A DNA stretch of 64,000 nt from Pseudomonas kribbensis (GTDB taxonomy: Bacteria > Pseudomonadota > Gammaproteobacteria > Pseudomonadales > Pseudomonadaceae), in the NCBI RefSeq assembly GCF_003352185.1, contig NZ_CP029608.1, positions 3,100,001 to 3,164,000 of the forward strand, given 5' to 3'. The position numbers were made by a program, and so were the translations under genes. Shown one piece after another: positions 1 through 64,000 of the stretch. Position 1 is the first letter of the stretch. Every line of letters begins with the position of its first letter. The notes under the pieces were generated by a model that ran no database searches, was not told the origin of the DNA, and was given only the letters and a program-made list of their open reading frames with translations.

Positions 1-576
1 CACGTGCAGGCGCATCTGCATGAGGACGCCGGCCCCGTGCATTACGTCGAGAACAGCCTGATCAACTCGCTGTTCGGCCTGCTGTGCTGGCCGGCGATTT
101 TCGCACCGCTGCCGGGGGCGTTTTTCAATCCGTTCCAGCGCGGGCCGGCAGATTTGCTCCATGAGGATTTCCAGGGACGTCGGGCCGAGCTGTTCGAAGT
201 CTGCCTGGCGGAACTCGACGACGGCCGTTATGCCGACACCATCCGTACACGGTTTGCCGCCAAGTGGGGCATTCAGTCGCCGTTCGTGTTTTGGGGCGCA
301 CTCAATGAAGAACTGCTGGAACAAGCGCTGACCTGCCTGCCGGCCGAGCACCTCAAGCACTGGTTCAATCGGCTGTTGCTGGACATCAAGGCCAATCGCG
401 CCGGCATGCCGGACCTGATCCAGTTCTGGCCGCAGCACAAGACCTACCGGATGATCGAGGTCAAAGGTCCCGGCGACCGCTTGCAGGACAATCAACTGCG
501 CTGGCTGGAGTTCTGCCACACGCACCAGATGCCGGTGGCGGTGTGTTACGTGCAATGGGCGGAGCAGGGCGCTTGA
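1..576 (+). CDS. FAN1-type VRR-NUC nuclease, C-terminal part (gene starts before the window)
   Basis: The reading frame is open from the first base, so only the C-terminal 191 codons are seen. The end of the protein is a VRR-NUC (PD-(D/E)xK) nuclease domain: GMPDL with the catalytic Asp at 412-414, then IEVKGPGD with Glu at 457-459 and Lys at 463-465, followed by QDNQLRW. In the family (human FAN1, Pseudomonas FAN1) this domain is a structure-selective flap endonuclease and 5' exonuclease acting in interstrand-crosslink repair. Its TGA stop overlaps the likely TTG start of the following helicase, so the two are probably co-translated and may act together. The N-terminal half (SAP-like and TPR parts in FAN1) lies outside the window and cannot be checked. 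Confidence 0.85.
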   Translation, partial: HVQAHLHEDAGPVHYVENSLINSLFGLLCWPAIFAPLPGAFFNPFQRGPADLLHEDFQGRRAELFEVCLAELDDGRYADTIRTRFAAKWGIQSPFVFWGALNEELLEQALTCLPAEHLKHWFNRLLLDIKANRAGMPDLIQFWPQHKTYRMIEVKGPGDRLQDNQLRWLEFCHTHQMPVAVCYVQWAEQGA

Positions 577-2891
577 GCTACAGCATCGCGGTGCGGGCGT
601 TGTGCGAATTCACCGCCAAGAGCGGCGACCTCGACTTGCGCTTCACGCCGTCGCCCACCGCGCTGGAGGGCATCGCCGGTCACCGCACCGTCGCCTCGCG
701 GCGTAATGATGCCTACCAAAGCGAAGTGGCGCTGGAAGGCGAGTTCCGCACCTTGAAGGTCAAGGGCAGGGCGGACGGCTACGACCCGACGCAGAACTGC
801 CTGGAGGAAGTCAAAACCTACCGTGGCGACCTGAGCAAACAACCCGCCAATCACCGCGCGCTGCATTGGGCGCAGGCGAAAATCTACGGCTGGCTGATGT
901 GCCGCCGGTTGCAGCTGGAACAGATCAACCTGGCGCTGGTGTATTTCGACATCGTCAGCGAAAAGGAAACCTGCCTGGTCGAAGCCTTCAGTGCTGAAGC
1001 ATTGCGCGAGTTTTTCGAACAACAGTGCGGCTTGTTCCTGGCATGGGCCGAGCAGGAAATGGCCCACCGTGAAGCGCGTAATCAGGCGGCGCAGCAACTG
1101 GGCTTTCCCCATGACAGTTTCCGCCCCGGCCAGCGTCATCTTGCCGAGTCGGTGTTCAAGGCCGTCAGTACCGGCCGCTGCCTGATGGCCCAGGCGCCCA
1201 CCGGCATCGGCAAGACCCTGGGCACGCTGTTCCCGATGCTCAAGGCCTTGGCGCCGCAGCAGCTGGACAAGGTGTATTTCCTCACCGCCAAGACCCCGGG
1301 GCGCAAACTGGCGCTGGACTCGGCGCAAGTGCTGTTCGATCACCACGCAACCCTGCCGTTGCGGGTGCTGGAGATGGTCGCCCGGGACAAGGCTTGCGAG
1401 CATCCCGACAAGGCCTGTCACGGCGAATCCTGCCCGTTGGCTCAAGGCTTCTATGACCGGTTGCCGGCGGCTCGTAAAGCCGCCAGTCAATTGAAGTTGC
1501 AGGATCAGGCGGCAATCCGTGAAGTCGCCGCGCAGCACTCGGTATGTCCGTACTACCTGAGCCAGGAAATGGCACGCTGGGCCGATGTGGTGGTCGCGGA
1601 CTACAACTATTACTTCGACTTCACCGCGCTGCTGTTCGGCCTGGCCCAGCTCAATCAATGGAAGGTCGCGGTGCTGGTGGACGAGGCGCATAACCTGGTC
1701 GAACGCGGGCGGCAGATGTACAGCGCCACCCTCGATCAGGGAGTCTTCAACAGCGTGCGCAAAACCGCACCCGAGGCGTTGAAGAAGCCCCTGCAACGGG
1801 TCAACCGTGAATGGAATGCCTTGCACAACGCACAACTGGCGCCGTATCAGGCCTACGACAAGGCACCGGAAAAACTGCTGCAGGCGATCACGTCGTGCAG
1901 CGCAAGCATTGGCGATTACCTCAATGATCACCCGCAAGGGCTCGACAGCGGCTTGCAGAATGCCTGGTTCGAGATGCTGCAATTCGGCCGGGTCGCGGAG
2001 TTGTTCGACGAGAACTATCTGTTCGACATCAGCAAGCGCGAACTCGACCGCAAACGTCCGCTGTCGCAACTGTGCCTGCGCAACGTGGTGCCCGCCGCGC
2101 TGCTCGGCCCGCGCCTGAAAGCGGCCCGCAGTTGCGTGCTGTTTTCCGCGACCCTCAGCCCGCGTCACTATTACGCCGACCTGCTCGGCACTCCGGCCGA
2201 CACGGTGTGGATCGACGTTGAATCGCCGTTCAGCGCCGAACAGTTGCAGGTGCGGATCGTCAGCCAGATTTCCACCCGGTTCACTCATCGTCAGGCGTCA
2301 CTGGCGCCGATTGTCGAACTGATCGCCCGCCAGTTCGCCGAGCGTCCGGGCAACTATCTGGCGTTCTTCAGCAGCTTCGATTACCTGCAACAGGTCGCGC
2401 AGTTGCTCGCTGAACGGCATCCGCACATTTCAATCTGGCAGCAATCACGGGGCATGGCTGAAGGGCAGCGGCAGGCCTTTCTCGATCAGTTCACGGCCCA
2501 CAGCCAGGGCGTCGGGTTCGCCGTACTCGGCGGTGCATTCGGCGAAGGCATCGATTTGCCCGGAGCCCGGTTGATCGGTGCCTTTGTCGCCACGCTGGGT
2601 CTGGCACAGCTCAACCCGGTCAATGAACAGATGAAACGGCGCATGGCAGCGATTTTCGGCGCCGGATATGACTACACCTACCTGTTCCCCGGCATGCAGA
2701 AAGTGGTGCAGGCAGCCGGGCGGGTGATCCGAACCCAGCAGGATCGCGGCGTGGTCATGCTGATCGACGATCGCTTTGCCGAGAGCCGCATCCAGCAGCT
2801 GTTGCCGCGCTGGTGGCAGCTCGATCACGCAGATGCAGCTTTTCAATCCGCCGGTTTGACGCATACTCCTGTTATTGAAAATCTGCTTTGA
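573..2891 (+). CDS. ATP-dependent DNA helicase, XPD/DinG-like, with N-terminal RecB-type nuclease segment
   Basis: A 772-residue superfamily 2 DNA helicase. The N-terminus carries a PD-(D/E)xK-like stretch (GRADGY then LEEVKTYRG, about residues 70-90), as in Cas4/RecB-type nucleases. Walker A APTGIGKT is residues 208-215, DEAH is 370-373, and a LFSATLSP motif and a QAAGRVIRT motif VI follow. Four cysteines (275, 282, 287, 325) between motifs I and II match the 4Fe-4S cluster of the XPD/DinG family. I chose the TTG at 573 because it overlaps the upstream TGA (TTGA) and has GGAG eight bases before it; GTG 543 and ATG 555 are in frame but lack a Shine-Dalgarno. Pairing with a FAN1-type nuclease suggests crosslink or branched-DNA repair. 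That role is inferred. Confidence 0.85.
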   Translation: MSYSIAVRALCEFTAKSGDLDLRFTPSPTALEGIAGHRTVASRRNDAYQSEVALEGEFRTLKVKGRADGYDPTQNCLEEVKTYRGDLSKQPANHRALHWAQAKIYGWLMCRRLQLEQINLALVYFDIVSEKETCLVEAFSAEALREFFEQQCGLFLAWAEQEMAHREARNQAAQQLGFPHDSFRPGQRHLAESVFKAVSTGRCLMAQAPTGIGKTLGTLFPMLKALAPQQLDKVYFLTAKTPGRKLALDSAQVLFDHHATLPLRVLEMVARDKACEHPDKACHGESCPLAQGFYDRLPAARKAASQLKLQDQAAIREVAAQHSVCPYYLSQEMARWADVVVADYNYYFDFTALLFGLAQLNQWKVAVLVDEAHNLVERGRQMYSATLDQGVFNSVRKTAPEALKKPLQRVNREWNALHNAQLAPYQAYDKAPEKLLQAITSCSASIGDYLNDHPQGLDSGLQNAWFEMLQFGRVAELFDENYLFDISKRELDRKRPLSQLCLRNVVPAALLGPRLKAARSCVLFSATLSPRHYYADLLGTPADTVWIDVESPFSAEQLQVRIVSQISTRFTHRQASLAPIVELIARQFAERPGNYLAFFSSFDYLQQVAQLLAERHPHISIWQQSRGMAEGQRQAFLDQFTAHSQGVGFAVLGGAFGEGIDLPGARLIGAFVATLGLAQLNPVNEQMKRRMAAIFGAGYDYTYLFPGMQKVVQAAGRVIRTQQDRGVVMLIDDRFAESRIQQLLPRWWQLDHADAAFQSAGLTHTPVIENLL

Positions 2892-2901
2892 GCCAAGCCT
2901 G

Positions 2902-4821
2902 ATGAGCGAGAACAAGAAGTCCGCTGCGATCGAAGAAATGCGCTTTCGCCTGTTGATCGATGCCGTGGTCGATTATGCGATCTACATGATCGACCCCGGC
3001 GGCATCATCACCAGCTGGAACTCCGGGGCCAAACGCTTCAAGGGTTATGAGGAAGCCGAGATTCTCGGCGAGCACTTTTCGCGCTTCTACACCGATGAAG
3101 ACCGCGCCGTCGGCATGCCGCAACGGGCACTGGATACGGCGATCCGCGAAGGACGGTTCGAAGGCGAAGGCTGGCGAGTACGCAAGGACGGCACGCATTT
3201 CTGGTGCCACGTGGTGATCGACCCGATCTACAGCCCGGACGGGCAACTGCTCGGCTTCGCGAAAATCACCCGCGACCTCACCGACCGCAAGATGGCCGAA
3301 GAAACCCTCAAGCAAAGCGAACAGCAGTTCCGCCTGCTGGTGCAGGGCGTTACCGACTACGCCATCTACATGCTCAGCCCGGAAGGCCGCGTGACCAACT
3401 GGAACCCCGGCGCGCAACGGATCAAGGGCTATGCGCCCAACGAAGTCATCGGCAAGCATTTCTCGATGTTCTACACCCCGGAGGATCGCGAGATCGGTGA
3501 GCCGCAACGGGCGCTGGAAACCGCCGTGCGTGAGGGCCGCTTCGAGAACAAGAGCTGGCGTCTGCGCAAGGACGGCACGCGGTTTCTGGCCCACGTGGTG
3601 GTCGATGCGATTCGCGGTGAAACCGGAACGTTGCTCGGTTTTGCCAAGATCACCCGTGATGTGACCGAAGCCCACCAGGCGCAACTGGCACTGGAGCAAA
3701 CCCGAGAGGCACTTTTCCAGGCGCAGAAGATGCAGGCCATCGGCCAACTCAGCGGCGGTATCGCCCATGATTTCAACAATCTGCTGACCGTGATCCTCGG
3801 CAATCTGGAAATCGTGCGTAAACGCGTCGGCGACGACCCGAAGGTCAGCCGTCTGCTGGAAAATGCCACCCAGGGCGCGCTGCGAGGCGTGTCACTGACC
3901 CAGCGCATGCTCGCCTTCGCCCGGCGCCAGGAACTCAAGACCGAACCCGTGGACATCCCGAAACTGGTGCAAGGCATCACCGGTCTGTTGCGCAGTTCAC
4001 TGGGGCCGGGGATTCGCATCGAAACGCAGTTTCCCGACGATCTTGAAGCGGTGCTCGCCGACACCAACCAGCTCGAACTGGCGGTACTCAACCTGGCTAC
4101 CAACGCCCGCGATGCAATGCCCGAGGGCGGCAGCGTGGTCATCGGTGCCGAGCCGCGAGTGGTTTTGCAGCAGAGCCAGTCAACACTCGCTGCGGGACGC
4201 TATGTCTGCCTGAGCGTGACCGATACCGGTGAAGGCATGGACGACGCGACGCTGGCCTCGGCGACCGATCCGTTCTTCACCACCAAAGGCCTGGGCAAGG
4301 GCACCGGGCTGGGGTTGTCGATGGTGCATGGTTTCATCGAACAGTTGGGCGGCCGTTTCATACTCAAAAGCGTGAAGGGACAGGGCACTTGCGCCGAGCT
4401 CTGGCTGCCGGTCGCCGTCGACGGGATGACGGCCAAGCCCCTGAGCCCGAGGCCGTCCATGGCGTCGGTGCCGCGACTCAGCGTGCTGGTGGTGGACGAC
4501 GACAGCCTGGTGCGCACCAGCACCAGCCTGTTGCTGGAGGATCTGGGGCATCGGGTCATCGGAGCGGCCTCCGGTGCGCAGGCACTGGAGTTGTTTGACC
4601 AAGGGGAAGTGATCGACTTGATGATCACCGACATGGCCATGCCGAAAATGAACGGCGCGCAGCTGGCCCATGCCGTGCGCGTGCTCAAGCCGGATTTGCC
4701 GATCATCCTGGCCACCGGTTATGCCGAGCGCCTCGAAGGTTTTGCGGCACAACTGCCACGGCTGTCGAAACCGTTCAATCAGATGCAACTGGTGGAGATC
4801 ATCGCCCAGTCGATGAAGTGA
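2902..4821 (+). CDS. PAS-PAS hybrid sensor histidine kinase with receiver domain
   Basis: A 639-residue protein without obvious membrane segments, so probably cytoplasmic. Order: two tandem PAS/PAC domains (about 15-130 and 140-255), HisKA dimerisation domain with phospho-acceptor His289 in IAHDFNN, HATPase domain with the DTGEG and GKGTGLGLS boxes, and a C-terminal receiver with the acidic DDD pocket, phospho-acceptor Asp577 (ITDMAMPKM) and the conserved LSKPF lysine. The two PAS domains are near copies of one another (both have DYAIYM, RALxTAxREGRFE, LLGFAKITRD), so they arose by internal duplication. The sensed signal is unknown; similar PAS kinases bind flavin, haem or small ligands. ATG 2902 is preferred to TTG 2875, which would overlap the helicase stop. 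No partner regulator is adjacent. Confidence 0.88.
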   Translation: MSENKKSAAIEEMRFRLLIDAVVDYAIYMIDPGGIITSWNSGAKRFKGYEEAEILGEHFSRFYTDEDRAVGMPQRALDTAIREGRFEGEGWRVRKDGTHFWCHVVIDPIYSPDGQLLGFAKITRDLTDRKMAEETLKQSEQQFRLLVQGVTDYAIYMLSPEGRVTNWNPGAQRIKGYAPNEVIGKHFSMFYTPEDREIGEPQRALETAVREGRFENKSWRLRKDGTRFLAHVVVDAIRGETGTLLGFAKITRDVTEAHQAQLALEQTREALFQAQKMQAIGQLSGGIAHDFNNLLTVILGNLEIVRKRVGDDPKVSRLLENATQGALRGVSLTQRMLAFARRQELKTEPVDIPKLVQGITGLLRSSLGPGIRIETQFPDDLEAVLADTNQLELAVLNLATNARDAMPEGGSVVIGAEPRVVLQQSQSTLAAGRYVCLSVTDTGEGMDDATLASATDPFFTTKGLGKGTGLGLSMVHGFIEQLGGRFILKSVKGQGTCAELWLPVAVDGMTAKPLSPRPSMASVPRLSVLVVDDDSLVRTSTSLLLEDLGHRVIGAASGAQALELFDQGEVIDLMITDMAMPKMNGAQLAHAVRVLKPDLPIILATGYAERLEGFAAQLPRLSKPFNQMQLVEIIAQSMK

Positions 4822-4823
4822 GG

Positions 4824-6167
4824 TCAGGCATCAGCTTGTTTACGCTGTTCGTAACGGGCAAGGAGCGGCTGGGTGCTGATGCCGTGCAGCAAAATGCTCA
4901 GGGCCACGACTGAAAGGGTGAGATCGGTACACTGCGCGGCCAGTGTCTCGCCCAGGCCGTGGTTCAAGGCGTAAAACAGATAGAACAGGCTGCCGATGCC
5001 ACGAATGCCGAACCAGCCGATCAACATTCGCTGACGCCACGCCAGCAGCGATCCCCATGGCATCAACGCCACACAGGCCGGGCGGATGACACAAAACAGC
5101 ACAGCGCCGACCCACAGCGCCCGCCAGTCCCAGTGGGTGACCAGCACCACGCCGAGCAGGGTCACCAGAAACACTTCCATGGCCCGCTCCACCAGACCGC
5201 CGAAGGCGAGCATGTCGCCCATCATGATCCCGGCGGCCACCTGACTGCCTTCCAGGCCTTCTGTGTCGCCATGCACGGCGTGCTGCGGTTCGACGTTCTG
5301 GTGACCGACCACCGGTTGCACCAGATGCTCGGCCGGCGGCTGATGGGCGCCGGTGGACTTCACTTCCTCCTGACGCAGGCCCAGCCCGGCGGCGAACACC
5401 GAGAGAAAGCCGTAGCCGCCCAAGGACTCGGCCACCACAAAAGCCAGTGCGATCAAGGCCAGTGCCAGATAGTCGTTCGGGCTGACGGTGCTGTCTTCAT
5501 TGCGCGTCTGTAACGCGAGCGTGGCCCGACCCAGGCCTCGGCCCATCCAGTAACCCGTGAGCAGACCGACAGGGACCGCCCAGAGCAGATCGCGCAATAC
5601 CCAGTGGCTCCATTGCGCGGCCAGGCCATCGCCTTGCAGCAGCAACAGCCCGAGGATCACAAAGGGAAACGCCACGCCGTCATTCAGCCCGGCCTCGCCG
5701 GACAGTCCCAAGCGCACGCTGTCGACATCCCGCGCATCGTTGACCTGCACCAGCGCCGCCAGCACCGGGTCGGTGGGCGCCAATATCGCAGCGATCAGCA
5801 ACGACGGCCCCCACGACAGTTTCAGAGCGTAATGCAGCAGCAGGCTGACGCCGATGATCGTCAACACCATCACCGGGCCTGCCAGACCGAAGGCTATCCG
5901 CCAGCGCTTGTCGCGCAACGGCAGCCGCAATTTCAAACCGCAGACGAACAGCGAAAACAGCACCGCGACTTCGGTCAGGTGCTCCATCCACGAGGCGGCA
6001 TGTTCCAGCGGCAGTTTCAGCAGATCAAGCCCGCTCGGGCCGATACCGATGCCGAGCAACAGGCACACGGCCGACGTCGTGACCGGCATCCAGCGCAGGT
6101 ACGACGAGGTCAACGCCAGCATCAGCAGGACGGCGCCCAGCACCGTTACCCAGATAATGAATGTCAT
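4824..6167 (-). CDS. CPA1-type cation/proton antiporter
   Basis: About 447 residues, inner-membrane, with a dozen or so hydrophobic segments. It carries the CPA1/NhaP hallmarks: PTDPVLA near residue 135, and GLSGEAGLNDGVAFPF, which holds the conserved acidic/Asn pair of the ion-binding site. A soluble, charged loop around residues 270-310 interrupts the membrane part. Expected role: exchange of Na+ or K+ for H+ in pH and salt homeostasis. I took the ATG at 6167 because MTFIIWVTV begins the first membrane helix directly; an upstream ATG at 6209 would add 14 polar residues. The gene converges on the hybrid kinase with two bases between stops. The ion specificity cannot be read from the sequence. 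Confidence 0.82.
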   Translation of the reverse strand: MTFIIWVTVLGAVLLMLALTSSYLRWMPVTTSAVCLLLGIGIGPSGLDLLKLPLEHAASWMEHLTEVAVLFSLFVCGLKLRLPLRDKRWRIAFGLAGPVMVLTIIGVSLLLHYALKLSWGPSLLIAAILAPTDPVLAALVQVNDARDVDSVRLGLSGEAGLNDGVAFPFVILGLLLLQGDGLAAQWSHWVLRDLLWAVPVGLLTGYWMGRGLGRATLALQTRNEDSTVSPNDYLALALIALAFVVAESLGGYGFLSVFAAGLGLRQEEVKSTGAHQPPAEHLVQPVVGHQNVEPQHAVHGDTEGLEGSQVAAGIMMGDMLAFGGLVERAMEVFLVTLLGVVLVTHWDWRALWVGAVLFCVIRPACVALMPWGSLLAWRQRMLIGWFGIRGIGSLFYLFYALNHGLGETLAAQCTDLTLSVVALSILLHGISTQPLLARYEQRKQADA

Positions 6168-6308
6168 GGTTCGCGGCCCGCCCTGACCATCGCGACCCGA
6201 CAGGGCCATGAAGTATGGAGAGGTGCTCGCGGCGACGGTTCAGTTTTTCTCGGGGAAGAGGCGGCGGGCACTGGTTTGCACGGCGCCCGCCGTGATTGAC
6301 GCGATGAC

Positions 6309-7463
6309 TCAGGCCTGGCGCTGGACCAGCGCACGCTCCATCCGCGCAATGCCTTCTTCCAGCAACGAACGCGGGCAACCGAAGTTCAGGCGCACGAATT
6401 GCTGGCTCTGGTCACCGAAATCGATGCCCGGGCTGAGTCCGACGCGAGCCTGTTCGAGGAAGAACTGTTGCGGATTGTCCAGGCCCAGGGCCGAGCAATC
6501 GAGCCACGCCAGATAAGTGCCCTGCGGCACGTTGATCGTTACGCCGGGCAGACGACTGCGAACCGCGTCCACCAGCCAGTCACGATTGGCTTGCAGGTAT
6601 TGCTTGAGTTCTTTCAGCCACGGCCCGGCTTCGCTGTACGCCACGCGGGTGGCTTCCATGCCCAGCGGATTGACGCTGTCTACCATGCCGCAACGGGCGT
6701 GGTTGACGCGCTCGCGCAGGGCGCTGTCCTGGATGATCATGAACGAGGTCTTGAGACCGGCAATGTTGTAGGCCTTGCTCGCCGACATCAGGGTGATGGT
6801 GCGTTGGGCGATTTCCGGGCTCAGGGACGCGGTCGGAATGTGCACGCGACCGTCGTAGCACAGCTCGGCGTGGATTTCGTCGGAGATGATCCAGGCGTCC
6901 TGCGCCATGCAGATGTCGGCCACCGCTTGCAGTTCTTCACGGTCGAAGACCTTGCCGATCGGGTTGTGCGGGTTGCTCAGCAGCAGGGCGCCGCCACCGG
7001 TGAGGGATTCACGCAAGGCGTCCAGCGGCGTGGCGTAGGTGCCGTCGGCCAGGGCGTTGAATTCCAGCTCGACCTTGTTCAGGCCCCAATGGCCCGGTGC
7101 ATGGCGCAGCGGCGGGTAGTTCGGGGTTTGCACCACGACATTCTGTTGCGGTTGCACCAGCGCCTTGAGCGCCATGTTGAAACCCGACTCGACGCCCGGC
7201 AGGAAAATCAGCTCCTGCGGTTTGACCCGCCAGGCGAACTTGTTCCAGAGGTCGGCGACGATGGCCTCGCGCAAATTGTCCTGGGCGACGCTGTAGCCGA
7301 CCAAGGGGTGCAGCAGACGCTGTTGCAGCGCCTCGATGACCACCGGCGGTGCCGCGAAATCCATGTCAGCGACCCACATCGGCAACACATCGGCCGCATA
7401 GCGGCTCCACTTGGTGCTGCCGGTGTCGTGGCGGTCGAATACCTGATCAAAATCGAAAATCAT
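6309..7463 (-). CDS. PatB/MalY-type PLP-dependent C-S lyase / aminotransferase
   Basis: A 384-residue fold-type I PLP enzyme. The N-terminus MIFDFDQVFDRHDTGSTKW followed by LPMWVADMDF is typical of the MalY/PatB group (putative C-S lyase, cystathionine beta-lyase activity). The PLP lysine is in SASKAYNIAGLK; the SNPHNPIG loop and DEIHAEL (Asp pairing with the PLP pyridine nitrogen) are intact, as is the C-terminal VRLNFGCPR carboxylate-binding arginine. Likely reaction: beta-elimination of cysteine S-conjugates or cystathionine. It is transcribed away from the formate dehydrogenase operon. The same frame stays open upstream to 10652, but the ATG at 7463 is the family start and everything beyond is the antisense of fdnG. 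Confidence 0.86.
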   Translation of the reverse strand: MIFDFDQVFDRHDTGSTKWSRYAADVLPMWVADMDFAAPPVVIEALQQRLLHPLVGYSVAQDNLREAIVADLWNKFAWRVKPQELIFLPGVESGFNMALKALVQPQQNVVVQTPNYPPLRHAPGHWGLNKVELEFNALADGTYATPLDALRESLTGGGALLLSNPHNPIGKVFDREELQAVADICMAQDAWIISDEIHAELCYDGRVHIPTASLSPEIAQRTITLMSASKAYNIAGLKTSFMIIQDSALRERVNHARCGMVDSVNPLGMEATRVAYSEAGPWLKELKQYLQANRDWLVDAVRSRLPGVTINVPQGTYLAWLDCSALGLDNPQQFFLEQARVGLSPGIDFGDQSQQFVRLNFGCPRSLLEEGIARMERALVQRQA

Positions 7464-7537
7464 GCGCGGTCTCTGAGGGCGGAGATGGGTCGTGCCGGCG
7501 ATGATAAACCTCCATCCCCTGCGGGCGCGAACTTGTG

Positions 7538-7564
7538 ACCGACGAATGGCCGACGGTCGGTTTT
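7538..7564 (+). terminator. Hairpin with short T-run ahead of fdnG (weak)
   Basis: ACCGAC (7538-7543) and GTCGGT (7556-7561) form a 6-bp stem followed by TTTT. It lies in the 219-base gap between the divergent C-S lyase gene and fdnG. It could be a leader attenuator or a chance structure; the stem is short and the loop is 12 bases. Confidence 0.25.
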
Positions 7565-7682
7565 CACACAGACCACGGCGCCGTTGTCTACAGTGAAAAA
7601 GTCGGCACTCGCTTGCCGCCACCGTGATTGTCCAGAAAAAACCCGGCTCAAGTACCGGGTTCCACCTGATCAGGAGTGCACG

Positions 7683-10600
7683 ATGGATCTCAGCCGTCGT
7701 CAGTTCTTCAAGGTCGCCGGTATCGGCCTTGCAGGCTCTAGCCTGGGCGCGTTGGGCATGGCCCCGACGCTGGCCTTCGCCGAGCAGGTGCGCCACTTCA
7801 AGCTCGCCCACACCCATGAAACCCGCAACACCTGCCCGTATTGCTCGGTCGGTTGCGGTTTGATCATGTACAGCCAGGGCGATGCCGCGAAGAACGTTGC
7901 GCAAAACATCATCCATATCGAGGGCGACGCCGACCACCCGGTCAACCGCGGCACCCTGTGCCCGAAAGGCGCCGGCCTGCTGGACTTCATTCACAGCCCG
8001 GGCCGCTTGCAGTACCCGCAGGTGCGCAAGCCCGGCAGCAGCGAATGGACCCGGATCACCTGGGACGAAGCCCTCGACCGCGTCGCCGACCTGATGAAGG
8101 CCGACCGCGACGCCAATTTCGTCGAGAAGAACGCCCAGGGGCAGACGGTGAACCGCTGGCTGACCACCGGGTTCCTCGCAGCGTCGGCGGCGTCCAACGA
8201 AGCGGGCTACATCACCCACAAGGTGGTGCGCAGTCTCGGCATGCTGGGGTTCGATAACCAGGCGCGTGTCTGACACGGCCCGACGGTGGCAAGTCTTGCC
8301 CCGACGTACGGCCGTGGAGCCATGACCAACACCTGGACCGATATCGCCAACGCGAATCTGATCCTGGTGATGGGCGGCAACTCCGCTGAAGCGCATCCAT
8401 GCGGCTTCAAATGGGTGACCGAAGCCAAGGCGCACAACGCCGCGCGGCTGATTGTGGTCGACCCGAGATTCACCCGGACCGCGTCCGTGGCCGATTACTA
8501 CGCGCCGATCCGTACCGGCAGCGACATCGCGTTCATGGGCGGGCTGATCAATTACCTGCTGACCGAGGACAAAATCCAGCACGAATACGTGCGCAACTAC
8601 ACCGACGTGTCGTTCATCGTCAAAGCCGGATTCGGCTTCGAGGACGGGCTGTTCACCGGTTATGACGCGGCCAAACGCACCTATACCGACAAATCCAGCT
8701 GGGGTTACGAACTGGGCGAGGACGGCTTTGCCAAGGTCGACCCGACCCTGCAGGATCCGCGTTGCGTCTATCAGCTGATGAAGCAGCATTACAGCCGCTA
8801 CAACATCGACCTGGCGAGCCAGATCTGCGGTATGCCGGTCGATGCGATGAAGAAAATCTGGGAGGAAATCGCCACTTGCTCGCAGCCGGGCAAGACCATG
8901 ACCATCCTTTACGCATTGGGCTGGACCCAGCACTCGATCGGCTCGCAGATCATCCGCAGCGCAGCAATGGTGCAACTGTTGCTGGGCAACGTCGGCATGC
9001 CCGGCGGCGGGGTCAACGCCTTGCGCGGACATTCGAACATTCAGGGCCTGACCGACCTCGGGTTGCTGTCGAACTCGTTGCCGGGCTACCTGACCCTGCC
9101 GATGGATGCCGAGCAGGACTACAACGGCTACATCAAGAAACGCACGCAATTGCCGTTGCGGCCGGGGCAACTGTCCTACTGGCAGAACTACAGCAAGTTC
9201 CACGTCAGCCTGATGAAAGCCTGGTACGGCGCCAACGCGACCGCCGAAAACCAGTGGGCCTACGATTACCTGCCGAAACTCGACATCCCCAACTACGACA
9301 TCCTCAAGGTGTTCGACCTGATGGGGCAGGGCAAGGTCAACGGCTACATGTGCCAGGGCTTCAACCCGATTGCCGCGCTGCCGGATAAAAACCGGGTGAT
9401 GGCCGCTCTCGCCAAACTGAAATGGCTGGTGGTGATGGACCCGCTGGCCACCGAAACCTCGCAGTTCTGGGAAAACGTCGGGCCGTACAACGATGTGAAA
9501 AGCGCCGACATCCAGACCGAAGTCATTCGTCTGCCGACCACCTGCTTTGCCGAAGAGGACGGCTCGCTGGTCAACAGCAGTCGCTGGCTGCAATGGCACT
9601 GGAAAGGCGCCGACGGCCCCGGCGAGTCCCGCACCGACGTGCGGATCATGACCGAGCTGTTCATGCGCCTGCGTCAGCGTTATCAGACCGAGGGCGGCGC
9701 TTATCCCGATCCGATTCTCAAACTGTCCTGGCCGTACAAGGTTCCGGAAGAACCGTCGCCGGAAGAAATCGCCAAAGAGGTCAACGGCTACGCCACCACT
9801 GACTTCACCGACGCCACGGGCGCGGCGATCAAGGGCAATTCGCAACTGGCCGCCTTCGCCCAGCTCAAGGATGACGGTAGCACCGCCTCTGGCTGCTGGA
9901 TCTTCTGCGGCAGCTGGACCGAGGCCGGTAATCAAATGGCCCGGCGCGACAATGCCGATCCGTATGGCATGCATCAGCATCAGGGCTGGGCGTGGGCCTG
10001 GCCGGCCAACCGGCGGATTCTCTACAACCGCGCCTCGGCCGACATGCAGGGCAAACCCTGGGACCCGAAAAAACGCCTGGTGTGGTGGAACGGCAAGGCC
10101 TGGGGTGGCACCGACGTGCCGGACTACAAGGCCGATGTGCCGCCGGAAGCCGGGATGAACCCGTTCATCATGAACCCCGAAGGCGTGGCGCGGTTCTTCG
10201 CCGTCGACAAGATGAACGAAGGGCCGTTCCCCGAGCACTACGAGCCGTTCGAAACGCCGATCGGCATCAACCCGCTGCACCCCGAAAACAAGAAAGCCAC
10301 CAGCAACCCGGCGGCGCGGATCTTCGATTCGGTGTGGGACAGCCTCGGCGTGGCCAAGGATTACCCGTACGCCGCCACCAGTTACCGGTTGACCGAGCAT
10401 TTCCACTTCTGGAGCAAACACTGCCGGTTGAACGCGATTGCCCAACCTGAGCAATTCGTGGAAATCGGCGAAGTGCTGGCGAAAGAGAAGGGCATCGCTG
10501 CCGGTGACCGGGTACGGGTCAGTTGCAAGCGCGGGTTCATTGAGGCGGTAGCGGTGGTGACCAAAAGGATCCGGCCGTTGCAGGTCAACGGCCAGGTCGT

Positions 10601-10748
10601 GCATCAGATCGGCATCCCGCTGCACTGGGGGTTCACCGGCCTGACGCGTCACGGCTACCTGACCAACACCCTGGTGCCGTTCCTCGGCGATGGCAATACA
10701 CAGACCCCGGAATCCAAGTCATTCCTGGTCAACGTGGAGAAAATATAG
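7683..10748 (+). CDS. fdnG: Selenocysteine-containing formate dehydrogenase, major (alpha) subunit
   Basis: The catalytic molybdenum subunit, 1021 residues when the in-frame TGA at 8271-8273 is read as selenocysteine 197 (NQARV-Sec-HGPT, the same context as Escherichia coli FdnG/FdoG). The N-terminus SRRQFFKV followed by a hydrophobic stretch and AFA is a twin-arginine signal, so the enzyme is exported folded and faces the periplasm. The first 4Fe-4S site is CPYCSVGC...LCPKGA. It oxidises formate to CO2 and feeds electrons to the beta and gamma subunits and then quinone. ATG 7683 has AGGAG upstream. The next gene starts on the base after the TAG stop. A caller that treats TGA as stop will split it into 7683-8273 and 8286-10748; it is neither a frameshift nor a pseudogene. 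Confidence 0.97.
8284..8303 (+). promoter_or_regulatory. Bacterial SECIS element of fdnG
   Basis: Ten bases after the TGA codon, CGG (8284-8286) pairs with CCG (8301-8303), T8287 is bulged, and GGCA (8288-8291) pairs with TGCC (8297-8300) around the loop AGTCT. A bulged U below a short stem with a GU-containing apical loop is what SelB recognises in the E. coli fdhF/fdnG SECIS. It lies inside the coding sequence and directs Sec insertion at 8271. Confidence 0.88.
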
Positions 10749-11684
10749 ATGGCCAGCCAAGACATCATCGCCCGCTCGGCCACCACCACGCCGGCACCCT
10801 CGGTGCGCAATCAGGAGGAAGTCGCCAAGCTGATCGACACCACCAAATGCATCGGCTGCAAGGCCTGTCAGGTCGCGTGCTCGGAATGGAACGAGCTGCG
10901 CGACGAGGTCGGCCACAACCACGGCACCTACGACAACCCGCAGGATCTGAGCGCGGAGTCGTGGACGCTGATGCGCTTCACCGAGCACGAAACCGACGCT
11001 GGCAACCTCGAATGGCTGATCCGCAAGGACGGTTGCATGCACTGCGCCGAGCCCGGTTGTCTGGCGGCGTGCCCGAGCCCGGGGGCGATCATCAAACACG
11101 CCAACGGCATCGTCGATTTCGATCAGGACCACTGCATCGGTTGCGGTTATTGCATCACCGGTTGCCCGTTCAACATTCCGCGCATTTCGCAGAAGGACCA
11201 CAAGGCCTACAAATGCACCTTGTGTTCGGACCGCGTAGCCGTGGGACTGGAGCCGGCCTGCGTGAAAACCTGCCCGACCGGGGCGATTGTCTTCGGCAGC
11301 AAAGAGGACATGAAGACCCACGCGGCCGAACGCATCGTCGACCTGAAGAGCCGTGGTTTCGACAACGCCGGTCTCTACGATCCTGAAGGCGTCGGCGGCA
11401 CCCACGTCATGTACGTGCTGCATCACGCCGACACGCCGAAGATCTACGCCGGGCTGCCGGAAAATCCGGCCATCAGTCCGCTGGTGGGCCTGTGGAAAGG
11501 CATCAGCAAACCTCTGGGCCTGCTGGCCATGGGGGCGGCGGTGCTGGCCGGGTTCTTCCATTATGTGCGGATCGGCCCGAATCGCACCGAAGAGGATGAC
11601 CATCCGGAGCCGCCCGACACCTCGGTCCACGTGGTCGACCCGGCGGTGCACACCTTCGACCCACGCGGGGAGGACCGGCCATGA
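10749..11684 (+). CDS. fdnH: Formate dehydrogenase iron-sulfur (beta) subunit
   Basis: A 311-residue electron-transfer subunit. Four cysteine clusters are visible: [11 protein letters not shown] (about 34-44), [24 protein letters not shown] and [14 protein letters not shown], matching the four 4Fe-4S centres of FdnH/FdoH. Near the C-terminus [16 protein letters not shown] is the single membrane anchor, followed by an acidic tail. It carries electrons from the Mo/Sec site of the alpha subunit to the cytochrome b subunit. The ATG follows the fdnG stop with no gap, and its own stop overlaps the next start by four bases (ATGA), so the three structural genes are translationally coupled. Confidence 0.96.
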
Positions 11685-12334
11685 GCAACAAGACGATCCT
11701 GCGCTACACCGCCAACCAGCGCACCAACCACTGGCTGGTGGCGATTCTGTTCTTTATGGCGGGGCTTTCGGGACTGGCGCTGTTTCATCCGTCGATGTTC
11801 TGGCTGACCAATCTGTTCGGCGGCGGGCCGTGGACGCGGATCCTGCACCCGTTCATGGGCGTACTGATGTTCGTGTTCTTCCTCGGCCTGGTGTTCCGTT
11901 TCTGGCGTTCGAACTTCTTCATCGACAACGACTGGAAGTGGCTGCGGCGTATCGACCGGGTGCTGGTCAACGACGAAGAAACCGTGCCGCCGGTGGGCAA
12001 ATACAACGCCGGGCAGAAGATGCTGTTCTGGACTTTACTGCTGTGCATGCTCGGGCTGTTGTTCACCGGGCTGGTGATCTGGCGCGCGTACTTCAGTCAT
12101 TACTTCGGCATCACCACGATTCGCTGGGCGATGTTGCTGCATGCACTGGCCGGGTTTGTGCTGATCCTCAGCATCATCGTGCACATCTATGCCGGGATCT
12201 GGATCAAGGGCTCGGTGGACGCGATGCTGCACGGTTGGGTCAGCCGCGCCTGGGCGAAAAAACATCACGCACTCTGGTATCGCGAAGTGGAATCCCAGGA
12301 TCCGCCGGAGCGACCGGTCACCAAAAAGGGCTGA
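11681..12334 (+). CDS. fdnI: Formate dehydrogenase cytochrome b556 (gamma) subunit
   Basis: A 217-residue inner-membrane cytochrome b of the FdnI/FdoI family with four predicted membrane helices (about 17-37, 55-75, 113-133 and 150-172). Histidines suited to haem ligation lie in NQRTNHW, ILHPFMG and the [10 protein letters not shown] helix; the last is a family signature. It anchors the enzyme and passes electrons to quinone. It starts inside fdnH (ATGA overlap). Three bases separate it from the TTG start of fdhE, so the operon continues. Confidence 0.94.
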
Positions 12335-12337
12335 CAC

Positions 12338-13264
12338 TTGCCAACCATTCTTGAACCCGGGGAAATCGAAGCGGCGGCCAGTGCGCCGCCGTTTCTGCAC
12401 TTGCCGCCGCACAACCTGTTCGCGCTGCGCGCCGAACGTCTGGAACTCTTGGCGAACGGCCACCCGCTGGCCGACTACCTGCGTCTGATCGCCGGACTGT
12501 GCCGCGTGCAACAGCAAGTGCTCGACGATCCGCCCTCGAATGCCCCGATTGATGAGCAACGCCTTGAAGTCTGCCGCCAACACGGCATGCCACCGTTCGC
12601 CGCTGACACCCTGATCCGCGAGGATGGCTGGCAGGCGTATCTCGATGCCTTGCTGCAACGCTACGGTGCACCGGAACAACCCGCCGTCGCCGATGCGGTC
12701 ACGTCGTTACGGATTGCCAGCTCCGGCCAGTTGCGGGCCTGGGCGGTGGCGCTGGTCAGTGGCCAGTATTCGTTGGTGCCGGCGGCATTGGTGCCGTTTC
12801 TCGGCGCGGCGCTGCAAACGGCCTGGAGCCACTGGCTGCTCAGCGCACCGCACTTGCAACTGGCGCCCGGCAACAGCCTCTGCCAGTGCCCGGCCTGTGG
12901 TTCGCCGGCCATGGCCGGGGTGATCCGTCACCGTGGCAAGCACAACGGTTTGCGTTATCTGGTCTGTTCGCTGTGTGCCTGCGAATGGCATGTGGTGCGG
13001 GTCAAATGCGTGTACTGCGAGCAGAGCAAAGGGCTGGAATACCTGAGCCTGGAAGACGATCGCCACGCCGCCAATCAGGCGCCGCTGCGGGCCGAGGTCT
13101 GCCCGGGATGTAACAGCTATCTGAAACTGCTGTATCTGGAAAACGATGCCGAGGCCGAAGCCTTGTCGGCGGACCTGAGCAGTCTGCTGCTGGACATGCG
13201 CCTGGCCCAGGACGGCTATCAGCGCCTGGCACCGAATCTGTTGCTGGCACCCGGAGACGAATAA
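12338..13264 (+). CDS. fdhE: Formate dehydrogenase accessory protein FdhE
   Basis: A 308-residue cytoplasmic assembly factor for the Tat-exported formate dehydrogenases. The C-terminal half has the rubredoxin-like metal-binding cysteine pairs of FdhE: CQCPACGS, CSLCACEW, CVYCEQ and CPGCNSY. In the family these bind iron and the protein acts on the catalytic subunit before export. The start is a TTG (TTGCCAACC) three bases after fdnI, with AAAAAGGG as ribosome-binding site; no ATG fits the conserved N-terminus. It is followed by selA after a 48-base gap, which links enzyme maturation and selenocysteine synthesis in one transcript. Confidence 0.93.
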   Translation: MPTILEPGEIEAAASAPPFLHLPPHNLFALRAERLELLANGHPLADYLRLIAGLCRVQQQVLDDPPSNAPIDEQRLEVCRQHGMPPFAADTLIREDGWQAYLDALLQRYGAPEQPAVADAVTSLRIASSGQLRAWAVALVSGQYSLVPAALVPFLGAALQTAWSHWLLSAPHLQLAPGNSLCQCPACGSPAMAGVIRHRGKHNGLRYLVCSLCACEWHVVRVKCVYCEQSKGLEYLSLEDDRHAANQAPLRAEVCPGCNSYLKLLYLENDAEAEALSADLSSLLLDMRLAQDGYQRLAPNLLLAPGDE

Positions 13265-13312
13265 GCAGAGCGTCTACACTCTGGCGCAACGGCTTTTTAT
13301 CCGGAGCGTCTG

Positions 13313-14715
13313 ATGCCTGCCAGTGTTGCCCAGCGTTTGCCTTCCATCGACAGTCTGTTGCGTCACAACGCCTTCCAGCCCGTGGCCGAGCGACACGGGC
13401 GCGAGGCGCTGCTGGCGATGTTGCGTCAGTTGCTCGACGACTTGCGCGATTCGGTCGTGGCGGGGCAGCTCTCCGCCATCGAGATCAGCCCTGAAGCCTT
13501 GGCCGGCAGGATTGCCGAGCGTCTGGCATTGCAACAGCGCAGTCAGGTGCGGCGAGTGTTCAACCTGACCGGAACCGTGCTGCACACCAATCTGGGCCGC
13601 GCATTGTTGCCGGAAGAGGCCATCGACGCCGTGCAACTGGCTGCCCGTTATCCCTTGAATCTGGAATTCGACCTGGCCAGCGGCAAGCGTGGCGACCGCG
13701 ATGACCTGATCGAAGGCCTGATCCGCGAGCTGACCGGCGCCGAAGCCGTCACCGTGGTCAACAACAATGCCGCTGCGGTGCTGCTGACCCTCAACAGCCT
13801 CGGCGCGCGCAAGGAAGGCATCATCTCCCGTGGCGAACTGATCGAAATCGGCGGTGCGTTCCGCATTCCCGACATCATGGCCCGGGCCGGTGTGCGTCTG
13901 CACGAGGTCGGCACCACCAATCGCACCCATGCCCGGGATTACGAAGCGGCGATCAGCCCGCGCAGCGGCTTGATCATGCGGGTGCATGCGAGCAATTACA
14001 GCATCGAAGGTTTTACCGCCCGCGTGCCGACGGCTGAATTGGCGGAACTGGCCCATCGGCATGACTTGCCGCTGCTGGAAGACCTCGGCAGCGGCAGCCT
14101 GCTGGACCTGACCCGCTGGGGCCTGCCGGCGGAGCCGACGGTGCGTCAGGCACTGATTGATGGCGCCGACATCGTTACCTTCAGCGGCGACAAGCTGCTC
14201 GGCGGGCCGCAGGCGGGCGTTATTGTCGGGCGCAAGGATCTGATCGCGAAAATCAAAAAGAACCCGCTGAAACGTGCCTTGCGGGTGGACAAAATGACGC
14301 TGGCGGCGCTGGAAGCGGTGCTGGGGCTCTATCGCGACCCTGATCGGTTGGCCGAGCGCTTGCCGACCTTGCGCCTGCTGACCCGCTCGCAAGACGAAAT
14401 TCTGGCTCAGGCCCAACGTCTGCAACCCTTGTTGGCCAATGTTCTCGGTGAAGGCTGGATCGTCACTGCCGTGGCGACACTGGGCATGATCGGCAGCGGC
14501 AGCCAACCGGTGGCGCGGCTGCCAAGCGCAGCATTGTGCGCCCGCCCTCAAGTGTCGAAACGCCTGCGCGGACGCTCGCTGCTGAATCTGCAAAGCGCAT
14601 TGCGCGAATTGCCGATCCCGGTGCTCGGTCGCCTCGACGATGACGCGCTGTGGCTGGATCTGCGGCAACTCGACGACGAACCAGCGTGGCTCGCGCAACT
14701 CGGGCCGTTGCAGAC

Positions 14716-14719
<4 letters not shown>
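13313..14719 (+). CDS. selA: L-seryl-tRNA(Sec) selenium transferase
   Basis: A 468-residue PLP enzyme that converts seryl-tRNA(Sec) to selenocysteyl-tRNA(Sec) using selenophosphate. The PLP lysine is Lys294 in [13 protein letters not shown], close to Lys295 of the E. coli enzyme. The N-terminal region ([10 protein letters not shown]) and the [18 protein letters not shown] segment are the family's tRNA- and substrate-binding parts. GGAGCG stands seven bases before the ATG. The stop overlaps the selB start (ATGA). selD, which makes selenophosphate, is not in the window. Confidence 0.96.
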
Positions 14720-16635
<1,916 letters not shown>

Positions 16636-16641
16636 GTTCAA

Positions 16642-16737
16642 GGAAGGCAATCGCGCCCGGTGGCGCGGCCGGGCTTCAAACCCGGTTGGGGATGGCATCC
16701 GTTCCCGGGCAGGTTCGACTCCGGCTGCCTTCCGCCA
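16642..16737 (+). tRNA. selC: Selenocysteine tRNA, anticodon TCA (includes encoded CCA)
   Basis: A 96-base tRNA with the Sec-specific shape. An 8-bp acceptor stem is formed by GGAAGGCA (16642-16649) and TGCCTTCC (16726-16733), followed by G73 and an encoded CCA. The anticodon arm CCGGG/CCCGG (16669-16673, 16681-16685) holds the loop CTTCAAA with anticodon TCA at 16676-16678. A long variable arm (TTGGGGATGGCATCCGTTCCC region) and the T loop GGTTCGACTCC follow. It lies six bases after selB, in the same orientation, completing the fdn-sel module. Confidence 0.97.
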
Positions 16738-16748
16738 CTTTTCTGCAT

Positions 16749-18044
16749 TCAGAACCCCAGCGGGTACTGAATCACCACGTAGATCCGGTCAATATCATCC
16801 CCCGCCTGAGCGCTGTTGGCACGGTGCGAGACGTGGGACAGCTGCACCGAAAGATCCTTGGCCGCGCCGGACTGGACGATGTAGCGCAGATCGATGTCGC
16901 GCTCCCAGTGTTTGCCGCCGTCCCCTTGCTGTGGCTGGTACTGGCCGCTGTCCGCGTCGAACGGGTTATAGGCGCCACCCTTGGGCGCGTGGGTGCCGTC
17001 GATGTGGCTGCCGGAGACGTAGCGGGTCATGAAATTCAGTCCCGGAATGCCGAACGCACCGAAATCCAGGTCGTAGCGGGCCTGCCACGAGCGCTCGTGA
17101 GCGCCGTTGAAGTCGGCGTATTTGATCGAGTTGGCCAGATAGATCGAATCGCCGCCGACGAAATCGAACGGTGTATCACCGTTGATGCGCTGCCAGCCGA
17201 GCATCACCGAGTGCGGGCCGAAGGCGTATTTGCCCGAGAGGCTGAACGCGGTGTTATCGATTTCACCGGCCAGTGCCTGCCCGGTGTCGCGGGTGTGGTA
17301 GACGTTGGCGTCGAGCAGCACGCCGGACTGTTTGAAATGCAGGTTGGCGTAGTACTGGTGCCAGGTTTCGCTGAGATCGGAAGCGTACAGCGCACCTCCG
17401 ACCGGGCTGTCGCTGAACAGGTCTGCGCCGATGAAGCTGATTCCGCCGGCTTTGGTATTGGCGCCGTAGCCCTGGAAGTCGCCTTGGCCGGATGAGCTGT
17501 CCTGATTCTTGAATGCGGTGAAATGCCCGGCCACCAGATTGACGTTGTCGATTTCACGGCTGTTGAGCAGGAATCCGGTGGCGTATTCCGGTTGCAGGCG
17601 TTTGTCCGAGGTGTCGAATACCGGGGTCTCGACGGTCATTTCGCCGAAGGCGAGGGTGGTGCGCGAGGCCTTCAGTTTCAGGGCGCCGCCGGCGCTGGAA
17701 TAGTCGCTCTCGCTGCGACCGTCACTGTCCACCGGTAACAGACCGGTGCCGGAGTGGCCCTTGCCACCATCGAGTTTCAGGCCATAAAAGGCATGAGCAT
17801 CAAGGCCGAAACCGATCGATCCATCGGTGAAACCGGATGCGAAAGTACCGATAAACCCCTGAGCCCATTCCTGTTTGTAGTTCTTGCCGCTGGGCGAGGG
17901 CGAGCGGTAGTCGTTGCTCAGGAAAAAATTGCGGCTGAGCACTTCGCCCTTGGCGTCATCCAGAAAACCGCTGGCCAATGTTGTGTTGGCGACGCCGCCC
18001 AGCAGCAAGGCCAGCGTGATACCCGAGGGCGAGAAACCTTTCAT
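16749..18044 (-). CDS. OprD-family outer membrane porin
   Basis: A 431-residue outer-membrane beta-barrel. A signal peptide of about 24 residues (MKGFSPSGITLALLLGG...LASG) precedes FLDDAKGEVLSRNFFLSNDYR, the OprD-family N-terminal signature. The chain has the length of the family (about 420-450) and ends with the aromatic residue Phe needed for barrel assembly (YPLGF). OprD/Occ porins take up small carboxylates or basic amino acids; the substrate cannot be told here. The gene lies 79 bases downstream of a histidine kinase on the same strand, so it may be cotranscribed with, or controlled by, that two-component system. It converges on selC. Confidence 0.88.
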   Translation of the reverse strand: MKGFSPSGITLALLLGGVANTTLASGFLDDAKGEVLSRNFFLSNDYRSPSPSGKNYKQEWAQGFIGTFASGFTDGSIGFGLDAHAFYGLKLDGGKGHSGTGLLPVDSDGRSESDYSSAGGALKLKASRTTLAFGEMTVETPVFDTSDKRLQPEYATGFLLNSREIDNVNLVAGHFTAFKNQDSSSGQGDFQGYGANTKAGGISFIGADLFSDSPVGGALYASDLSETWHQYYANLHFKQSGVLLDANVYHTRDTGQALAGEIDNTAFSLSGKYAFGPHSVMLGWQRINGDTPFDFVGGDSIYLANSIKYADFNGAHERSWQARYDLDFGAFGIPGLNFMTRYVSGSHIDGTHAPKGGAYNPFDADSGQYQPQQGDGGKHWERDIDLRYIVQSGAAKDLSVQLSHVSHRANSAQAGDDIDRIYVVIQYPLGF

Positions 18045-18123
18045 GTGTCAGTGCCCGGCGTAAATGGAATGTCGCCGGATTGTCGTGCGGGCTGCCTCTG
18101 AATGATTGAGCGGATGTGCTGAG

Positions 18124-19458
18124 TCAGTCGACCACCGGCAAATCGATCCTCGCCACCAGTCCCGAGCCTTTGCGATTGCTCAAGGTCAGTTCGCCACCCT
18201 GCTCACGAACGATCGCCCGGGCTGCCGAGAGGCCGAGCCCGACGCCGCCGGTTTCACGGTTGCGCGAAGTTTCGAGGCGGAAGAACGGGTCGAACACCCG
18301 TTGCAGCGCGTCTTCGGGAATGCCCGGGCCTTCGTCGCAGATTTCGATGCAGATCGAGTGCGCGTTGCGACTGAGTGCGATGCGCGGGCGTTCGCCGTAT
18401 TTCACGGCGTTTTCCAGCAGGTTGACGATCACCCGCTTCAGGCTCAGCGGCCGGCCGTCGTAAACCAGGTGGGCCGGGCCGTTGAAGTCGATGAGGACAT
18501 GCTGGTCGCGGTAGTCGTCGAGGATGGTTTGCAGCAGTTCCGACAGATCGAACGCGGTGGGTTGTTCAAGCTGTGTGCCTTCGCGGAAAAACGCCAGGGC
18601 GGCGTTGATCATCGATTGCATTTCTTCGATGTCGCGAATCAGTTTCTGCTGATGATCCAGGTCTTCCATGAACTCGCTGCGCAGGCGCATCCGGGTCAGA
18701 GGCGCGCGCAAATCATGGGAGATAGACGCGAGCATATGCGTGCGCTCACCAATGAAATGCTGGATCTGCGCCTGCATCGCGTTGAAGGCGATGATGGCCT
18801 GGCGGATTTCGTGGGGCCCTTCGATTTCGATGGGCGGTGCGTTCAGGTCGACGCCAAAACGCCTGGCGGCGCCGGCAAAGCGTTGCAACGGATTGGCCAG
18901 TTGGCGGGTGGCGATCCAGGCAACCAGCAACGTGGCGATCAGGCCGAGAGAGGCAATCACCGCGATCCGGGCGTTCAGGGTAAGGCCCCAGCTGCGTTCC
19001 GGCGGTGTGAAGGACAGCCAACTGCCATCGGTCAAGGGAATGAGGGCGACATAGTGCGCCTGGGCACTGCCTGGCGGCCAGTCATCGGGGTTGAACACTT
19101 CGATTTCCCGGTGGCTGCCCAGCAATTGCTCAAGCGCCGGAATCTTCGAGGTCTCGACCGCTGCGCCGTCGCCGGGCAGTTTGAATTCGCTGCGCTGCGC
19201 GTTCCACACCACTTCCAGCGAAGGGCTGCTCGCGGCACTCGCCAGTTGCGGGCGCAATTGCGCGGGCGCGGCCTCGATCAGCCGGGCACTCGCGGCAATC
19301 CGTTCCAGCAATCCGGTGCGCTCGATGGGCGGGCGGGCCCAGATGCCTGCAACCTGTACGAACAAGGCATTGAGCAGCAGCGAGGCAAGCATCGCCGCGA
19401 CAATCGTCAGTGCGATCCGCCGACTGAGGGTGTCGCGCGGCAGGATTCGACCGATCAT
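18124..19458 (-). CDS. Membrane sensor histidine kinase with HAMP domain
   Basis: A 444-residue kinase. An N-terminal membrane helix (about 15-37) and a second near 160-185 enclose a periplasmic sensor segment of roughly 120 residues, followed by a HAMP linker, HisKA with the H-box SISHDLRAPLTRMR (about 250), and HATPase boxes N (LLENAVKYG), G1 (DEGPGIP) and G2 (GVGLGLS). It overlaps its response regulator by four bases, so the two form a pair with the regulator first. The nearby OprD porin on the same strand is a plausible target, which suggests sensing of a carboxylate or metal. This is inference from position. Confidence 0.88.
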   Translation of the reverse strand: MIGRILPRDTLSRRIALTIVAAMLASLLLNALFVQVAGIWARPPIERTGLLERIAASARLIEAAPAQLRPQLASAASSPSLEVVWNAQRSEFKLPGDGAAVETSKIPALEQLLGSHREIEVFNPDDWPPGSAQAHYVALIPLTDGSWLSFTPPERSWGLTLNARIAVIASLGLIATLLVAWIATRQLANPLQRFAGAARRFGVDLNAPPIEIEGPHEIRQAIIAFNAMQAQIQHFIGERTHMLASISHDLRAPLTRMRLRSEFMEDLDHQQKLIRDIEEMQSMINAALAFFREGTQLEQPTAFDLSELLQTILDDYRDQHVLIDFNGPAHLVYDGRPLSLKRVIVNLLENAVKYGERPRIALSRNAHSICIEICDEGPGIPEDALQRVFDPFFRLETSRNRETGGVGLGLSAARAIVREQGGELTLSNRKGSGLVARIDLPVVD

Positions 19459-20180
19459 GAGCGGCTGACCTTGGCGGTGAACATATAGCCGCCATTGCGC
19501 ACGGTGCGGATCAGGTCGGGGCGTTTGCTGTCCGGTTCGATCTTGCGCCGCAAGCGGCTGACCTGCACGTCGATGCTGCGATCAAAGGCGTCGTGGCCCT
19601 GGCCGTGGGTCAGGTCGATCAGTTGCTCGCGGGTCAGGATGCGCTGGGGATGTTCGAGAAAGACCAGCAGCAGATCAAATTCCCCGCCCGACATCGGGAT
19701 CATCACTCCCTCGGGTGAGCGCAGCTCGCGGCAGGTAATGTCCAGGTGCCAACCGGCGAAGGTCATCACCGGGCGTGCAGGCTCGCTGGTGCGGTGGCCA
19801 TGCTCGCCGGCGCGGCGTTGCAGCGCACGCACCCGGGCCAGCAATTCCTGGGGCGCGAAAGGCTTGGTCAGGTAATCGTCGGCTCCGAGTTCCAGACCGA
19901 CAATCCGGTCACTCAATTCAGCCATGGCCGTCAGCATGATGATCGGGATCCCCATCTGCGCGCGGATTTTCTGGCACAGGCTCAAACCGCCTTCACCCGG
20001 CAGCATCAGGTCGAGAATGATCGTGTCCGGCCGCGCCCGCTCAATGGCCGCCCACATGGCCTGGCCATCCGTTACCACTTCGACTTCATAGGCGTGCTGA
20101 ACGAAGAACTTCTTCAGCAGGGACAGAATTTCCACGTCGTCATCGACGATCAGCAGTCTGCTCACGTTTGCAGGATCCAT
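19455..20180 (-). CDS. OmpR-family response regulator
   Basis: A 241-residue regulator. The receiver domain (about 8-125) has the acidic pair in IVDDDVEI, phospho-acceptor Asp in IILDLMLPGEGG and the conserved lysine in YLTKPF. A winged-helix DNA-binding domain of the OmpR/PhoB type fills the C-terminus, ending in DLIRTVRNGGYMF. It is the first gene of a regulator-kinase(-porin) set read on the minus strand. The 146-base gap upstream separates it from the divergent gene at 20327 and probably holds its promoter. Confidence 0.9.
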   Translation of the reverse strand: MDPANVSRLLIVDDDVEILSLLKKFFVQHAYEVEVVTDGQAMWAAIERARPDTIILDLMLPGEGGLSLCQKIRAQMGIPIIMLTAMAELSDRIVGLELGADDYLTKPFAPQELLARVRALQRRAGEHGHRTSEPARPVMTFAGWHLDITCRELRSPEGVMIPMSGGEFDLLLVFLEHPQRILTREQLIDLTHGQGHDAFDRSIDVQVSRLRRKIEPDSKRPDLIRTVRNGGYMFTAKVSRS

Positions 20181-20326
20181 GAATCAAAAGAGGGCATCTA
20201 AAACCATTTCGAAGGCGGGGTCATTTATTTCAATCCAGCAACATTCCTTCCGGACGGACATCAGCCGGACATCCTCGGGCAAAAAACCTCGGGCACTCTG
20301 CCGGCATTCCATCCAAGGGGGTTCAT

Positions 20327-20653
20327 ATGAAGGATATGAAAAGCGCTTATTCGACTCAGGGGCATGGTGCCGTGCGCCCGTTGATCCTCACTCAGCGCAC
20401 CACTAGCAGCGTGTTCAACGCGCCGATCTTTTTCCAGGAAACCTGCCTGGGAATCGTTCCGGACCAGAGCCAACTCGTCATGCGCCGCTACTTCGAGCGC
20501 TTCAGCCCGGCCGACAGTCATTGGGTGGAATACATCCACTCCATCCCCACGAGCGAATTCATCCACTGGATCATGACCCACGGGCAGTTGCGCATCGAGT
20601 GTTCTGAAAATACTCCGTTCGGCCAGATTCAGACCGCTGGGGAAGCGCATTGA
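20327..20653 (+). CDS. Uncharacterised protein, 108 residues
   Basis: I do not recognise this protein. It is soluble, has no signal peptide or membrane helix, and is rich in aromatic residues and histidine in the middle (MRRYFERFSPADSHWVEYIHS). A strong AAGGGGG lies just before the ATG at 20327; an internal ATG at 20336 is also possible. Its stop overlaps the start of the DUF3313 lipoprotein (TGATG), so the two are translationally coupled and may work together. It is divergent from the two-component regulator at 19455-20180, whose control might reach it. Base composition is like its neighbours. Confidence 0.65.
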   Translation: MKDMKSAYSTQGHGAVRPLILTQRTTSSVFNAPIFFQETCLGIVPDQSQLVMRRYFERFSPADSHWVEYIHSIPTSEFIHWIMTHGQLRIECSENTPFGQIQTAGEAH

Positions 20654-21333
20654 TGAGAAACCGTTATTCGCTGGTGCTGTTGTTGGCAGCGACTTTGAGC
20701 CTGTCGGCCTGCAGCAGCAAAAAAGTCGAACCGGACATGTATTCCGGGTTTCTCAACGACTACAGCATGTTGAAGGAGCAGCAGACACCGTCGGGGCAGA
20801 CAGTTCTGAGCTGGGTCAGCCCGGCGTTGGCGACTGGGCGTTACACCCGGGTTTATCTGGCGCCGAGCCAGTTCTATCCGCAAGTTCAGCCCACGGGGCG
20901 AATTCCGCAGAGCACGTTGTCCGGTGTGACCCGCTACTACGACGCAGCCCTCCGGCAGGAACTGGGCAAAACGTTGCCGCTGGCATCCGGGCCCGGCCCG
21001 AACACACTGGTTGTGCGACCCGCCATCACGCAAGTCGCCACCAGCACTCAGGGGCTGCGGTACTACGAATGGCTGCCGATCACGCTGGTCGCGGCCGGCG
21101 TGAGCACCGCTACCGGCATTCGTGATCAGGACAGTGAGATCGCCACGGAAGTGTCGATCGAGGACGGATCGACGGGCGAAGTCGTGGCGAAGGTCGTGCG
21201 CAAGGGCACGGGCGTGCCATTGGAAAACGACAAACAGGTGATGACCGCCGAGAACGTCAAAGGCGTGCTCGACGGTTGGGCCAGCGATTTGAGCCAGACC
21301 TGTGTCGCCGCGCGTAAGGTGACCGCGCGGTGA
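20653..21333 (+). CDS. DUF3313-type outer membrane lipoprotein
   Basis: A 226-residue lipoprotein. The signal peptide MRNRYSLVLLLAATLSLSAC ends in a lipobox with the lipidated cysteine at residue 20. The mature part begins SSKKVEPDMYSGFLNDY and contains TRVYLAPSQFYP and an RPAITQV strand, in keeping with the DUF3313 family, whose function is unknown. I chose ATG 20653, which overlaps the previous TGA; a TTG one codon earlier is also in frame. It converges on oprB with eleven bases between stops. Confidence 0.78.
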   Translation: MRNRYSLVLLLAATLSLSACSSKKVEPDMYSGFLNDYSMLKEQQTPSGQTVLSWVSPALATGRYTRVYLAPSQFYPQVQPTGRIPQSTLSGVTRYYDAALRQELGKTLPLASGPGPNTLVVRPAITQVATSTQGLRYYEWLPITLVAAGVSTATGIRDQDSEIATEVSIEDGSTGEVVAKVVRKGTGVPLENDKQVMTAENVKGVLDGWASDLSQTCVAARKVTAR

Positions 21334-21344
21334 CAGCCGCTACG

Positions 21345-22631
21345 TCACAGTGCCGCTTTTACCTGTAGGCCCACCACCAGTGCATTGTCGATGTCCTGAC
21401 CGGAGAACGCGCCCGGCTCGATGATGTACTGCAGGTTCGGGCGCAGGGTCAGCCACGGGGTGGCCTGGTAACCGTAACCGAGTTCGATCAGCTGTTCAGC
21501 GCCGTCGATATTGGAGAGCGGTGTGCCGTTGGCCAGCGCGGCGTCTTGTTGCACGTCGCGGCTGCGCGGGTTCTGTACGGCGCGGCCGTATCCCAGGGCG
21601 ACGGTGTCACGCGGGCGGCCTTCGAACGGTTTGTACAGAACCACGCCGGCGCCATACCACTTGCTGAACGGCGAAGCCGCTTCGCTGGCCGCCGAGTATT
21701 GACCGAAGGCGTGCAGGCTGCGGCCTTCGGACGTTGGCGAGCTCCACACGGCCTGATCGATCAGCAGGTAATGGCCGCCGCGACCGGACACTTCCTTATC
21801 ACTGCCGATGCGTTTCACGTCGGAGCTGTCGTAGTAATAACCGAGCTTGTATTCGCCAGGCAGGGTGCCCGCATGTTTGTAGACCAGTTCGACAGGCACC
21901 ACGGTGCCGGTGGTGTGTTTCGGTCCCAGGTGCCAGGCGCGGCTGGAGTTGCCGTTGCTTTCAGGATCAACGTTGAACGCAGCCAAGCGCACTTGCCACT
22001 CTGGCGACAGGTCGTATTTCACCCGCACACCCAAGTGCGCGTTGGGATAGTTGGTCCAGCCGCTGCCGCCGGACATGTTCAGCGGATGGCCGCAGAAACC
22101 GGCGTTCATGAAGTTGCAGAGAATGCCGCTGTCGAGGCCACCGAGGTCGTTGCCCATGGCCATGTAGCCGAGTTTGACGTTCAGCGCCGGGGTGAACAGG
22201 GTGCGCTCATAACTCAGTTCGGTGAGGCGGGTGTAGAGCCCGCCGTAGTTTTCCTGGATCGGCAGACGGTTGCCGACCAGATCCTCCGAGGCGCTGTTGC
22301 CGCGTCGGTCGTTGATGGTCAGCTGGACCTTGCCGGCGTTGTCGACGCCATAGATTTTGCTCAGATCAAATTGCGCGCCGAGCTTGATGTTCTGTGAGTA
22401 ACGGGCCGAACGATGCAGGCCACCGTCGGCGTTGTAGGCGGTTTCGCCGGTGTAGTCGCCGGTGAACTTGACGCCATCTTCGTCGAGCTGATGGCGCAGG
22501 CCGCCCCAGTCGCCGGTCAGGGTGTTGCGGGTGAACACATTCGAATCGGTGTCAGCGAAAGCGGGCAGGGCGGCGCTGCAGGCAAGAGCGAGCAGAACGC
22601 CAGTTTGGGAAAAACGAACAACGAATGACAT
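21345..22631 (-). CDS. oprB: Carbohydrate-selective porin OprB
   Basis: A 428-residue outer-membrane porin of the OprB family. A signal peptide of about 26 residues (ALPAFA cleavage region) is followed by TLTGDWGGLRHQLDEDGVKF, the OprB N-terminal signature. The rest is beta-strand-rich with NPRSRDVQQDAAL and WLTLRPNLQYI near the end, as in the family. It admits glucose and other sugars to the periplasm. It lies 83 bases downstream of gcd on the same strand, the arrangement known from Pseudomonas putida gcd and a second oprB. A strong hairpin with a UUCG loop sits between the two genes. Confidence 0.93.
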   Translation of the reverse strand: MSFVVRFSQTGVLLALACSAALPAFADTDSNVFTRNTLTGDWGGLRHQLDEDGVKFTGDYTGETAYNADGGLHRSARYSQNIKLGAQFDLSKIYGVDNAGKVQLTINDRRGNSASEDLVGNRLPIQENYGGLYTRLTELSYERTLFTPALNVKLGYMAMGNDLGGLDSGILCNFMNAGFCGHPLNMSGGSGWTNYPNAHLGVRVKYDLSPEWQVRLAAFNVDPESNGNSSRAWHLGPKHTTGTVVPVELVYKHAGTLPGEYKLGYYYDSSDVKRIGSDKEVSGRGGHYLLIDQAVWSSPTSEGRSLHAFGQYSAASEAASPFSKWYGAGVVLYKPFEGRPRDTVALGYGRAVQNPRSRDVQQDAALANGTPLSNIDGAEQLIELGYGYQATPWLTLRPNLQYIIEPGAFSGQDIDNALVVGLQVKAAL

Positions 22632-22662
22632 TGCTGAAATCCAGAGCCAGGAACATGAAACG

Positions 22663-22686
22663 GCGCGACACCCGAAGGTGCCGCGC
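22663..22686 (-). promoter_or_regulatory. Intercistronic hairpin with C(UUCG)G loop between gcd and oprB
   Basis: On the minus strand GCGCGGCACC and GGTGTCGCGC form a 10-bp stem (one G-U pair) capped by TTCG. C(UUCG)G is an exceptionally stable tetraloop. No long T-run follows (CGTTTC), so it looks more like an RNA-stability or partial-attenuation element between the two genes than a full terminator. Confidence 0.6.
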
Positions 22687-22714
22687 GCAGTGAAATGAAG
22701 GAGGGCGCAGCGGT

Positions 22715-25120
22715 TTACGGCAGGGCGTACGCCATGACGTAGTCGCCACGATCGGTCGACTGACGGGCGCCACCGGCAGTGATGACCACGTACTGCTTGC
22801 CGGTTTTCGGCGAAACGTAAGTCATCGGGCCGCCCTGGCTGCCGACCGGCAAACGGGCTTTCCAGATTTCTTCACCGTTGCCGCTGTTGTAGGCGCGCAG
22901 GTAGAAGTCCTGGGTGCCGGCGATGAAGATCAGGCCACCTTGGGTCGACAGGGTGCCGCCGAGGGTCGGCAGACCGATCTTGATCGGCAGGTGCATGCGG
23001 ATGCCCAGTGGACCGGTGTCTTCAACGGTGCCGACCGGAACCTGCCAGGCGACTTTCTGGGTCTTCATGTCGATCGCGGTCAGGGTGCCGAACGGCGGCG
23101 CCTGGCACGGAATGCCGGCCACCGACAGGAAGCGGTTCTTGTTGACCGCGTACGGCGTGCCTTTCAGCGGAACGGCGCCCATGCCGGTGTTCAGCGCTTC
23201 GCCACCGGAGGTTGCTTCACCTTTGTTTTGCGACGGAATCATCTGAATCCACAGGCCCAGACGCATGTCGTTGACAAAGATGAAACCGTGCACCGGGTCA
23301 GTGGAAATGCTGCCCCAGTTCATGCCGCCCAGCGAACCCGGGAAGCTCAGGGATTTGTCGGTGCCAGGCGCGGTGTACAGGCCTTCGTAGCGCATCGACT
23401 TGAAATCGATCCGGCACAGCAGCTGGTCGTACGGGGTAGCGCCCCACATGTCCGACTCGGTCAGGTGCTGGGCACCGATCTGCGGCATGCCTACCGATTT
23501 AGGCTGGGTAGGCGAGTAGGGTTCGTTCGGAATGTTCGACGCCTTGACCGGTACTTCTTTGACTTCGGTCAGCGGCTTGCCGGTAGCGCGATCCAGCACG
23601 TAGATCTGCCCGGCCTTGGTGCCGATCACCAGCGCCGGTACGGTTTTGCCGTCCTTGGTGAAGTCGATCAGGCTCGGCTGCATCGGCAGGTCGAAGTCCC
23701 AGAGGTCGTTGTGCACGGTCTGGTAGACCCACTTTTCTTCGCCGCTGTTGGCGTCCAGCGCCAGGATCGAAGCACCGTAGGTGTGGTCGAGCTTGTTGCG
23801 TTCAACACCGTAAATGTCGGTGGAGGAACTGCCCATCGGCAGGAAGACCGTGTTGGTTGCCGGGTCGTAAGACATCGGCGCCCAGCTGTTCGGCGTGCTG
23901 CGAACATAGGTTTTGCCATCGGCCGGGGCCTTTTTATCCTGCGGGTTGCCCGGGTCGAAGGCCCAGCGCATTGCACCGGTCATCACGTCGAAACCACGGA
24001 TCACGCCGCCCGGCATGTCGGTCTGCACGTTGTCCGCCACGCGACCGCCAACGACCACGGTGGTGCCGGCCATCAGTGGCGCGGAGGACAGTTGATAGTA
24101 GCTGTCCGGGACATCACCCAGACCGGCCTTCAGATCAACCTGGCCGTTGTTGCCGAAACCCTGGCAGAACTCGCCGGTGTCGGCATCGACCGCGATCAGT
24201 CGGGCGTCGATGGTGTTGGTCAGCAGACGGCGGGTGCAGTTGGCGGCAGGAGCGGCCGGGGTTTCGGTGACTGGCGAGCTGGCCGGTTTGGCGACGGCTG
24301 CGCTGGCATCGAAGTAGGCCATGCCACGGCAACGCTGCCAGACTTTGGACTTGGCGTTGATCGCGTTTTTCCAGAGTTCCTTGCCGGTGTCGGCATCCAG
24401 CGCAATCAGGTTGTTGTGCGGGGTGCAGATGAACACCTTGTTGCCGATCTGCAGCGGGGTCAGCTGGTCTTCAGCGCCGTTGCCGTCACTCTCGGCGATG
24501 TCGCCGGTGTGGTAGATCCACGCGACTTTCAACTTATCGACGTTGCTGCGGTTGATCTGGTCCAACGCAGCGAAGCGGCTGCCACCTTCGGTGTTGCCGT
24601 AGTGCGCCCAGTCTTTCTGCGCCTTTTCCGGCTCGACCGGGGTGAGGCCCGGGCCGGTGCCGGTAGGGGCGACGGTCGGGTGAGCCACGAACATGTTGCC
24701 GGCAGCCACGGCCAGGCCAGCTGCCAGAACAGCGGCAACGCCATACGCGCCGCGACCCGCAACGCCGCCATTGGCGCGCTTGAGCATCGGGTAGACCAGC
24801 GCAACCGCCAGACCTACGGCGCTGAACATGAACAGACGCGAGAACACCGGCCAGAACACCAGGCCCGCGTCGCTCACTGCCCAGATCGCAGTCCCGACCA
24901 GAAACGCCGCGAACAGCCAGGCGCCGGCAGGTTTGCGGCGAGCGATCAGCAGACCGGACAGGGTCATGACCAGACCACCCACCAGGAAGTACCAGGAGCC
25001 TCCCAGGCTGACCAATTTCACACCGCCAGCCGCCAGTGCCAGGCCGAGCAGGGCGATGATCACCCCGAGCCCGACCAGAATGAATGTTGATATGCCCGAG
25101 AGGCGTTGACTCTGCTTCAC
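22715..25120 (-). CDS. gcd: Membrane-bound PQQ-dependent glucose dehydrogenase
   Basis: An 801-residue quinoprotein. The first 145 residues hold five hydrophobic helices, the membrane anchor of mGDH. From about residue 165 (WAHYGNTEGGSRFAALDQIN) the periplasmic eight-bladed PQQ propeller follows, with repeated W-motifs (ALDADTGKELWK, AVDADTGEF, ALDANSGEEKWVYQ) and the HNDLWDFD active-site region. It oxidises glucose to gluconolactone in the periplasm and passes electrons to ubiquinone; in pseudomonads this starts the direct oxidative route and acidifies the medium, solubilising phosphate. The start is GTG with a weak GGGAC upstream. A promoter with an embedded palindrome lies at 25150-25178. 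oprB follows in the same transcript direction. Confidence 0.96.
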   Translation of the reverse strand: MKQSQRLSGISTFILVGLGVIIALLGLALAAGGVKLVSLGGSWYFLVGGLVMTLSGLLIARRKPAGAWLFAAFLVGTAIWAVSDAGLVFWPVFSRLFMFSAVGLAVALVYPMLKRANGGVAGRGAYGVAAVLAAGLAVAAGNMFVAHPTVAPTGTGPGLTPVEPEKAQKDWAHYGNTEGGSRFAALDQINRSNVDKLKVAWIYHTGDIAESDGNGAEDQLTPLQIGNKVFICTPHNNLIALDADTGKELWKNAINAKSKVWQRCRGMAYFDASAAVAKPASSPVTETPAAPAANCTRRLLTNTIDARLIAVDADTGEFCQGFGNNGQVDLKAGLGDVPDSYYQLSSAPLMAGTTVVVGGRVADNVQTDMPGGVIRGFDVMTGAMRWAFDPGNPQDKKAPADGKTYVRSTPNSWAPMSYDPATNTVFLPMGSSSTDIYGVERNKLDHTYGASILALDANSGEEKWVYQTVHNDLWDFDLPMQPSLIDFTKDGKTVPALVIGTKAGQIYVLDRATGKPLTEVKEVPVKASNIPNEPYSPTQPKSVGMPQIGAQHLTESDMWGATPYDQLLCRIDFKSMRYEGLYTAPGTDKSLSFPGSLGGMNWGSISTDPVHGFIFVNDMRLGLWIQMIPSQNKGEATSGGEALNTGMGAVPLKGTPYAVNKNRFLSVAGIPCQAPPFGTLTAIDMKTQKVAWQVPVGTVEDTGPLGIRMHLPIKIGLPTLGGTLSTQGGLIFIAGTQDFYLRAYNSGNGEEIWKARLPVGSQGGPMTYVSPKTGKQYVVITAGGARQSTDRGDYVMAYALP

Positions 25121-25149
25121 GTTGAATGTCCCGTTGAAATGAGGCGGGC

Positions 25150-25178
25150 AGTATATCGTTAGGTAACTACCTAGTTAA
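25150..25178 (-). promoter_or_regulatory. gcd promoter with palindromic operator in the spacer
   Basis: Reading the minus strand, TTAACT (25173-25178) and TATACT (25150-25155) are separated by 17 bases and resemble sigma-70 -35 and -10 boxes, about 30 bases upstream of the gcd start codon. The spacer contains TAGGTA-AC-TACCTA (25160-25173), a perfect 6-bp inverted repeat with a 2-base centre. That position suits a repressor site. The regulator is not identified. Confidence 0.55.
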
Positions 25179-25338
25179 ATCACTAATTCAGAATGAAAGG
25201 GGTTTTTGCGCTCAATGGTGCGACGAATCGACGCTGGCCTTGTCCTCGCGGGTCCTCAGGGACTATTGAAACGGTGGGAAAGTCTTTTATTTGCCAGCAG
25301 ATATGGAATTTATGACAGGTTGAGCGCGGCTTGGTAGT

Positions 25339-25362
25339 TCCCGCCGAACAGGATCGGCGGGA
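25339..25362 (-). terminator. Likely terminator hairpin after the class V aminotransferase
   Basis: TCCCGCCG (25339-25346) pairs with CGGCGGGA (25355-25362) around an 8-base loop, fifteen bases past the stop of the aminotransferase. No T-run follows on the minus strand, so it may protect the 3' end instead. Confidence 0.45.
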
Positions 25363-25377
25363 GAGGGATTTGCGAGC

Positions 25378-26511
25378 TTAGTTAACCATCACCTCATCCA
25401 GTGCCCGCTCAAGCGTGCTGACGGTACGTTCGATGTTATGCAGCTTTTCCAGCCCGAACAGTCCGATACGGAAGGTCTGGAAGTCGGCCGGTTCGTCGCA
25501 TTGCAGCGGCACCCCGGCGGCGATCTGCAGGCCGTGGCTGGCAAACTTCTTGCCGTTTTTGATATCGGCATCATCGGTGTAGCTCACCACGACGCCCGGG
25601 GCCTGAAAGCCGACGGCGGCCACGCTTTTGAAGCCCTTGCCGGTCAACATTGCGCGCACCCGGTCACCCAGAGCCTGTTGTTCGCTGCGGACCTTTTCGA
25701 AACCGTAGGCTTGGGTCTCGTTCATTACGTCGTTGAACCGCGCGAGGGAATCACTGGGCATGGTCGCGTGGTAGGCATGTCCGCCCTGTTCGTATGCCTG
25801 CATGATCTGCAGCCACTTCTTCAAGTCGCAGGCGAAACTGCTGCTTTGCGTGTGCTCGATGCGCTCGAGGGCCAAGGCACTGAACATCACAAGGGCGCAG
25901 CAAGGCGAGGCGCTCCAGCCTTTCTGCGGTGCGCTGATTAGCAGGTCGACGGCACATTTGTGCATATCAACCCAAAGCGTGCCGGAAGCGATGCAGTCCA
26001 GCACGAAGAGCCCACCCACCGCATGCACGGCGTCGCCGACGGCCCGCAGGTACTCGTCGGGCAGGATAATCCCTGATGAGGTTTCAACGTGGGGGGCGAA
26101 GACAATCTGCGGCTTGTGCGTGTGAATGGCTGCCAGGACTTCGTCCAGAGGCGGCGGGGCATAAGCCGCCTGGCGACCCGTTTCGACCGGTCGGGCTTTC
26201 AGCACCGTAGTGGCCGCCGGGATGTTGCCCGTCTCAAGGATCTGGCTCCAGCGATAACTGAACCAGCCATTGCGTATCACCAGACATTGCTGGCCGGTGG
26301 CGAACTGTCGTGCCACCGCTTCCATGCCGAAGGTGCCGCTGCCCGGAACCACCGCAACGCCCTCAGCGTTGTAGACCTGCTTCAGGGTCCTGGAAATGTT
26401 CTTCATGACGCCTTGGAATGACTGCGACATGTGGTTGAGCGAGCGGTCGGTGTAGACCACGGAGTACTCGACCAACCCCTCAGGATCGATACTCGGGTAT
26501 AGCTTTGACAT
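25378..26511 (-). CDS. Class V PLP-dependent aminotransferase (AGT / 2-aminoethylphosphonate transaminase-like)
   Basis: A 377-residue fold-type I enzyme. VVPGSGTFGMEAV (about 54-66) is the glycine-rich phosphate-binding segment, VLDCIAS carries the Asp that pairs with the pyridine nitrogen, and LISAPQKGWSASP holds the PLP lysine (about 198), all in the arrangement of serine/alanine-glyoxylate and aminoethylphosphonate aminotransferases. The opening MSKLYPSIDPEGLVEYSVV is longer than in most AGTs. The amino donor is unknown. It stands alone on the minus strand, divergent from the kinase-like gene at 26660. Confidence 0.78.
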   Translation of the reverse strand: MSKLYPSIDPEGLVEYSVVYTDRSLNHMSQSFQGVMKNISRTLKQVYNAEGVAVVPGSGTFGMEAVARQFATGQQCLVIRNGWFSYRWSQILETGNIPAATTVLKARPVETGRQAAYAPPPLDEVLAAIHTHKPQIVFAPHVETSSGIILPDEYLRAVGDAVHAVGGLFVLDCIASGTLWVDMHKCAVDLLISAPQKGWSASPCCALVMFSALALERIEHTQSSSFACDLKKWLQIMQAYEQGGHAYHATMPSDSLARFNDVMNETQAYGFEKVRSEQQALGDRVRAMLTGKGFKSVAAVGFQAPGVVVSYTDDADIKNGKKFASHGLQIAAGVPLQCDEPADFQTFRIGLFGLEKLHNIERTVSTLERALDEVMVN

Positions 26512-26659
26512 GGGGTGACTCCTTCTGTGATTCCCTGGCAGTCAAAAGATCTGGCGAACATCATCGGGAAGCAAGTTTAGGCAAAGGGCAGGGATGAGCT
26601 GAGTGAAATGCAGAAATGAGGATAGAGTGGTCATCAATGCCTCAATCGTTGTGTGAAAA

Positions 26660-27271
26660 ATGAATCGTCCGCTGTTTGTTTCTCTGGATGGGCCAAAAGG
26701 AACCGGCAAAACCACATTACTGGAAGCGGTGACGGCAGTCCTGAGGGCCGACAACAAGAAAGTCATCCGGCTTTGCGAGAGAAAAAGCGATCCGCACCGG
26801 GGTGCCACCATGGCCCTCGTCAACGAACTCGCCAGAAATCACTCCCGGGATCTGGAGTGGGCGGTGTGTCAGCGCTTTGCAGATAGCCGGAGCTGGATTT
26901 CCCGGCACGTGCTGACTGAACAGCCGCCGGGCAGCATTATCCTGATTGATCGCTGGTATCCGTCGGACGCCGCGTTTCGCCATACCGTCCCGTTTGCAGA
27001 GATTCTCCGGTTGAACATCGAGCGAAACGTGCGGGTGCCTGACCTGCATGTCGGCGTCGTCACCGCGCCGGATATTTCATGGGCCAGGGCCAAGGCTCGG
27101 TCCAGAGGGCTGGGTGGTACGGTGATTCAGAAGCACGCGGAGCATGTCGCGTGTACGGAGATGTTCGAGCAAGCGGCTGCCGATCATGGCTGGGTCTTGT
27201 GCCGTAATGAAGGCACGATCGAAGACGCAACGATGCAGGTGGTTTCCGAGATCCGTAAATTGTTTGGCTGA
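26660..27271 (+). CDS. Thymidylate-kinase-like P-loop NTPase
   Basis: A 203-residue protein with a dTMP-kinase fold. The P-loop is FVSLDGPKGTGKTT (residues 7-20), ILIDRWYPSD matches the DR(Y/W) nucleoside-binding motif, and RAKARSRGLGG looks like the arginine-containing lid. The housekeeping tmk is normally about 210 residues and lies beside holB, so this is an extra copy; small kinases of this type also occur in resistance or nucleoside-salvage contexts. ATG 26660 is the only start that keeps the P-loop near the N-terminus. Its stop abuts the stop of nfxB (TGATCA). The substrate is unproven. Confidence 0.65.
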   Translation: MNRPLFVSLDGPKGTGKTTLLEAVTAVLRADNKKVIRLCERKSDPHRGATMALVNELARNHSRDLEWAVCQRFADSRSWISRHVLTEQPPGSIILIDRWYPSDAAFRHTVPFAEILRLNIERNVRVPDLHVGVVTAPDISWARAKARSRGLGGTVIQKHAEHVACTEMFEQAAADHGWVLCRNEGTIEDATMQVVSEIRKLFG

Positions 27272-27838
27272 TCAAGAAAGACGCCGAGCAGCCAGCACCC
27301 CATTCAAAAACATCCGCTCAAGCGTCCGTGCCGAATCCGCATGGGCCGCACGTCCGCGTAGTTCGGCATCCACCAGCCCGTAGACCAGCGATATGAACAA
27401 CTCGGTGAAGATCGCCGCGGTGATATCGATGCGAAACAGTCCTGCCTGCTGGCCTCTCAAAAAGAACCCGTCCAGCGCCTCCAGATAAAACAACCAGCGC
27501 CTGCCTCCCTGTTCCGGATCGAGGAAGTCGGGGCGGTATTGCGCCATCAGAAAGGCCAGCAGCTCGCGGTGGGCGAGGTGTTCCCGGATCAATCGGCGCA
27601 GCGCCTCCAGCGGTTCCAGGTGCTGCAGGCCGGCGTTGTCGATGATCAGCTTCAGCGTGCCCTCGGCGTGCTCTTCCAGTTTGGCTGTCAGGTTTTCCCG
27701 TGTCCCGCAGTAGCGGTGCAGGGTGGCCTTGCTCACGCCTGCCTGCTGCGCCAGTTCCTTCATTGTCGCCCGCGGCCGGTTGGCCACGGCCAGGGTCAGC
27801 GACTTGAGCAGCTGTTCATCATGGGAAATCGAGTTCAT
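27272..27838 (-). CDS. nfxB: TetR-family repressor NfxB of the mexCD-oprJ efflux operon
   Basis: A 188-residue repressor. The N-terminal helix-turn-helix reads KELAQQAGVSKATLHRYCGTRENL (about 24-47), nearly as in Pseudomonas aeruginosa NfxB, and the C-terminal ligand domain keeps FFLRGQQAGLFRIDITAAIFTELF. It is divergent from mexC, the layout of the P. aeruginosa locus, where NfxB represses both itself and mexCD-oprJ and nfxB mutants overexpress the pump. The operator is expected in the 118-base gap 27839-27956. A paralogue (esrC-like) lies at the other end of the operon. Confidence 0.85.
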   Translation of the reverse strand: MNSISHDEQLLKSLTLAVANRPRATMKELAQQAGVSKATLHRYCGTRENLTAKLEEHAEGTLKLIIDNAGLQHLEPLEALRRLIREHLAHRELLAFLMAQYRPDFLDPEQGGRRWLFYLEALDGFFLRGQQAGLFRIDITAAIFTELFISLVYGLVDAELRGRAAHADSARTLERMFLNGVLAARRLS

Positions 27839-27894
27839 CAGAGGCCTTGAGCGGTGTTCATATAAGATTCACAAAATACTCACATGAGACATTA

Positions 27895-27923
27895 TTGACT
27901 CATTAGGATTTGAAACGTAGCAT
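27895..27923 (+). promoter_or_regulatory. Candidate mexC promoter in the nfxB-mexC divergent region
   Basis: TTGACT (27895-27900), a 17-base spacer and TAGCAT (27918-27923) resemble a sigma-70 promoter 33 bases before the mexC ATG. Just upstream, CTCA-CA-TGAG (27880-27889) is a small dyad and a possible half of the repressor operator. Confidence 0.45.
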
Positions 27924-27956
27924 TCGCGCCAAATTCGATCAAGCCTTGGGTGAGTT

Positions 27957-29114
27957 ATGGGCAATTTGCGTGCGGTAGGAATGGCGGGTTCGCTGGCAGT
28001 CGCCATTGCGTTGGCCGGGTGTGGGCCGGCAAGTGAACAGGCGGCGGTGGCGGAAGTGGTGCGCCCGGTAGAAGTGGTGGCGGTGAAGACCGAGCCTTTG
28101 GCGCTGACATCAGAGCTGCCGGGCAGGGTGGAACCGATGCGCGTCGCGGAAGTGCGTGCTCGGGTGCCGGGCATCGTGATGCAGAAGCGTTTTGAAGAGG
28201 GCGCGGATGTGAAAGCCGGGGACCTGTTGTTCCAGATCGATCCGGCACCGCTCAAAGCCGCATTGTCGCGGGCTGAAGGTGAACTGGCTCGCGCTCAGTC
28301 CGTTGCGCTTGAGGCTCAGGCTCGGGTCAAACGTTATGAACCGCTGGTGAAGATCGAAGCGGTCAGCCAGCAGGATTTCGACAGCGCCATGGCGGATCTG
28401 CGCAGTGCTCAGGCGGCCACCCGTTCGGCCCAGGCCGATCTGCAAAGTGCCCGGCTGAACCTCGGTTATGCCTCGGTGACGGCACCGATTTCCGGCCGCG
28501 TCGGCCGTGCGCTGGTCACTGAAGGCGCCTTGGTCGGGCAGGGGGATGCGACGTTGATGGCGCGGATTCAGCAACTGGATCCGGTCTATGTCGACTTCAC
28601 TCAATCGGCTGCCGACGCGCTGCGCCTGCGCGAATCGCTCAAGGACGGAAAACTCTCCGCCGCCGACAACAAGGCACTGTCGATTCGCGTCGATGGCACC
28701 CACTACGAGCGTCAGGGCGCGCTGATGTTTACCGATGTTGCGGTGGATCGCGGCACCGGGCAGGTCTCGTTGCGCGGCAAGTTCGCCAATACCGACGGCG
28801 TGCTGCTGCCGGGCATGTATGTCCGCGTGCGTACGCCACAGGGCACCGACAGCCAGGCCATTCTCGTGCCGCAACGCTCGGTGCAACGGGGCAGCGATGG
28901 CACTGCCCAGGTGATGGTGGTCGGCGCAGACGAGCGGGTCGAAGCGCGCAGTGTGGTGACCGGCGCCATGCAGGGTTCGCGCTGGCAGATCAGTGAAGGC
29001 TTGAAGGCGGGCGATCAAGTGATCGTCGGTGGCCTTGCCGGACTGCAACCGGGGGCCAAGGTCGTACCGGGTCAGTCCCAGGCCGTGGCTCAGTCGTCCG
29101 AGTCGAAACAATAA
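27957..29114 (+). CDS. mexC: RND efflux periplasmic adaptor MexC
   Basis: A 385-residue membrane-fusion lipoprotein. The signal peptide ends in LAGC (lipidated Cys22). Then come the barrel-sandwich/lipoyl halves (PGRVEPMRVAEVRARVPG, and GYASVTAPISGRVGRALVTEG), an alpha-helical hairpin (about 95-160) and the beta-barrel with RVRTPQG. It bridges the MexD pump and the OprJ channel across the periplasm. GGGTGAG precedes the ATG. It is first in the three-gene operon mexC-mexD-oprJ, and the length is like the P. aeruginosa protein. Confidence 0.9.
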   Translation: MGNLRAVGMAGSLAVAIALAGCGPASEQAAVAEVVRPVEVVAVKTEPLALTSELPGRVEPMRVAEVRARVPGIVMQKRFEEGADVKAGDLLFQIDPAPLKAALSRAEGELARAQSVALEAQARVKRYEPLVKIEAVSQQDFDSAMADLRSAQAATRSAQADLQSARLNLGYASVTAPISGRVGRALVTEGALVGQGDATLMARIQQLDPVYVDFTQSAADALRLRESLKDGKLSAADNKALSIRVDGTHYERQGALMFTDVAVDRGTGQVSLRGKFANTDGVLLPGMYVRVRTPQGTDSQAILVPQRSVQRGSDGTAQVMVVGADERVEARSVVTGAMQGSRWQISEGLKAGDQVIVGGLAGLQPGAKVVPGQSQAVAQSSESKQ

Positions 29115-29141
29115 GGGCGCCGTCGCCGCGAGGATTTTCCG

Positions 29142-32100
29142 ATGTCCAAGTTTTTCATCAAGCGCCCGAACTTTGCCTGGGTGGTGGCGCTGTTCATCTC
29201 TCTGGCCGGCCTGCTGGTCATTCCGATGCTGCCGGTGGCGCAGTATCCCGACGTTGCGCCGCCGCAGATCAAGGTCACGGCGACCTATCCCGGTGCCTCG
29301 GCAAAAGTGCTGGTGGACTCGGTCACCAGCGTGATCGAAGAGTCGCTCAACGGTGCCAAGAACCTGCTGTATTTCGAGTCGACCAACAACTCCAACGGCA
29401 TCGCCGAAATTGCGGTGACGTTCCAGCCGGGCACTGATCCGCAGCTCGCTCAGGTCGACGTGCAAAACCGCCTGAAAAAGGCTGAGTCGCGCATGCCGCA
29501 AGCCGTGCTGACCCAAGGCCTGGAAGTGGAGCAGGCCAGCGCCGGTTTCCTGCTGATCTATGCGCTCAACTATAAGGAAGGCACCCAGCACACCGACACG
29601 ACCGCACTGGGCGACTACGCCGCGCGCAACATCAACAACGAACTGCGCCGGGTGCCGGGCGTCGGCAAGCTGCAATTTTTCTCATCCGAAGCTGCGATGC
29701 GCATCTGGCTCGACCCGCAGAAACTGGTGGGTTACGGGCTGTCCATCGACGACGTGAGCACCGCGATTCGCGGGCAAAACGTGCAGGTGCCGGCCGGCAG
29801 CTTCGGCAGCACGCCGAGCAGCAGCCAGCAGGAACTGACCGCGACACTGGCGGTGAAAGGCACGCTGGATAATCCGCAAGAATTTGCCCGCATCGTCCTG
29901 CGAGCCAACGAAGACGGCTCGACGGTCAAACTGGGCGACGTGGCCCGCGTGGAAATCGGCCAGGAAAGCTACAACTTCAACTCGCGCCTGAACGGCAAAC
30001 CGGCCGTGGCCGCCGCGATCCAGTTGTCCCCCGGCGCCAACGCAATCCAGACCGCAACGGCCGTCAAGGAACGCCTGGCCGAGCTGTCGGCATACTTCCC
30101 GGACGACGTGGAATACTCCGTTCCCTACGACACTTCGCGTTTCGTCGACGTTGCCATCGAGAAGGTGATTCACACCCTGATCGAGGCAATGGTGCTGGTA
30201 TTCCTGGTGATGTTCCTGTTCCTGCAGAACATCCGCTACACGCTGATTCCGTCGATTGTGGTGCCGGTGTGTCTGCTCGGCACGCTGGTGATGATGTACC
30301 TGCTGGGCTTCTCGGTGAACATGATGACCATGTTCGGCATGGTGCTCGCCATCGGCATTCTGGTGGACGACGCCATCGTGGTAGTGGAGAACGTCGAGCG
30401 GATCATGGCCGAAGAAGGGTTGTCGCCGGTCGACGCGACGATCAAGGCCATGGGGCAGGTATCGGGTGCGATCATCGGCATCACCCTGGTGCTGTCGGCG
30501 GTGTTCATGCCGCTGGCGTTCATGTCCGGTTCGGTGGGTGTGATCTACCAGCAGTTCTCGGTATCGCTGGCGGTGTCGATTCTGTTCTCGGGCTTCCTGG
30601 CGCTGACGTTCACTCCGGCCCTGTGCGCTACGCTGCTCAAGCCGATTCCTCAAGGGCACCATGAAAAGCGCGGTTTCTTTGGCGCCTTCAACCGTGGTTT
30701 TGCGCGGCTCACCGAGCGTTACTCGATTCTCAACAACGGACTGGTCGCACGTGCCGGGCGGATGATGCTGGTGTACTTGGGCATTATCGCGATGCTCGGT
30801 TACTTCTACCTGCGCTTGCCGGAGTCGTTCGTGCCGGTGGAAGACCAGGGCTACATGATCGTCGATGTCCAGTTGCCACCGGGCGCGACCCGTACCCGTA
30901 CCGAAGCGACCGGTGAACAGCTTGAGCGCTATCTCGCCTCCCGTGATGCCGTGCAGTCGATGTTCCTGGTCTCGGGTTTCAGCTTCTCCGGGATGGGCGA
31001 CAACGCGGCGCTGGCATTCCCGGTGTTCAAGGACTGGTCGCTGCGTGGCGAAGATCAATCGGCGATGGCCGAGGTCATGGCGCTGAACGAACAATTTGCC
31101 GTGACCAACGACGGCGCCGTGATGGCGGTACCACCGCCACCGATTGACGGTTTGGGCAACTCCGGCGGTTTTGCGTTGCGCCTGCAGGATCGCGGCGGCC
31201 TCGGCCGCGAAGCCTTGCTCGCCGCCCGTGACCAGGTGCTCGGTCAAGCCAACGGCAACCCGAAAATCCTCTACGCCATGATGGAAGGCCTGGCTGAATC
31301 GCCGCAATTGCGCGTAGTGATCGACCGTGACAAGGCCCGCACCCTGGGCGTGAGTTTCGAGTCCATCAGCAGTGCGTTGTCCGCCGCGTTCGGTTCCGAA
31401 GTGATCAACGACTTCACCAACTCCGGTCGTCAGCAACGTGTGGTGGTGCAGGCCGAGCAGGGCGACCGGATGACCCCGGAAAGCGTGCTCAAACTGTACG
31501 TGCACAACAGCGCCGGCAATCTGGTGCCGCTGAGCGCTTTCGTCACCACGCACTGGGAGGAAGGCCCGGTGCAGTTGGTGCGCTACAACGGTTATCCGTC
31601 GATCCGCATTGTCGGTGACGCCGGGCCGGGCTACAGCACCGGTGAAGCCATGGCGGAAATGGAGCGAATCGCCGCGCAATTGCCGGCAGGGTTCAGCTAC
31701 GAGTGGACGGGGCTGTCGTATCAGGAAAAGGTCTCCAGCGGTCAGGCGACGCAATTGTTCGCGCTGGCGATCCTGGTGGTGTTCCTGTTGCTGGTTGCAC
31801 TGTATGAAAGCTGGGCTATCCCGTTGACGGTGATGCTGATTGTGCCAATCGGCGCCATTGGTGCAGTACTCGCAGTGATGGTCGCCGGCATGCCCAACGA
31901 CGTGTACTTCAAGGTCGGTCTGATCACCATCATCGGTCTGGCGGCGAAGAACGCGATCCTTATCGTCGAGTTCGCCAAGGAACTGTGGGAGAAGGGATAC
32001 AGCCTGCGCGATGCAGCCATCGAGGCCGCGCGCCTGCGTTTCCGTCCGATCGTCATGACTTCCATGGCCTTCATTCTCGGTGTAGTGCCGTTGGCATTGG

Positions 32101-32273
32101 CCACCGGGGCAGGGGCGGCGAGTCAGCGTGCAATCGGTACGGGTGTGATCGGCGGGATGCTCAGCGCGACGTTGCTGGGTGTGCTGTTCGTACCGATCTG
32201 TTTTGTCTGGGTGCTGTCGCGGTTGCGCAGCAAACCCGCGCCTGTCGAACAACCCGCTTTGGCTCAGGAGTGA
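29142..32273 (+). CDS. mexD: RND multidrug efflux pump MexD
   Basis: A 1043-residue HAE1-family proton/drug antiporter of the inner membrane, the same length as P. aeruginosa MexD and with the same N-terminus ([22 protein letters not shown]). Twelve membrane helices are expected; the proton-relay acidic pair is in [15 protein letters not shown] (helix 4) and the lysine in [15 protein letters not shown] (helix 10). Two large periplasmic loops hold the drug-binding porter domain. MexCD-OprJ exports fluoroquinolones, fourth-generation cephalosporins, macrolides and biocides in P. aeruginosa; the same range is likely but not proven here. Confidence 0.93.
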
Positions 32274-32277
32274 TTCC

Positions 32278-33681
32278 ATGCGTATTTCAGCATTCTCTAC
32301 GCTGGTGATCGCCCTGCTGCTGGGCGGTTGCTCGCTGGCACCGACTTATGAGCGTCCTGTCGCGCCGGTTGCGGAGCACTGGGCGGAAGAGACGACGAAG
32401 CAGGGCAGTCCGATCAATCAACTGGCGTGGCAGACGTTTATTGTCGATCCCGAGCTGCGCCGTTTGGTGGTGATCGCCCTGGACAACAACCGCTCGCTGC
32501 GCCAGACGCTTCTGGACATCGAACAGGCCCGGGCGCAATACCGCATCCAGCGGGCCGACCGGGTGCCGGGCTTGAATGCCGCTGCATCCGGCAATCGTCA
32601 GCGCTTGCCGGCGGATCTGGCCAGCAATGGCCAGGCGGGAGTTGCCAGCAGTTATCAGGTCGGCGTGTCGCTGCCTGAATACGAGCTGGATCTGTTCGGC
32701 CGGGTGAAGAGCCTCACTGACTCTGCGTTGCAAGAGTATCTGGCGACCGAAGAAGCGGCCCGCGCCGCGCAGATCGCCCTGATCGCCGAAGTCAGCCAGG
32801 CTTATCTGATTCACGATGGCGCCCAGCGTCGTCTGGAGCTGACTCAGCAAACGCTGATCAGCCGCGAGTACTCGTTCGCGCTGATCAGCCAGCGCCGCTC
32901 GAACGGCACGACCACAGCGCTGGACTATCAGGAAGCGTTGGGGCTGGTAGAGCAATCCCGCGCCGAACAGGAAAGCAATCTGCGGCAGAAACAGCAGGCC
33001 TTCAACGCGCTGGTGTTGTTGCTCGGCACCAAGGATGCGGCGAAGGCGATTCCTGAACGGCTGTCGACGGAGCCGATGCTGGTTCAGGACATTGCGCCTG
33101 ACACCACCTCCACGTTGATCGAGCGCCGACCGGACATCCTCGCCGCCGAGCATCGACTACAGGCGCGCAATGCCGACATCGGCGCTGCTCGGGCGGCGTT
33201 CTTTCCGCGTATCAGCCTGACCGGCAGTTTCGGCACGTCCAGCGCGCAGATGTCCGGTTTGTTCGACGGAGGCTCGCGGTCATGGAGTTTTGTGCCGAAC
33301 CTGTCATTGCCGTTGTTCGATGCCGGGCGCAACAGTGCCGGCCTGAGCCTGGCAGAAGCGCGCAAGGACTCGGCGGTGGCAGCGTATGAGGGCACGATTC
33401 AGACGGCGTTTCGCGAGGTCGCCGATGCATTGGCCGCCACCGACACCCTGCGCCGGGAAGAAGCAGCCCGACGCGCATTGGCCAACACCAGCAGCGAAAC
33501 CCTGAAACTGGCCAAGGCGCGTTATGAAGGTGGCGTCGACAATCACCTCCGTTACCTCGATGCCCAGCGCACCAGTTTCGTCAACGAAACGGCATTCATC
33601 GAGGTCAGCACCCAGCGGCAGATAGCCCTGGTCGATCTGTTCCGCTCGCTGGGCGGAGGCTGGTCGCCGGACAAGTCCTGA
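32278..33681 (+). CDS. oprJ: Outer membrane efflux channel OprJ
   Basis: A 467-residue TolC-type lipoprotein of the NodT/OprM family. The signal peptide ends in LLLGGC (Cys17), followed by SLAPTYERPVAPV, the family start. Two repeated halves each have a helical-hairpin coiled coil and beta-strands (RADRVPGLNAAASGNR and RAAFFPRISLTGSFG). CAGGAG precedes the ATG at 32278, four bases after the mexD stop. It completes the tripartite pump and is followed by a rho-independent terminator. Confidence 0.92.
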   Translation: MRISAFSTLVIALLLGGCSLAPTYERPVAPVAEHWAEETTKQGSPINQLAWQTFIVDPELRRLVVIALDNNRSLRQTLLDIEQARAQYRIQRADRVPGLNAAASGNRQRLPADLASNGQAGVASSYQVGVSLPEYELDLFGRVKSLTDSALQEYLATEEAARAAQIALIAEVSQAYLIHDGAQRRLELTQQTLISREYSFALISQRRSNGTTTALDYQEALGLVEQSRAEQESNLRQKQQAFNALVLLLGTKDAAKAIPERLSTEPMLVQDIAPDTTSTLIERRPDILAAEHRLQARNADIGAARAAFFPRISLTGSFGTSSAQMSGLFDGGSRSWSFVPNLSLPLFDAGRNSAGLSLAEARKDSAVAAYEGTIQTAFREVADALAATDTLRREEAARRALANTSSETLKLAKARYEGGVDNHLRYLDAQRTSFVNETAFIEVSTQRQIALVDLFRSLGGGWSPDKS

Positions 33682-33716
33682 AAGGAGCTCCTTCGGGTTG
33701 GCGCATCCAACCCGTT

Positions 33717-33750
33717 AGCCCCGTGGATCGAAAGGTCGCGGGGCTTTTTT
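33717..33750 (+). terminator. Rho-independent terminator of mexCD-oprJ
   Basis: AGCCCCG (33717-33723) pairs with CGGGGCT (33739-33745), followed by a run of six T. It stands 36 bases after the oprJ stop and before the convergent esrC-like gene. Confidence 0.88.
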
Positions 33751-33762
33751 GCGGGTGAAATG

Positions 33763-34329
33763 CTATTGAGGACGGGTAGGGTTGGCAGCGCCATGCAGGA
33801 ACATCTGTTCCACGACGTTGGCCGAGTTGGCACTGGCGGCACGCCCACGGCGCTCGGCATCGACCATGGCGAAGATCATGGTCAGGAACAGCTCGGTAAA
33901 GACCGCCGCCGTGATGTCGATACGGAACGCGCCCAATTGCTGGCCACGCAGAAAGAAGGCATCGAGGGCATCGAGGTAAAACTGCCAGCGCTTGCCTTCA
34001 TCGGTGTCGGTGAACGTGTCGGGGCGATACTGAAAGAGCAGGAACACCAGCATTTCACGATGTGCCAGATGCTCATTCACCAGACCGCGCAGGGCTTGCA
34101 CCGGATCGCCATTCAACAGGTCGGTCGTGGTGGTGATCTGGTTCAGAACGGTCTCACCGTGGCTTTCCATGATCTGCACCAGATTGTCACGGGTGCCGCA
34201 GAAACGGTGCAGCGTCGCCTTGCTGACGCCGGCGGCTTCAGCCAGTTCCTTGAGCGTCGCGCGTGGACGATCAACGATGGCCAGGGCCAGTGCCTTGATG
34301 AGTCGTTCGTCTTGGGGAGTCAGGGACAT
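33763..34329 (-). CDS. esrC: NfxB-like TetR repressor, EsrC homologue
   Basis: A 188-residue paralogue of the NfxB at the other end of the operon. They share the helix-turn-helix (LKELAEAAGVSKATLHRFCGTRDNL here) and the ligand-domain block FFLRGQQLGAFRIDITAAVFTELF. In P. aeruginosa the gene just downstream of oprJ is esrC, an envelope-stress-linked repressor of mexCD-oprJ; position and similarity fit that assignment. It is convergent with oprJ. Its N-terminal segment looks, if anything, closer to P. aeruginosa NfxB than the divergent copy does, so which of the two is the functional equivalent of NfxB deserves care. Confidence 0.8.
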   Translation of the reverse strand: MSLTPQDERLIKALALAIVDRPRATLKELAEAAGVSKATLHRFCGTRDNLVQIMESHGETVLNQITTTTDLLNGDPVQALRGLVNEHLAHREMLVFLLFQYRPDTFTDTDEGKRWQFYLDALDAFFLRGQQLGAFRIDITAAVFTELFLTMIFAMVDAERRGRAASANSANVVEQMFLHGAANPTRPQ

Positions 34330-34544
34330 CAGTGGGTCTCGGAGCGAATTTCAATGCGTGGGATTGTGCAGGAAAAGGCCTGCACCCGACCAGTTGAAAT
34401 TCCCCCGGAACCCCGGCCAGGCATCGTCCACCGTTGATTGAGTACATCCAATGCGCGCGAGGTCTGCAATAATGACCACCATTGCGGCGCGAGGGCATGT
34501 CGAGTGCTCGTGTCGGTATCCGGCATTTTGATTTGGAGGATTCC

Positions 34545-35204
34545 ATGCGTGACATTATTGATGGCTTTCTGCGTTTCCAGCGCGAGGTCTATCCGCAACG
34601 TGTCGAGCTATTCAAGCAGCTCGCGACAGAACAAAACCCCAAGGCATTGTTCGTCACCTGCTCGGACAGCCGTGTAGTACCTGAACTCCTCACACAGCGC
34701 GAACCGGGCGAGCTGTTCGTGATCCGCAACGCCGGCAACATCGTGCCGTCGTACGGCCCTGAACCGGGTGGCGTTTCGGCCACCGTCGAATACGCGGTTG
34801 CCGTGCTCGGCGTAAAGGACATCGTGATCTGCGGCCACTCGGATTGCGGGGCCATGGGCGCGATTTCACGCTGCACGTGCCTGGATCATCTTCCGGCCGT
34901 TGCCAACTGGCTTCGCCACTCGGACGCCGCGAAAGCGATCAATGCCGCGCATGAATTCGATACGCCGCGTGACAAGCTCGACGGCCTCGTGCGTGAAAAC
35001 GTGATCGCACAACTGGCGAACCTGCGCACTCACCCATCGGTGGCACTGGCGCTCGAGCAGGGGCGTTTGAACCTGCATGGCTGGGTCTACGACATCGAGG
35101 CGGGCTGCATCGATGCGCTGGATGGCGCCACTCGCCGCTTCATCAAACTTTCCGATTCACCGACCACCGTTGCCGTCGCTGCGCGCAACGTTGATCAGGT
35201 GTAA
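34545..35204 (+). CDS. Beta-class carbonic anhydrase
   Basis: A 219-residue cytoplasmic zinc enzyme interconverting CO2 and bicarbonate. The zinc ligands are Cys39 (TCSDSR, with the Asp41/Arg43 dyad), His98 and Cys101 (CGHSDCGAM). The segment [11 protein letters not shown] is the family's substrate region. I chose the ATG at 34545 with GGAGGA six bases upstream; a longer in-frame start at 34482 would add a non-conserved leader. No operon partners are seen; the gap to esrC (215 bases) holds its promoter. Confidence 0.92.
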
Positions 35205-35348
35205 CGCCTAGGGACGAGTCAGGACGGAGATCGCTTCGTTCTGTCGTTCGGGCTCGGGACGTTTTTGATTCCGGATATGTTTTTCTTCAATCCGGTGACC
35301 TATTGATCGAGCCCGCGCCGAAGTTTTTGCCGTACTGGTTTGAGTGAA

Positions 35349-35385
35349 TGGCTGTAGAAGCAACCATCGACTGCTTCTACAGCCA
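35349..35385 (-). terminator. Perfect 14-bp inverted repeat after the DUF6124-type gene
   Basis: TGGCTGTAGAAGCA (35349-35362) and TGCTTCTACAGCCA (35372-35385) form a perfect 14-bp stem with a 9-base loop, nine bases past the stop of the minus-strand gene. No T-run follows in either direction. It probably ends or protects transcripts arriving from the right. Confidence 0.55.
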
Positions 35386-35393
35386 CCGACCGC

Positions 35394-35753
35394 TTACGCC
35401 ACTTCGACGTGATCCAGCGCCTGATTCACCGCCAACCCGGCGACCATCACCACCTGCGCAATCCCCAACGCCGTCTTGCGATGCGAGGGTTCGAGCGTGG
35501 ACGCAAAGTTATTCAACATCTCGGTGGCCGAACCCAGGGACTCGCTGGCGTTGGCCAACAGGGATTCAGTGTTGTACTTGGGATTGGCCCGGAACATCGG
35601 CTCGGGATCGATGCAGCACGACATCACCCGGGAAGACGGGGAGAGGTAATGATCCAGAGCACGCTCGGCGGCGTCGTGGAATTTCTTCGAATCGGGAAAT
35701 TCGTAAGGGGAGGTTGGGTCGGTTTCGGGTGGGTTGGGTGTTGGTTTGATCAT
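35394..35753 (-). CDS. Small DUF6124-type protein (Pseudomonas-specific family)
   Basis: A 119-residue protein. The N-terminus MIKPTPNPPETDPTSPYE is proline-rich and disordered, then comes AAERALDHYL and a helical C-terminal half (SLLANASESLGSATEMLNNFA), as in the DUF6124/DUF3077-like proteins common in pseudomonads. A mildly hydrophobic end (GIAQVVMVAGLAVNQALDHV) could be a helix for self-association. The function is unknown. TAGGAG lies eight bases before the ATG. The long upstream leader (35772-36000) with two hairpins and a possible small ORF is unusual for so small a gene. Confidence 0.7.
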   Translation of the reverse strand: MIKPTPNPPETDPTSPYEFPDSKKFHDAAERALDHYLSPSSRVMSCCIDPEPMFRANPKYNTESLLANASESLGSATEMLNNFASTLEPSHRKTALGIAQVVMVAGLAVNQALDHVEVA

Positions 35754-35771
35754 GGTGTAGCTCCTACGTCA

Positions 35772-35885
35772 TCAATGGGAGCCGTCACGTTCGCTACCAA
35801 ACGAAGGGTGGCGGCCATGCTCAGGTTGGTAGACCGGGACATAGGAAACCGGCGCGCCCGAAGACGCCCTGTGCATGACCACCAT
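35772..35885 (-). CDS. Possible 37-residue leader peptide upstream of the DUF6124-type gene
   Basis: An open frame ATG 35885 to TGA 35772 on the minus strand codes for MVVMHRASSGAPVSYVPVY..., ending GSERDGSH 18 bases before the ATG of the next gene. It has no convincing Shine-Dalgarno, so it may be a conserved RNA rather than a translated peptide. The placement just before a ribosome-binding site, in the same direction, suits translational coupling or attenuation. I think similar sequences recur upstream of related genes in pseudomonads, but this is memory, not a search. Confidence 0.35.
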   Translation of the reverse strand: MVVMHRASSGAPVSYVPVYQPEHGRHPSFGSERDGSH

Positions 35886-35941
35886 AACGCGGAGTCTTAC
35901 AGACACTGCACATCATGATGCTTATGCAACCTACGATATCC

Positions 35942-35975
35942 GGGGCTACCAAACCCCATCACTGTTTTTCAGTGA
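35942..35975 (-). promoter_or_regulatory. Tandem hairpins in the leader of the DUF6124-type gene
   Basis: Two adjacent dyads: GGGG (35942-35945) with CCCC (35954-35957), and TCACTG (35959-35964) with CAGTGA (35970-35975) around a five-base loop. On the minus strand they lie 57-90 bases before the possible leader ORF and may belong to a structured 5' untranslated RNA. In the rest of 35976-36108 I see no gene and no further clear signal. Confidence 0.4.
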
Positions 35976-36108
35976 CCGGGAAACGATAAGACCCGCGTCG
36001 TAGACGCACAAGCCGGCGGATTCTGGCGTAGTCGTAGGCAATGACGCAAGGCGTTGTAGCCTTGGGGAAGTTACGGCAGGTTGCTTTAAACGCGGCCTGT
36101 TTAATCGC

Positions 36109-36465
36109 TCAAAGCCTGGAAGAAATCTCCTTCCAGATGTAGCCGTAGTTGTATTGCAGCCAGCGAACCAACGCCTTATCCAATTGCCTGCGAAACCAGC
36201 TGCTCTCCCTGGCTGCCAGCCTTTGCTCGATCATGATTCTGAGTGAGTCTGGATCGAAGCCAGTCCATACCGAGGGCACAGCGGCCAGAAGGTTGGTGAA
36301 GCACACCGGCGCGACCTCCGAATAAAGGATTTCGTAGAGCACGTCAGAATCGATGCCTCTGACTTCCGCAGCCACATAATCGTATTCGACGGGTAAATCG
36401 TTGAAAGGCCAGGAGAGGGCAGCTCTGATGTTGGTTAGCTGTGGCTCAGTCAGAAGATGTCTCAA
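36109..36465 (-). CDS. DUF7079-like small protein
   Basis: About 118 residues from a TTG at 36465 (AAAGGTG ten bases upstream); a second TTG at 36471 and an in-frame opening up to 36654 are alternatives. I prefer the short form because the extra N-terminal part is low-complexity AT-rich DNA containing a hairpin. The core VEYDYVAAEVRGIDSD, YSEVAPVCFTNLLAAVP and VWTGFDPDSLRIMI resembles DUF7079, small proteins of unknown role. It is the last gene of the AT-rich island, just downstream of the RloC-like gene and in the same direction, so an antitoxin- or immunity-like role toward it is possible but unproven. Confidence 0.5.
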   Translation of the reverse strand: MRHLLTEPQLTNIRAALSWPFNDLPVEYDYVAAEVRGIDSDVLYEILYSEVAPVCFTNLLAAVPSVWTGFDPDSLRIMIEQRLAARESSWFRRQLDKALVRWLQYNYGYIWKEISSRL

Positions 36466-36605
36466 AACCAAAACACCTTTTGTTCGCCTTTCATTGAATG
36501 GAGACAAGGTGAGATAGTGGATTTTTGAAAGAGTACTCTGGTTTTTTTGGGGTGAAAAAAGGGGGGTAGCATAAATTCGACCATTTTGACTCCATAACAA
36601 AGAAT

Positions 36606-36640
36606 GGGGCGGACTTATTATCAGTAAATAAGTCCGCTCC
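36606..36640. terminator. Strong hairpin after the RloC-like gene
   Basis: GCGGACTTATT (36609-36619) and AATAAGTCCGC (36627-36637) form a perfect 11-bp stem with a 7-base loop, extendable by GGG/TCC. TTTT follows on the plus strand (36641-36644). It lies just past the stop of the minus-strand RloC-like gene and separates it from the DUF7079-like gene. Confidence 0.65.
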
Positions 36641-36650
36641 TTTTGGTTGC

Positions 36651-39074
36651 TCAAGAGGTTCGTTCGGGCTCCCCAATGCTTTTTAGAAGGGCGTTGTATT
36701 GGGCGGAGTCAGAATTGTATATCTTGTCTAGGACATAGTTTGCCACTCTGGCTATTTCAGGAATTTCCACTGGCTTGAATCCTCTGTCGGGTATGGCTTC
36801 AAGGTGCGAGAACTCATTGTTTAAACGATTTATAAGCGCTACCGCCGTGTCTTCCTCCTCTCCAAAGAATTTTCTAATCCGCTCAAAGGCATCGTTTTTG
36901 TCGTCGTGATAGGGGTATTTGAAGCACAGAAATGCTTCAAGAAATTTTCTCAGGTTGTTGCCGAAGCCGAAAAAAGGTTCATGATTTAAGTTTGCGGCAT
37001 CTTGGTTTTTGCACTTGTAGATCTGATGGAAGAGGTAGTGAAATTCAGTGATGTAATCTCTTAAGTAGGCTGGCATCAATAAAATGTTGCTGGCTGAGCC
37101 ATTGCGCTCAATTAGAAAGCTCTCGCTATCTTCAACGCTCTTTGTTTTGCCATCTCCTGTGGGAATCTTTTTCTTTGGAATTGAAAGGCGCTTGAGGTAT
37201 TTTAAAAAATCTAAGTTGTGTGTAGAGATGAAAAGTTGGTTGTAGCGATATTTGTTTGATCCGTCATCGTTTTTAAGAGGTTTCGTAATTAAGCTTTCGA
37301 TTAGACTGAACATGAAGAAAATGTGGTTATTGTCCAGGCTTGAAATTGGGTCGTCTATATAGATTATTAACTCTTTTCCTTTGTTTTCAGCCTCGTCTAA
37401 TTTTGCTATGAAATAGCAAAATGCAATTAAGCTGCATTCTCCCTCGCTTAGGTTGTACGCGGAGGTTCCGTTTCTGGTTATTTCGAATTTTACGGTTTTC
37501 TGATCTGATCCATCTTTAGCCTCAAGCTTGATTCCATCATGTCCAAAAAAGTGATTGAGCAAGGAGTTTACTTGTTCGGCGCCTTTGCGCTCATCTTTCT
37601 GCGTGGCTCGTAAGCTTGAGATTTTTGCTACGGCCTCACGAATTTCACTCTCCGCACTTTCATAAATTGTACTTGCTGTATCAAGGCTGGTTTTCAGATT
37701 TTCGATTCTTGCAAGCTCAGACTCATATTTAATTGATTGGAATAATGTGTGAACATCGGTTAGTCGAAGCGCCTCCCTAGCAGAAGCTTTGTCTTTCTCA
37801 AGTGTTTTGGTTTTAGTGTTATTTTGCGAAATTAAAGTATTTATTGCGTTGACGTAACCTTGCACGTCTTCTTCGTTGTAACTAGGAGGCGCTAAGGCGA
37901 CGGTTTGGAAAAGATTATTTTTGCGGCTCTCCAAAGCCTGTTTCAGTGCGTCGACATCCTTTCTGTAGATTGTTAACGCATCAGAAAGAGCCTTGCTATT
38001 TGTGTGGAATGCCGGACGCTCATCTGTATAAAACTGGTCGCTTGTAAATTTATTGAGGTTGGCAACTAAATTGATCTCGCTATTCACAGTAAGGATTGCA
38101 GAATCAAGAGCAGTCTCAAGATCGCCAGACTCTTTGCTGAAGTGGGAATCCAGCGTTTGCCAAAGTTCGTGGGGCAAATTCTGTCGGCAAAAGGCACAAT
38201 CTTCTCGTTTTTGACGATGAAGATTAATACCTTGTTTGACCCAGTTTTGTAGAATGCTGTCGTTAAGTAACTCTTGAATTGGCTTTGTTGGGGTGATTTT
38301 TTTTGATAGAAGTTGTTCGGATGTTTCGCGTAGAGAGTTTAGGTTTAATTTGATGCTTAATGTTTCGTTTATGTCGGGTAGAGCTTCTTGTTTTAGTAGA
38401 TTTAGTTTTGTGGTTTGCTCCTCGGTCGTAAGTGGGGAGAAATCTGGTTTTTTTACAGTGTTAATATCCCTTTTGATGCTGTCGATATTGTAGGTTGAAA
38501 GTCCGTATTCGCGATTTTTTTTGATTTTATTGTTTGCGTGTGACCTTAGCTTTTCCTCCAATGAATCGGAGACGGCCTTGTGGTTGCCTTTGATACGATC
38601 CCTTTCTAGTTTTTTAGCTTCTAGTTCGAAACGGAGGCCGGATTTTCCTTCAGTACTGCCGAGTTTTGTTTCTATGGCTTCTATCGCGTCATCAATTTCT
38701 TTGTTTTTTTCTCCGACAATGGCGAAGGTTTTTATTTCTCCTCCAATTTGGTTGACAAGAAAGCTCAGATTATCAGTTACAAAGTCGCGATTGTAGACTC
38801 TCACGTCATAGTTGTGAGTAAGCAATGATGAGGGTGCGACATTTCCATTGTCACCGCGAATGGTGAAGGATACGTCAGTGTAGCTAGAGGGCGTTTTACG
38901 TAATTCTAAAGCGCGAAACAAACGCGAGAGTGTGGTTTTTCCGGAATAATTACGTCCGTATAAAATATTCAGGCGTTTTAAGTCCTGAACGTTTCTTCCG
39001 CTATCCCGGACGGATTTTTTCCAATCTAAATCGCTAAAGCTTCCAAAGCGTTCTATATCTATCTGATGTATCAC
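36651..39074 (-). CDS. RloC/PrrC-like anticodon nuclease with ABC ATPase and zinc-hook coiled coil
   Basis: An 807-residue AAA_13-type protein. Walker A is YGRNYSGKTT (39-48); the ABC signature YNLSEGE (540-546), Walker B YIDDPISSLD (Asp574-Asp575) and the switch histidine His619 (STHNLDF) lie in the C-terminal half. Between them are long charged coiled-coil segments with a CAFC pair at 293-296, placed like the zinc hook of RloC. Past the ATPase, Arg709-x3-Glu713 (LRKFLEAF) and His757 (NEFSH) match the Arg/Glu/His triad of PrrC and RloC tRNA anticodon nucleases. Length fits RloC (about 800); PrrC is half as long. I chose GTG 39074: GGAGG stands eight bases upstream. Known relatives cleave tRNA after phage infection or DNA damage. 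The gene is AT-rich and has no hsd genes beside it. Confidence 0.72.
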   Translation of the reverse strand: MIHQIDIERFGSFSDLDWKKSVRDSGRNVQDLKRLNILYGRNYSGKTTLSRLFRALELRKTPSSYTDVSFTIRGDNGNVAPSSLLTHNYDVRVYNRDFVTDNLSFLVNQIGGEIKTFAIVGEKNKEIDDAIEAIETKLGSTEGKSGLRFELEAKKLERDRIKGNHKAVSDSLEEKLRSHANNKIKKNREYGLSTYNIDSIKRDINTVKKPDFSPLTTEEQTTKLNLLKQEALPDINETLSIKLNLNSLRETSEQLLSKKITPTKPIQELLNDSILQNWVKQGINLHRQKREDCAFCRQNLPHELWQTLDSHFSKESGDLETALDSAILTVNSEINLVANLNKFTSDQFYTDERPAFHTNSKALSDALTIYRKDVDALKQALESRKNNLFQTVALAPPSYNEEDVQGYVNAINTLISQNNTKTKTLEKDKASAREALRLTDVHTLFQSIKYESELARIENLKTSLDTASTIYESAESEIREAVAKISSLRATQKDERKGAEQVNSLLNHFFGHDGIKLEAKDGSDQKTVKFEITRNGTSAYNLSEGECSLIAFCYFIAKLDEAENKGKELIIYIDDPISSLDNNHIFFMFSLIESLITKPLKNDDGSNKYRYNQLFISTHNLDFLKYLKRLSIPKKKIPTGDGKTKSVEDSESFLIERNGSASNILLMPAYLRDYITEFHYLFHQIYKCKNQDAANLNHEPFFGFGNNLRKFLEAFLCFKYPYHDDKNDAFERIRKFFGEEEDTAVALINRLNNEFSHLEAIPDRGFKPVEIPEIARVANYVLDKIYNSDSAQYNALLKSIGEPERTS

Positions 39075-39154
39075 TAGCCTTTCCTCCCTATTTACTTTTC
39101 TAAGGGTAGTCGAGAAATACAAACTCGACAGTTAAGGAGTGAGAAAAAATTCGC

Positions 39155-39182
39155 AGAAAAAAGGGGACAGAAAAAAGGGGAC
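39155..39182. repeat. Tandem 14-base repeat with GGGGAC core
   Basis: AGAAAAAAGGGGAC occurs twice head to tail (39155-39168 and 39169-39182), followed by TGATTTGTTT. The AAAAGGGGACAGATTT type of sequence is common around REP-associated or IS200-like mobile sequences. It lies 60 bases before the Imm50-type gene; a related inverted copy follows that gene at 39681-39716. Confidence 0.65.
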
Positions 39183-39241
39183 TGATTTGTTTCTCATATC
39201 TATTCTAAAATCCGTCAACGATTTCATTTGAGAGGCAAGCC

Positions 39242-39661
39242 ATGGATGCCGCAGAAGAGCTGATACAGGGAGCAGGGCGTATGATTGGCAACATTGGTTT
39301 CTGGCCATCGTTTCACGATGCGGAAGTCATTTCATTTTCGGTGTCACGGCCACTTCACCATGCCAACTCAGGCACCGTCGCAAAGCTCCGCATTTACTAT
39401 CGTGAACATGAAGTGGTGAGGGCGGGTACAGCGGTCTTTGAATACTGTTTCCGCAAAAGCTTACTGATCGAACTGATATTCGACGGTCTCCAGGACTCGT
39501 CGCTGAAGGACTTCAACCAACAGAACGTACTCGATTCAATTAAATTCAAACGCTTACAGGATTCATCAATCGTTGCAGAACTGCTTTCGATCTGGGGGGT
39601 TGGCGGAGTCATTCGCTGTAACACTGTCGCAATTGGCGAATTTACGAACCTTTTAGATTGA
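39242..39661 (+). CDS. Imm50-type immunity protein (orphan)
   Basis: A 139-residue soluble protein. GFWPSFHDAEVISFSVSR (about 18-35) is the W-P-S-F-H-D-A-E-V core of the Imm50 family, which is usually found next to polymorphic toxins. The rest is beta-rich (KLRIYYREHEVV, VFEYCFRKSLLIELIF). No toxin gene is adjacent: the neighbours on both sides point the other way. It is the only plus-strand gene of the island and is bracketed by GGGACAG repeats, suggesting it travelled as a separate cassette. GAGAG precedes the ATG. Confidence 0.72.
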   Translation: MDAAEELIQGAGRMIGNIGFWPSFHDAEVISFSVSRPLHHANSGTVAKLRIYYREHEVVRAGTAVFEYCFRKSLLIELIFDGLQDSSLKDFNQQNVLDSIKFKRLQDSSIVAELLSIWGVGGVIRCNTVAIGEFTNLLD

Positions 39662-39680
39662 TGATCATGCGTCTAAAAAA

Positions 39681-39716
39681 GGGACAGATTTTTTTTCGGG
39701 AAAATACATCTGTCCC
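39681..39716. repeat. Inverted repeat GGGACAGAT / ATCTGTCCC after the Imm50-type gene
   Basis: GGGACAGAT (39681-39689) and ATCTGTCCC (39708-39716) are perfect 9-bp inverted arms around an AT-rich 18-base centre with eight consecutive T. It could act as a terminator between the two convergent genes, and it shares the GGGACAG core with the repeat left of the Imm50-type gene. Confidence 0.7.
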
Positions 39717-39727
39717 ATACTCTTTCT

Positions 39728-42700
39728 TTAAGGAGCAGTGAAAATTTTCAAATCTACATCCAGTTCATCTGCAGTGCTCAACCAATCCTCTATAAGCTGA
39801 TACGCCTGAATGCTTGCAGGCTGACAGGTGAGTGGATTTTCCATACTTTTAATGTAGTGTTTAGCGGAAAAAGAGTTGCCAGCCAAGATCCAAATCTCTT
39901 TTTTACATCGCATTGATGTTCTGCGCTTGCAGATAAGTTCCCATACATTTTTGGAGAGAGAGTCGTCTGTTGGAGGAGTGTGGTTAATTTTTCCGTTGGC
40001 CAATCTGAATCTCGTGTCCAGTGGATATTCCGCAGTATTAGATGGCCAAGCTTGGTGCCACGTTGAAAAATTTCCTGGCTTGATTTTTTTATTGCTTGAA
40101 ACAAGCATATGGATGTTTTTTATAGCTTGGCTGCCGACCTCGGCTATTGCGCCCGCTGAGGATTTTGGCCTCCGAGCATCCCCGCATTTGACATGTACAA
40201 AACAAAGTTTCTCTGGTGAAGACAAAATGAAATCACCCGGTTCAACCCCCATGTCAGTGCAAAGCACGAGATCACAACCAGGAATGTACTGAGCGAAAGG
40301 CCCTAGTTCTCCGAGTGGGGTCGCTGGGTCTCCGTAGCCTTTTAATTTGTCAATAAGATGAAAAATTGAATCAGGGTCAAAACTATCTTTAGTGGTGCGG
40401 TAATATTTATGATCGTTAACGTGGCCTTTTTCTTTGAGGTTGCTATTTAGCATTTCAACAAGAGGAAATAATGAGTTTCCTGAAAAGCTATCTTGAGCGG
40501 CAATTCCCATCTCATAAGGAAGTGCCAGCTTATAGAACGCTCCACCTAAATAAGTCGTGCCATCTTCATACAATATTTTTAGTCGATCTCCGCGATTTAA
40601 ATACTCAACTATCCACTGCTGATCTTCTTTTTTGTTGGATATGCCGCAAAGTTTTACCTCAAAGCAGGAGGTGTCATCCCGAAACACAAGGGCTAATGCT
40701 ATTGTTTCGCCGTGCGCATCAAAAATTATTCCTTCATCGTAGTCTATGTAGAGAAAATCAGCGTGAATTTCGCCTTGCCCGATCAATGTGGGCCCATCTA
40801 GTTCAGTAAAGTCCAGTAGTACCGAAAGAATATTTGCATCGGGTTTATCAGCTATCGGTTGAGCATAAGATTTAATAAGTCGTCCAGCATTTCCGCCTGC
40901 CTCGATACACTCACTGATCGCGTCGATCCACTGCGAAATATCGTACAGTGTGAAATTGGACTCTTTCTGATCTACGATCCTCCCGGACCTCGCGCCAATA
41001 TAGAAACTACTATCTTTCTTTCCATCCAGTCCAATATTGTCGACTTTTACCATTGTCAGAGCGTATCGAGAGTTGCTCTGACTACTGCGGCTACCGTCAA
41101 GGTCTTGTCCTTTTAATGCCACAGTTTCTGGACGACGGACGGCCTGTCCAATAGCTCGGGCATGAGTTTCTTTTATCTGACGAATCTTTGTTTTAGCTGC
41201 TAATGCCGTAAGCTTGTCAATATGAATGGCATTGCGGAGGCGATATTTTTCTTGATTGTAATAGCGTCCGCCTCCGCTATCAAAAATCGCTACGCCGGAA
41301 TCAATTTCCTTCACGATTATCACATGAAGTTTTGGCTCAAAAAAAAGTTTGTTTGAGAAAAATTTCGAACTGTTGAATTCTACGTAAATCATTACTTTTA
41401 GGTCGAGTACACCTTCATAGCTCTTTACCAGAGCTCCTGCGCCATGTAGTTCCCAATACAACCTATCCATTAATAATGGCAGAGAGAAATCCTCTTCCTT
41501 TTGTACAAAGCATACCGACGCATTAGGGATTTTGAGGTCATCCTCCGGGCTCAGGTAATTTAAGTCGACCCGCTCTTTGAATTTCCCATCAAAATAGCTG
41601 TATTTAGGGAAGCTTTCGAGGAAGGACTCAATCAAGTAAGTCGTGCTTAGTGAGCTTACAAACTCTGAGGCTCCTCCGCTGGCAAGATAATAGTCAAATT
41701 TTAGATAGCCTTCCCACATTCCCTCATTTGCGCCGCGACTGAGGTCCAATACAAGTGGTTGCGCTTCTTCGTAGTTTCGAACTATACGACCGACGGCCTG
41801 TACTAGCTCACGACCACTCCCTAATTCGTAAGTTAAAACTAGCAACTTGGCTTCAGGAATGTCAATGCCTTCATCTAACTTGTGTTGATGTATGATAATT
41901 CTGAGATTTTCTATCTTCAGTGCTGGACCAACCCTCTTGAATTTATTCTGCGCATCATCGATTTCCAATCGCTCATGCACGCTCGCGGTTGTGTATAGCG
42001 GAGACAGTAGTTCGTGAAATTTTTGTATGTCATCAATGTTCTTGCATTTAATAATGCATTTTAACCGATCATTAGTGTCAAGATATTTTTTGATTCTTTC
42101 GAGCAGGCTAGGTTCGTCTGTAATTTGTTCATAGAAGGGCTCTGTGATAACGTCAGCAGCTACAGCATCCTTGAATGTAAATACATAAAAGTGTTCGGTG
42201 CTTACATTTAGTTCGAATAAATCGTTACGGTATGGCGTGGCCGTAATTACTACTTTCATGGCAGAGGACTGACGTATTATTTCTCGCCAAACAGGGGATG
42301 GCTCAGAGTGCCCCTCATCCACGATGATCAAGTCAAAGTCTTTTTGAACTTGGTCAAGGTCATCATCGCCAAGCATTGTCAATTTTTGAAAGCTAGTTAT
42401 GTAAATGCCTTCACCTTGTTCAAAATTAGAATCTCGGTAGGTCTTTTTTAGTTCGAAGTCTGCATCTTTAATCGTGATTCGAAAGAATTTTTTTGATATT
42501 TCTTTAAATAATTGGTCTTTAACAGCTTTTCGGTGACATATCACAAGTATTTTTGAGGCACTGGACAGATGCGATATGAGCGAGATAACCCCAGTCTTTC
42601 CAGCACCTGTCGGCAGATTGATCAGAAAAGCTCTATCTGATTCGTTCTCATCAGCGTACGCGACGAAACTGCGGACTGCCTCCAGTTGGCAACTCCTCAA

Positions 42701-42739
42701 GCGTTCTTTTGCAGAGTCCAAATATTCCAGAATATCCAC
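39728..42739 (-). CDS. SF2 DEAD/DEAH-type helicase with C-terminal PD-(D/E)xK-like nuclease segment
   Basis: A 1003-residue protein. The first 340 residues are a superfamily 2 motor: Walker A LPTGAGKT (42-49), DEGH (141-144), TATPYR (166-171) and the arginine-finger motif QAVGRIVR near 320. A middle part of about 450 residues has no motif I know. Near the C-terminus, GVEPGDFIL (Glu833, Asp836) followed by FVHVKCG (His849, Lys851) has the order and spacing of a PD-(D/E)xK site, as in restriction-type helicase nucleases. The start is GTG with GGAAG upstream. The gene is AT-rich and sits in the island with the RloC-like gene, so anti-phage or anti-plasmid action is the natural guess. It matches no named system that I can identify with certainty. 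Confidence 0.7.
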   Translation of the reverse strand: MDILEYLDSAKERLRSCQLEAVRSFVAYADENESDRAFLINLPTGAGKTGVISLISHLSSASKILVICHRKAVKDQLFKEISKKFFRITIKDADFELKKTYRDSNFEQGEGIYITSFQKLTMLGDDDLDQVQKDFDLIIVDEGHSEPSPVWREIIRQSSAMKVVITATPYRNDLFELNVSTEHFYVFTFKDAVAADVITEPFYEQITDEPSLLERIKKYLDTNDRLKCIIKCKNIDDIQKFHELLSPLYTTASVHERLEIDDAQNKFKRVGPALKIENLRIIIHQHKLDEGIDIPEAKLLVLTYELGSGRELVQAVGRIVRNYEEAQPLVLDLSRGANEGMWEGYLKFDYYLASGGASEFVSSLSTTYLIESFLESFPKYSYFDGKFKERVDLNYLSPEDDLKIPNASVCFVQKEEDFSLPLLMDRLYWELHGAGALVKSYEGVLDLKVMIYVEFNSSKFFSNKLFFEPKLHVIIVKEIDSGVAIFDSGGGRYYNQEKYRLRNAIHIDKLTALAAKTKIRQIKETHARAIGQAVRRPETVALKGQDLDGSRSSQSNSRYALTMVKVDNIGLDGKKDSSFYIGARSGRIVDQKESNFTLYDISQWIDAISECIEAGGNAGRLIKSYAQPIADKPDANILSVLLDFTELDGPTLIGQGEIHADFLYIDYDEGIIFDAHGETIALALVFRDDTSCFEVKLCGISNKKEDQQWIVEYLNRGDRLKILYEDGTTYLGGAFYKLALPYEMGIAAQDSFSGNSLFPLVEMLNSNLKEKGHVNDHKYYRTTKDSFDPDSIFHLIDKLKGYGDPATPLGELGPFAQYIPGCDLVLCTDMGVEPGDFILSSPEKLCFVHVKCGDARRPKSSAGAIAEVGSQAIKNIHMLVSSNKKIKPGNFSTWHQAWPSNTAEYPLDTRFRLANGKINHTPPTDDSLSKNVWELICKRRTSMRCKKEIWILAGNSFSAKHYIKSMENPLTCQPASIQAYQLIEDWLSTADELDVDLKIFTAP

Positions 42740-43054
42740 AACAGTCTTCCATGCGATTAAGGTGTTCTCATGTCAACTTGTTAGACATGCGCCATGGTCA
42801 GCAAGAGTAGCAGAGTGCCATGAATTGGTATTAGCAACCGAATCCATAAGGTGTTCTTGAGCGGGGAGATGCCCCTTCAGTGCGCCAGTGGCTGAAGGGC
42901 GCATCGGGTTCGACAACGATTGCCGCTTAGTCCGCTATTGAACTGCTGCCGACGTTAGATTTTGAGTATGTCGGATTGATGGTAGCCGGTCGCTTTTGGC
43001 CAAAGCCGGACCTTCGCGGATGCAGGTTATGGCCGACTTCAGCAACAACGTATC
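42740..43054. other. Intergenic stretch at the right edge of the AT-rich island
   Basis: No gene is seen in these 315 bases. The left part is the promoter side of the helicase gene. CCCTTCAG (42873-42880) and CTGAAGGG (42892-42899) form an 8-bp inverted repeat. From about 42850 the composition returns to the GC-rich background, so the island border probably lies near 42780-42870. No clear flanking direct repeat or integrase was found. Confidence 0.5.
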
Positions 43055-43822
43055 CTACGCTTTAACCCACCGCCCCCGACTCCACGCACTCAACGAATCC
43101 ACCCCAAGCACCAACCCCAACATCGCCAAAATCACCGTCCCCGCCTGCGCCTCCTGAAACAGACTCAAGCTCACATACAACATCTGCCCCAGCCCCCCAG
43201 CCCCAACAAATCCCAGCACACTCGCCATCCGGATATTGTTCTCCCACCGATACAAACAGTACGCCAGCAACTGCGGCGCCAGGTTCGGCAGGGTCCCGTA
43301 ACAGAACGCCACAACCGGATTCCCCCCTTGCAACCGAATCGCTTCCGCCGGTTCCGGCGGTGTGTTTTCCAGTGCCTCAGCAAACAGCCGCCCAAGTACA
43401 CCGGTGGTGTGCAGGGCCAGAGCCAAGGTGCCGGCGTTAGGCCCAAGGCCAGCTGCAAACACCATCAACGCAGCCCATACCAATTCAGGAATCGCGCGCA
43501 GGCCGTTGAGCAGCAGGCGGGCGGCGCTCTGAAAAAACCAGCCAAAGCGCCCAGCGGCGGGGAGTGCCAACAGCAGTCCCAGGAGGGCGGCGAGGAGGGT
43601 GCCGAGGGCGGACATGGCGAGGGTTTCCATGGCGCCGTGGAGGATGGCGTTGAGGTAACCGGCGCTGAAGTCGGGGCTCAGGAAGCGGCCGACATACGAG
43701 CCCATTTGTTTCAGGCTGGTGGCGCTGCCGAGTTCTTCGAGGTCGAGGCCCAGGTAGGCGAACGAGGCGATGACGGCGAAGGCGATGGCGAGGATCAGCG
43801 CCGTGTTGATCAGGCGCTTCAT
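43055..43822 (-). CDS. phnE: PhnE-type ABC transporter permease (second permease)
   Basis: A 255-residue inner-membrane permease with about six helices. The binding-protein-dependent transport signature is in PNLAPQLLAYCLYRWENNIRMA followed by [11 protein letters not shown], as in Phn[11 protein letters not shown] begins at ATG 43822, which overlaps the stop of the first permease by four bases; longer in-frame starts read into that gene. It is the last gene of a four-gene operon (binding protein, ATPase, permease, permease). Substrate: phosphonate-like oxyanion by family; see the binding protein for the selenate possibility. Confidence 0.88.
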   Translation of the reverse strand: MKRLINTALILAIAFAVIASFAYLGLDLEELGSATSLKQMGSYVGRFLSPDFSAGYLNAILHGAMETLAMSALGTLLAALLGLLLALPAAGRFGWFFQSAARLLLNGLRAIPELVWAALMVFAAGLGPNAGTLALALHTTGVLGRLFAEALENTPPEPAEAIRLQGGNPVVAFCYGTLPNLAPQLLAYCLYRWENNIRMASVLGFVGAGGLGQMLYVSLSLFQEAQAGTVILAMLGLVLGVDSLSAWSRGRWVKA

Positions 43823-44646
43823 GTCAGTCTCCAGCGCAGCAGGCGGCTGAGTTGGTCGGCGCCGAGTACCAGCAGGAGGAAGGTCAGCAGCATGCTGGCG
43901 ACTTCGCCGCCGGCGAACATGCGGATCGACAGGTCGATCTGTTGGCCGAGGCCGCCGGCGCCGACGAAGCCCATCACCACCGAGGCGCGGATCGCGCATT
44001 CCCAGCGGTAGACGGTGTAGGAGAGCAGTTCCGCCGCGACGTTGGGCAGCACGCCATAGGCGAAACTGGCCAGGCGTCCGCTGCCGGCCTGGAGCAAGGC
44101 GTGGGCCGGGCGTTGGTCGGTGGATTCGAAGATTTCCGCGTAGACCTTGCCGAGCATGCCGCTGTAGGTGATGGCGATCGCCAGCACGCCCGCCGCCGGG
44201 CCGAGGCCGACGGCGCGCACGAACAGCAGCGCCCAGACGATTTCCGGCACGCTGCGCAGGAAGATCAGCAACCCGCGCACGGGCCAGCGCAGCAGTCGGC
44301 CCAACAGGCTCGGTCGGCCGCCGTGGGATGCAGCGGACAGTGACAAGGCGCGGCTGGCGAGCAGGCTGGCCGGCACCGCCAATATCAGTGCCAACGCCAT
44401 GCCGGCCGTGGCGATGGCCAGGGTTTGCAGGGTGGCCTTGAGCAGCAGTTGCAGAAAGTCCCGGTCATGGGCGGGCGGCCAGAAGGTCGAGACGAAGCGG
44501 CCCATTTCGCTCTGGCTGTCGGCATGCAGCAACACGCCGAGGTCGAGTTCGCTGAGCTGAATGCCCGGCCACAGCAGGGCAATCGCCAGCAGTGTCAGCA
44601 ACAGGCGTGGCAGGGCTGCGGGGTCGCGGGTGTCGGTGCTCAGCAT
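43819..44646 (-). CDS. phnE: PhnE-type ABC transporter permease (first permease)
   Basis: A 275-residue permease, homologous to the next gene. An N-terminal helix ([12 protein letters not shown]) and a periplasmic segment of about 50 residues precede the core helices; the EAA-type loop is [23 protein letters not shown] with [11 protein letters not shown]. It starts at ATG 44646, seven bases inside the ATPase gene. The two permeases probably form a heterodimer. Confidence 0.88.
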
Positions 44647-45437
44647 CGTGGAATCTGCACAATCAGCGGCGTCAGGGCCGGCGCCGGGGATTGCAGTTGT
44701 TCGTTGGCGTACAGGCTGTCGAGCATGTCGTGGCTGACTTGATCGGACGGGCAATCGAACAGGATCTGCCCCTCGCGCAAACCGATGATGCGCGGGAAGT
44801 GCGCCAGCGCCAGGTCCACCGCATGCAGGCTCGCCACCAGTGTGACGTTGTGTTCTTGGGCATGGCGCGACAGCACCGTCAGGGTATGCCCGGCGAGGAC
44901 CGGGTCCATGGCGGACACTGGTTCGTCCGCCAGCAATACCTCCGGCGCCTGATACAGCACGCGAGCGATGCCGACCCGCTGCAATTGGCCGCCGGAGAGT
45001 TGCTGGCACTGACTGAAGAGTTTGTCCGCCAGATCCAGCCGCGCCAACGCCGCGCGGGCGCCGGGGATGTCCAGTGGATGCAGCAGATTGACGAGGCTTT
45101 TGCCCAGGCTCCATTGCCCGAGTTTGCCGGCCAGCACCGCCGTCACCACCCGTTGCCGGGGCGGCAGGGGCGGTGCCTGATGCACCAGGCCGATTTTTGC
45201 GCGCAGGTGTTGGCGTTGGCGGGCGGACAAGTGCCAGGCCCGTTGGCCCAGCACGTCGATGTCGCCGCTGCTCGGCCGTATGGCGGTGGCCAGCAGGTTG
45301 AGCAGGCTCGATTTACCGGCGCCGGACGGGCCGATGATCGCCACCTGCTCGCCGCTGTTGATCTGCAAACCCACACCACGCAGGGCTTCGACGCCGTTGG
45401 CGTGGTGCAGAAAGACTTGCTTGAGGCTCAGGGTCAT
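44640..45437 (-). CDS. phnC: PhnC-type ABC transporter ATP-binding protein
   Basis: A 265-residue ABC ATPase. Walker A is GPSGAGKSS (36-44), the signature [10 protein letters not shown], Walker [14 protein letters not shown], and the switch His is in ASLHAVDLA. It powers import through the two PhnE-type permeases. Its start overlaps the stop of the binding protein and its stop overlaps the first permease, so all four genes are coupled. Confidence 0.9.
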
Positions 45438-46294
45438 TTCAGCAGTTCGGCGGCGCGGGCGGCTTCCTCGATGCCTTTGTAGTTGTCCGGGCTGGTTTCG
45501 ATGAAGCGGCTGGCCGCCTGCAGATCGAGGATTTTCTTCTGCTCGGGGTTGGCCGGGTCGAGGGCGAGGAAGGCTTTTTTGATCTTCGCCGCCAGCGCCG
45601 GGTCGAGGGTGCCGCGCACGGTCCAGTTGTAATCGAAATACGCCGGGGTGGTGGCAAAGACCTTGACCTTGTTGGTGTCGACCTTGCCGGCGTCCACCAG
45701 TTTCTGCCAGACGCTGGCGTTCAGCACACCGGCGTCGACCTTGCCGGCCTGCACCCAGGCGACGGTGGCGTCGTGGGCACCGGAGTAGCCGACGCGGCTG
45801 AAATAGGTTTCCGGTTTGATGCCGTCCTTGAGCATGAAGTAGCGCGGCATCAGGCTGCCGGAAGTCGACGATACCGAACCGAAGGCGAAGGTCTTGCCCT
45901 TGAGGTCGGTGAGGCTTTTGACGTTCGGGTCGGCGGTGATGAATTTGCTGGTGAACTGCGCGTCCTGCTCGCGCTGCACCAGCGGGATCACCGGCGTGGT
46001 GGCATCGGTTTTCAGCCGTGCCTGGACGAAGGTGAAACCGCCCAGCCAGGCCATGTCGAGGCGGTCGGTGGCCAGGGCTTCAACCACGGCCGGGTAGTCG
46101 GCCACGGGAACGAACTGCACTTTCATGCCCAATTGCTGCTCCAGATAAGCCCCCAGCGGTTCGAACTTGCGCAGCAGTTCGGTCGGGGCCTCGTCGGGAA
46201 TCGCGCTGACTTTCAACACGTCTGCGGCCTGGGCCAGCAGGGTGGAAAAGGACAGGGCCAGGCCTGCAGTCAGTGCCAGGGTGCGTTTGAGCAT
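45434..46294 (-). CDS. Periplasmic binding protein, PhnD/putative selenate type
   Basis: A 286-residue periplasmic protein. The signal peptide is about 23 residues ([16 protein letters not shown]...AQAA). The mature part starts [32 protein letters not shown], and [10 protein letters not shown] and [17 protein letters not shown] form the oxyanion site. This is the PhnD-like group that databases label 'putative selenate ABC transporter substrate-binding protein', if memory serves. A selenium-supply role would fit the fdn-sel module 27 kb away. Phosphonate or phosphite remain possible. I chose ATG 46294, where the signal peptide begins. Confidence 0.8.
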
Positions 46295-46394
46295 GGGAAT
46301 CTCCGTTTCATGGGCGTCAGGATCGGTGCGTAGCCTGCGGAAAAACGTCGGCGGCTGCAACGTCAGGTTAGTCGAATCGGCGCGACAGCGAGGC

Positions 46395-47291
46395 TCAGTC
46401 CACCTGCGCGAAGCGCTCCACCAGCCAGTCGATGAACACCCGCACGCGGTTGCTCAGGTGCCGGTTCGGCGGATACAGCAGGTGGAATGGGTACGCCGGC
46501 GGGCGCCAGTCGGTGAGGATCGGCACCAGTTCACCGCGTTCGATGGCCGCCCTGACTGTGTAGCTGAATGTGTGAATGATCCCCAGTCCCGCCAATCCGG
46601 CCGCCAGATGCGCATTGCTTTCGTTGACGCTGACTAGGCCTTTACCTTCGATTTGATGGCGTTCGCCGTTGCGCTGGAAGTTCGACGGCAGGATGCGCCC
46701 GGTGGAGGCCGAGCGGTAGGCGATCATTTGATGTCGGGCCAGCTCCAGCGGGTGCATCGGCGTGCCGTGGCGCTGCAAATAGCCGGGCGTGGCACAGGTG
46801 GTCCAGGACACTTCGCCGAGGCGGCGCACAGCCAGAGCCTGTTCGGTCAGCGGGCCGCCGCGAATCACGCAGTCGACGCGCTCGCTGATCAAGTCCACCG
46901 GGCGGTCGCTGACGCCCAGATCGACCTGAATGTCCGGATAACGCTCGAAGAATTTTGGCAGTTCGGGAATCACCAGCATGGTCGCAGTGGAGCCGCCGAT
47001 GTCCACGCGAATCCGGCCACGGGGCAAGCCCTGGGCCTGGCTGAAACCCTGATCGATGTCGTCCAGTTGATGCAGCAGTTGCTGGGTCAGTTGGTAGTAG
47101 GAAGCGCCGTCGGCGGTGACGGTCAGGCGCCGGGTGGTGCGTTGCAGCAGGCGCACGCCGAGGTGGCTTTCCAGTTGCCCGATCAGTTTGCTGACCGTGG
47201 TTTTCGGCTGGTTCAACGAGTCGGCGGCTTTGGTGAACGAGCCGCTTTCCACGACGCGGGCGAACACGCGGATCGCCAGTAACTGATTCAT
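46395..47291 (-). CDS. LysR-family transcriptional regulator
   Basis: A 298-residue regulator. The helix-turn-helix is in GSFTKAADSLNQPKTTVSKLIGQLE (about 17-41), followed by the LysR effector-binding domain of the CrgA/DmlR subgroup. ATG 47291 (MNQLLAIRVFARVVE) is the family start. It is divergent from an SDR gene, its probable target, and 100 bases upstream of the ABC importer on the same strand. A dyad TTGTGCA-N6-TGCACAA at 47328-47347 lies in the divergent gap. Confidence 0.88.
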   Translation of the reverse strand: MNQLLAIRVFARVVESGSFTKAADSLNQPKTTVSKLIGQLESHLGVRLLQRTTRRLTVTADGASYYQLTQQLLHQLDDIDQGFSQAQGLPRGRIRVDIGGSTATMLVIPELPKFFERYPDIQVDLGVSDRPVDLISERVDCVIRGGPLTEQALAVRRLGEVSWTTCATPGYLQRHGTPMHPLELARHQMIAYRSASTGRILPSNFQRNGERHQIEGKGLVSVNESNAHLAAGLAGLGIIHTFSYTVRAAIERGELVPILTDWRPPAYPFHLLYPPNRHLSNRVRVFIDWLVERFAQVD

Positions 47292-47327
47292 CGGGCTGCA
47301 CTCAAGGATCGAAGACAGGGCTGAGTA

Positions 47328-47347
47328 TTGTGCATATCCGTGCACAA
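47328..47347. promoter_or_regulatory. Palindromic operator candidate between LysR and SDR genes
   Basis: TTGTGCA (47328-47334) and TGCACAA (47341-47347) form a perfect 7-bp inverted repeat with a 6-base centre, 37 bases upstream of the lysR ATG and 110 bases upstream of the SDR ATG. It contains the T-N11-A pattern typical of LysR sites, so it is the probable autoregulatory and activation site. Confidence 0.6.
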
Positions 47348-47456
47348 ACAAAACCGATTTTGCGGATTTTTCAATTCAATCCATCGGCCTAAAGTCGCTT
47401 CCAACGGCTCACCTACGACCCGTCACCTTCCTTGAAACGGTTATTGGAGACACATC

Positions 47457-48206
47457 ATGAGCAACAGACTTGAAGGCAAAATCGCACTGATCACTGGCGG
47501 CACCACCGGCATCGGCCTGGCTTCGGCGCAGGAGTTCGTCGCCCAGGGCGCCACGGTATTCATCACCGGCCGTCGTCAGGCCGAACTGGACAAAGCCGTC
47601 GCCGCCATCGGCCCTCGCGCCATAGGCATTCAGGGCGACGTGGCAAAACTGGACGATCTGGACCGCATCTACCGCGAAATCGCCGAGAAGGCCGGGCACC
47701 TCGACATCCTGTTCGCCAATGCCGGTGGCGGCGACATGCTGCCGCTGGGTTCGATCACCGAAGAACACTTCGACCGGATTTTCGACGCCAACGTGAAGGG
47801 CACGCTGTTCACCGTGCAGAAGGCGCTGCCGCTGCTGCGCGACGGCGCTTCGATTTTGCTGACTTCATCGACCACTTCGGTGCAAGGCACGGAAAACTTC
47901 AGCGTCTACAGCGCGAGCAAAGCCGCCGTGCGCAACTTCGCCCGGTCGTGGCTGCTGGACTTGAAACCTCGGCGCATCCGCGTCAACGCCATCAGCCCCG
48001 GCCCGGTGCGTACGCCAGGTCTGGCAGGGCTGGTGCCGGCGGAACACGCGCAAGGGCTGTTCGATCAACTGGCGTCGGTGGTGCCGATCGGGCGTCTGGG
48101 CGAGCCGAGCGAGATTGCCAAGGCTGCGCTGTTCCTCGCTTCGGATGACAGCAGTTTCGTCAACGGCATCGAATTGTTCGTCGACGGCGGCACCGCGCAG
48201 ATCTGA
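47457..48206 (+). CDS. Short-chain dehydrogenase/reductase
   Basis: A 249-residue classical SDR. The NAD(P)-binding motif is TGGTTGIG (13-20), NAGG lies near residue 89, the catalytic Ser is in LLTSSTTS and Tyr-x3-Lys in YSASK. The C-terminus [16 protein letters not shown] is typical. An arginine pair after the second strand (TGRRQAEL) suggests NADP(H) preference. The substrate is unknown. Regulated, in all likelihood, by the divergent LysR protein. Confidence 0.9.
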
Positions 48207-48216
48207 TTGGAGTCAC

Positions 48217-48888
48217 TCAATGCCCCGGCACTTGTTCGTTCGAGTGTCGGGGCTCGTCTGTTTCATCGGTTTCTTCGGCCGGCGCCTTGTCCCAGATCAG
48301 CCGCGGGTCGAAGCTCATGGCCGAGAGCATGGTGAACACCACCACCAGCCCGAAAAACAGAATCCCCGGTCGCGGCTCGATATCCCCCAGCGCCTGAAAT
48401 TTCACCAGCGCCGCCACCAGTGCGACCACCAGCACATCGAGCATTGACCAGTAGCCGATCAACTCGACGAACCGATACAGCTTCGAACGTTCCCGGCGTG
48501 CCCAGTGGCTGTCCCGTTGCACGGTGACCAGCAGCAGCGTCAGCGCAATGAACTTGATCCCCGGCACCGCGATACTGGCGATGAAGATGATCAGCGCGAT
48601 GTCCCACGCGCCGTGTTCCCAGAACTCCAGCACGCCGCTCATGATGGTGCTGTCGGCGCCGTTGCCGAGCAGGGTGGTGTTCATCACCGGCAGCAGATTC
48701 GCCGGCACGTAAAACGCCAGGGCGGCGAACATGTAGGCCCAGGTGCGGGCCAGGGAGTTGGTCTTGCGCCGGTGCAGCGGCGCGTCGCAGCGCGGGCACT
48801 GGTGCGGCTCGTCAGTCATGTCGCAGGCCAGTCCGCAGCTGTGGCACAGGCAGAGGTTGAGTTCGCTGGCGGTCGGTGGTCGTTTCAC
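48217..48888 (-). CDS. pqiA: PqiA-family membrane protein (second of a pair)
   Basis: A 223-residue inner-membrane protein. Two N-terminal zinc-ribbon-like cysteine pairs (CLCHSCGLAC and CPRC) precede four helices; YVPANLLPVM and GVLEFWEHGAW are PqiA signatures. I chose the GTG at 48888, which overlaps the stop of the first pqiA (GTGA); a GTG at 48900 is also in frame. In E. coli, PqiA works with the MCE protein PqiB in lipid transport between membranes. No pqiB or pqiC follows here. Confidence 0.85.
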   Translation of the reverse strand: MKRPPTASELNLCLCHSCGLACDMTDEPHQCPRCDAPLHRRKTNSLARTWAYMFAALAFYVPANLLPVMNTTLLGNGADSTIMSGVLEFWEHGAWDIALIIFIASIAVPGIKFIALTLLLVTVQRDSHWARRERSKLYRFVELIGYWSMLDVLVVALVAALVKFQALGDIEPRPGILFFGLVVVFTMLSAMSFDPRLIWDKAPAEETDETDEPRHSNEQVPGH

Positions 48889-49481
48889 AGGATGTCCCAC
48901 AAATCACGTATGTCGCGTCCGGCGACGCGGATCAGCAACAGGCTGAGCACGGCCAGCGCAAACAGGCCGATGCCGGGGATCACATCGAGCATGCCCGCCA
49001 GTTTGAACACCGCCACCATCGCCCCGAGCAGGCACACTTCGAGCATGCTCCACGGCCGCAGCGCTTCCAGCCAGCGCATGCACAGCTTGAAGGCCGGCGA
49101 GCGGCGCGAGGCGAGGGCGAAGCTCAATACCCAGATGAGCAAAACCAGTTGAAAGGCCGGGGCGATGATGATCGAGATCGCCGCGACCATGGCCATAAAG
49201 GTGATCGGCCCCTGACTCAGGGCCAGCACCGAATCCCACAGGGTCGCGCTGTTTTTCAGGCCCTTCATGCTGATGCTCATCACCGGGTAGAAATTGGCGA
49301 ACAGCCACAGCATCGCGGCGGTAAAACTCAGGGCCAGACGTTGCTCCACGCTCAGGTTGTTGTGGCGCTGGAGCACGCCACCACAACGGGCGCAGAGGGA
49401 TTTCTGGTAGCGGGCGAGCGTGGCTTTTTCGTACACGCAGTCGCAATGCTCGCAGATGATCAGGTGATCAGTCGTGGCCAT
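48885..49481 (-). CDS. pqiA: PqiA-family membrane protein (first of a pair)
   Basis: A 198-residue inner-membrane protein homologous to the following gene: CEHCDCVYE and CARCGGVL cysteine pairs, then four helices with FANFYPVMSISMKG and RPWSMLEVCLLGAMVA. E. coli PqiA is one chain containing two such halves; here the halves are two coupled genes. The start ATG 49481 is preceded by a 165-base gap shared with the divergent hydrolase. Confidence 0.86.
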   Translation of the reverse strand: MATTDHLIICEHCDCVYEKATLARYQKSLCARCGGVLQRHNNLSVEQRLALSFTAAMLWLFANFYPVMSISMKGLKNSATLWDSVLALSQGPITFMAMVAAISIIIAPAFQLVLLIWVLSFALASRRSPAFKLCMRWLEALRPWSMLEVCLLGAMVAVFKLAGMLDVIPGIGLFALAVLSLLLIRVAGRDIRDLWDIL

Positions 49482-49646
49482 GGGGCGCTCGTGGGGGGGA
49501 GGCTTGAACCTTCTTCAATATAGGCGCGTTGGGGCATCCGACAACTGTCACATCCCGAAATGCACCTTTGGTCTGCCGGCCCGCCGGGTTTGTGGAAGCG
49601 TTCCATACTCCTTGGCGCCGAATTCATTACGAGCAGGAGCAGGGCC

Positions 49647-50333
49647 ATGAGTGAAAAACCGACGATTGTGCTGGTACACGGGTTCTGGGGCGGGGCCGCG
49701 CATTGGGGCAAGGTCATTGTCGAACTGTCGCGCAAGGGCTACCGCGCGATTCAGGCGGTGGAGATGCCGCTGACATCACTGGCTGACGATGCCGAGCGCA
49801 CGCGCAAAATGGTCGCGCAAGTGAACGGCCCGGTGCTGCTGGTCGGGCATTCCTACGGCGGGGCGGTGATCACCCAGGCCGGCAATCAACCGAATGTGAC
49901 GGGGCTGGTGTACATCGCCGCGTTCGCACCGGATCAGGGCGAAAGCCCCGGCGGCATCACTCAGGAACATCTGCCCGCCGCCGCGCCGAATCTCGCCCCG
50001 GACAGTGACGGTTTCCTCTGGCTCAAGGCCGACAAGTTCCATGAAAGCTTTTGCCAGGACCTGTCGGCGGATGAAGCGCTGGTGATGGCCGTCACCCAGA
50101 AAGCGCCGCTGGCCAGCACTTTCGGCGATGTCATCAGTGATCCGGCTTGGAAGCACAAACCGTCGTGGTATCAGATTTCCAGCCAGGACCACATGATTCA
50201 CCCGGATAACCAGAAACGCATGTCGGCACGGCTCAATGCGAAGAAAGTCATCACCCTCGACGCCAGCCACGCCTCGCTGGCCTCCCGCGCTGCCGAAGTG
50301 GCGGCGCTGATCGACGAGGCCGCGAAGGCCTGA
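49647..50333 (+). CDS. Alpha/beta hydrolase
   Basis: A 228-residue serine hydrolase. LVHGFWGGAAHW gives the oxyanion hole (10-20), the nucleophile is Ser69 in VGHSYGG, and the late His is in DASHASLAS near residue 211. It resembles the cytosolic salicylate-esterase/hydroxynitrile-lyase-like group. CAGGAG precedes the ATG. Substrate unknown. Confidence 0.85.
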   Translation: MSEKPTIVLVHGFWGGAAHWGKVIVELSRKGYRAIQAVEMPLTSLADDAERTRKMVAQVNGPVLLVGHSYGGAVITQAGNQPNVTGLVYIAAFAPDQGESPGGITQEHLPAAAPNLAPDSDGFLWLKADKFHESFCQDLSADEALVMAVTQKAPLASTFGDVISDPAWKHKPSWYQISSQDHMIHPDNQKRMSARLNAKKVITLDASHASLASRAAEVAALIDEAAKA

Positions 50334-50339
50334 CAACGA

Positions 50340-50373
50340 CCACGCAACCGGGCGCTTCACACCGGTTGCGTGG
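50340..50373. terminator. Bidirectional hairpin between hydrolase and GST genes
   Basis: CCACGCAACCGG (50340-50351) and CCGGTTGCGTGG (50362-50373) form a perfect 12-bp stem with a 10-base loop, overlapping the 3' end of the GST gene. No T-run follows. Placed between convergent genes, it probably ends both transcripts. Confidence 0.6.
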
Positions 50374-50968
50374 CTTCCTCTTCCGCTATTGCAGCCTTCA
50401 CACCGGGCCGTTCGGCGATGCGCGTCATGTAGTTCGCCAGCGCTGGCCAGTCTTCGATGGCGATGCTGAAGGTCGGCAACCACTTCAACACCGTGAACAG
50501 GTAGGCATCCGCCACGCCGAACGCCTGCATCAGAAAGGGTTGAGTCGCAAGGATGCGGTTCAGGTAATCCAGACGTTTGAAGAGTTTGTGTTTGAAGATC
50601 GTTTTAGTGGATTCCGGGATTTCGCTGCTGAACAGCGGCGCGCTGCCGCCATGGATTTCCGAACTGATGAAATTCAGGTGCTCCTGCAGGCGCGAGCGCT
50701 CCCAGGTGCCATTGGCCGGGGCCAGTCTCTGGTCGGGAGCAAGGTCGGCGAGGTATTGCAGAATCGCCGGGCCTTCGGTCAGCACCTCGCCTTTATCGAG
50801 CATCAGCGCGGCCACGTAACCCTTCGGATTGATCTCGCGAAAGTCCCTGCCGTCGGCGGTGCGCTTGGTCTGGTTGTTGACCCGGATCAGTTCGAACGGC
50901 AGCGCCAGTTCTCGCAGCACAATGTGCGGGGCCAGCGAACAGGTCATGGGGGCGAAGTACAGTTTCAT
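50357..50968 (-). CDS. Beta-class glutathione S-transferase
   Basis: A 203-residue protein. MKLYFAPMTCSLAPHIVLRE has the beta-class Cys10 and the GstA N-terminus; EGPAILQYLAD is the glutathione-binding SNAIL-like segment, and the helical domain ends with RPGVKAAI. It conjugates or reduces using glutathione. I start it at ATG 50968 since the longer frame adds a non-conserved leader. Confidence 0.9.
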   Translation of the reverse strand: MKLYFAPMTCSLAPHIVLRELALPFELIRVNNQTKRTADGRDFREINPKGYVAALMLDKGEVLTEGPAILQYLADLAPDQRLAPANGTWERSRLQEHLNFISSEIHGGSAPLFSSEIPESTKTIFKHKLFKRLDYLNRILATQPFLMQAFGVADAYLFTVLKWLPTFSIAIEDWPALANYMTRIAERPGVKAAIAEEEATQPV

Positions 50969-51075
50969 GGGTTCTCCTTCAAATGAAGGCCCAGAATCCG
51001 GCATTGTGGCGGCGCTTCGCAAAGGACATCTGCAGTGCTAGCGTATGACAAAATCTCATGGACTGAAGAGACCTC

Positions 51076-51972
51076 ATGCTCACCCGACTACCGTCGCTCA
51101 ACGGGTTGCGCGCCTTTGAATGCGCGGCCCGACACCTGAGTTTCACCCGCGCCGCCGAAGAGCTGAACGTCACGCAAACCTCGATCAGCCATCAGATACG
51201 TCGGCTCGAAGATGAACTCGGCGTGCGCCTGTTCATGCGCTTGAAGGACGGATTGGCGCTGACGGAAGAGGGCAACGCTTATTTTCCCGGTGTTCGTTCG
51301 GCGTTTATGGAACTGCGCCATTCGACCGAGCGTTTGCTGGAGGCGAACAATCAAAGCGTCCTGACGATCAGCACTTTGGTGTCGGTGGCGTCGAAATGGC
51401 TGTTGCCGCGCCTGCCGTCGTTTCGCGAGGCGTTTCCCGAGATCGATGTGCGCATCAGTGCATCCACCGAGCTGGTGGACTTTCGCAAGGGCGGCATCGA
51501 TGCGGCGATCCGCTACGGCAACGGAAACTGGCCGGGACTGCGCGCCGACTGGCTGATGGCCGACGAGATTTTCCCGGTGTGCAGTCCGAGCCTGCTCACC
51601 GGGCCGGACCCGATCCGCACCCCGGCCGATCTGGCCCGGCACACTTTGCTGCACGTCAGCGGGCAGACCGCCGATGACTGGAGCGCCTGGCTGAACGCCG
51701 CAAGTCAACCGCCACTCCCGGCCAAAGGCCCGCGCCTGACCTTCGACCTGGCCATGATGGCGGTGCAGTCGGCGATTGACGGGCAGGGCGTGTGCATCGG
51801 GCGGTCGACCTACGTCGAGGACGATTTACGCGCCGGGCGGTTGGTGGCGCCGTTTGATTTGCGGCTCAAGTCCGACTCGGGTTTCTACTTCGTCACGCCC
51901 CATGAAAACGCCGGCTCGAAAAAGATCGTCGCCTTCAGGCAGTGGCTGTCGCAGGTGGTGCGAGTTGTATGA
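51076..51972 (+). CDS. LysR-family regulator, GcvA-like
   Basis: A 298-residue regulator. LPSLNGLRAFECAARHLSFTRAAEELNVTQ is the GcvA-type N-terminus with the helix-turn-helix at about 20-40. The effector domain includes VRISASTELVDF and IDAAIRYGNG. It is divergent from the GST gene (107 bases apart), which may be its target. Confidence 0.88.
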   Translation: MLTRLPSLNGLRAFECAARHLSFTRAAEELNVTQTSISHQIRRLEDELGVRLFMRLKDGLALTEEGNAYFPGVRSAFMELRHSTERLLEANNQSVLTISTLVSVASKWLLPRLPSFREAFPEIDVRISASTELVDFRKGGIDAAIRYGNGNWPGLRADWLMADEIFPVCSPSLLTGPDPIRTPADLARHTLLHVSGQTADDWSAWLNAASQPPLPAKGPRLTFDLAMMAVQSAIDGQGVCIGRSTYVEDDLRAGRLVAPFDLRLKSDSGFYFVTPHENAGSKKIVAFRQWLSQVVRVV

Positions 51973-52094
51973 GCGTGTATCAATCCCGCCCTGGTACACA
52001 GTGAGCTAACAAGCGCCGATATCGGGACACATTCCCGGTACATGCCCTCTTCAAAGTAGCGGCGTCACTTCACTACTTCCAAGAGGGCAACACC

Positions 52095-52520
52095 ATGCGC
52101 CGCACACTTCTGATGACCGCAGCCGCCGTACTGGTTTCAATGACCGGCCTCGCACACGCCGCCGACACCCAGCCTGCGGCTCCCGCCAAGAGCTGGCAAC
52201 AAGGCCTGAGCCGCACGGATCTGGTCCATCAGGACCTGGGCGCTGCGGATCGCGAAGTGATTCAGGCCCGGGTCGATTTCGAACCGGGCATCACCTCGCC
52301 CCGACATGCCCACCCGGGCGTTGAAGTCGCCTACGTCATCAGCGGAACCTTCGAATACCAGCTCGAAGGCCGGGCGCCGGTGACGCTGAAGGCCGGCGAT
52401 TCGCTGTTCATCCCGGAAGGTGTGGCGCACATCGCGAAGAACGTTGGGAATGACAAGGGCTCGGAGCTGGCGACTTACATCGTCAAGAAGGGCGAGCCGT
52501 TGTTGATCCTCAAGCAGTAA
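52095..52520 (+). CDS. Secreted cupin-domain protein
   Basis: A 141-residue exported protein. The signal peptide (MRRTLLMTAAAVLVSMTGLAHAA) precedes a single cupin: HAHPGVEVAYVISGTFEY is motif 1 with metal-type His-x-His and Glu, and LKAGDSLFIPEGVAHIAKN is motif 2 with the third His. It binds a metal in the family; the reaction is unknown. AAGAGGG precedes the ATG and a clear terminator follows. Confidence 0.85.
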   Translation: MRRTLLMTAAAVLVSMTGLAHAADTQPAAPAKSWQQGLSRTDLVHQDLGAADREVIQARVDFEPGITSPRHAHPGVEVAYVISGTFEYQLEGRAPVTLKAGDSLFIPEGVAHIAKNVGNDKGSELATYIVKKGEPLLILKQ

Positions 52521-52535
52521 CGACCGGGATACTGA

Positions 52536-52566
52536 AAAGGCCTGCCAATGTGGCAGGCCTTTTTTG
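52536..52566 (+). terminator. Rho-independent terminator after the cupin gene
   Basis: GGCCTGCCA (52540-52548) pairs with TGGCAGGCC (52552-52560), flanked by AAAA and a run of five T. It is also usable on the minus strand, for the small membrane-peptide gene at 52635-52781. Confidence 0.9.
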
Positions 52567-52634
52567 TTGTCGGCGGATTCAACGCAGGCTGATGCCGCCC
52601 GATTCGAACTGAAGCAACTTCAGCGCGCATCCAC

Positions 52635-52781
52635 TTATTTCACAACTCCGGCAGATGCCCTTTGCTTGCGCCGCTTGAGCCAGCTGAAAAACGCATGCAC
52701 CGGATGCAAAACAGCCGTCAGCACGCCAAGCAGCAGGATGATGAAAAGGATGATCAGCGGGATGCTTTCGTGCGAGAACAT
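52635..52781 (-). CDS. Small single-span membrane protein, 48 residues
   Basis: A short gene from ATG 52781 to TAA 52635. The peptide begins MFSHESIPLIILFIILLLGV, a strongly hydrophobic single helix, and ends in a basic tail (FFSWLKRRKQRASAGVVK), so the C-terminus should stay in the cytoplasm. AGGAG lies nine bases before the ATG. A shared terminator follows. I do not recognise the family. The overlapping plus-strand and other-frame openings lack ribosome sites and were set aside. Confidence 0.65.
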   Translation of the reverse strand: MFSHESIPLIILFIILLLGVLTAVLHPVHAFFSWLKRRKQRASAGVVK

Positions 52782-52966
52782 GGTGGGTTACTCCTGTAGT
52801 CACTATGTTGGAATCCGCAGACTAGACGCATCCGGCGAGGTTTTTGGTGAACGTATGTTCATCCTCGGGCGCTTCGATTGTGCTACGGACAGGTGATGGA
52901 TTTGCTCAAGGATCGTCATCCATCGCATGCTGAGCGCCTCAATCACCATCACTGAAGAGGCTCCCC

Positions 52967-53425
52967 TTGCAGACCCTCCGCCGCGCCCGACCCGAAGACG
53001 CCGCGCCCATCGCCGCACTGGTCGATGAGGCCTACAGCCCCTACATCGCTCGCATCGGCCGCAAACCCGCGCCGATGCTCGACGACTATGAACAAGTGCT
53101 GCGCGAAACCGACACGTTCGTGCTGACCGACAACGATGAAATCCTCGGTGTGCTGGTGATGAGCCAGGAAGGCAAGGAGTTGCTGCTGATCAACGTCGCC
53201 GTGTCGCCCCGGCACAAGGGCAAGGGCCTCGGCAAAGTGCTGATGACCTTCTGTGAAAAGCATGCGCTGAGTCTCGGTTGCGAGGCGGTGCGGCTGTACA
53301 CCCACGAGCGGATGACCGAGAACGTCGCCATCTATGAAAAGCTCGGTTTTGTGGAAACCCATCGCGCTATCGAGGACGGATTTGCCCGGGTTTTCATGCG
53401 CAAAACGCTTGTCGGTTCTCGCTGA
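52967..53425 (+). CDS. GNAT-family N-acetyltransferase
   Basis: A 152-residue acetyltransferase. Motif A for acetyl-CoA binding reads VAVSPRHKGKGLGKVLM (about 76-92), and LYTHERMTENVAIYEKLGF is motif B. The start is a TTG with AAGAGG ten bases upstream; no ATG fits before the conserved RRARPEDAAPIAAL. Substrate unknown. Confidence 0.85.
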   Translation: MQTLRRARPEDAAPIAALVDEAYSPYIARIGRKPAPMLDDYEQVLRETDTFVLTDNDEILGVLVMSQEGKELLLINVAVSPRHKGKGLGKVLMTFCEKHALSLGCEAVRLYTHERMTENVAIYEKLGFVETHRAIEDGFARVFMRKTLVGSR

Positions 53426-53533
53426 CCGTCACCCGGGTATGTCGAAATCAGGCATCGGCATGCCGCACTCGAGCTATTTGCGTTCAACTTCAGCCACGTA
53501 AGGTGAGGCGTCCATCAGAGAACAACAAAAACA

Positions 53534-54964
53534 ATGAACAGCCTGAATTCGAAGGAATCGAGCGGTCAACTGGCGCAGGGGTTCAAGCCGCGTCACGTGA
53601 CCATGTTGTCAATTGCGGGAATCATCGGCGCGGGGTTGTTTGTCGGTTCCGGGCACGCCATCGCGGCGGCGGGGCCGGCGGTGTTGCTGGCGTATCTGTT
53701 TTCCGGCCTGTTGGTGGTGCTGGTCATGCGCATGCTGGGGGAAATGGCGGTGGCCCGACCGGACACCGGATCGTTCTCCACCTATGCCGATCAGGCCATC
53801 GGCCGCTGGGCCGGCTTCACCATCGGCTGGCTCTACTGGTGGTTCTGGGTGCTGGTCATTCCCATCGAGGCGCTGGCCGCCGGGCATGTCTTGAATCAGT
53901 GGTTTCCCCAGGTCGATGCGTGGCTGTTTGCGCTGGTGTCGATCATTCTCCTGGTAATCACCAATCTGTTCAGTGTCTCCAAATACGGCGAGTTCGAATT
54001 CTGGTTCGCCATGGCCAAGGTCGTGGCGATCATTGGTTTCATCGGCGTGGGTTTTGCCGTGCTGATGGGCTGGATTCCGGAACGCGAAGCCAGCGGCCTC
54101 AGCCGCTTGATGGAAGAACATGGCGGGTTCGCCCCCAATGGCCTTTCGGCGGTGGTCGGCGCCTTCATCACCATCATGTTCAGTTTCATCGGCACCGAGG
54201 CGGTGACCATCGCTGCTGCCGAATCGGACAATCCAGCACAGAACATCGCCAAGGCTACGCGTTCGGTGATCTGGCGCATCGGCGTGTTTTACCTGCTGTC
54301 GATTTTCGTGGTGATTTCCGTGGTGCCCTGGAACGACCCGCTGCTGGCGTCCGTCGGTTCCTATCAGCGCGCACTGGAGTTGATGAACGTTCCCCACGCC
54401 AAATTCATGGTCGATGTGGTGGTGTTGATCGCCGTGGCCAGTTGCATGAACTCGTCGATCTATATCGCTTCGCGCATGCTGTTTTCACTGGGGCTGCGCG
54501 GCGATGCACCGCACGCGTTGAAAGTGACTTCCGGCGCAGGCGTGCCGAGGGCGGCGGTGATTGCCAGCAGCGTCATCGGTGCCGGAGTGACGCTGCTCAG
54601 CTACTTCATGCCCGCCGGCCTGTTTCAATTCCTGCTCGCCAGTTCCGGTGCCATCGCGCTGCTGGTGTACCTGGTGATCGCAGTTTCTCAGTTGCGCATG
54701 CGCCGGATGCTGCTTCGGCAGAATGTCGAGCTGACGTTCCGCATGTGGCTGTTTCCGTGGCTGACGTATCTGGTGATGGCGTTCATCTGCGCGGCGCTCG
54801 CGGTGATGATGGTGACGCCGGAGCATCGTCTGGAAGTGACTTCGACCATTGGCCTGGCGCTGGCGATTTCCTTTATCGGGCTCGTGACCACCCGTCAGCA
54901 TGGACAGCCGAACGCGTCTGTTCCGGCAAAACAAAACGCCCGAGGCACTGCCTCGGGCGTATAG
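53534..54964 (+). CDS. Amino acid permease, GABA-permease-like
   Basis: A 476-residue APC-superfamily transporter with about twelve helices. HVTMLSIAGIIGAGLFVGSG (22-41) is the substrate-binding first helix of the amino-acid/GABA permease group, and FSFIGTEAVTIAAAESDNP is the conserved helix-6/loop signature. It resembles GabP/AnsP; the exact substrate cannot be assigned. Its last codons lie in a hairpin that serves as the terminator of the convergent ohr gene. A longer opening on another frame of the same strand (53503-55029) is a shadow. Confidence 0.88.
   Translation: MNSLNSKESSGQLAQGFKPRHVTMLSIAGIIGAGLFVGSGHAIAAAGPAVLLAYLFSGLLVVLVMRMLGEMAVARPDTGSFSTYADQAIGRWAGFTIGWLYWWFWVLVIPIEALAAGHVLNQWFPQVDAWLFALVSIILLVITNLFSVSKYGEFEFWFAMAKVVAIIGFIGVGFAVLMGWIPEREASGLSRLMEEHGGFAPNGLSAVVGAFITIMFSFIGTEAVTIAAAESDNPAQNIAKATRSVIWRIGVFYLLSIFVVISVVPWNDPLLASVGSYQRALELMNVPHAKFMVDVVVLIAVASCMNSSIYIASRMLFSLGLRGDAPHALKVTSGAGVPRAAVIASSVIGAGVTLLSYFMPAGLFQFLLASSGAIALLVYLVIAVSQLRMRRMLLRQNVELTFRMWLFPWLTYLVMAFICAALAVMMVTPEHRLEVTSTIGLALAISFIGLVTTRQHGQPNASVPAKQNARGTASGV
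54936..54960 (-). terminator. ohr terminator embedded in the permease 3' coding end
   Basis: ACGCCCGAGG (54936-54945) and CCTCGGGCGT (54951-54960) form a 10-bp stem with a 5-base loop. On the minus strand TTTTGTTTT follows, so it is a rho-independent terminator for ohr. On the plus strand it encodes the last residues of the permease. Confidence 0.85.
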
Positions 54965-54977
54965 GGAGGATCGGGAT

Positions 54978-55397
54978 TCAGATCACCCGCAGGGTCACGT
55001 CGATGTTGCCGCGCGTGGCCTTGGAGTAAGGGCAGGTCTGGTGCGCGGCTTCCACCAGCGATTGGGCGACCGAAGGCTCCAGCCCCGGCAGGCTGACACT
55101 CAAGCGTGCCTGCAGGAAAAACGCGTCACCGGTCTTGCCCAGATCGATTTCGGTCTCCACCGCCACATCCGCCGGCAGTCTGATCTTCAGCGCAGCCGCC
55201 GCTTTGCCCATGGCGCCGATGAAGCATGCAGACCAGCCGGCCGCCAGCAGTTGTTCCGGGTTGGTGCCGCTGCCGTTGGAACCCGGTGGCGACAGCTTGA
55301 CGTCCAGATTGCCGTCGGAACTGCGCGAGGCGCCATCGCGTCCGCCGGTGGTGCGGGTCTTGCCGGTGTACAGCACGGTGTCGATTTGATTGATCAT
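54978..55397 (-). CDS. ohr: Organic hydroperoxide resistance protein Ohr
   Basis: A 139-residue OsmC/Ohr-fold thiol peroxidase. The peroxidatic Cys58 is in AGWSACFIGAM and the resolving Cys122 in HQTCPYSKATRGN; the early Arg20 needed for catalysis lies in TTGGRDG. It reduces fatty-acid and organic hydroperoxides using lipoylated proteins in known cases. I chose ATG 55397. No ohrR gene is adjacent. Confidence 0.92.
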   Translation of the reverse strand: MINQIDTVLYTGKTRTTGGRDGASRSSDGNLDVKLSPPGSNGSGTNPEQLLAAGWSACFIGAMGKAAAALKIRLPADVAVETEIDLGKTGDAFFLQARLSVSLPGLEPSVAQSLVEAAHQTCPYSKATRGNIDVTLRVI

Positions 55398-55522
55398 GAG
55401 AAGGCCTGCCTGTGTGAGTGGTTGAGTCGGAAGTAAGGTTCCGATGGCCCACACTTTTGCATCGGCATGTACCGGGGATGTGTCATGAAACGGGGGTTAT
55501 GTATCGCTGTGTAGCAATGCGT

Positions 55523-56140
55523 TCAGCCTGATCGCTGAGACAGCGTCAGCAGAACCCCGAAGCCCACGAGCAGGCCGCCGAACGCCCGGTCAATCCACTG
55601 CCGTGCCGCCAACAGTTTCTCCCGTACCCGCCCGGCCGAGAAACACAGCGCCACCAGGCCGAACCACAGCACATGCGCCCCGGCAATGAACACCCCGTAG
55701 GCCATTTGTACCGGCAGGCCGGTGTCCGGCCGGACGACGCCCATGAACAGGCTCACGATGAAAATCGAGGTTTTGGGGTTCAGCGCATTGGTGAGAAAAC
55801 CTGAACGCAACGCGGCCAGATCCGACAGGGCAGGTGACGCGGCATCCGGCTGCTGAACGTCAGGTCTGGAGCGAAGCATTTTGATGCCCAGATAAACCAG
55901 ATACGCAGCCCCCGCCAGTTTCAGTGCATTGAACAACCACGGCGATTGTTGAAGCACCAATCCGAGCCCGAGCAGGGTGTAGCCGACATGTACCAGCACG
56001 CCCAGACCAATGCCCATCGCGGTGAGAACGCCTGCGCGTCGAGAGAGCAGCAAACCGTTGCGCGAGACCAGGGCGAAGTCCGGTCCGGGGCTGATGCATG
56101 CCAGCAGCGTGATGGTGATTACGACTATCCATTCGTTCAT
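55523..56140 (-). CDS. LysE/RhtB-family amino acid exporter
   Basis: A 205-residue inner-membrane exporter with six helices. ISPGPDFALVSRNGL (residues 14-28) and GFLTNALNPKTSIFIVSLF are the family signatures. ATG 56140 (MNEWIVVI) is the natural start. It is divergent from a LysR gene 66 bases away, the usual exporter-regulator pairing, so export of an amino acid or similar metabolite under LysR control is likely. Confidence 0.9.
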   Translation of the reverse strand: MNEWIVVITITLLACISPGPDFALVSRNGLLLSRRAGVLTAMGIGLGVLVHVGYTLLGLGLVLQQSPWLFNALKLAGAAYLVYLGIKMLRSRPDVQQPDAASPALSDLAALRSGFLTNALNPKTSIFIVSLFMGVVRPDTGLPVQMAYGVFIAGAHVLWFGLVALCFSAGRVREKLLAARQWIDRAFGGLLVGFGVLLTLSQRSG

Positions 56141-56206
56141 GGTGGAACCTTGAGTGGGTTGGTGATAGAAAGCCATGTTTACAGATAGCGAGCGCTGGAA
56201 CTAACG

Positions 56207-57124
56207 ATGATTTCTGAAGCAAATGGTGAATCTGACTCACCGTTTTCCGAGGGGCGAATGCCTTCTCTGCTGGCGCTGCGTTGCTTCGAATCCGCAGGCC
56301 GGTTCGAGAATTTCGCCCGTGCGGCTGACGAACTGCATCTGACACCCGGCGCCATCAGCCGGGCCGTGCGCCTGCTTGAAGAGGATCTGGGCGTTGACCT
56401 GTTCGAGCGGCGCCAGCGAAGGGTTTTCCTGACGGAGCCGGGCAGGCGACTGCTGAAAGCGGTGAGCGAAGGTTTGGGGGTGATGAACCAGGCCGTCCGC
56501 GAGATCCGCACTGAGGCGCGTCGTACGCGGCGGCTGGTCTTGTCCTGCGAACCCACGCTGTTGATGCGCTGGTTGATTCCGCGCTGGAGTGATTTCCAGA
56601 AACAACATCGCGGCCCGGACATTCATCTGGTGGCCGGCGGCGGTCCGTTTTCATTTGAACAGGGAATCGACCTGGCCATTCGCCGCGACGATTTCCCCCG
56701 GCCTCCCGGTTACCACGCCGAGCGCTTGTTTGCCGAAAAGGTCGGGCCAGTCTGTCGGCCGGATAAGGTCAGTGAGTGGTTCGATGAAAGCGGCAAATGC
56801 CTGCGCGCCACGACGCCTCTGTTGCAAACGAGCAGCCGTCCCACGGCCTGGCAGGAATGGGCCACCGCAGCGGGCCAGCCGGTTTCTGCGACGCAGATGC
56901 AGTCTTTCGAGCACTTTTATTTCAGCATTCAGGCGGCTGTCGCCGGCCTTGGAGTGGCCATAGGTCCCTGGCATCTGGTTCGCGATGATATCGAGAGCGG
57001 GGTGTTGGCCGCACCGGCAGGCTTCGTTGAAGACGGCTCGCATTATTGCCTGCTGTCGCCTGCGCCTCCCAAACCGGGCAGCCTGGAAATGGATTTGCTG
57101 GAGTGGTTGCGGACGGTGGGTTAA
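56207..57124 (+). CDS. LysR-family regulator, GcvA-like
   Basis: A 305-residue regulator. The helix-turn-helix region is FENFARAADELHLTPGAISRAVRLLEEDLG (about 33-62). An alternative start at 56258 (MPSLLALRCFES) matches the family better at the N-terminus; the longer start at 56207 adds 17 residues. It is divergent from the LysE-type exporter, its likely target. Confidence 0.87.
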   Translation: MISEANGESDSPFSEGRMPSLLALRCFESAGRFENFARAADELHLTPGAISRAVRLLEEDLGVDLFERRQRRVFLTEPGRRLLKAVSEGLGVMNQAVREIRTEARRTRRLVLSCEPTLLMRWLIPRWSDFQKQHRGPDIHLVAGGGPFSFEQGIDLAIRRDDFPRPPGYHAERLFAEKVGPVCRPDKVSEWFDESGKCLRATTPLLQTSSRPTAWQEWATAAGQPVSATQMQSFEHFYFSIQAAVAGLGVAIGPWHLVRDDIESGVLAAPAGFVEDGSHYCLLSPAPPKPGSLEMDLLEWLRTVG

Positions 57125-57137
57125 AACCTGTCGGTTT

Positions 57138-58508
57138 TCAATGGCTGGCCGGCGTTGCCTTGCCCAACAAATCAATCCGGCATCCCGGCGCCGCATCGTT
57201 CACTGTCACCCGCATGTCATGCAGGCGCGCGACCGCCGACACCATGCTCAAGCCCAAGCCGTTGCCCGGCGTATGGCGGCTGGATTCGGCGCGGTACAAC
57301 CGACGCAACACTGCTTCGCGTTCGGCCGGGGGAATGCCGGGGCCATTGTCGGTGACGCGAATACCCACGGTTTCATGATCGGCAATCACGCTCAGACGCA
57401 CCTGGCTGTAGTCGGGCGAGAACTTGATGGCGTTGTCGAGCAGGTTGCACAGGGCGTCAAACAGCAGTTGTGCGTCGCCGGCCATGATCGCGGGGGCCTG
57501 ACTGTTTTCGATGGTCAGGCTGATGCCGCGTTCTTCGGCCAGCGGTTCGTACAGTTCGGCGGCATCAGCGCTGATCAGGTTCAGGTCCAGCGGGGCGAAG
57601 TGGCTGCGCCGGGCGCTGTTTTCGATTTCCGAAATCCGCAGCAGGGCCTTGAAGGTCAGCAGCAAGGCTTTGGCCTCGGTCAGCGCCGCGTCGATGCTGG
57701 CGGCGTATTGCGCTTCATCCAGTCCCCGACGCTGGGTGCGTTCCAGGCCGGCGATCAGGCGCGTCAGGGGAGTGCGCAGGTCGTGGGCGATGTCGTCGCA
57801 TACGCCTTTGACTTCACTCATCAAACGCTCCAGCTCATCGAGCATGCCGTTGACCACCGAGGCGAGGCGGTCGATGTCATCGTTGTTGCCCTTGACCGGC
57901 AATCCTTTCAAATCACCTTCGATGATGCCTTTGATCGAGCGACTGACCTTGTCCAGCCGCCGGTGCGCTGAATAACCCAGCACCACGGCGCCGAGCAGCC
58001 CGACCAGCAACAGCAGCAGGCCACCGGAAATCAGCGCGTTGATCAGCAGCTCGTCGAACTCGCGGATGTCGTGAACGTCCTGGGCGACCAGCAACGTTTT
58101 ACCGTCCGCCAGTTTATGCACGATGAAGCGCACGGGCCGGTGATGCCCGTTGGACTTGAGCCAGCGAAACTCCTGCGGTTTGTCGTAGGCGGAGAAGGGT
58201 GGAAGTTGCTTGATGACCCCGGCAATGAATTTGCCGTCGGCATCGAACAGGCTGTGGGGCAGGCGCGCTTCGACATCCTGCAGGGCGTGTTTGCGGATCT
58301 CCTGCAATTGCAGTTCTGGCGGCTGGGCGCTGCGGTTTTCCACTTGTCGATACAGGGCGGTGTCGGCTTCGGTCTTCAGGTAGAACGCGGTTTGCCAGTA
58401 GACGTAACCGAACAACGCCAGAAACGAGCAGCCGAACAGCCCGAGAAACAGCAGCGCCGTGCGAAAACTGATGGTGCGCGGGATTTCACTCAGGTGAACG
58501 GAGGACAT
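57138..58508 (-). CDS. Membrane sensor histidine kinase
   Basis: A 456-residue kinase. One membrane helix near residues 17-38 and a second near 160-182 flank a periplasmic domain of about 120 residues; HAMP follows. The H-box is CDDIAHDLRTPLTRL (about 240-254), the N-box LLDNAIKFS and the G-boxes DNGPGIP and GNGLGLS. ATG 58508 overlaps the 3' end of its regulator by 23 bases; a GTG at 58520 is also in frame. Regulator and kinase form one operon. Confidence 0.88.
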   Translation of the reverse strand: MSSVHLSEIPRTISFRTALLFLGLFGCSFLALFGYVYWQTAFYLKTEADTALYRQVENRSAQPPELQLQEIRKHALQDVEARLPHSLFDADGKFIAGVIKQLPPFSAYDKPQEFRWLKSNGHHRPVRFIVHKLADGKTLLVAQDVHDIREFDELLINALISGGLLLLLVGLLGAVVLGYSAHRRLDKVSRSIKGIIEGDLKGLPVKGNNDDIDRLASVVNGMLDELERLMSEVKGVCDDIAHDLRTPLTRLIAGLERTQRRGLDEAQYAASIDAALTEAKALLLTFKALLRISEIENSARRSHFAPLDLNLISADAAELYEPLAEERGISLTIENSQAPAIMAGDAQLLFDALCNLLDNAIKFSPDYSQVRLSVIADHETVGIRVTDNGPGIPPAEREAVLRRLYRAESSRHTPGNGLGLSMVSAVARLHDMRVTVNDAAPGCRIDLLGKATPASH

Positions 58509-59184
58509 ACCCGGCTCCACGAATGGTATGGATCATCGGCGGCTCGCCTTCGCCTTCGCCATCGACCTTGCGGCGCAGGCGGCTCATATGCACTTCGATC
58601 ACGTTGGTGCGTTCGTCATAGCTGTAATTCCATACCGCTTCGAAGAGCATGGTGCGGGTCACTACCTGATCGGCATGCCGCACCAGATGTTCGAGCAGCG
58701 CGTATTCCCGGGGCACCAGATCGATGGTGCGCTCGCCACGGCGTACGGTGCGGCTTAACAGATCGACGTCCAGGTTACCGACCTTCAGACGGGTTTCTTG
58801 AGTCACGGCCACCGGTTCGGCCCGGCGCCGGTTCAAGGCGTCCAGGCGGGCGGTCAGCTCGATGAATTCGAAAGGTTTGGTCAGGTAGTCGTCGCCGCCG
58901 GCGCGCAAGCCGCGTACCCGTTCGTCCAGCGCACTCAGGGCGCTGAGGATCAGCACCGGGGTGTTCACGCTGGCGGCGCGCAACGCGGTAAGCACGCCCA
59001 GACCGTCGAGGCCGCCGGGCAGCATGCGGTCGAGCACAATCAGGTCGAATGGCTCGCCGAGGGCTTTGAGCAAGCCTTCACGGCCATTGTCGACGCTGCT
59101 CACGGTGAAACCGTGGTCAGTCAGCGCCGCTTCGATTTCGCGGCGGGTGGGCAAGTCGTCCTCGACGACCAGAACATGGGTCAT
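58486..59184 (-). CDS. OmpR-family response regulator (pairs with downstream kinase)
   Basis: A 232-residue regulator. Receiver: VVEDD acidic pocket, phospho-acceptor Asp in LIVLDRMLPGG, lysine in LTKPFEF. The C-terminal winged helix has RLRRKVDGEGE and ends IRGAGYVLRSPE. ATG 59184 (MTHVLVVEDD) is the family start. It is divergent from a second OmpR-type regulator 117 bases away; the two share an upstream region. Confidence 0.9.
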   Translation of the reverse strand: MTHVLVVEDDLPTRREIEAALTDHGFTVSSVDNGREGLLKALGEPFDLIVLDRMLPGGLDGLGVLTALRAASVNTPVLILSALSALDERVRGLRAGGDDYLTKPFEFIELTARLDALNRRRAEPVAVTQETRLKVGNLDVDLLSRTVRRGERTIDLVPREYALLEHLVRHADQVVTRTMLFEAVWNYSYDERTNVIEVHMSRLRRKVDGEGEGEPPMIHTIRGAGYVLRSPE

Positions 59185-59301
59185 GGCTTTTGAACCACTC
59201 ACATCATCAGGCAGAGATGGCATAGTGTGGCAAAGCCTGCGGTTGCGCCACGTTCCCGCCGGATAAATAAAAGTTCAGGTTGGCTTGATGGAGTAGGTGC
59301 C

Positions 59302-59991
59302 TTGCGCATTCTCGTGGTTGAAGACGATGCCCAGACCGCCGCTTACCTGCTGCGCGGTTTGAGCGAAAGCGGGCATGTGGTCGATGTCGCCGGCGATGGC
59401 AACAGCGGTCTGGACATGGCGCTGGAGGGTATCCACGACGTATTGATCGTCGACCGACGCTTGCCCGGCCTCGATGGCATCGGCCTGATCAAGGCCTTGC
59501 GCGCCCGGCAGGTGCGGGTGCCGATCCTGATGCTCAGTGCCCAGGCCTCGACCGAGCAGAAGGTCGAAGGTTTGCAGGCCGGTTGTGATGATTATCTGGC
59601 CAAGCCCTATGCGTTCGCCGAAGTGCTGGCGCGGCTCGAAGCCTTGCTGCGCGGGCGCGATCAGGTCGCGGGGCCGGCGCGGCAACTGGTGGTTGGTGAA
59701 CTGCAACTGGACTGCGCCACGCGCACGGCCGTACGCCGGGGCAAGGTGATTGCCTTGCAGCACCGCGAAGCCCTGTTGCTGGAAAAACTCATGCGCCACA
59801 GCGGCCAGATCGTCACCCGCGACATGTTGCTCGACAGTGCCTGGGATTACGATTTCGACCCCAACAACAACGTCATCGACAAACACATCCACCGCTTGCG
59901 GCGCAAACTCGATGACGGTTTCGACTATTCGCTGATCCGGACCATCCCCGGTGCAGGCTACAGCTTCCAGACGACGCCCGAGCAAGGCTAA
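59302..59991 (+). CDS. OmpR-family response regulator upstream of an RND operon (no adjacent kinase of its own)
   Basis: A 229-residue regulator. The receiver has ILVVEDDAQ, Asp in VLIVDRRLPGLDG and the lysine in LAKPYAF; the DNA-binding domain has HIHRLRRKLDDG and ends TIPGAGYSFQT. The start is TTG 59302 (LRILVVEDD) with GGAG eight bases upstream; no ATG is available. It is read in the same direction as the RND efflux operon starting at 60096, so it is the best candidate for its regulator. It may share the kinase at 57138 or use a distant one. Confidence 0.87.
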   Translation: MRILVVEDDAQTAAYLLRGLSESGHVVDVAGDGNSGLDMALEGIHDVLIVDRRLPGLDGIGLIKALRARQVRVPILMLSAQASTEQKVEGLQAGCDDYLAKPYAFAEVLARLEALLRGRDQVAGPARQLVVGELQLDCATRTAVRRGKVIALQHREALLLEKLMRHSGQIVTRDMLLDSAWDYDFDPNNNVIDKHIHRLRRKLDDGFDYSLIRTIPGAGYSFQTTPEQG

Positions 59992-60095
59992 ACAAAAGTT
60001 TATCTGCCGGGGAACGCTCTGGCAGGCACTCCTCGCTATCTTCGCCGCATTCGTGGATCGCTCCACAAAGGCTCAAGCGGGGAGACAGCTTGCTC

Positions 60096-61514
60096 ATGTC
60101 GGTTCCAAAGACCAAGGCGCGCAGACGGCGCGTTGCATTTCAATCATCGGCGACGCTGATTCTGCTGGGCGTATTGACGCTCGGCGGCTGCTCGATGGTG
60201 CCCGAATATCGGCAGCCCGAGTTGCCGCTGGCCCAGCAGTGGAACGCGGCCTCTGGCGGTCAATCCGCTGCGGGCGGGCAATGGTGGCGCGAGTTTCACA
60301 GTGCCGAGCTGGATCAGTTGATCGACCGGGGGCTGGCCTCCAACTTCACCCTCAAAGCCGCGATCAGCCGTATCGACGAGGCGCGGGCCTCCGCGCAGGT
60401 CACCGGCGCCGGGCAATATCCGGCGCTGAATCTGGGCGGCAACTATCAGCGCCAGAACAACTACGGCACCACGCAGAAACGCAGCGTGTTTGCCGAAGCC
60501 ACCTATGAAGTGGATTTCTGGGGCAAACAGCGCGCCGCCGCCGATTCCGCCGATGCGCTGGCCAACGCCACCGCGTTCGATGCCCAGACCCTGCGCATGA
60601 GCCTGAGCGCGAGCATTGCCGACAGTTACTTTCAGGTGCTGTCGCTGGAAGAGCGCCTGCGTCTGGCCCAGTCGATAGCCGACGATGCCCGCCAGGTGCT
60701 GGATCTGGTGGAAATCCAGGCCAGTCAGGGCGCCGTTTCCAACCTCGAAGTCGCCCAGCAGCGCAACGCCATGCAGACCTTTGAAGCGGCGATGCCACCT
60801 CTGCGTCAGCAACGGGATCAGGCGCTGTATCAACTGGCGGTGCTGGTGGGTGCGCCGCCCGAGGGCTTCCATTTGCAAGGCGACAGCCTCGGTGCATTGC
60901 AAGTGCCGCAACCGGCGACTGGCCTGCCGATCGGCCTGCTGCGTCAGCGGCCAGACATTCAGGCTGCCGAAGCGCGGCTGAAATCCGCCAACTTCGACGT
61001 TGGCGTGGCCCGTGCCGCGTTCCTGCCGAACCTGTCACTGGATCTGCTGGGCGGGATCGACACCCTCGCCGGCGGGCAGATCTGGAGCGTCATCGGCACC
61101 CTTGGCCAGCCTGTGTTTGCCGGTGGCCAACTCAAGGGCCAGTTGCATTTCGATCAGGCTCACGTTCAGGAACTGACCGCCAGTTATCGCGAGTCCATCG
61201 TCGAAGCCCTGCAAGACGTCGAAACCCAGATCAGCGCCGCCCGCGAGCTCGACAAGAGTTACGCGTTGAACGCCTCGGCAGTGGATTCGGCACGGGAAGC
61301 GGCGCGTCTGGCGCAGGTTCGCTATCGCCTCGGCTCCACCGACTTCCAGACGCTGCTGATCGTCGAACGCACGCAATATCAGGCCGAAGACACGCTGTTG
61401 CAGGTTCGTCTGCAACACCTTCAAGCGGCGGTCGGCCTGTTCCGGGCCTTGGGCGGGGACTTTTCCGCTGACGCTCTGGCACTCAATTCTTCTGTTCAGG
61501 TGACTCATCCATGA
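60096..61514 (+). CDS. Outer membrane efflux lipoprotein, NodT/OprM family
   Basis: A 472-residue TolC-type channel. The signal sequence ends in VLTLGGC (about residue 32), followed by SMVPEYRQPELPL. Two repeats with helical hairpins (WWREFHSAELDQLIDRGL; RAAFLPNLSLDLLGG) are typical. ATG 60096 has GGGGAG 11 bases upstream; TTG 60090 is an alternative. It comes first in the operon, before the adaptor and pump, an order unlike mexCD-oprJ. Confidence 0.88.
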   Translation: MSVPKTKARRRRVAFQSSATLILLGVLTLGGCSMVPEYRQPELPLAQQWNAASGGQSAAGGQWWREFHSAELDQLIDRGLASNFTLKAAISRIDEARASAQVTGAGQYPALNLGGNYQRQNNYGTTQKRSVFAEATYEVDFWGKQRAAADSADALANATAFDAQTLRMSLSASIADSYFQVLSLEERLRLAQSIADDARQVLDLVEIQASQGAVSNLEVAQQRNAMQTFEAAMPPLRQQRDQALYQLAVLVGAPPEGFHLQGDSLGALQVPQPATGLPIGLLRQRPDIQAAEARLKSANFDVGVARAAFLPNLSLDLLGGIDTLAGGQIWSVIGTLGQPVFAGGQLKGQLHFDQAHVQELTASYRESIVEALQDVETQISAARELDKSYALNASAVDSAREAARLAQVRYRLGSTDFQTLLIVERTQYQAEDTLLQVRLQHLQAAVGLFRALGGDFSADALALNSSVQVTHP

Positions 61515-62677
61515 CTGTCCTGCACCCACGTCGTCGCACCGTTTTCCTGGGCGTCGCGGCTCTTTCGCTGGCGGTGGCCGTCGGCGGTTTTCAATGGATC
61601 AAACAGGCTCACGCTGCGCCGGTAAAAACTGATGCCGGTGCGATCCCGGTACAGATGAGCAAGGTCAGCCGTCAGGATCTGCCGGTGTGGATCAGTGCCA
61701 TCGGCAACGTGCAGGCGCTCAACAGCGTGAATGTGCGGGTGAGGGTGGACGGCGAGTTACAGAAAGTCCTGTTCAACGAAGGGCAGACCGTCACCGCCGG
61801 CAGCCTGTTGGCGGTGATCGATCCACGGGTCTATCAGGCCCAGGTCGCCCAGGCTCAGGCGTTGCTGGCCAAGGATCAGGCGCAACTGGCGAACCTCAGG
61901 GTCAATCTCGACCGGGCCAGCAAACTCGCGGCGGCCAAGGCCGGCCCGACTCAGGATGTCGACACCTACCGCGCGCAACTGGCCGCGCAACAGGCGACGG
62001 TGCAAGCCGACCAGGCGGCGCTGGATGCGGCGCGGCTGCAACTGGAATTCACTCAGGTCAAGGCGCCGCTGACCGGCCGCACCGGCCAGCGTCTGCTGGA
62101 TGTCGGCGCGATTGCCCACGGTGCCGAGGCGACAGGGCTGGTGACGATCACCCAGATGAATCCGATCTCCGTCGCGTTCGCTGTCTCCCAGGATGAACTG
62201 GCGGAGATCCTCGAAGAGAACGCCAAAGGTGCCTTGCAAGTGGTCGCGATGACCCGCGATGGCCAGCAGGAAATCGCCAAAGGTCATCTGAGCTTCATCG
62301 ACAGCCAGGTGACGGCGGCCAGCGGGCAGATCCAGCTCAAGGCGCAGTTCGACAATGCCGATGCGAAACTGTGGCCGGGTGAACTGGTGAGTGCGCGGCT
62401 GCTGGTGCAGACCCATCGCGACGTGGCTGTGGTGCCCGCCGATGCGGTGCAACTGGGGCGTCAGGGTAACTTCGTTTACGTGGTCGATGCCGATCAGCGG
62501 GTACAGCCGCGTCTGGTGGATGCCGCCAATGTGGTGGATGGCAAGCAGTGGATTCGTCAGGGCCTGAATGCCGGCGAAACCGTCGTGGTGCAGGGCCAGT
62601 CGCGGGTGGCGCCGGGGTTGAAGGTGATGCCGGTAAAGACTGACACCAGCGCCGACCTGGCGGAGGCCGCCCGATGA
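61511..62677 (+). CDS. RND efflux periplasmic adaptor, MdtA-like
   Basis: A 388-residue membrane-fusion protein. One N-terminal helix (VFLGVAALSLAVAVGGF) anchors or exports it. The lipoyl half-motifs are VNVRVRVDGELQKVLFNEGQTV and VKAPLTGRTGQRLLDVGAI, with the beta-barrel AVVPADAVQLGRQGNFVYVVD. It overlaps the channel gene and the pump gene by four bases at each end, so the tripartite set is coupled. The MdtA/MuxA group normally serves two-pump systems. Confidence 0.9.
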   Translation: MTVLHPRRRTVFLGVAALSLAVAVGGFQWIKQAHAAPVKTDAGAIPVQMSKVSRQDLPVWISAIGNVQALNSVNVRVRVDGELQKVLFNEGQTVTAGSLLAVIDPRVYQAQVAQAQALLAKDQAQLANLRVNLDRASKLAAAKAGPTQDVDTYRAQLAAQQATVQADQAALDAARLQLEFTQVKAPLTGRTGQRLLDVGAIAHGAEATGLVTITQMNPISVAFAVSQDELAEILEENAKGALQVVAMTRDGQQEIAKGHLSFIDSQVTAASGQIQLKAQFDNADAKLWPGELVSARLLVQTHRDVAVVPADAVQLGRQGNFVYVVDADQRVQPRLVDAANVVDGKQWIRQGLNAGETVVVQGQSRVAPGLKVMPVKTDTSADLAEAAR

Positions 62678-64000
62678 ATGCGCTGGCCGGACTGATTCAA
62701 CGGCGTGTGGGGCTGAGCCTGCTGGCGCTCGGCGTCATGCTGCTCGGGGCTTTCGCGTACTTCCAGTTGCCGGTAGCGCCGCTGCCGACGGTGGATTTCC
62801 CGACCATTCAGGTCACCGCCAAACTCTCCGGGGCAAGCGCCGAAACCATGGCCTCGTCGGTGGCAACCCCACTGGAACGGGCCTTCGCCGCCGTGCCGCA
62901 AGTCACTTCGATGACCTCGTCCAGCGCCGCCGGCAAGACCCAGGTGGTGCTGCAGTTCGACCTGTCGCGGGACATCGACGGCGCCGCGCAGGACGTACAG
63001 ACGGCGATCAACACCGCCACGCCGAACCTGCCCAAGACCATGTCCAGCGCGCCGACCTTCAACAAGGTCAACCCGGCCGAAGGCACCGTGCTGTCGCTGG
63101 CGGTGACTTCGCCGACCCGCACGCTGCCGGAACTGGATCGCTACGCCGACAACTACATTGCCCAGCGCCTGTCGCAAATGCCCGGCGTCGGGCTGGTGGA
63201 TTTCCATGGCGAGCAGAAACCGGCGGTGCGCGTGCAGATCGATCCCGATGCGCTGGCCGCTCGCGGCCTGACGCTGGAAGATGTGCGCAGTGTCATCGGC
63301 GTCAGCACCCTCGATCAACCCAAGGGCACCCTCGATGGCCAGAGCCGTTCGATCACCCTTGGTGCGACTGACCAGTTGCTCAATCCTCAGCATTATCGCG
63401 ACCAGGTCGTTGCCTATAAAAACGGCATGCCGATCAAGCTCGGCGATCTGGGCCGGGTGATCGCCGGAGCCGAGGACACCCAGCAAGCCGCGCAACTGGG
63501 CGGCGAACCGACGGTCATCGTCGACATCCACAAGCAACCGGGTTTCAACCTGCTGTCGACCATCGCCACGATCAAGGCCAAGTTGCCCGAGCTGACCGCG
63601 TCCTTACCTCGCGACGTGCAGGTGCAAGTGGTGGGCGACCGCACCCAGACCATCGAAGCGTCGGTCAATGACATGCAGTTCACCTTGCTGCTGTCGATTG
63701 CGCTGGTGGTCGTGGTGATTTTCGTGTTCCTGCGCAAGGCCACCGCCACGCTGATTCCCAGCCTGACCATTCCGCTGTCGCTGGTGGCCACGTTCGGCGT
63801 CATGTATTTGCTCGGCTACAGCCTCGACAACCTGTCGATCATGGGCCTGGCGATTGCCGTCGGGTTCGTGGTGGACGACGCCATCGTGGTGATGGAAAAC
63901 ATCGTCCGACACCTGGAGATGGGCAAGTCGCGCCTGCAATCGGCAGTCGATGGCTTGCGCGAGGTGGGCTTCACTATCGTCTCGATGACGGTGTCGTTGA
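62674..64000 (+). CDS. RND efflux pump, MdtB/MuxB-like (cut by window end)
   Basis: The first 442 residues of an inner-membrane HAE1-type pump, open to the last base. MNALAGLIQRRVGLSLLALG begins helix 1; LPLPTVDFPTIQV-type text (APLPTVDFPTIQV) and SSVATPLERAF are porter-domain signatures of the MdtB/MuxB group. The proton-relay Asp pair is present in VGFVVDDAIVVMENI (helix 4). The ATG overlaps the adaptor stop. A second pump gene may follow beyond the window, as in mdtBC and muxBC. Confidence 0.9.
   Translation, partial: MNALAGLIQRRVGLSLLALGVMLLGAFAYFQLPVAPLPTVDFPTIQVTAKLSGASAETMASSVATPLERAFAAVPQVTSMTSSSAAGKTQVVLQFDLSRDIDGAAQDVQTAINTATPNLPKTMSSAPTFNKVNPAEGTVLSLAVTSPTRTLPELDRYADNYIAQRLSQMPGVGLVDFHGEQKPAVRVQIDPDALAARGLTLEDVRSVIGVSTLDQPKGTLDGQSRSITLGATDQLLNPQHYRDQVVAYKNGMPIKLGDLGRVIAGAEDTQQAAQLGGEPTVIVDIHKQPGFNLLSTIATIKAKLPELTASLPRDVQVQVVGDRTQTIEASVNDMQFTLLLSIALVVVVIFVFLRKATATLIPSLTIPLSLVATFGVMYLLGYSLDNLSIMGLAIAVGFVVDDAIVVMENIVRHLEMGKSRLQSAVDGLREVGFTIVSMTVSL

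Follow-up and report, generated by a model that had tools for sequence, protein, structure and literature searches.

Hna of Sinorhizobium meliloti (SMa2245) is, in the available part of its description, a single gene whose product has an N-terminal SF2 helicase and a C-terminal PD-(D/E)XK nuclease (PMC13381803), and Hachiman, again as given in the available part of the source, comprises two genes (HamA/HamB) with a Ski2-like helicase and a DUF1837 nuclease (PMC12278908). PbeA, an HKD nuclease fused to an SF2 helicase, occurs with the partners PbeB-D. The type IV restriction enzyme SauUSI is marked by a PLD nuclease and an SRA reader. In addition, PADLOC-DB 2.0.0 contains the candidate PDC-S71 (PDLC05077), and no paper under this name was found.

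Here, we have analyzed a window of 64,000 nucleotides from Pseudomonas kribbensis, in which one gene (39728-42739, minus strand) had been predicted to encode a large helicase with a C-terminal nuclease, a possible single-protein defence system not clearly belonging to a named one. The last point of this original prediction holds for the copies of PADLOC 2.0.0 (2023), Pfam and NCBIfam that were scanned. Our results support a single chain in which an SF2 translocase core is followed by a middle module of the PDC-S71 type and, at the C-terminus, by a PD-(D/E)xK-class nuclease of an H-x-K variety.

Gene and domain organization

The gene is a complete ORF of 1003 aa with a GTG start, and GGAAG lies six bases 5' of this start. 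The interval had been given correctly but without its strand: the plus-strand frame of 39728-42739 is full of stops, and the intact ORF is on the minus strand, as are all domains described below. Pfam placed ResIII at residues 13-171 (E 4.2e-22) and Helicase_C at residues 213-322 (E 4.4e-7), in agreement with the predicted SF2 core. Based on Pfam and invariance, these regions represent RecA-like domain 1 (42227-42703; Walker A K48, DEGH 141-144) and RecA-like domain 2 (41774-42103; QAVGRIVR 314-321). No Pfam match was found within residues 345-1003 of the window protein. This region consists of a middle module (residues 345-754; 40478-41707) and a C-terminal part (residues 755-1003; 39731-40477), the latter assigned with AlphaFold2 and VIA-align, in which alignments revealed a catalytic strip, D829-x3-E833-x2-D836-x12-H849-x-K851 (40187-40255). 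Both motifs named in the original prediction, GVEPGDFIL and FVHVKCG, are present, and the numbering of Lys48, Glu833, Asp836 and Lys851 was exact.

We aligned 10 full-length members, that is, the window protein and nine relatives, with 22-80% identity (alignment A1). The four residues above were identical in all 10, as were D141, E142, H144, R318, R321 and E770, and, around the catalytic strip, D829, Q871, K874 and N875. H849 was identical in nine members and replaced by Val in one; a His occupied this position in all 14 rows of alignment A6. Between the window gene and five relatives, synonymous sites were at or near saturation (pS 0.73-0.90), and pN was 0.10-0.25 and alike in the helicase, middle and nuclease parts. 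Thus, constraint acts on the nuclease end as it does on the helicase, and, by this comparison of pS and pN, conservation of the ORF exceeds chance.

The AlphaFold2 model of residues 755-1003 showed a helix (792-801), three strands (824-827, 837-840 and 844-852) and a second helix (860-880), followed by a strand (946-958), a helix (974-992) and a last strand (996-1002). D836 lies immediately ahead of strand 2 and K851 within strand 3, and residues 820-880 are predicted to adopt a nuclease-like fold. The proposed combination of a helicase and a C-terminal PD-(D/E)xK-type nuclease is backed by profile, conservation and fold evidence; no Pfam model matched this domain in the window protein and the scanned relatives. 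It should be noted that the window nuclease has no acidic residue two positions before the Lys, as in (D/E)-x-K, but H849-x-K851 instead. The missing acid may be replaced by E833 or D829.

Relationship to PDC-S71

The middle of the protein had been considered to be of unknown type. This view has to be revised, as from residue ~447 on, middle and nuclease together correspond to the uncharacterized PADLOC candidate family PDC-S71. Residues 819-1000 matched the PADLOC PDC-S71 model (E 1.9e-20), and when the family profile was compared with five PDC-S71 proteins by hhalign, residues 447-1003 were aligned over 498 columns (prob 99.75, E 2.4e-27), which covers most of the PDC-S71 protein. Therefore, the window gene combines a helicase with a module of the PDC-S71 type. 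The PDC-S71 proteins that we found (L031, L032, L095-L097 and L101) matched the model nearly end to end; they are stand-alone proteins of 588-621 aa, whereas the window protein has 1003 aa and a helicase, and no Pfam helicase was present in the four that were scanned (L031, L095, L097 and L101). Identity to the window protein was ~17-19%, and both carry the D-x3-E-x2-D...H-x-K signature and the Q/K/N helix.

Distribution and mobility

Members of the family were observed in Pseudomonas, Stenotrophomonas and E. coli, and on Paraburkholderia, Bradyrhizobium and Mycobacterium plasmids; the records opened annotate the gene only as a DEAD/DEAH box helicase. Among genome contigs, relatives were found at five loci, with best-segment identities of 64-80%. 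In a Pseudomonadaceae sample, 7 out of 348 genomes matched, including the window's own and one with the C-terminal part only, and in a class-wide sample of 369 genomes the own genome was the single match. On plasmids, 29 records matched, 13 of them with at least 80% coverage. When 5,426 complete genomes of E. coli were searched with the E. coli-type gene, 101 matched: in 19 the match covered 80% or more of the query, and in the other 82 it was confined to short stretches. If every one of these 82 were a member, the count would rise from 19 to as many as 101. Two of these 82 were opened: L029 proved to encode a full-length member that shares 52% identity with the window protein, and L030 is the same locus (99.98% identical over 20 kb), in which the annotation splits the gene into two ORFs.

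Identity to the window protein is 72% for the Stenotrophomonas copy and 64% for that of P. syringae, with values as low as 39% within Pseudomonas; as judged from the sequences, the gene tree does not track the hosts. The gene appears to move between bacteria, and the mobile unit looks like one gene, because two pairs of Pseudomonas relatives share only the gene and less than 200 bp beside it. Within the flanks compared, the stretch common to L001 and L033 is limited to 3270 bp at 94%, which in L001 comprises the gene with 184 bp on its upstream and 73 bp on its downstream side. For L002 and L003 it is limited to 3162 bp at 85% and consists of the gene preceded by ~150 bp. The single-protein nature proposed earlier agrees with these two pairs, which have nothing but this gene in common. 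On the other hand, L015 (E. coli plasmid) and L028 (chromosome) share ~730 bp upstream and 175 bp downstream plus a 281-bp piece, which counts against a fully general claim that the unit is one gene.

Several other features of these loci were recorded. Genome G271 carries the same 19.5-kb stretch as the P. maioricensis record L003. Family copies are interrupted by or adjoin insertion elements in L018, L039 and H69. In L029, at an E. coli site beside dhaR, a 1343-aa protein (7083-11111) ends 55 bp upstream of the family member; little except an HTH was recognized in it, and it is possible that it is a partner or regulator in that lineage.

Genomic context

We surveyed 21 family loci, copies and fragments included (the window, L001-L005, L014-L019, L028, L029, L033, L035, L036, L039 and L122-L124); L030, L034 and L038 were left out as repeats of others. 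Because the E. coli-type genes of L015, L028 and L122-L124 are nearly identical, the loci are not independent. At 8 of the 21 loci, a count taken without a matched control, PADLOC gave a strong match or the annotation named a gene for defence, RM or candidate defence: PDC-S06 near the window gene and in L005, LmuA/LmuB (Lamassu) and PDC-M65B in L001, retron Ec78 in L015, GajA/GajB (Gabija) adjoining a gene fragment in L019, Avs4 in L123, a type I methylase in L033, and a cytosine methylase adjoining a truncated copy in L039. Partial or weaker matches were found at five loci, namely a Nhi/AbiO-like neighbour in L003 and L036, a methylase in L035, part of an Avs1b-like ATPase in L122 and an AAA_16 ATPase in L028. 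The remaining eight showed no defence match at these levels. Flank proteins were scanned with PADLOC in two of them, giving no match in L014 and a weak Avs4-like one (E 3e-5) in L029, and L002, L004, L016, L017, L018 and L124 were assessed without PADLOC. Defence-type genes lie near about half of the family loci examined.

In the window, the gene lies in a variable cargo segment (36109-43054) that is of low GC from ~36.5 kb. As stated in the original prediction, GC is low around the gene (0.41-0.44 over ~36.5-42.8 kb versus ~0.58-0.66 elsewhere in the window). The RloC-like neighbour reported there was also recovered: the protein encoded at 36651-39122 (minus strand) is an AAA_13 ATPase by Pfam that matches PADLOC PDC-S06 with 1022.9 bits and has a Walker A at residue 56, CAFC at 309 and a C-terminal R725-x3-E...NEFSH. 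CAFC and R-x3-E...NEFSH are presumably marks of RloC/PrrC, and by this motif the ATPase is possibly an anticodon-nuclease-type defence gene. An Imm50-like small gene (39242-39661, plus strand; Pfam 27.3 bits, cut-off 27.1) is arranged tail to tail with the helicase; neither this gene nor the ATPase was counted as belonging to the proposed system. The segment further contains a small DUF7079 gene by Pfam (36109-36654, minus strand).

The right flank of the segment was matched in 91 of 119 genus genomes at E 0.001 or better, many over short stretches only. In two of the best flank matches, which were opened, flanks matching ~35.35-36.11 kb and 43.05-44.46 kb of the window enclose ~4 kb of other cargo. 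One has a UG9-type defence (DRT) reverse transcriptase and PolA at the window's own insertion site (L120, 9145-12547), and the other a different, 601-aa ResIII helicase (L119, 1791-3593). The proposed defence role draws on the neighbours and on this different cargo at the same site. A C4 antisense RNA (RF01695, 80.6 bits; 35804-35889, minus strand) is located in the conserved left flank of the cargo site, and a tRNA-Sec gene is found at 16642-16737 (plus strand) of the window.

Proposed function and alternatives

On the basis of these results, the gene most likely encodes an ATP-driven, DNA-degrading, single-protein defence effector, and it is probable that this one-protein helicase-nuclease is a self-sufficient, horizontally moved effector against phages or plasmids. 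We favour this reading because of the domains, the invariant residues, the constraint on all three parts and the predicted nuclease fold with its tentative matches to solved structures; because of the homology to PDC-S71 and, in the nuclease, to a second family of helicases; and because of the single-gene unit, the defence neighbours, the other cargo at the site and the scattered occurrence. No phage test of the helicase-nuclease gene was found. The helicase would load where DNA is in a state characteristic of a replicating invader (ends and ssDNA/dsDNA junctions), and its ATP-driven movement would be relayed via the middle module to release the nuclease. DNA, either the invader's or all, would then be degraded at the D836/K851 site, where E833 or D829 would take the place of the usual (D/E)xK acid, which is His here. 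Recognition by DNA state seems more likely than recognition of host marking, because no methylase is present among the cargo proteins; the available part of the Hachiman description proposes recognition by DNA state for that system (PMC12278908). If active, the gene would represent a new family of single-gene helicase-nuclease defences and provide a testable function for PDC-S71, and a comparison of helicase-bearing and helicase-free forms would reveal the contribution of the motor to target choice.

One specific outcome of the preferred reading, whose likelihood overlaps with it, would be abortive infection of the Hna type, in which the cell is killed by DNA degradation after phage SSB is sensed. 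Hna has the same overall build as the window protein, a single protein with helicase and nuclease in this order, in the available part of its description (PMC13381803). However, it belongs to another family, with a DinG/XPD-like helicase, 845 aa and an E-C-K motif at K729, and this specific outcome appears unlikely. As Hna we used the one ORF of 845 aa present in the pSymA stretch analyzed, which fits the published length and K729. PF13307 (Helicase_C_2) matches Hna and is absent from the window protein, which has PF00271 instead. By BLASTP, residues 3-145 alone, in RecA domain 1, were significant (E 2.6e-5); profile alignment covered 12-346 (prob 93), helicase only, and comparison of the C-terminal part with one Hna sequence gave prob 0.1. 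Identity as Hna was rejected for want of full-length homology and for the different helicase class.

It is quite unlikely that the protein is a modification-dependent (type IV) restriction enzyme, in which the middle would read modified phage bases and the helicase-nuclease would cut there, as in SauUSI. Among solved helicase cores, the family profile matched 7clg best (E 4.6e-16, residues 19-336), a structure that we take to be SauUSI; PADLOC mREase_IV models matched the helicase part, and a lone gene without a methylase fits this type. However, the 7clg match was confined to the helicase core, and Pfam detected neither a PLD nuclease nor an SRA match in the chain. A housekeeping DNA-repair helicase-nuclease is highly improbable. 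Although the closest helicase cores include those of XPB and RadD, the NCBIfam equivalog scores are far below cut-off (40.8 versus 610 and 38.8 versus 720 bits, respectively), the rare and scattered gene sits in low-GC cargo with copies on plasmids, and a search for a whole-chain match to a housekeeping helicase found none.

Other described systems were rejected as well. No DUF1837 match was found in the four island proteins, and HamB models matched only within residues 34-144, which speaks against Hachiman. PbeA models matched helicase regions, and Pfam gave no PLD match. For type I/III restriction-modification, a methyltransferase is lacking, the other three cargo proteins being the AAA_13, DUF7079 and Imm50-like ones; the best NCBIfam match of the window protein was an EcoAI-type R subunit (57.6 of 550 bits).

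Architectures of the nuclease

Three unnamed ResIII helicases (L037, L099 and L080; 981, 1108 and 1086 aa) resemble the window protein in having a C-terminal nuclease, of an H-C-K type. In a profile match they share the nuclease core only (prob 95.8, E 6.8e-9), and no middle-module match was detected between their helicase and nuclease. The original prediction was thus correct in its main points. What our analysis adds is the assignment of the nuclease and most of the middle to an uncharacterized candidate family, and the recurrence of the nuclease core in a third architecture. We tentatively suggest, as a possibility that falls short of an even chance, that the C-terminal domain represents an unrecognized branch of the PD-(D/E)xK nucleases, marked by H-x-K and not covered by any Pfam model, which serves in three or more defence architectures. 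In PDC-S71 it would stand alone with a dedicated middle module, in the window gene this module would be driven by an XPB/SauUSI-like motor, and in another family of ResIII helicases the nuclease would be fused directly to the helicase. The role of a shared sensor or switch would then fall to the middle module, and the same trigger logic would operate with and without a motor.

The helicase genes of L037 (1239-4181), L099 (7874-11197) and L080 (1-3258) gave no Pfam match in their H-C-K nuclease ends, and further relatives of the nuclease part were noted in L103-L108. In L032, a gene with a weak SIR2-like match (6749-8041; 22.2 of 24.5 bits) directly adjoins the stand-alone PDC-S71 gene.
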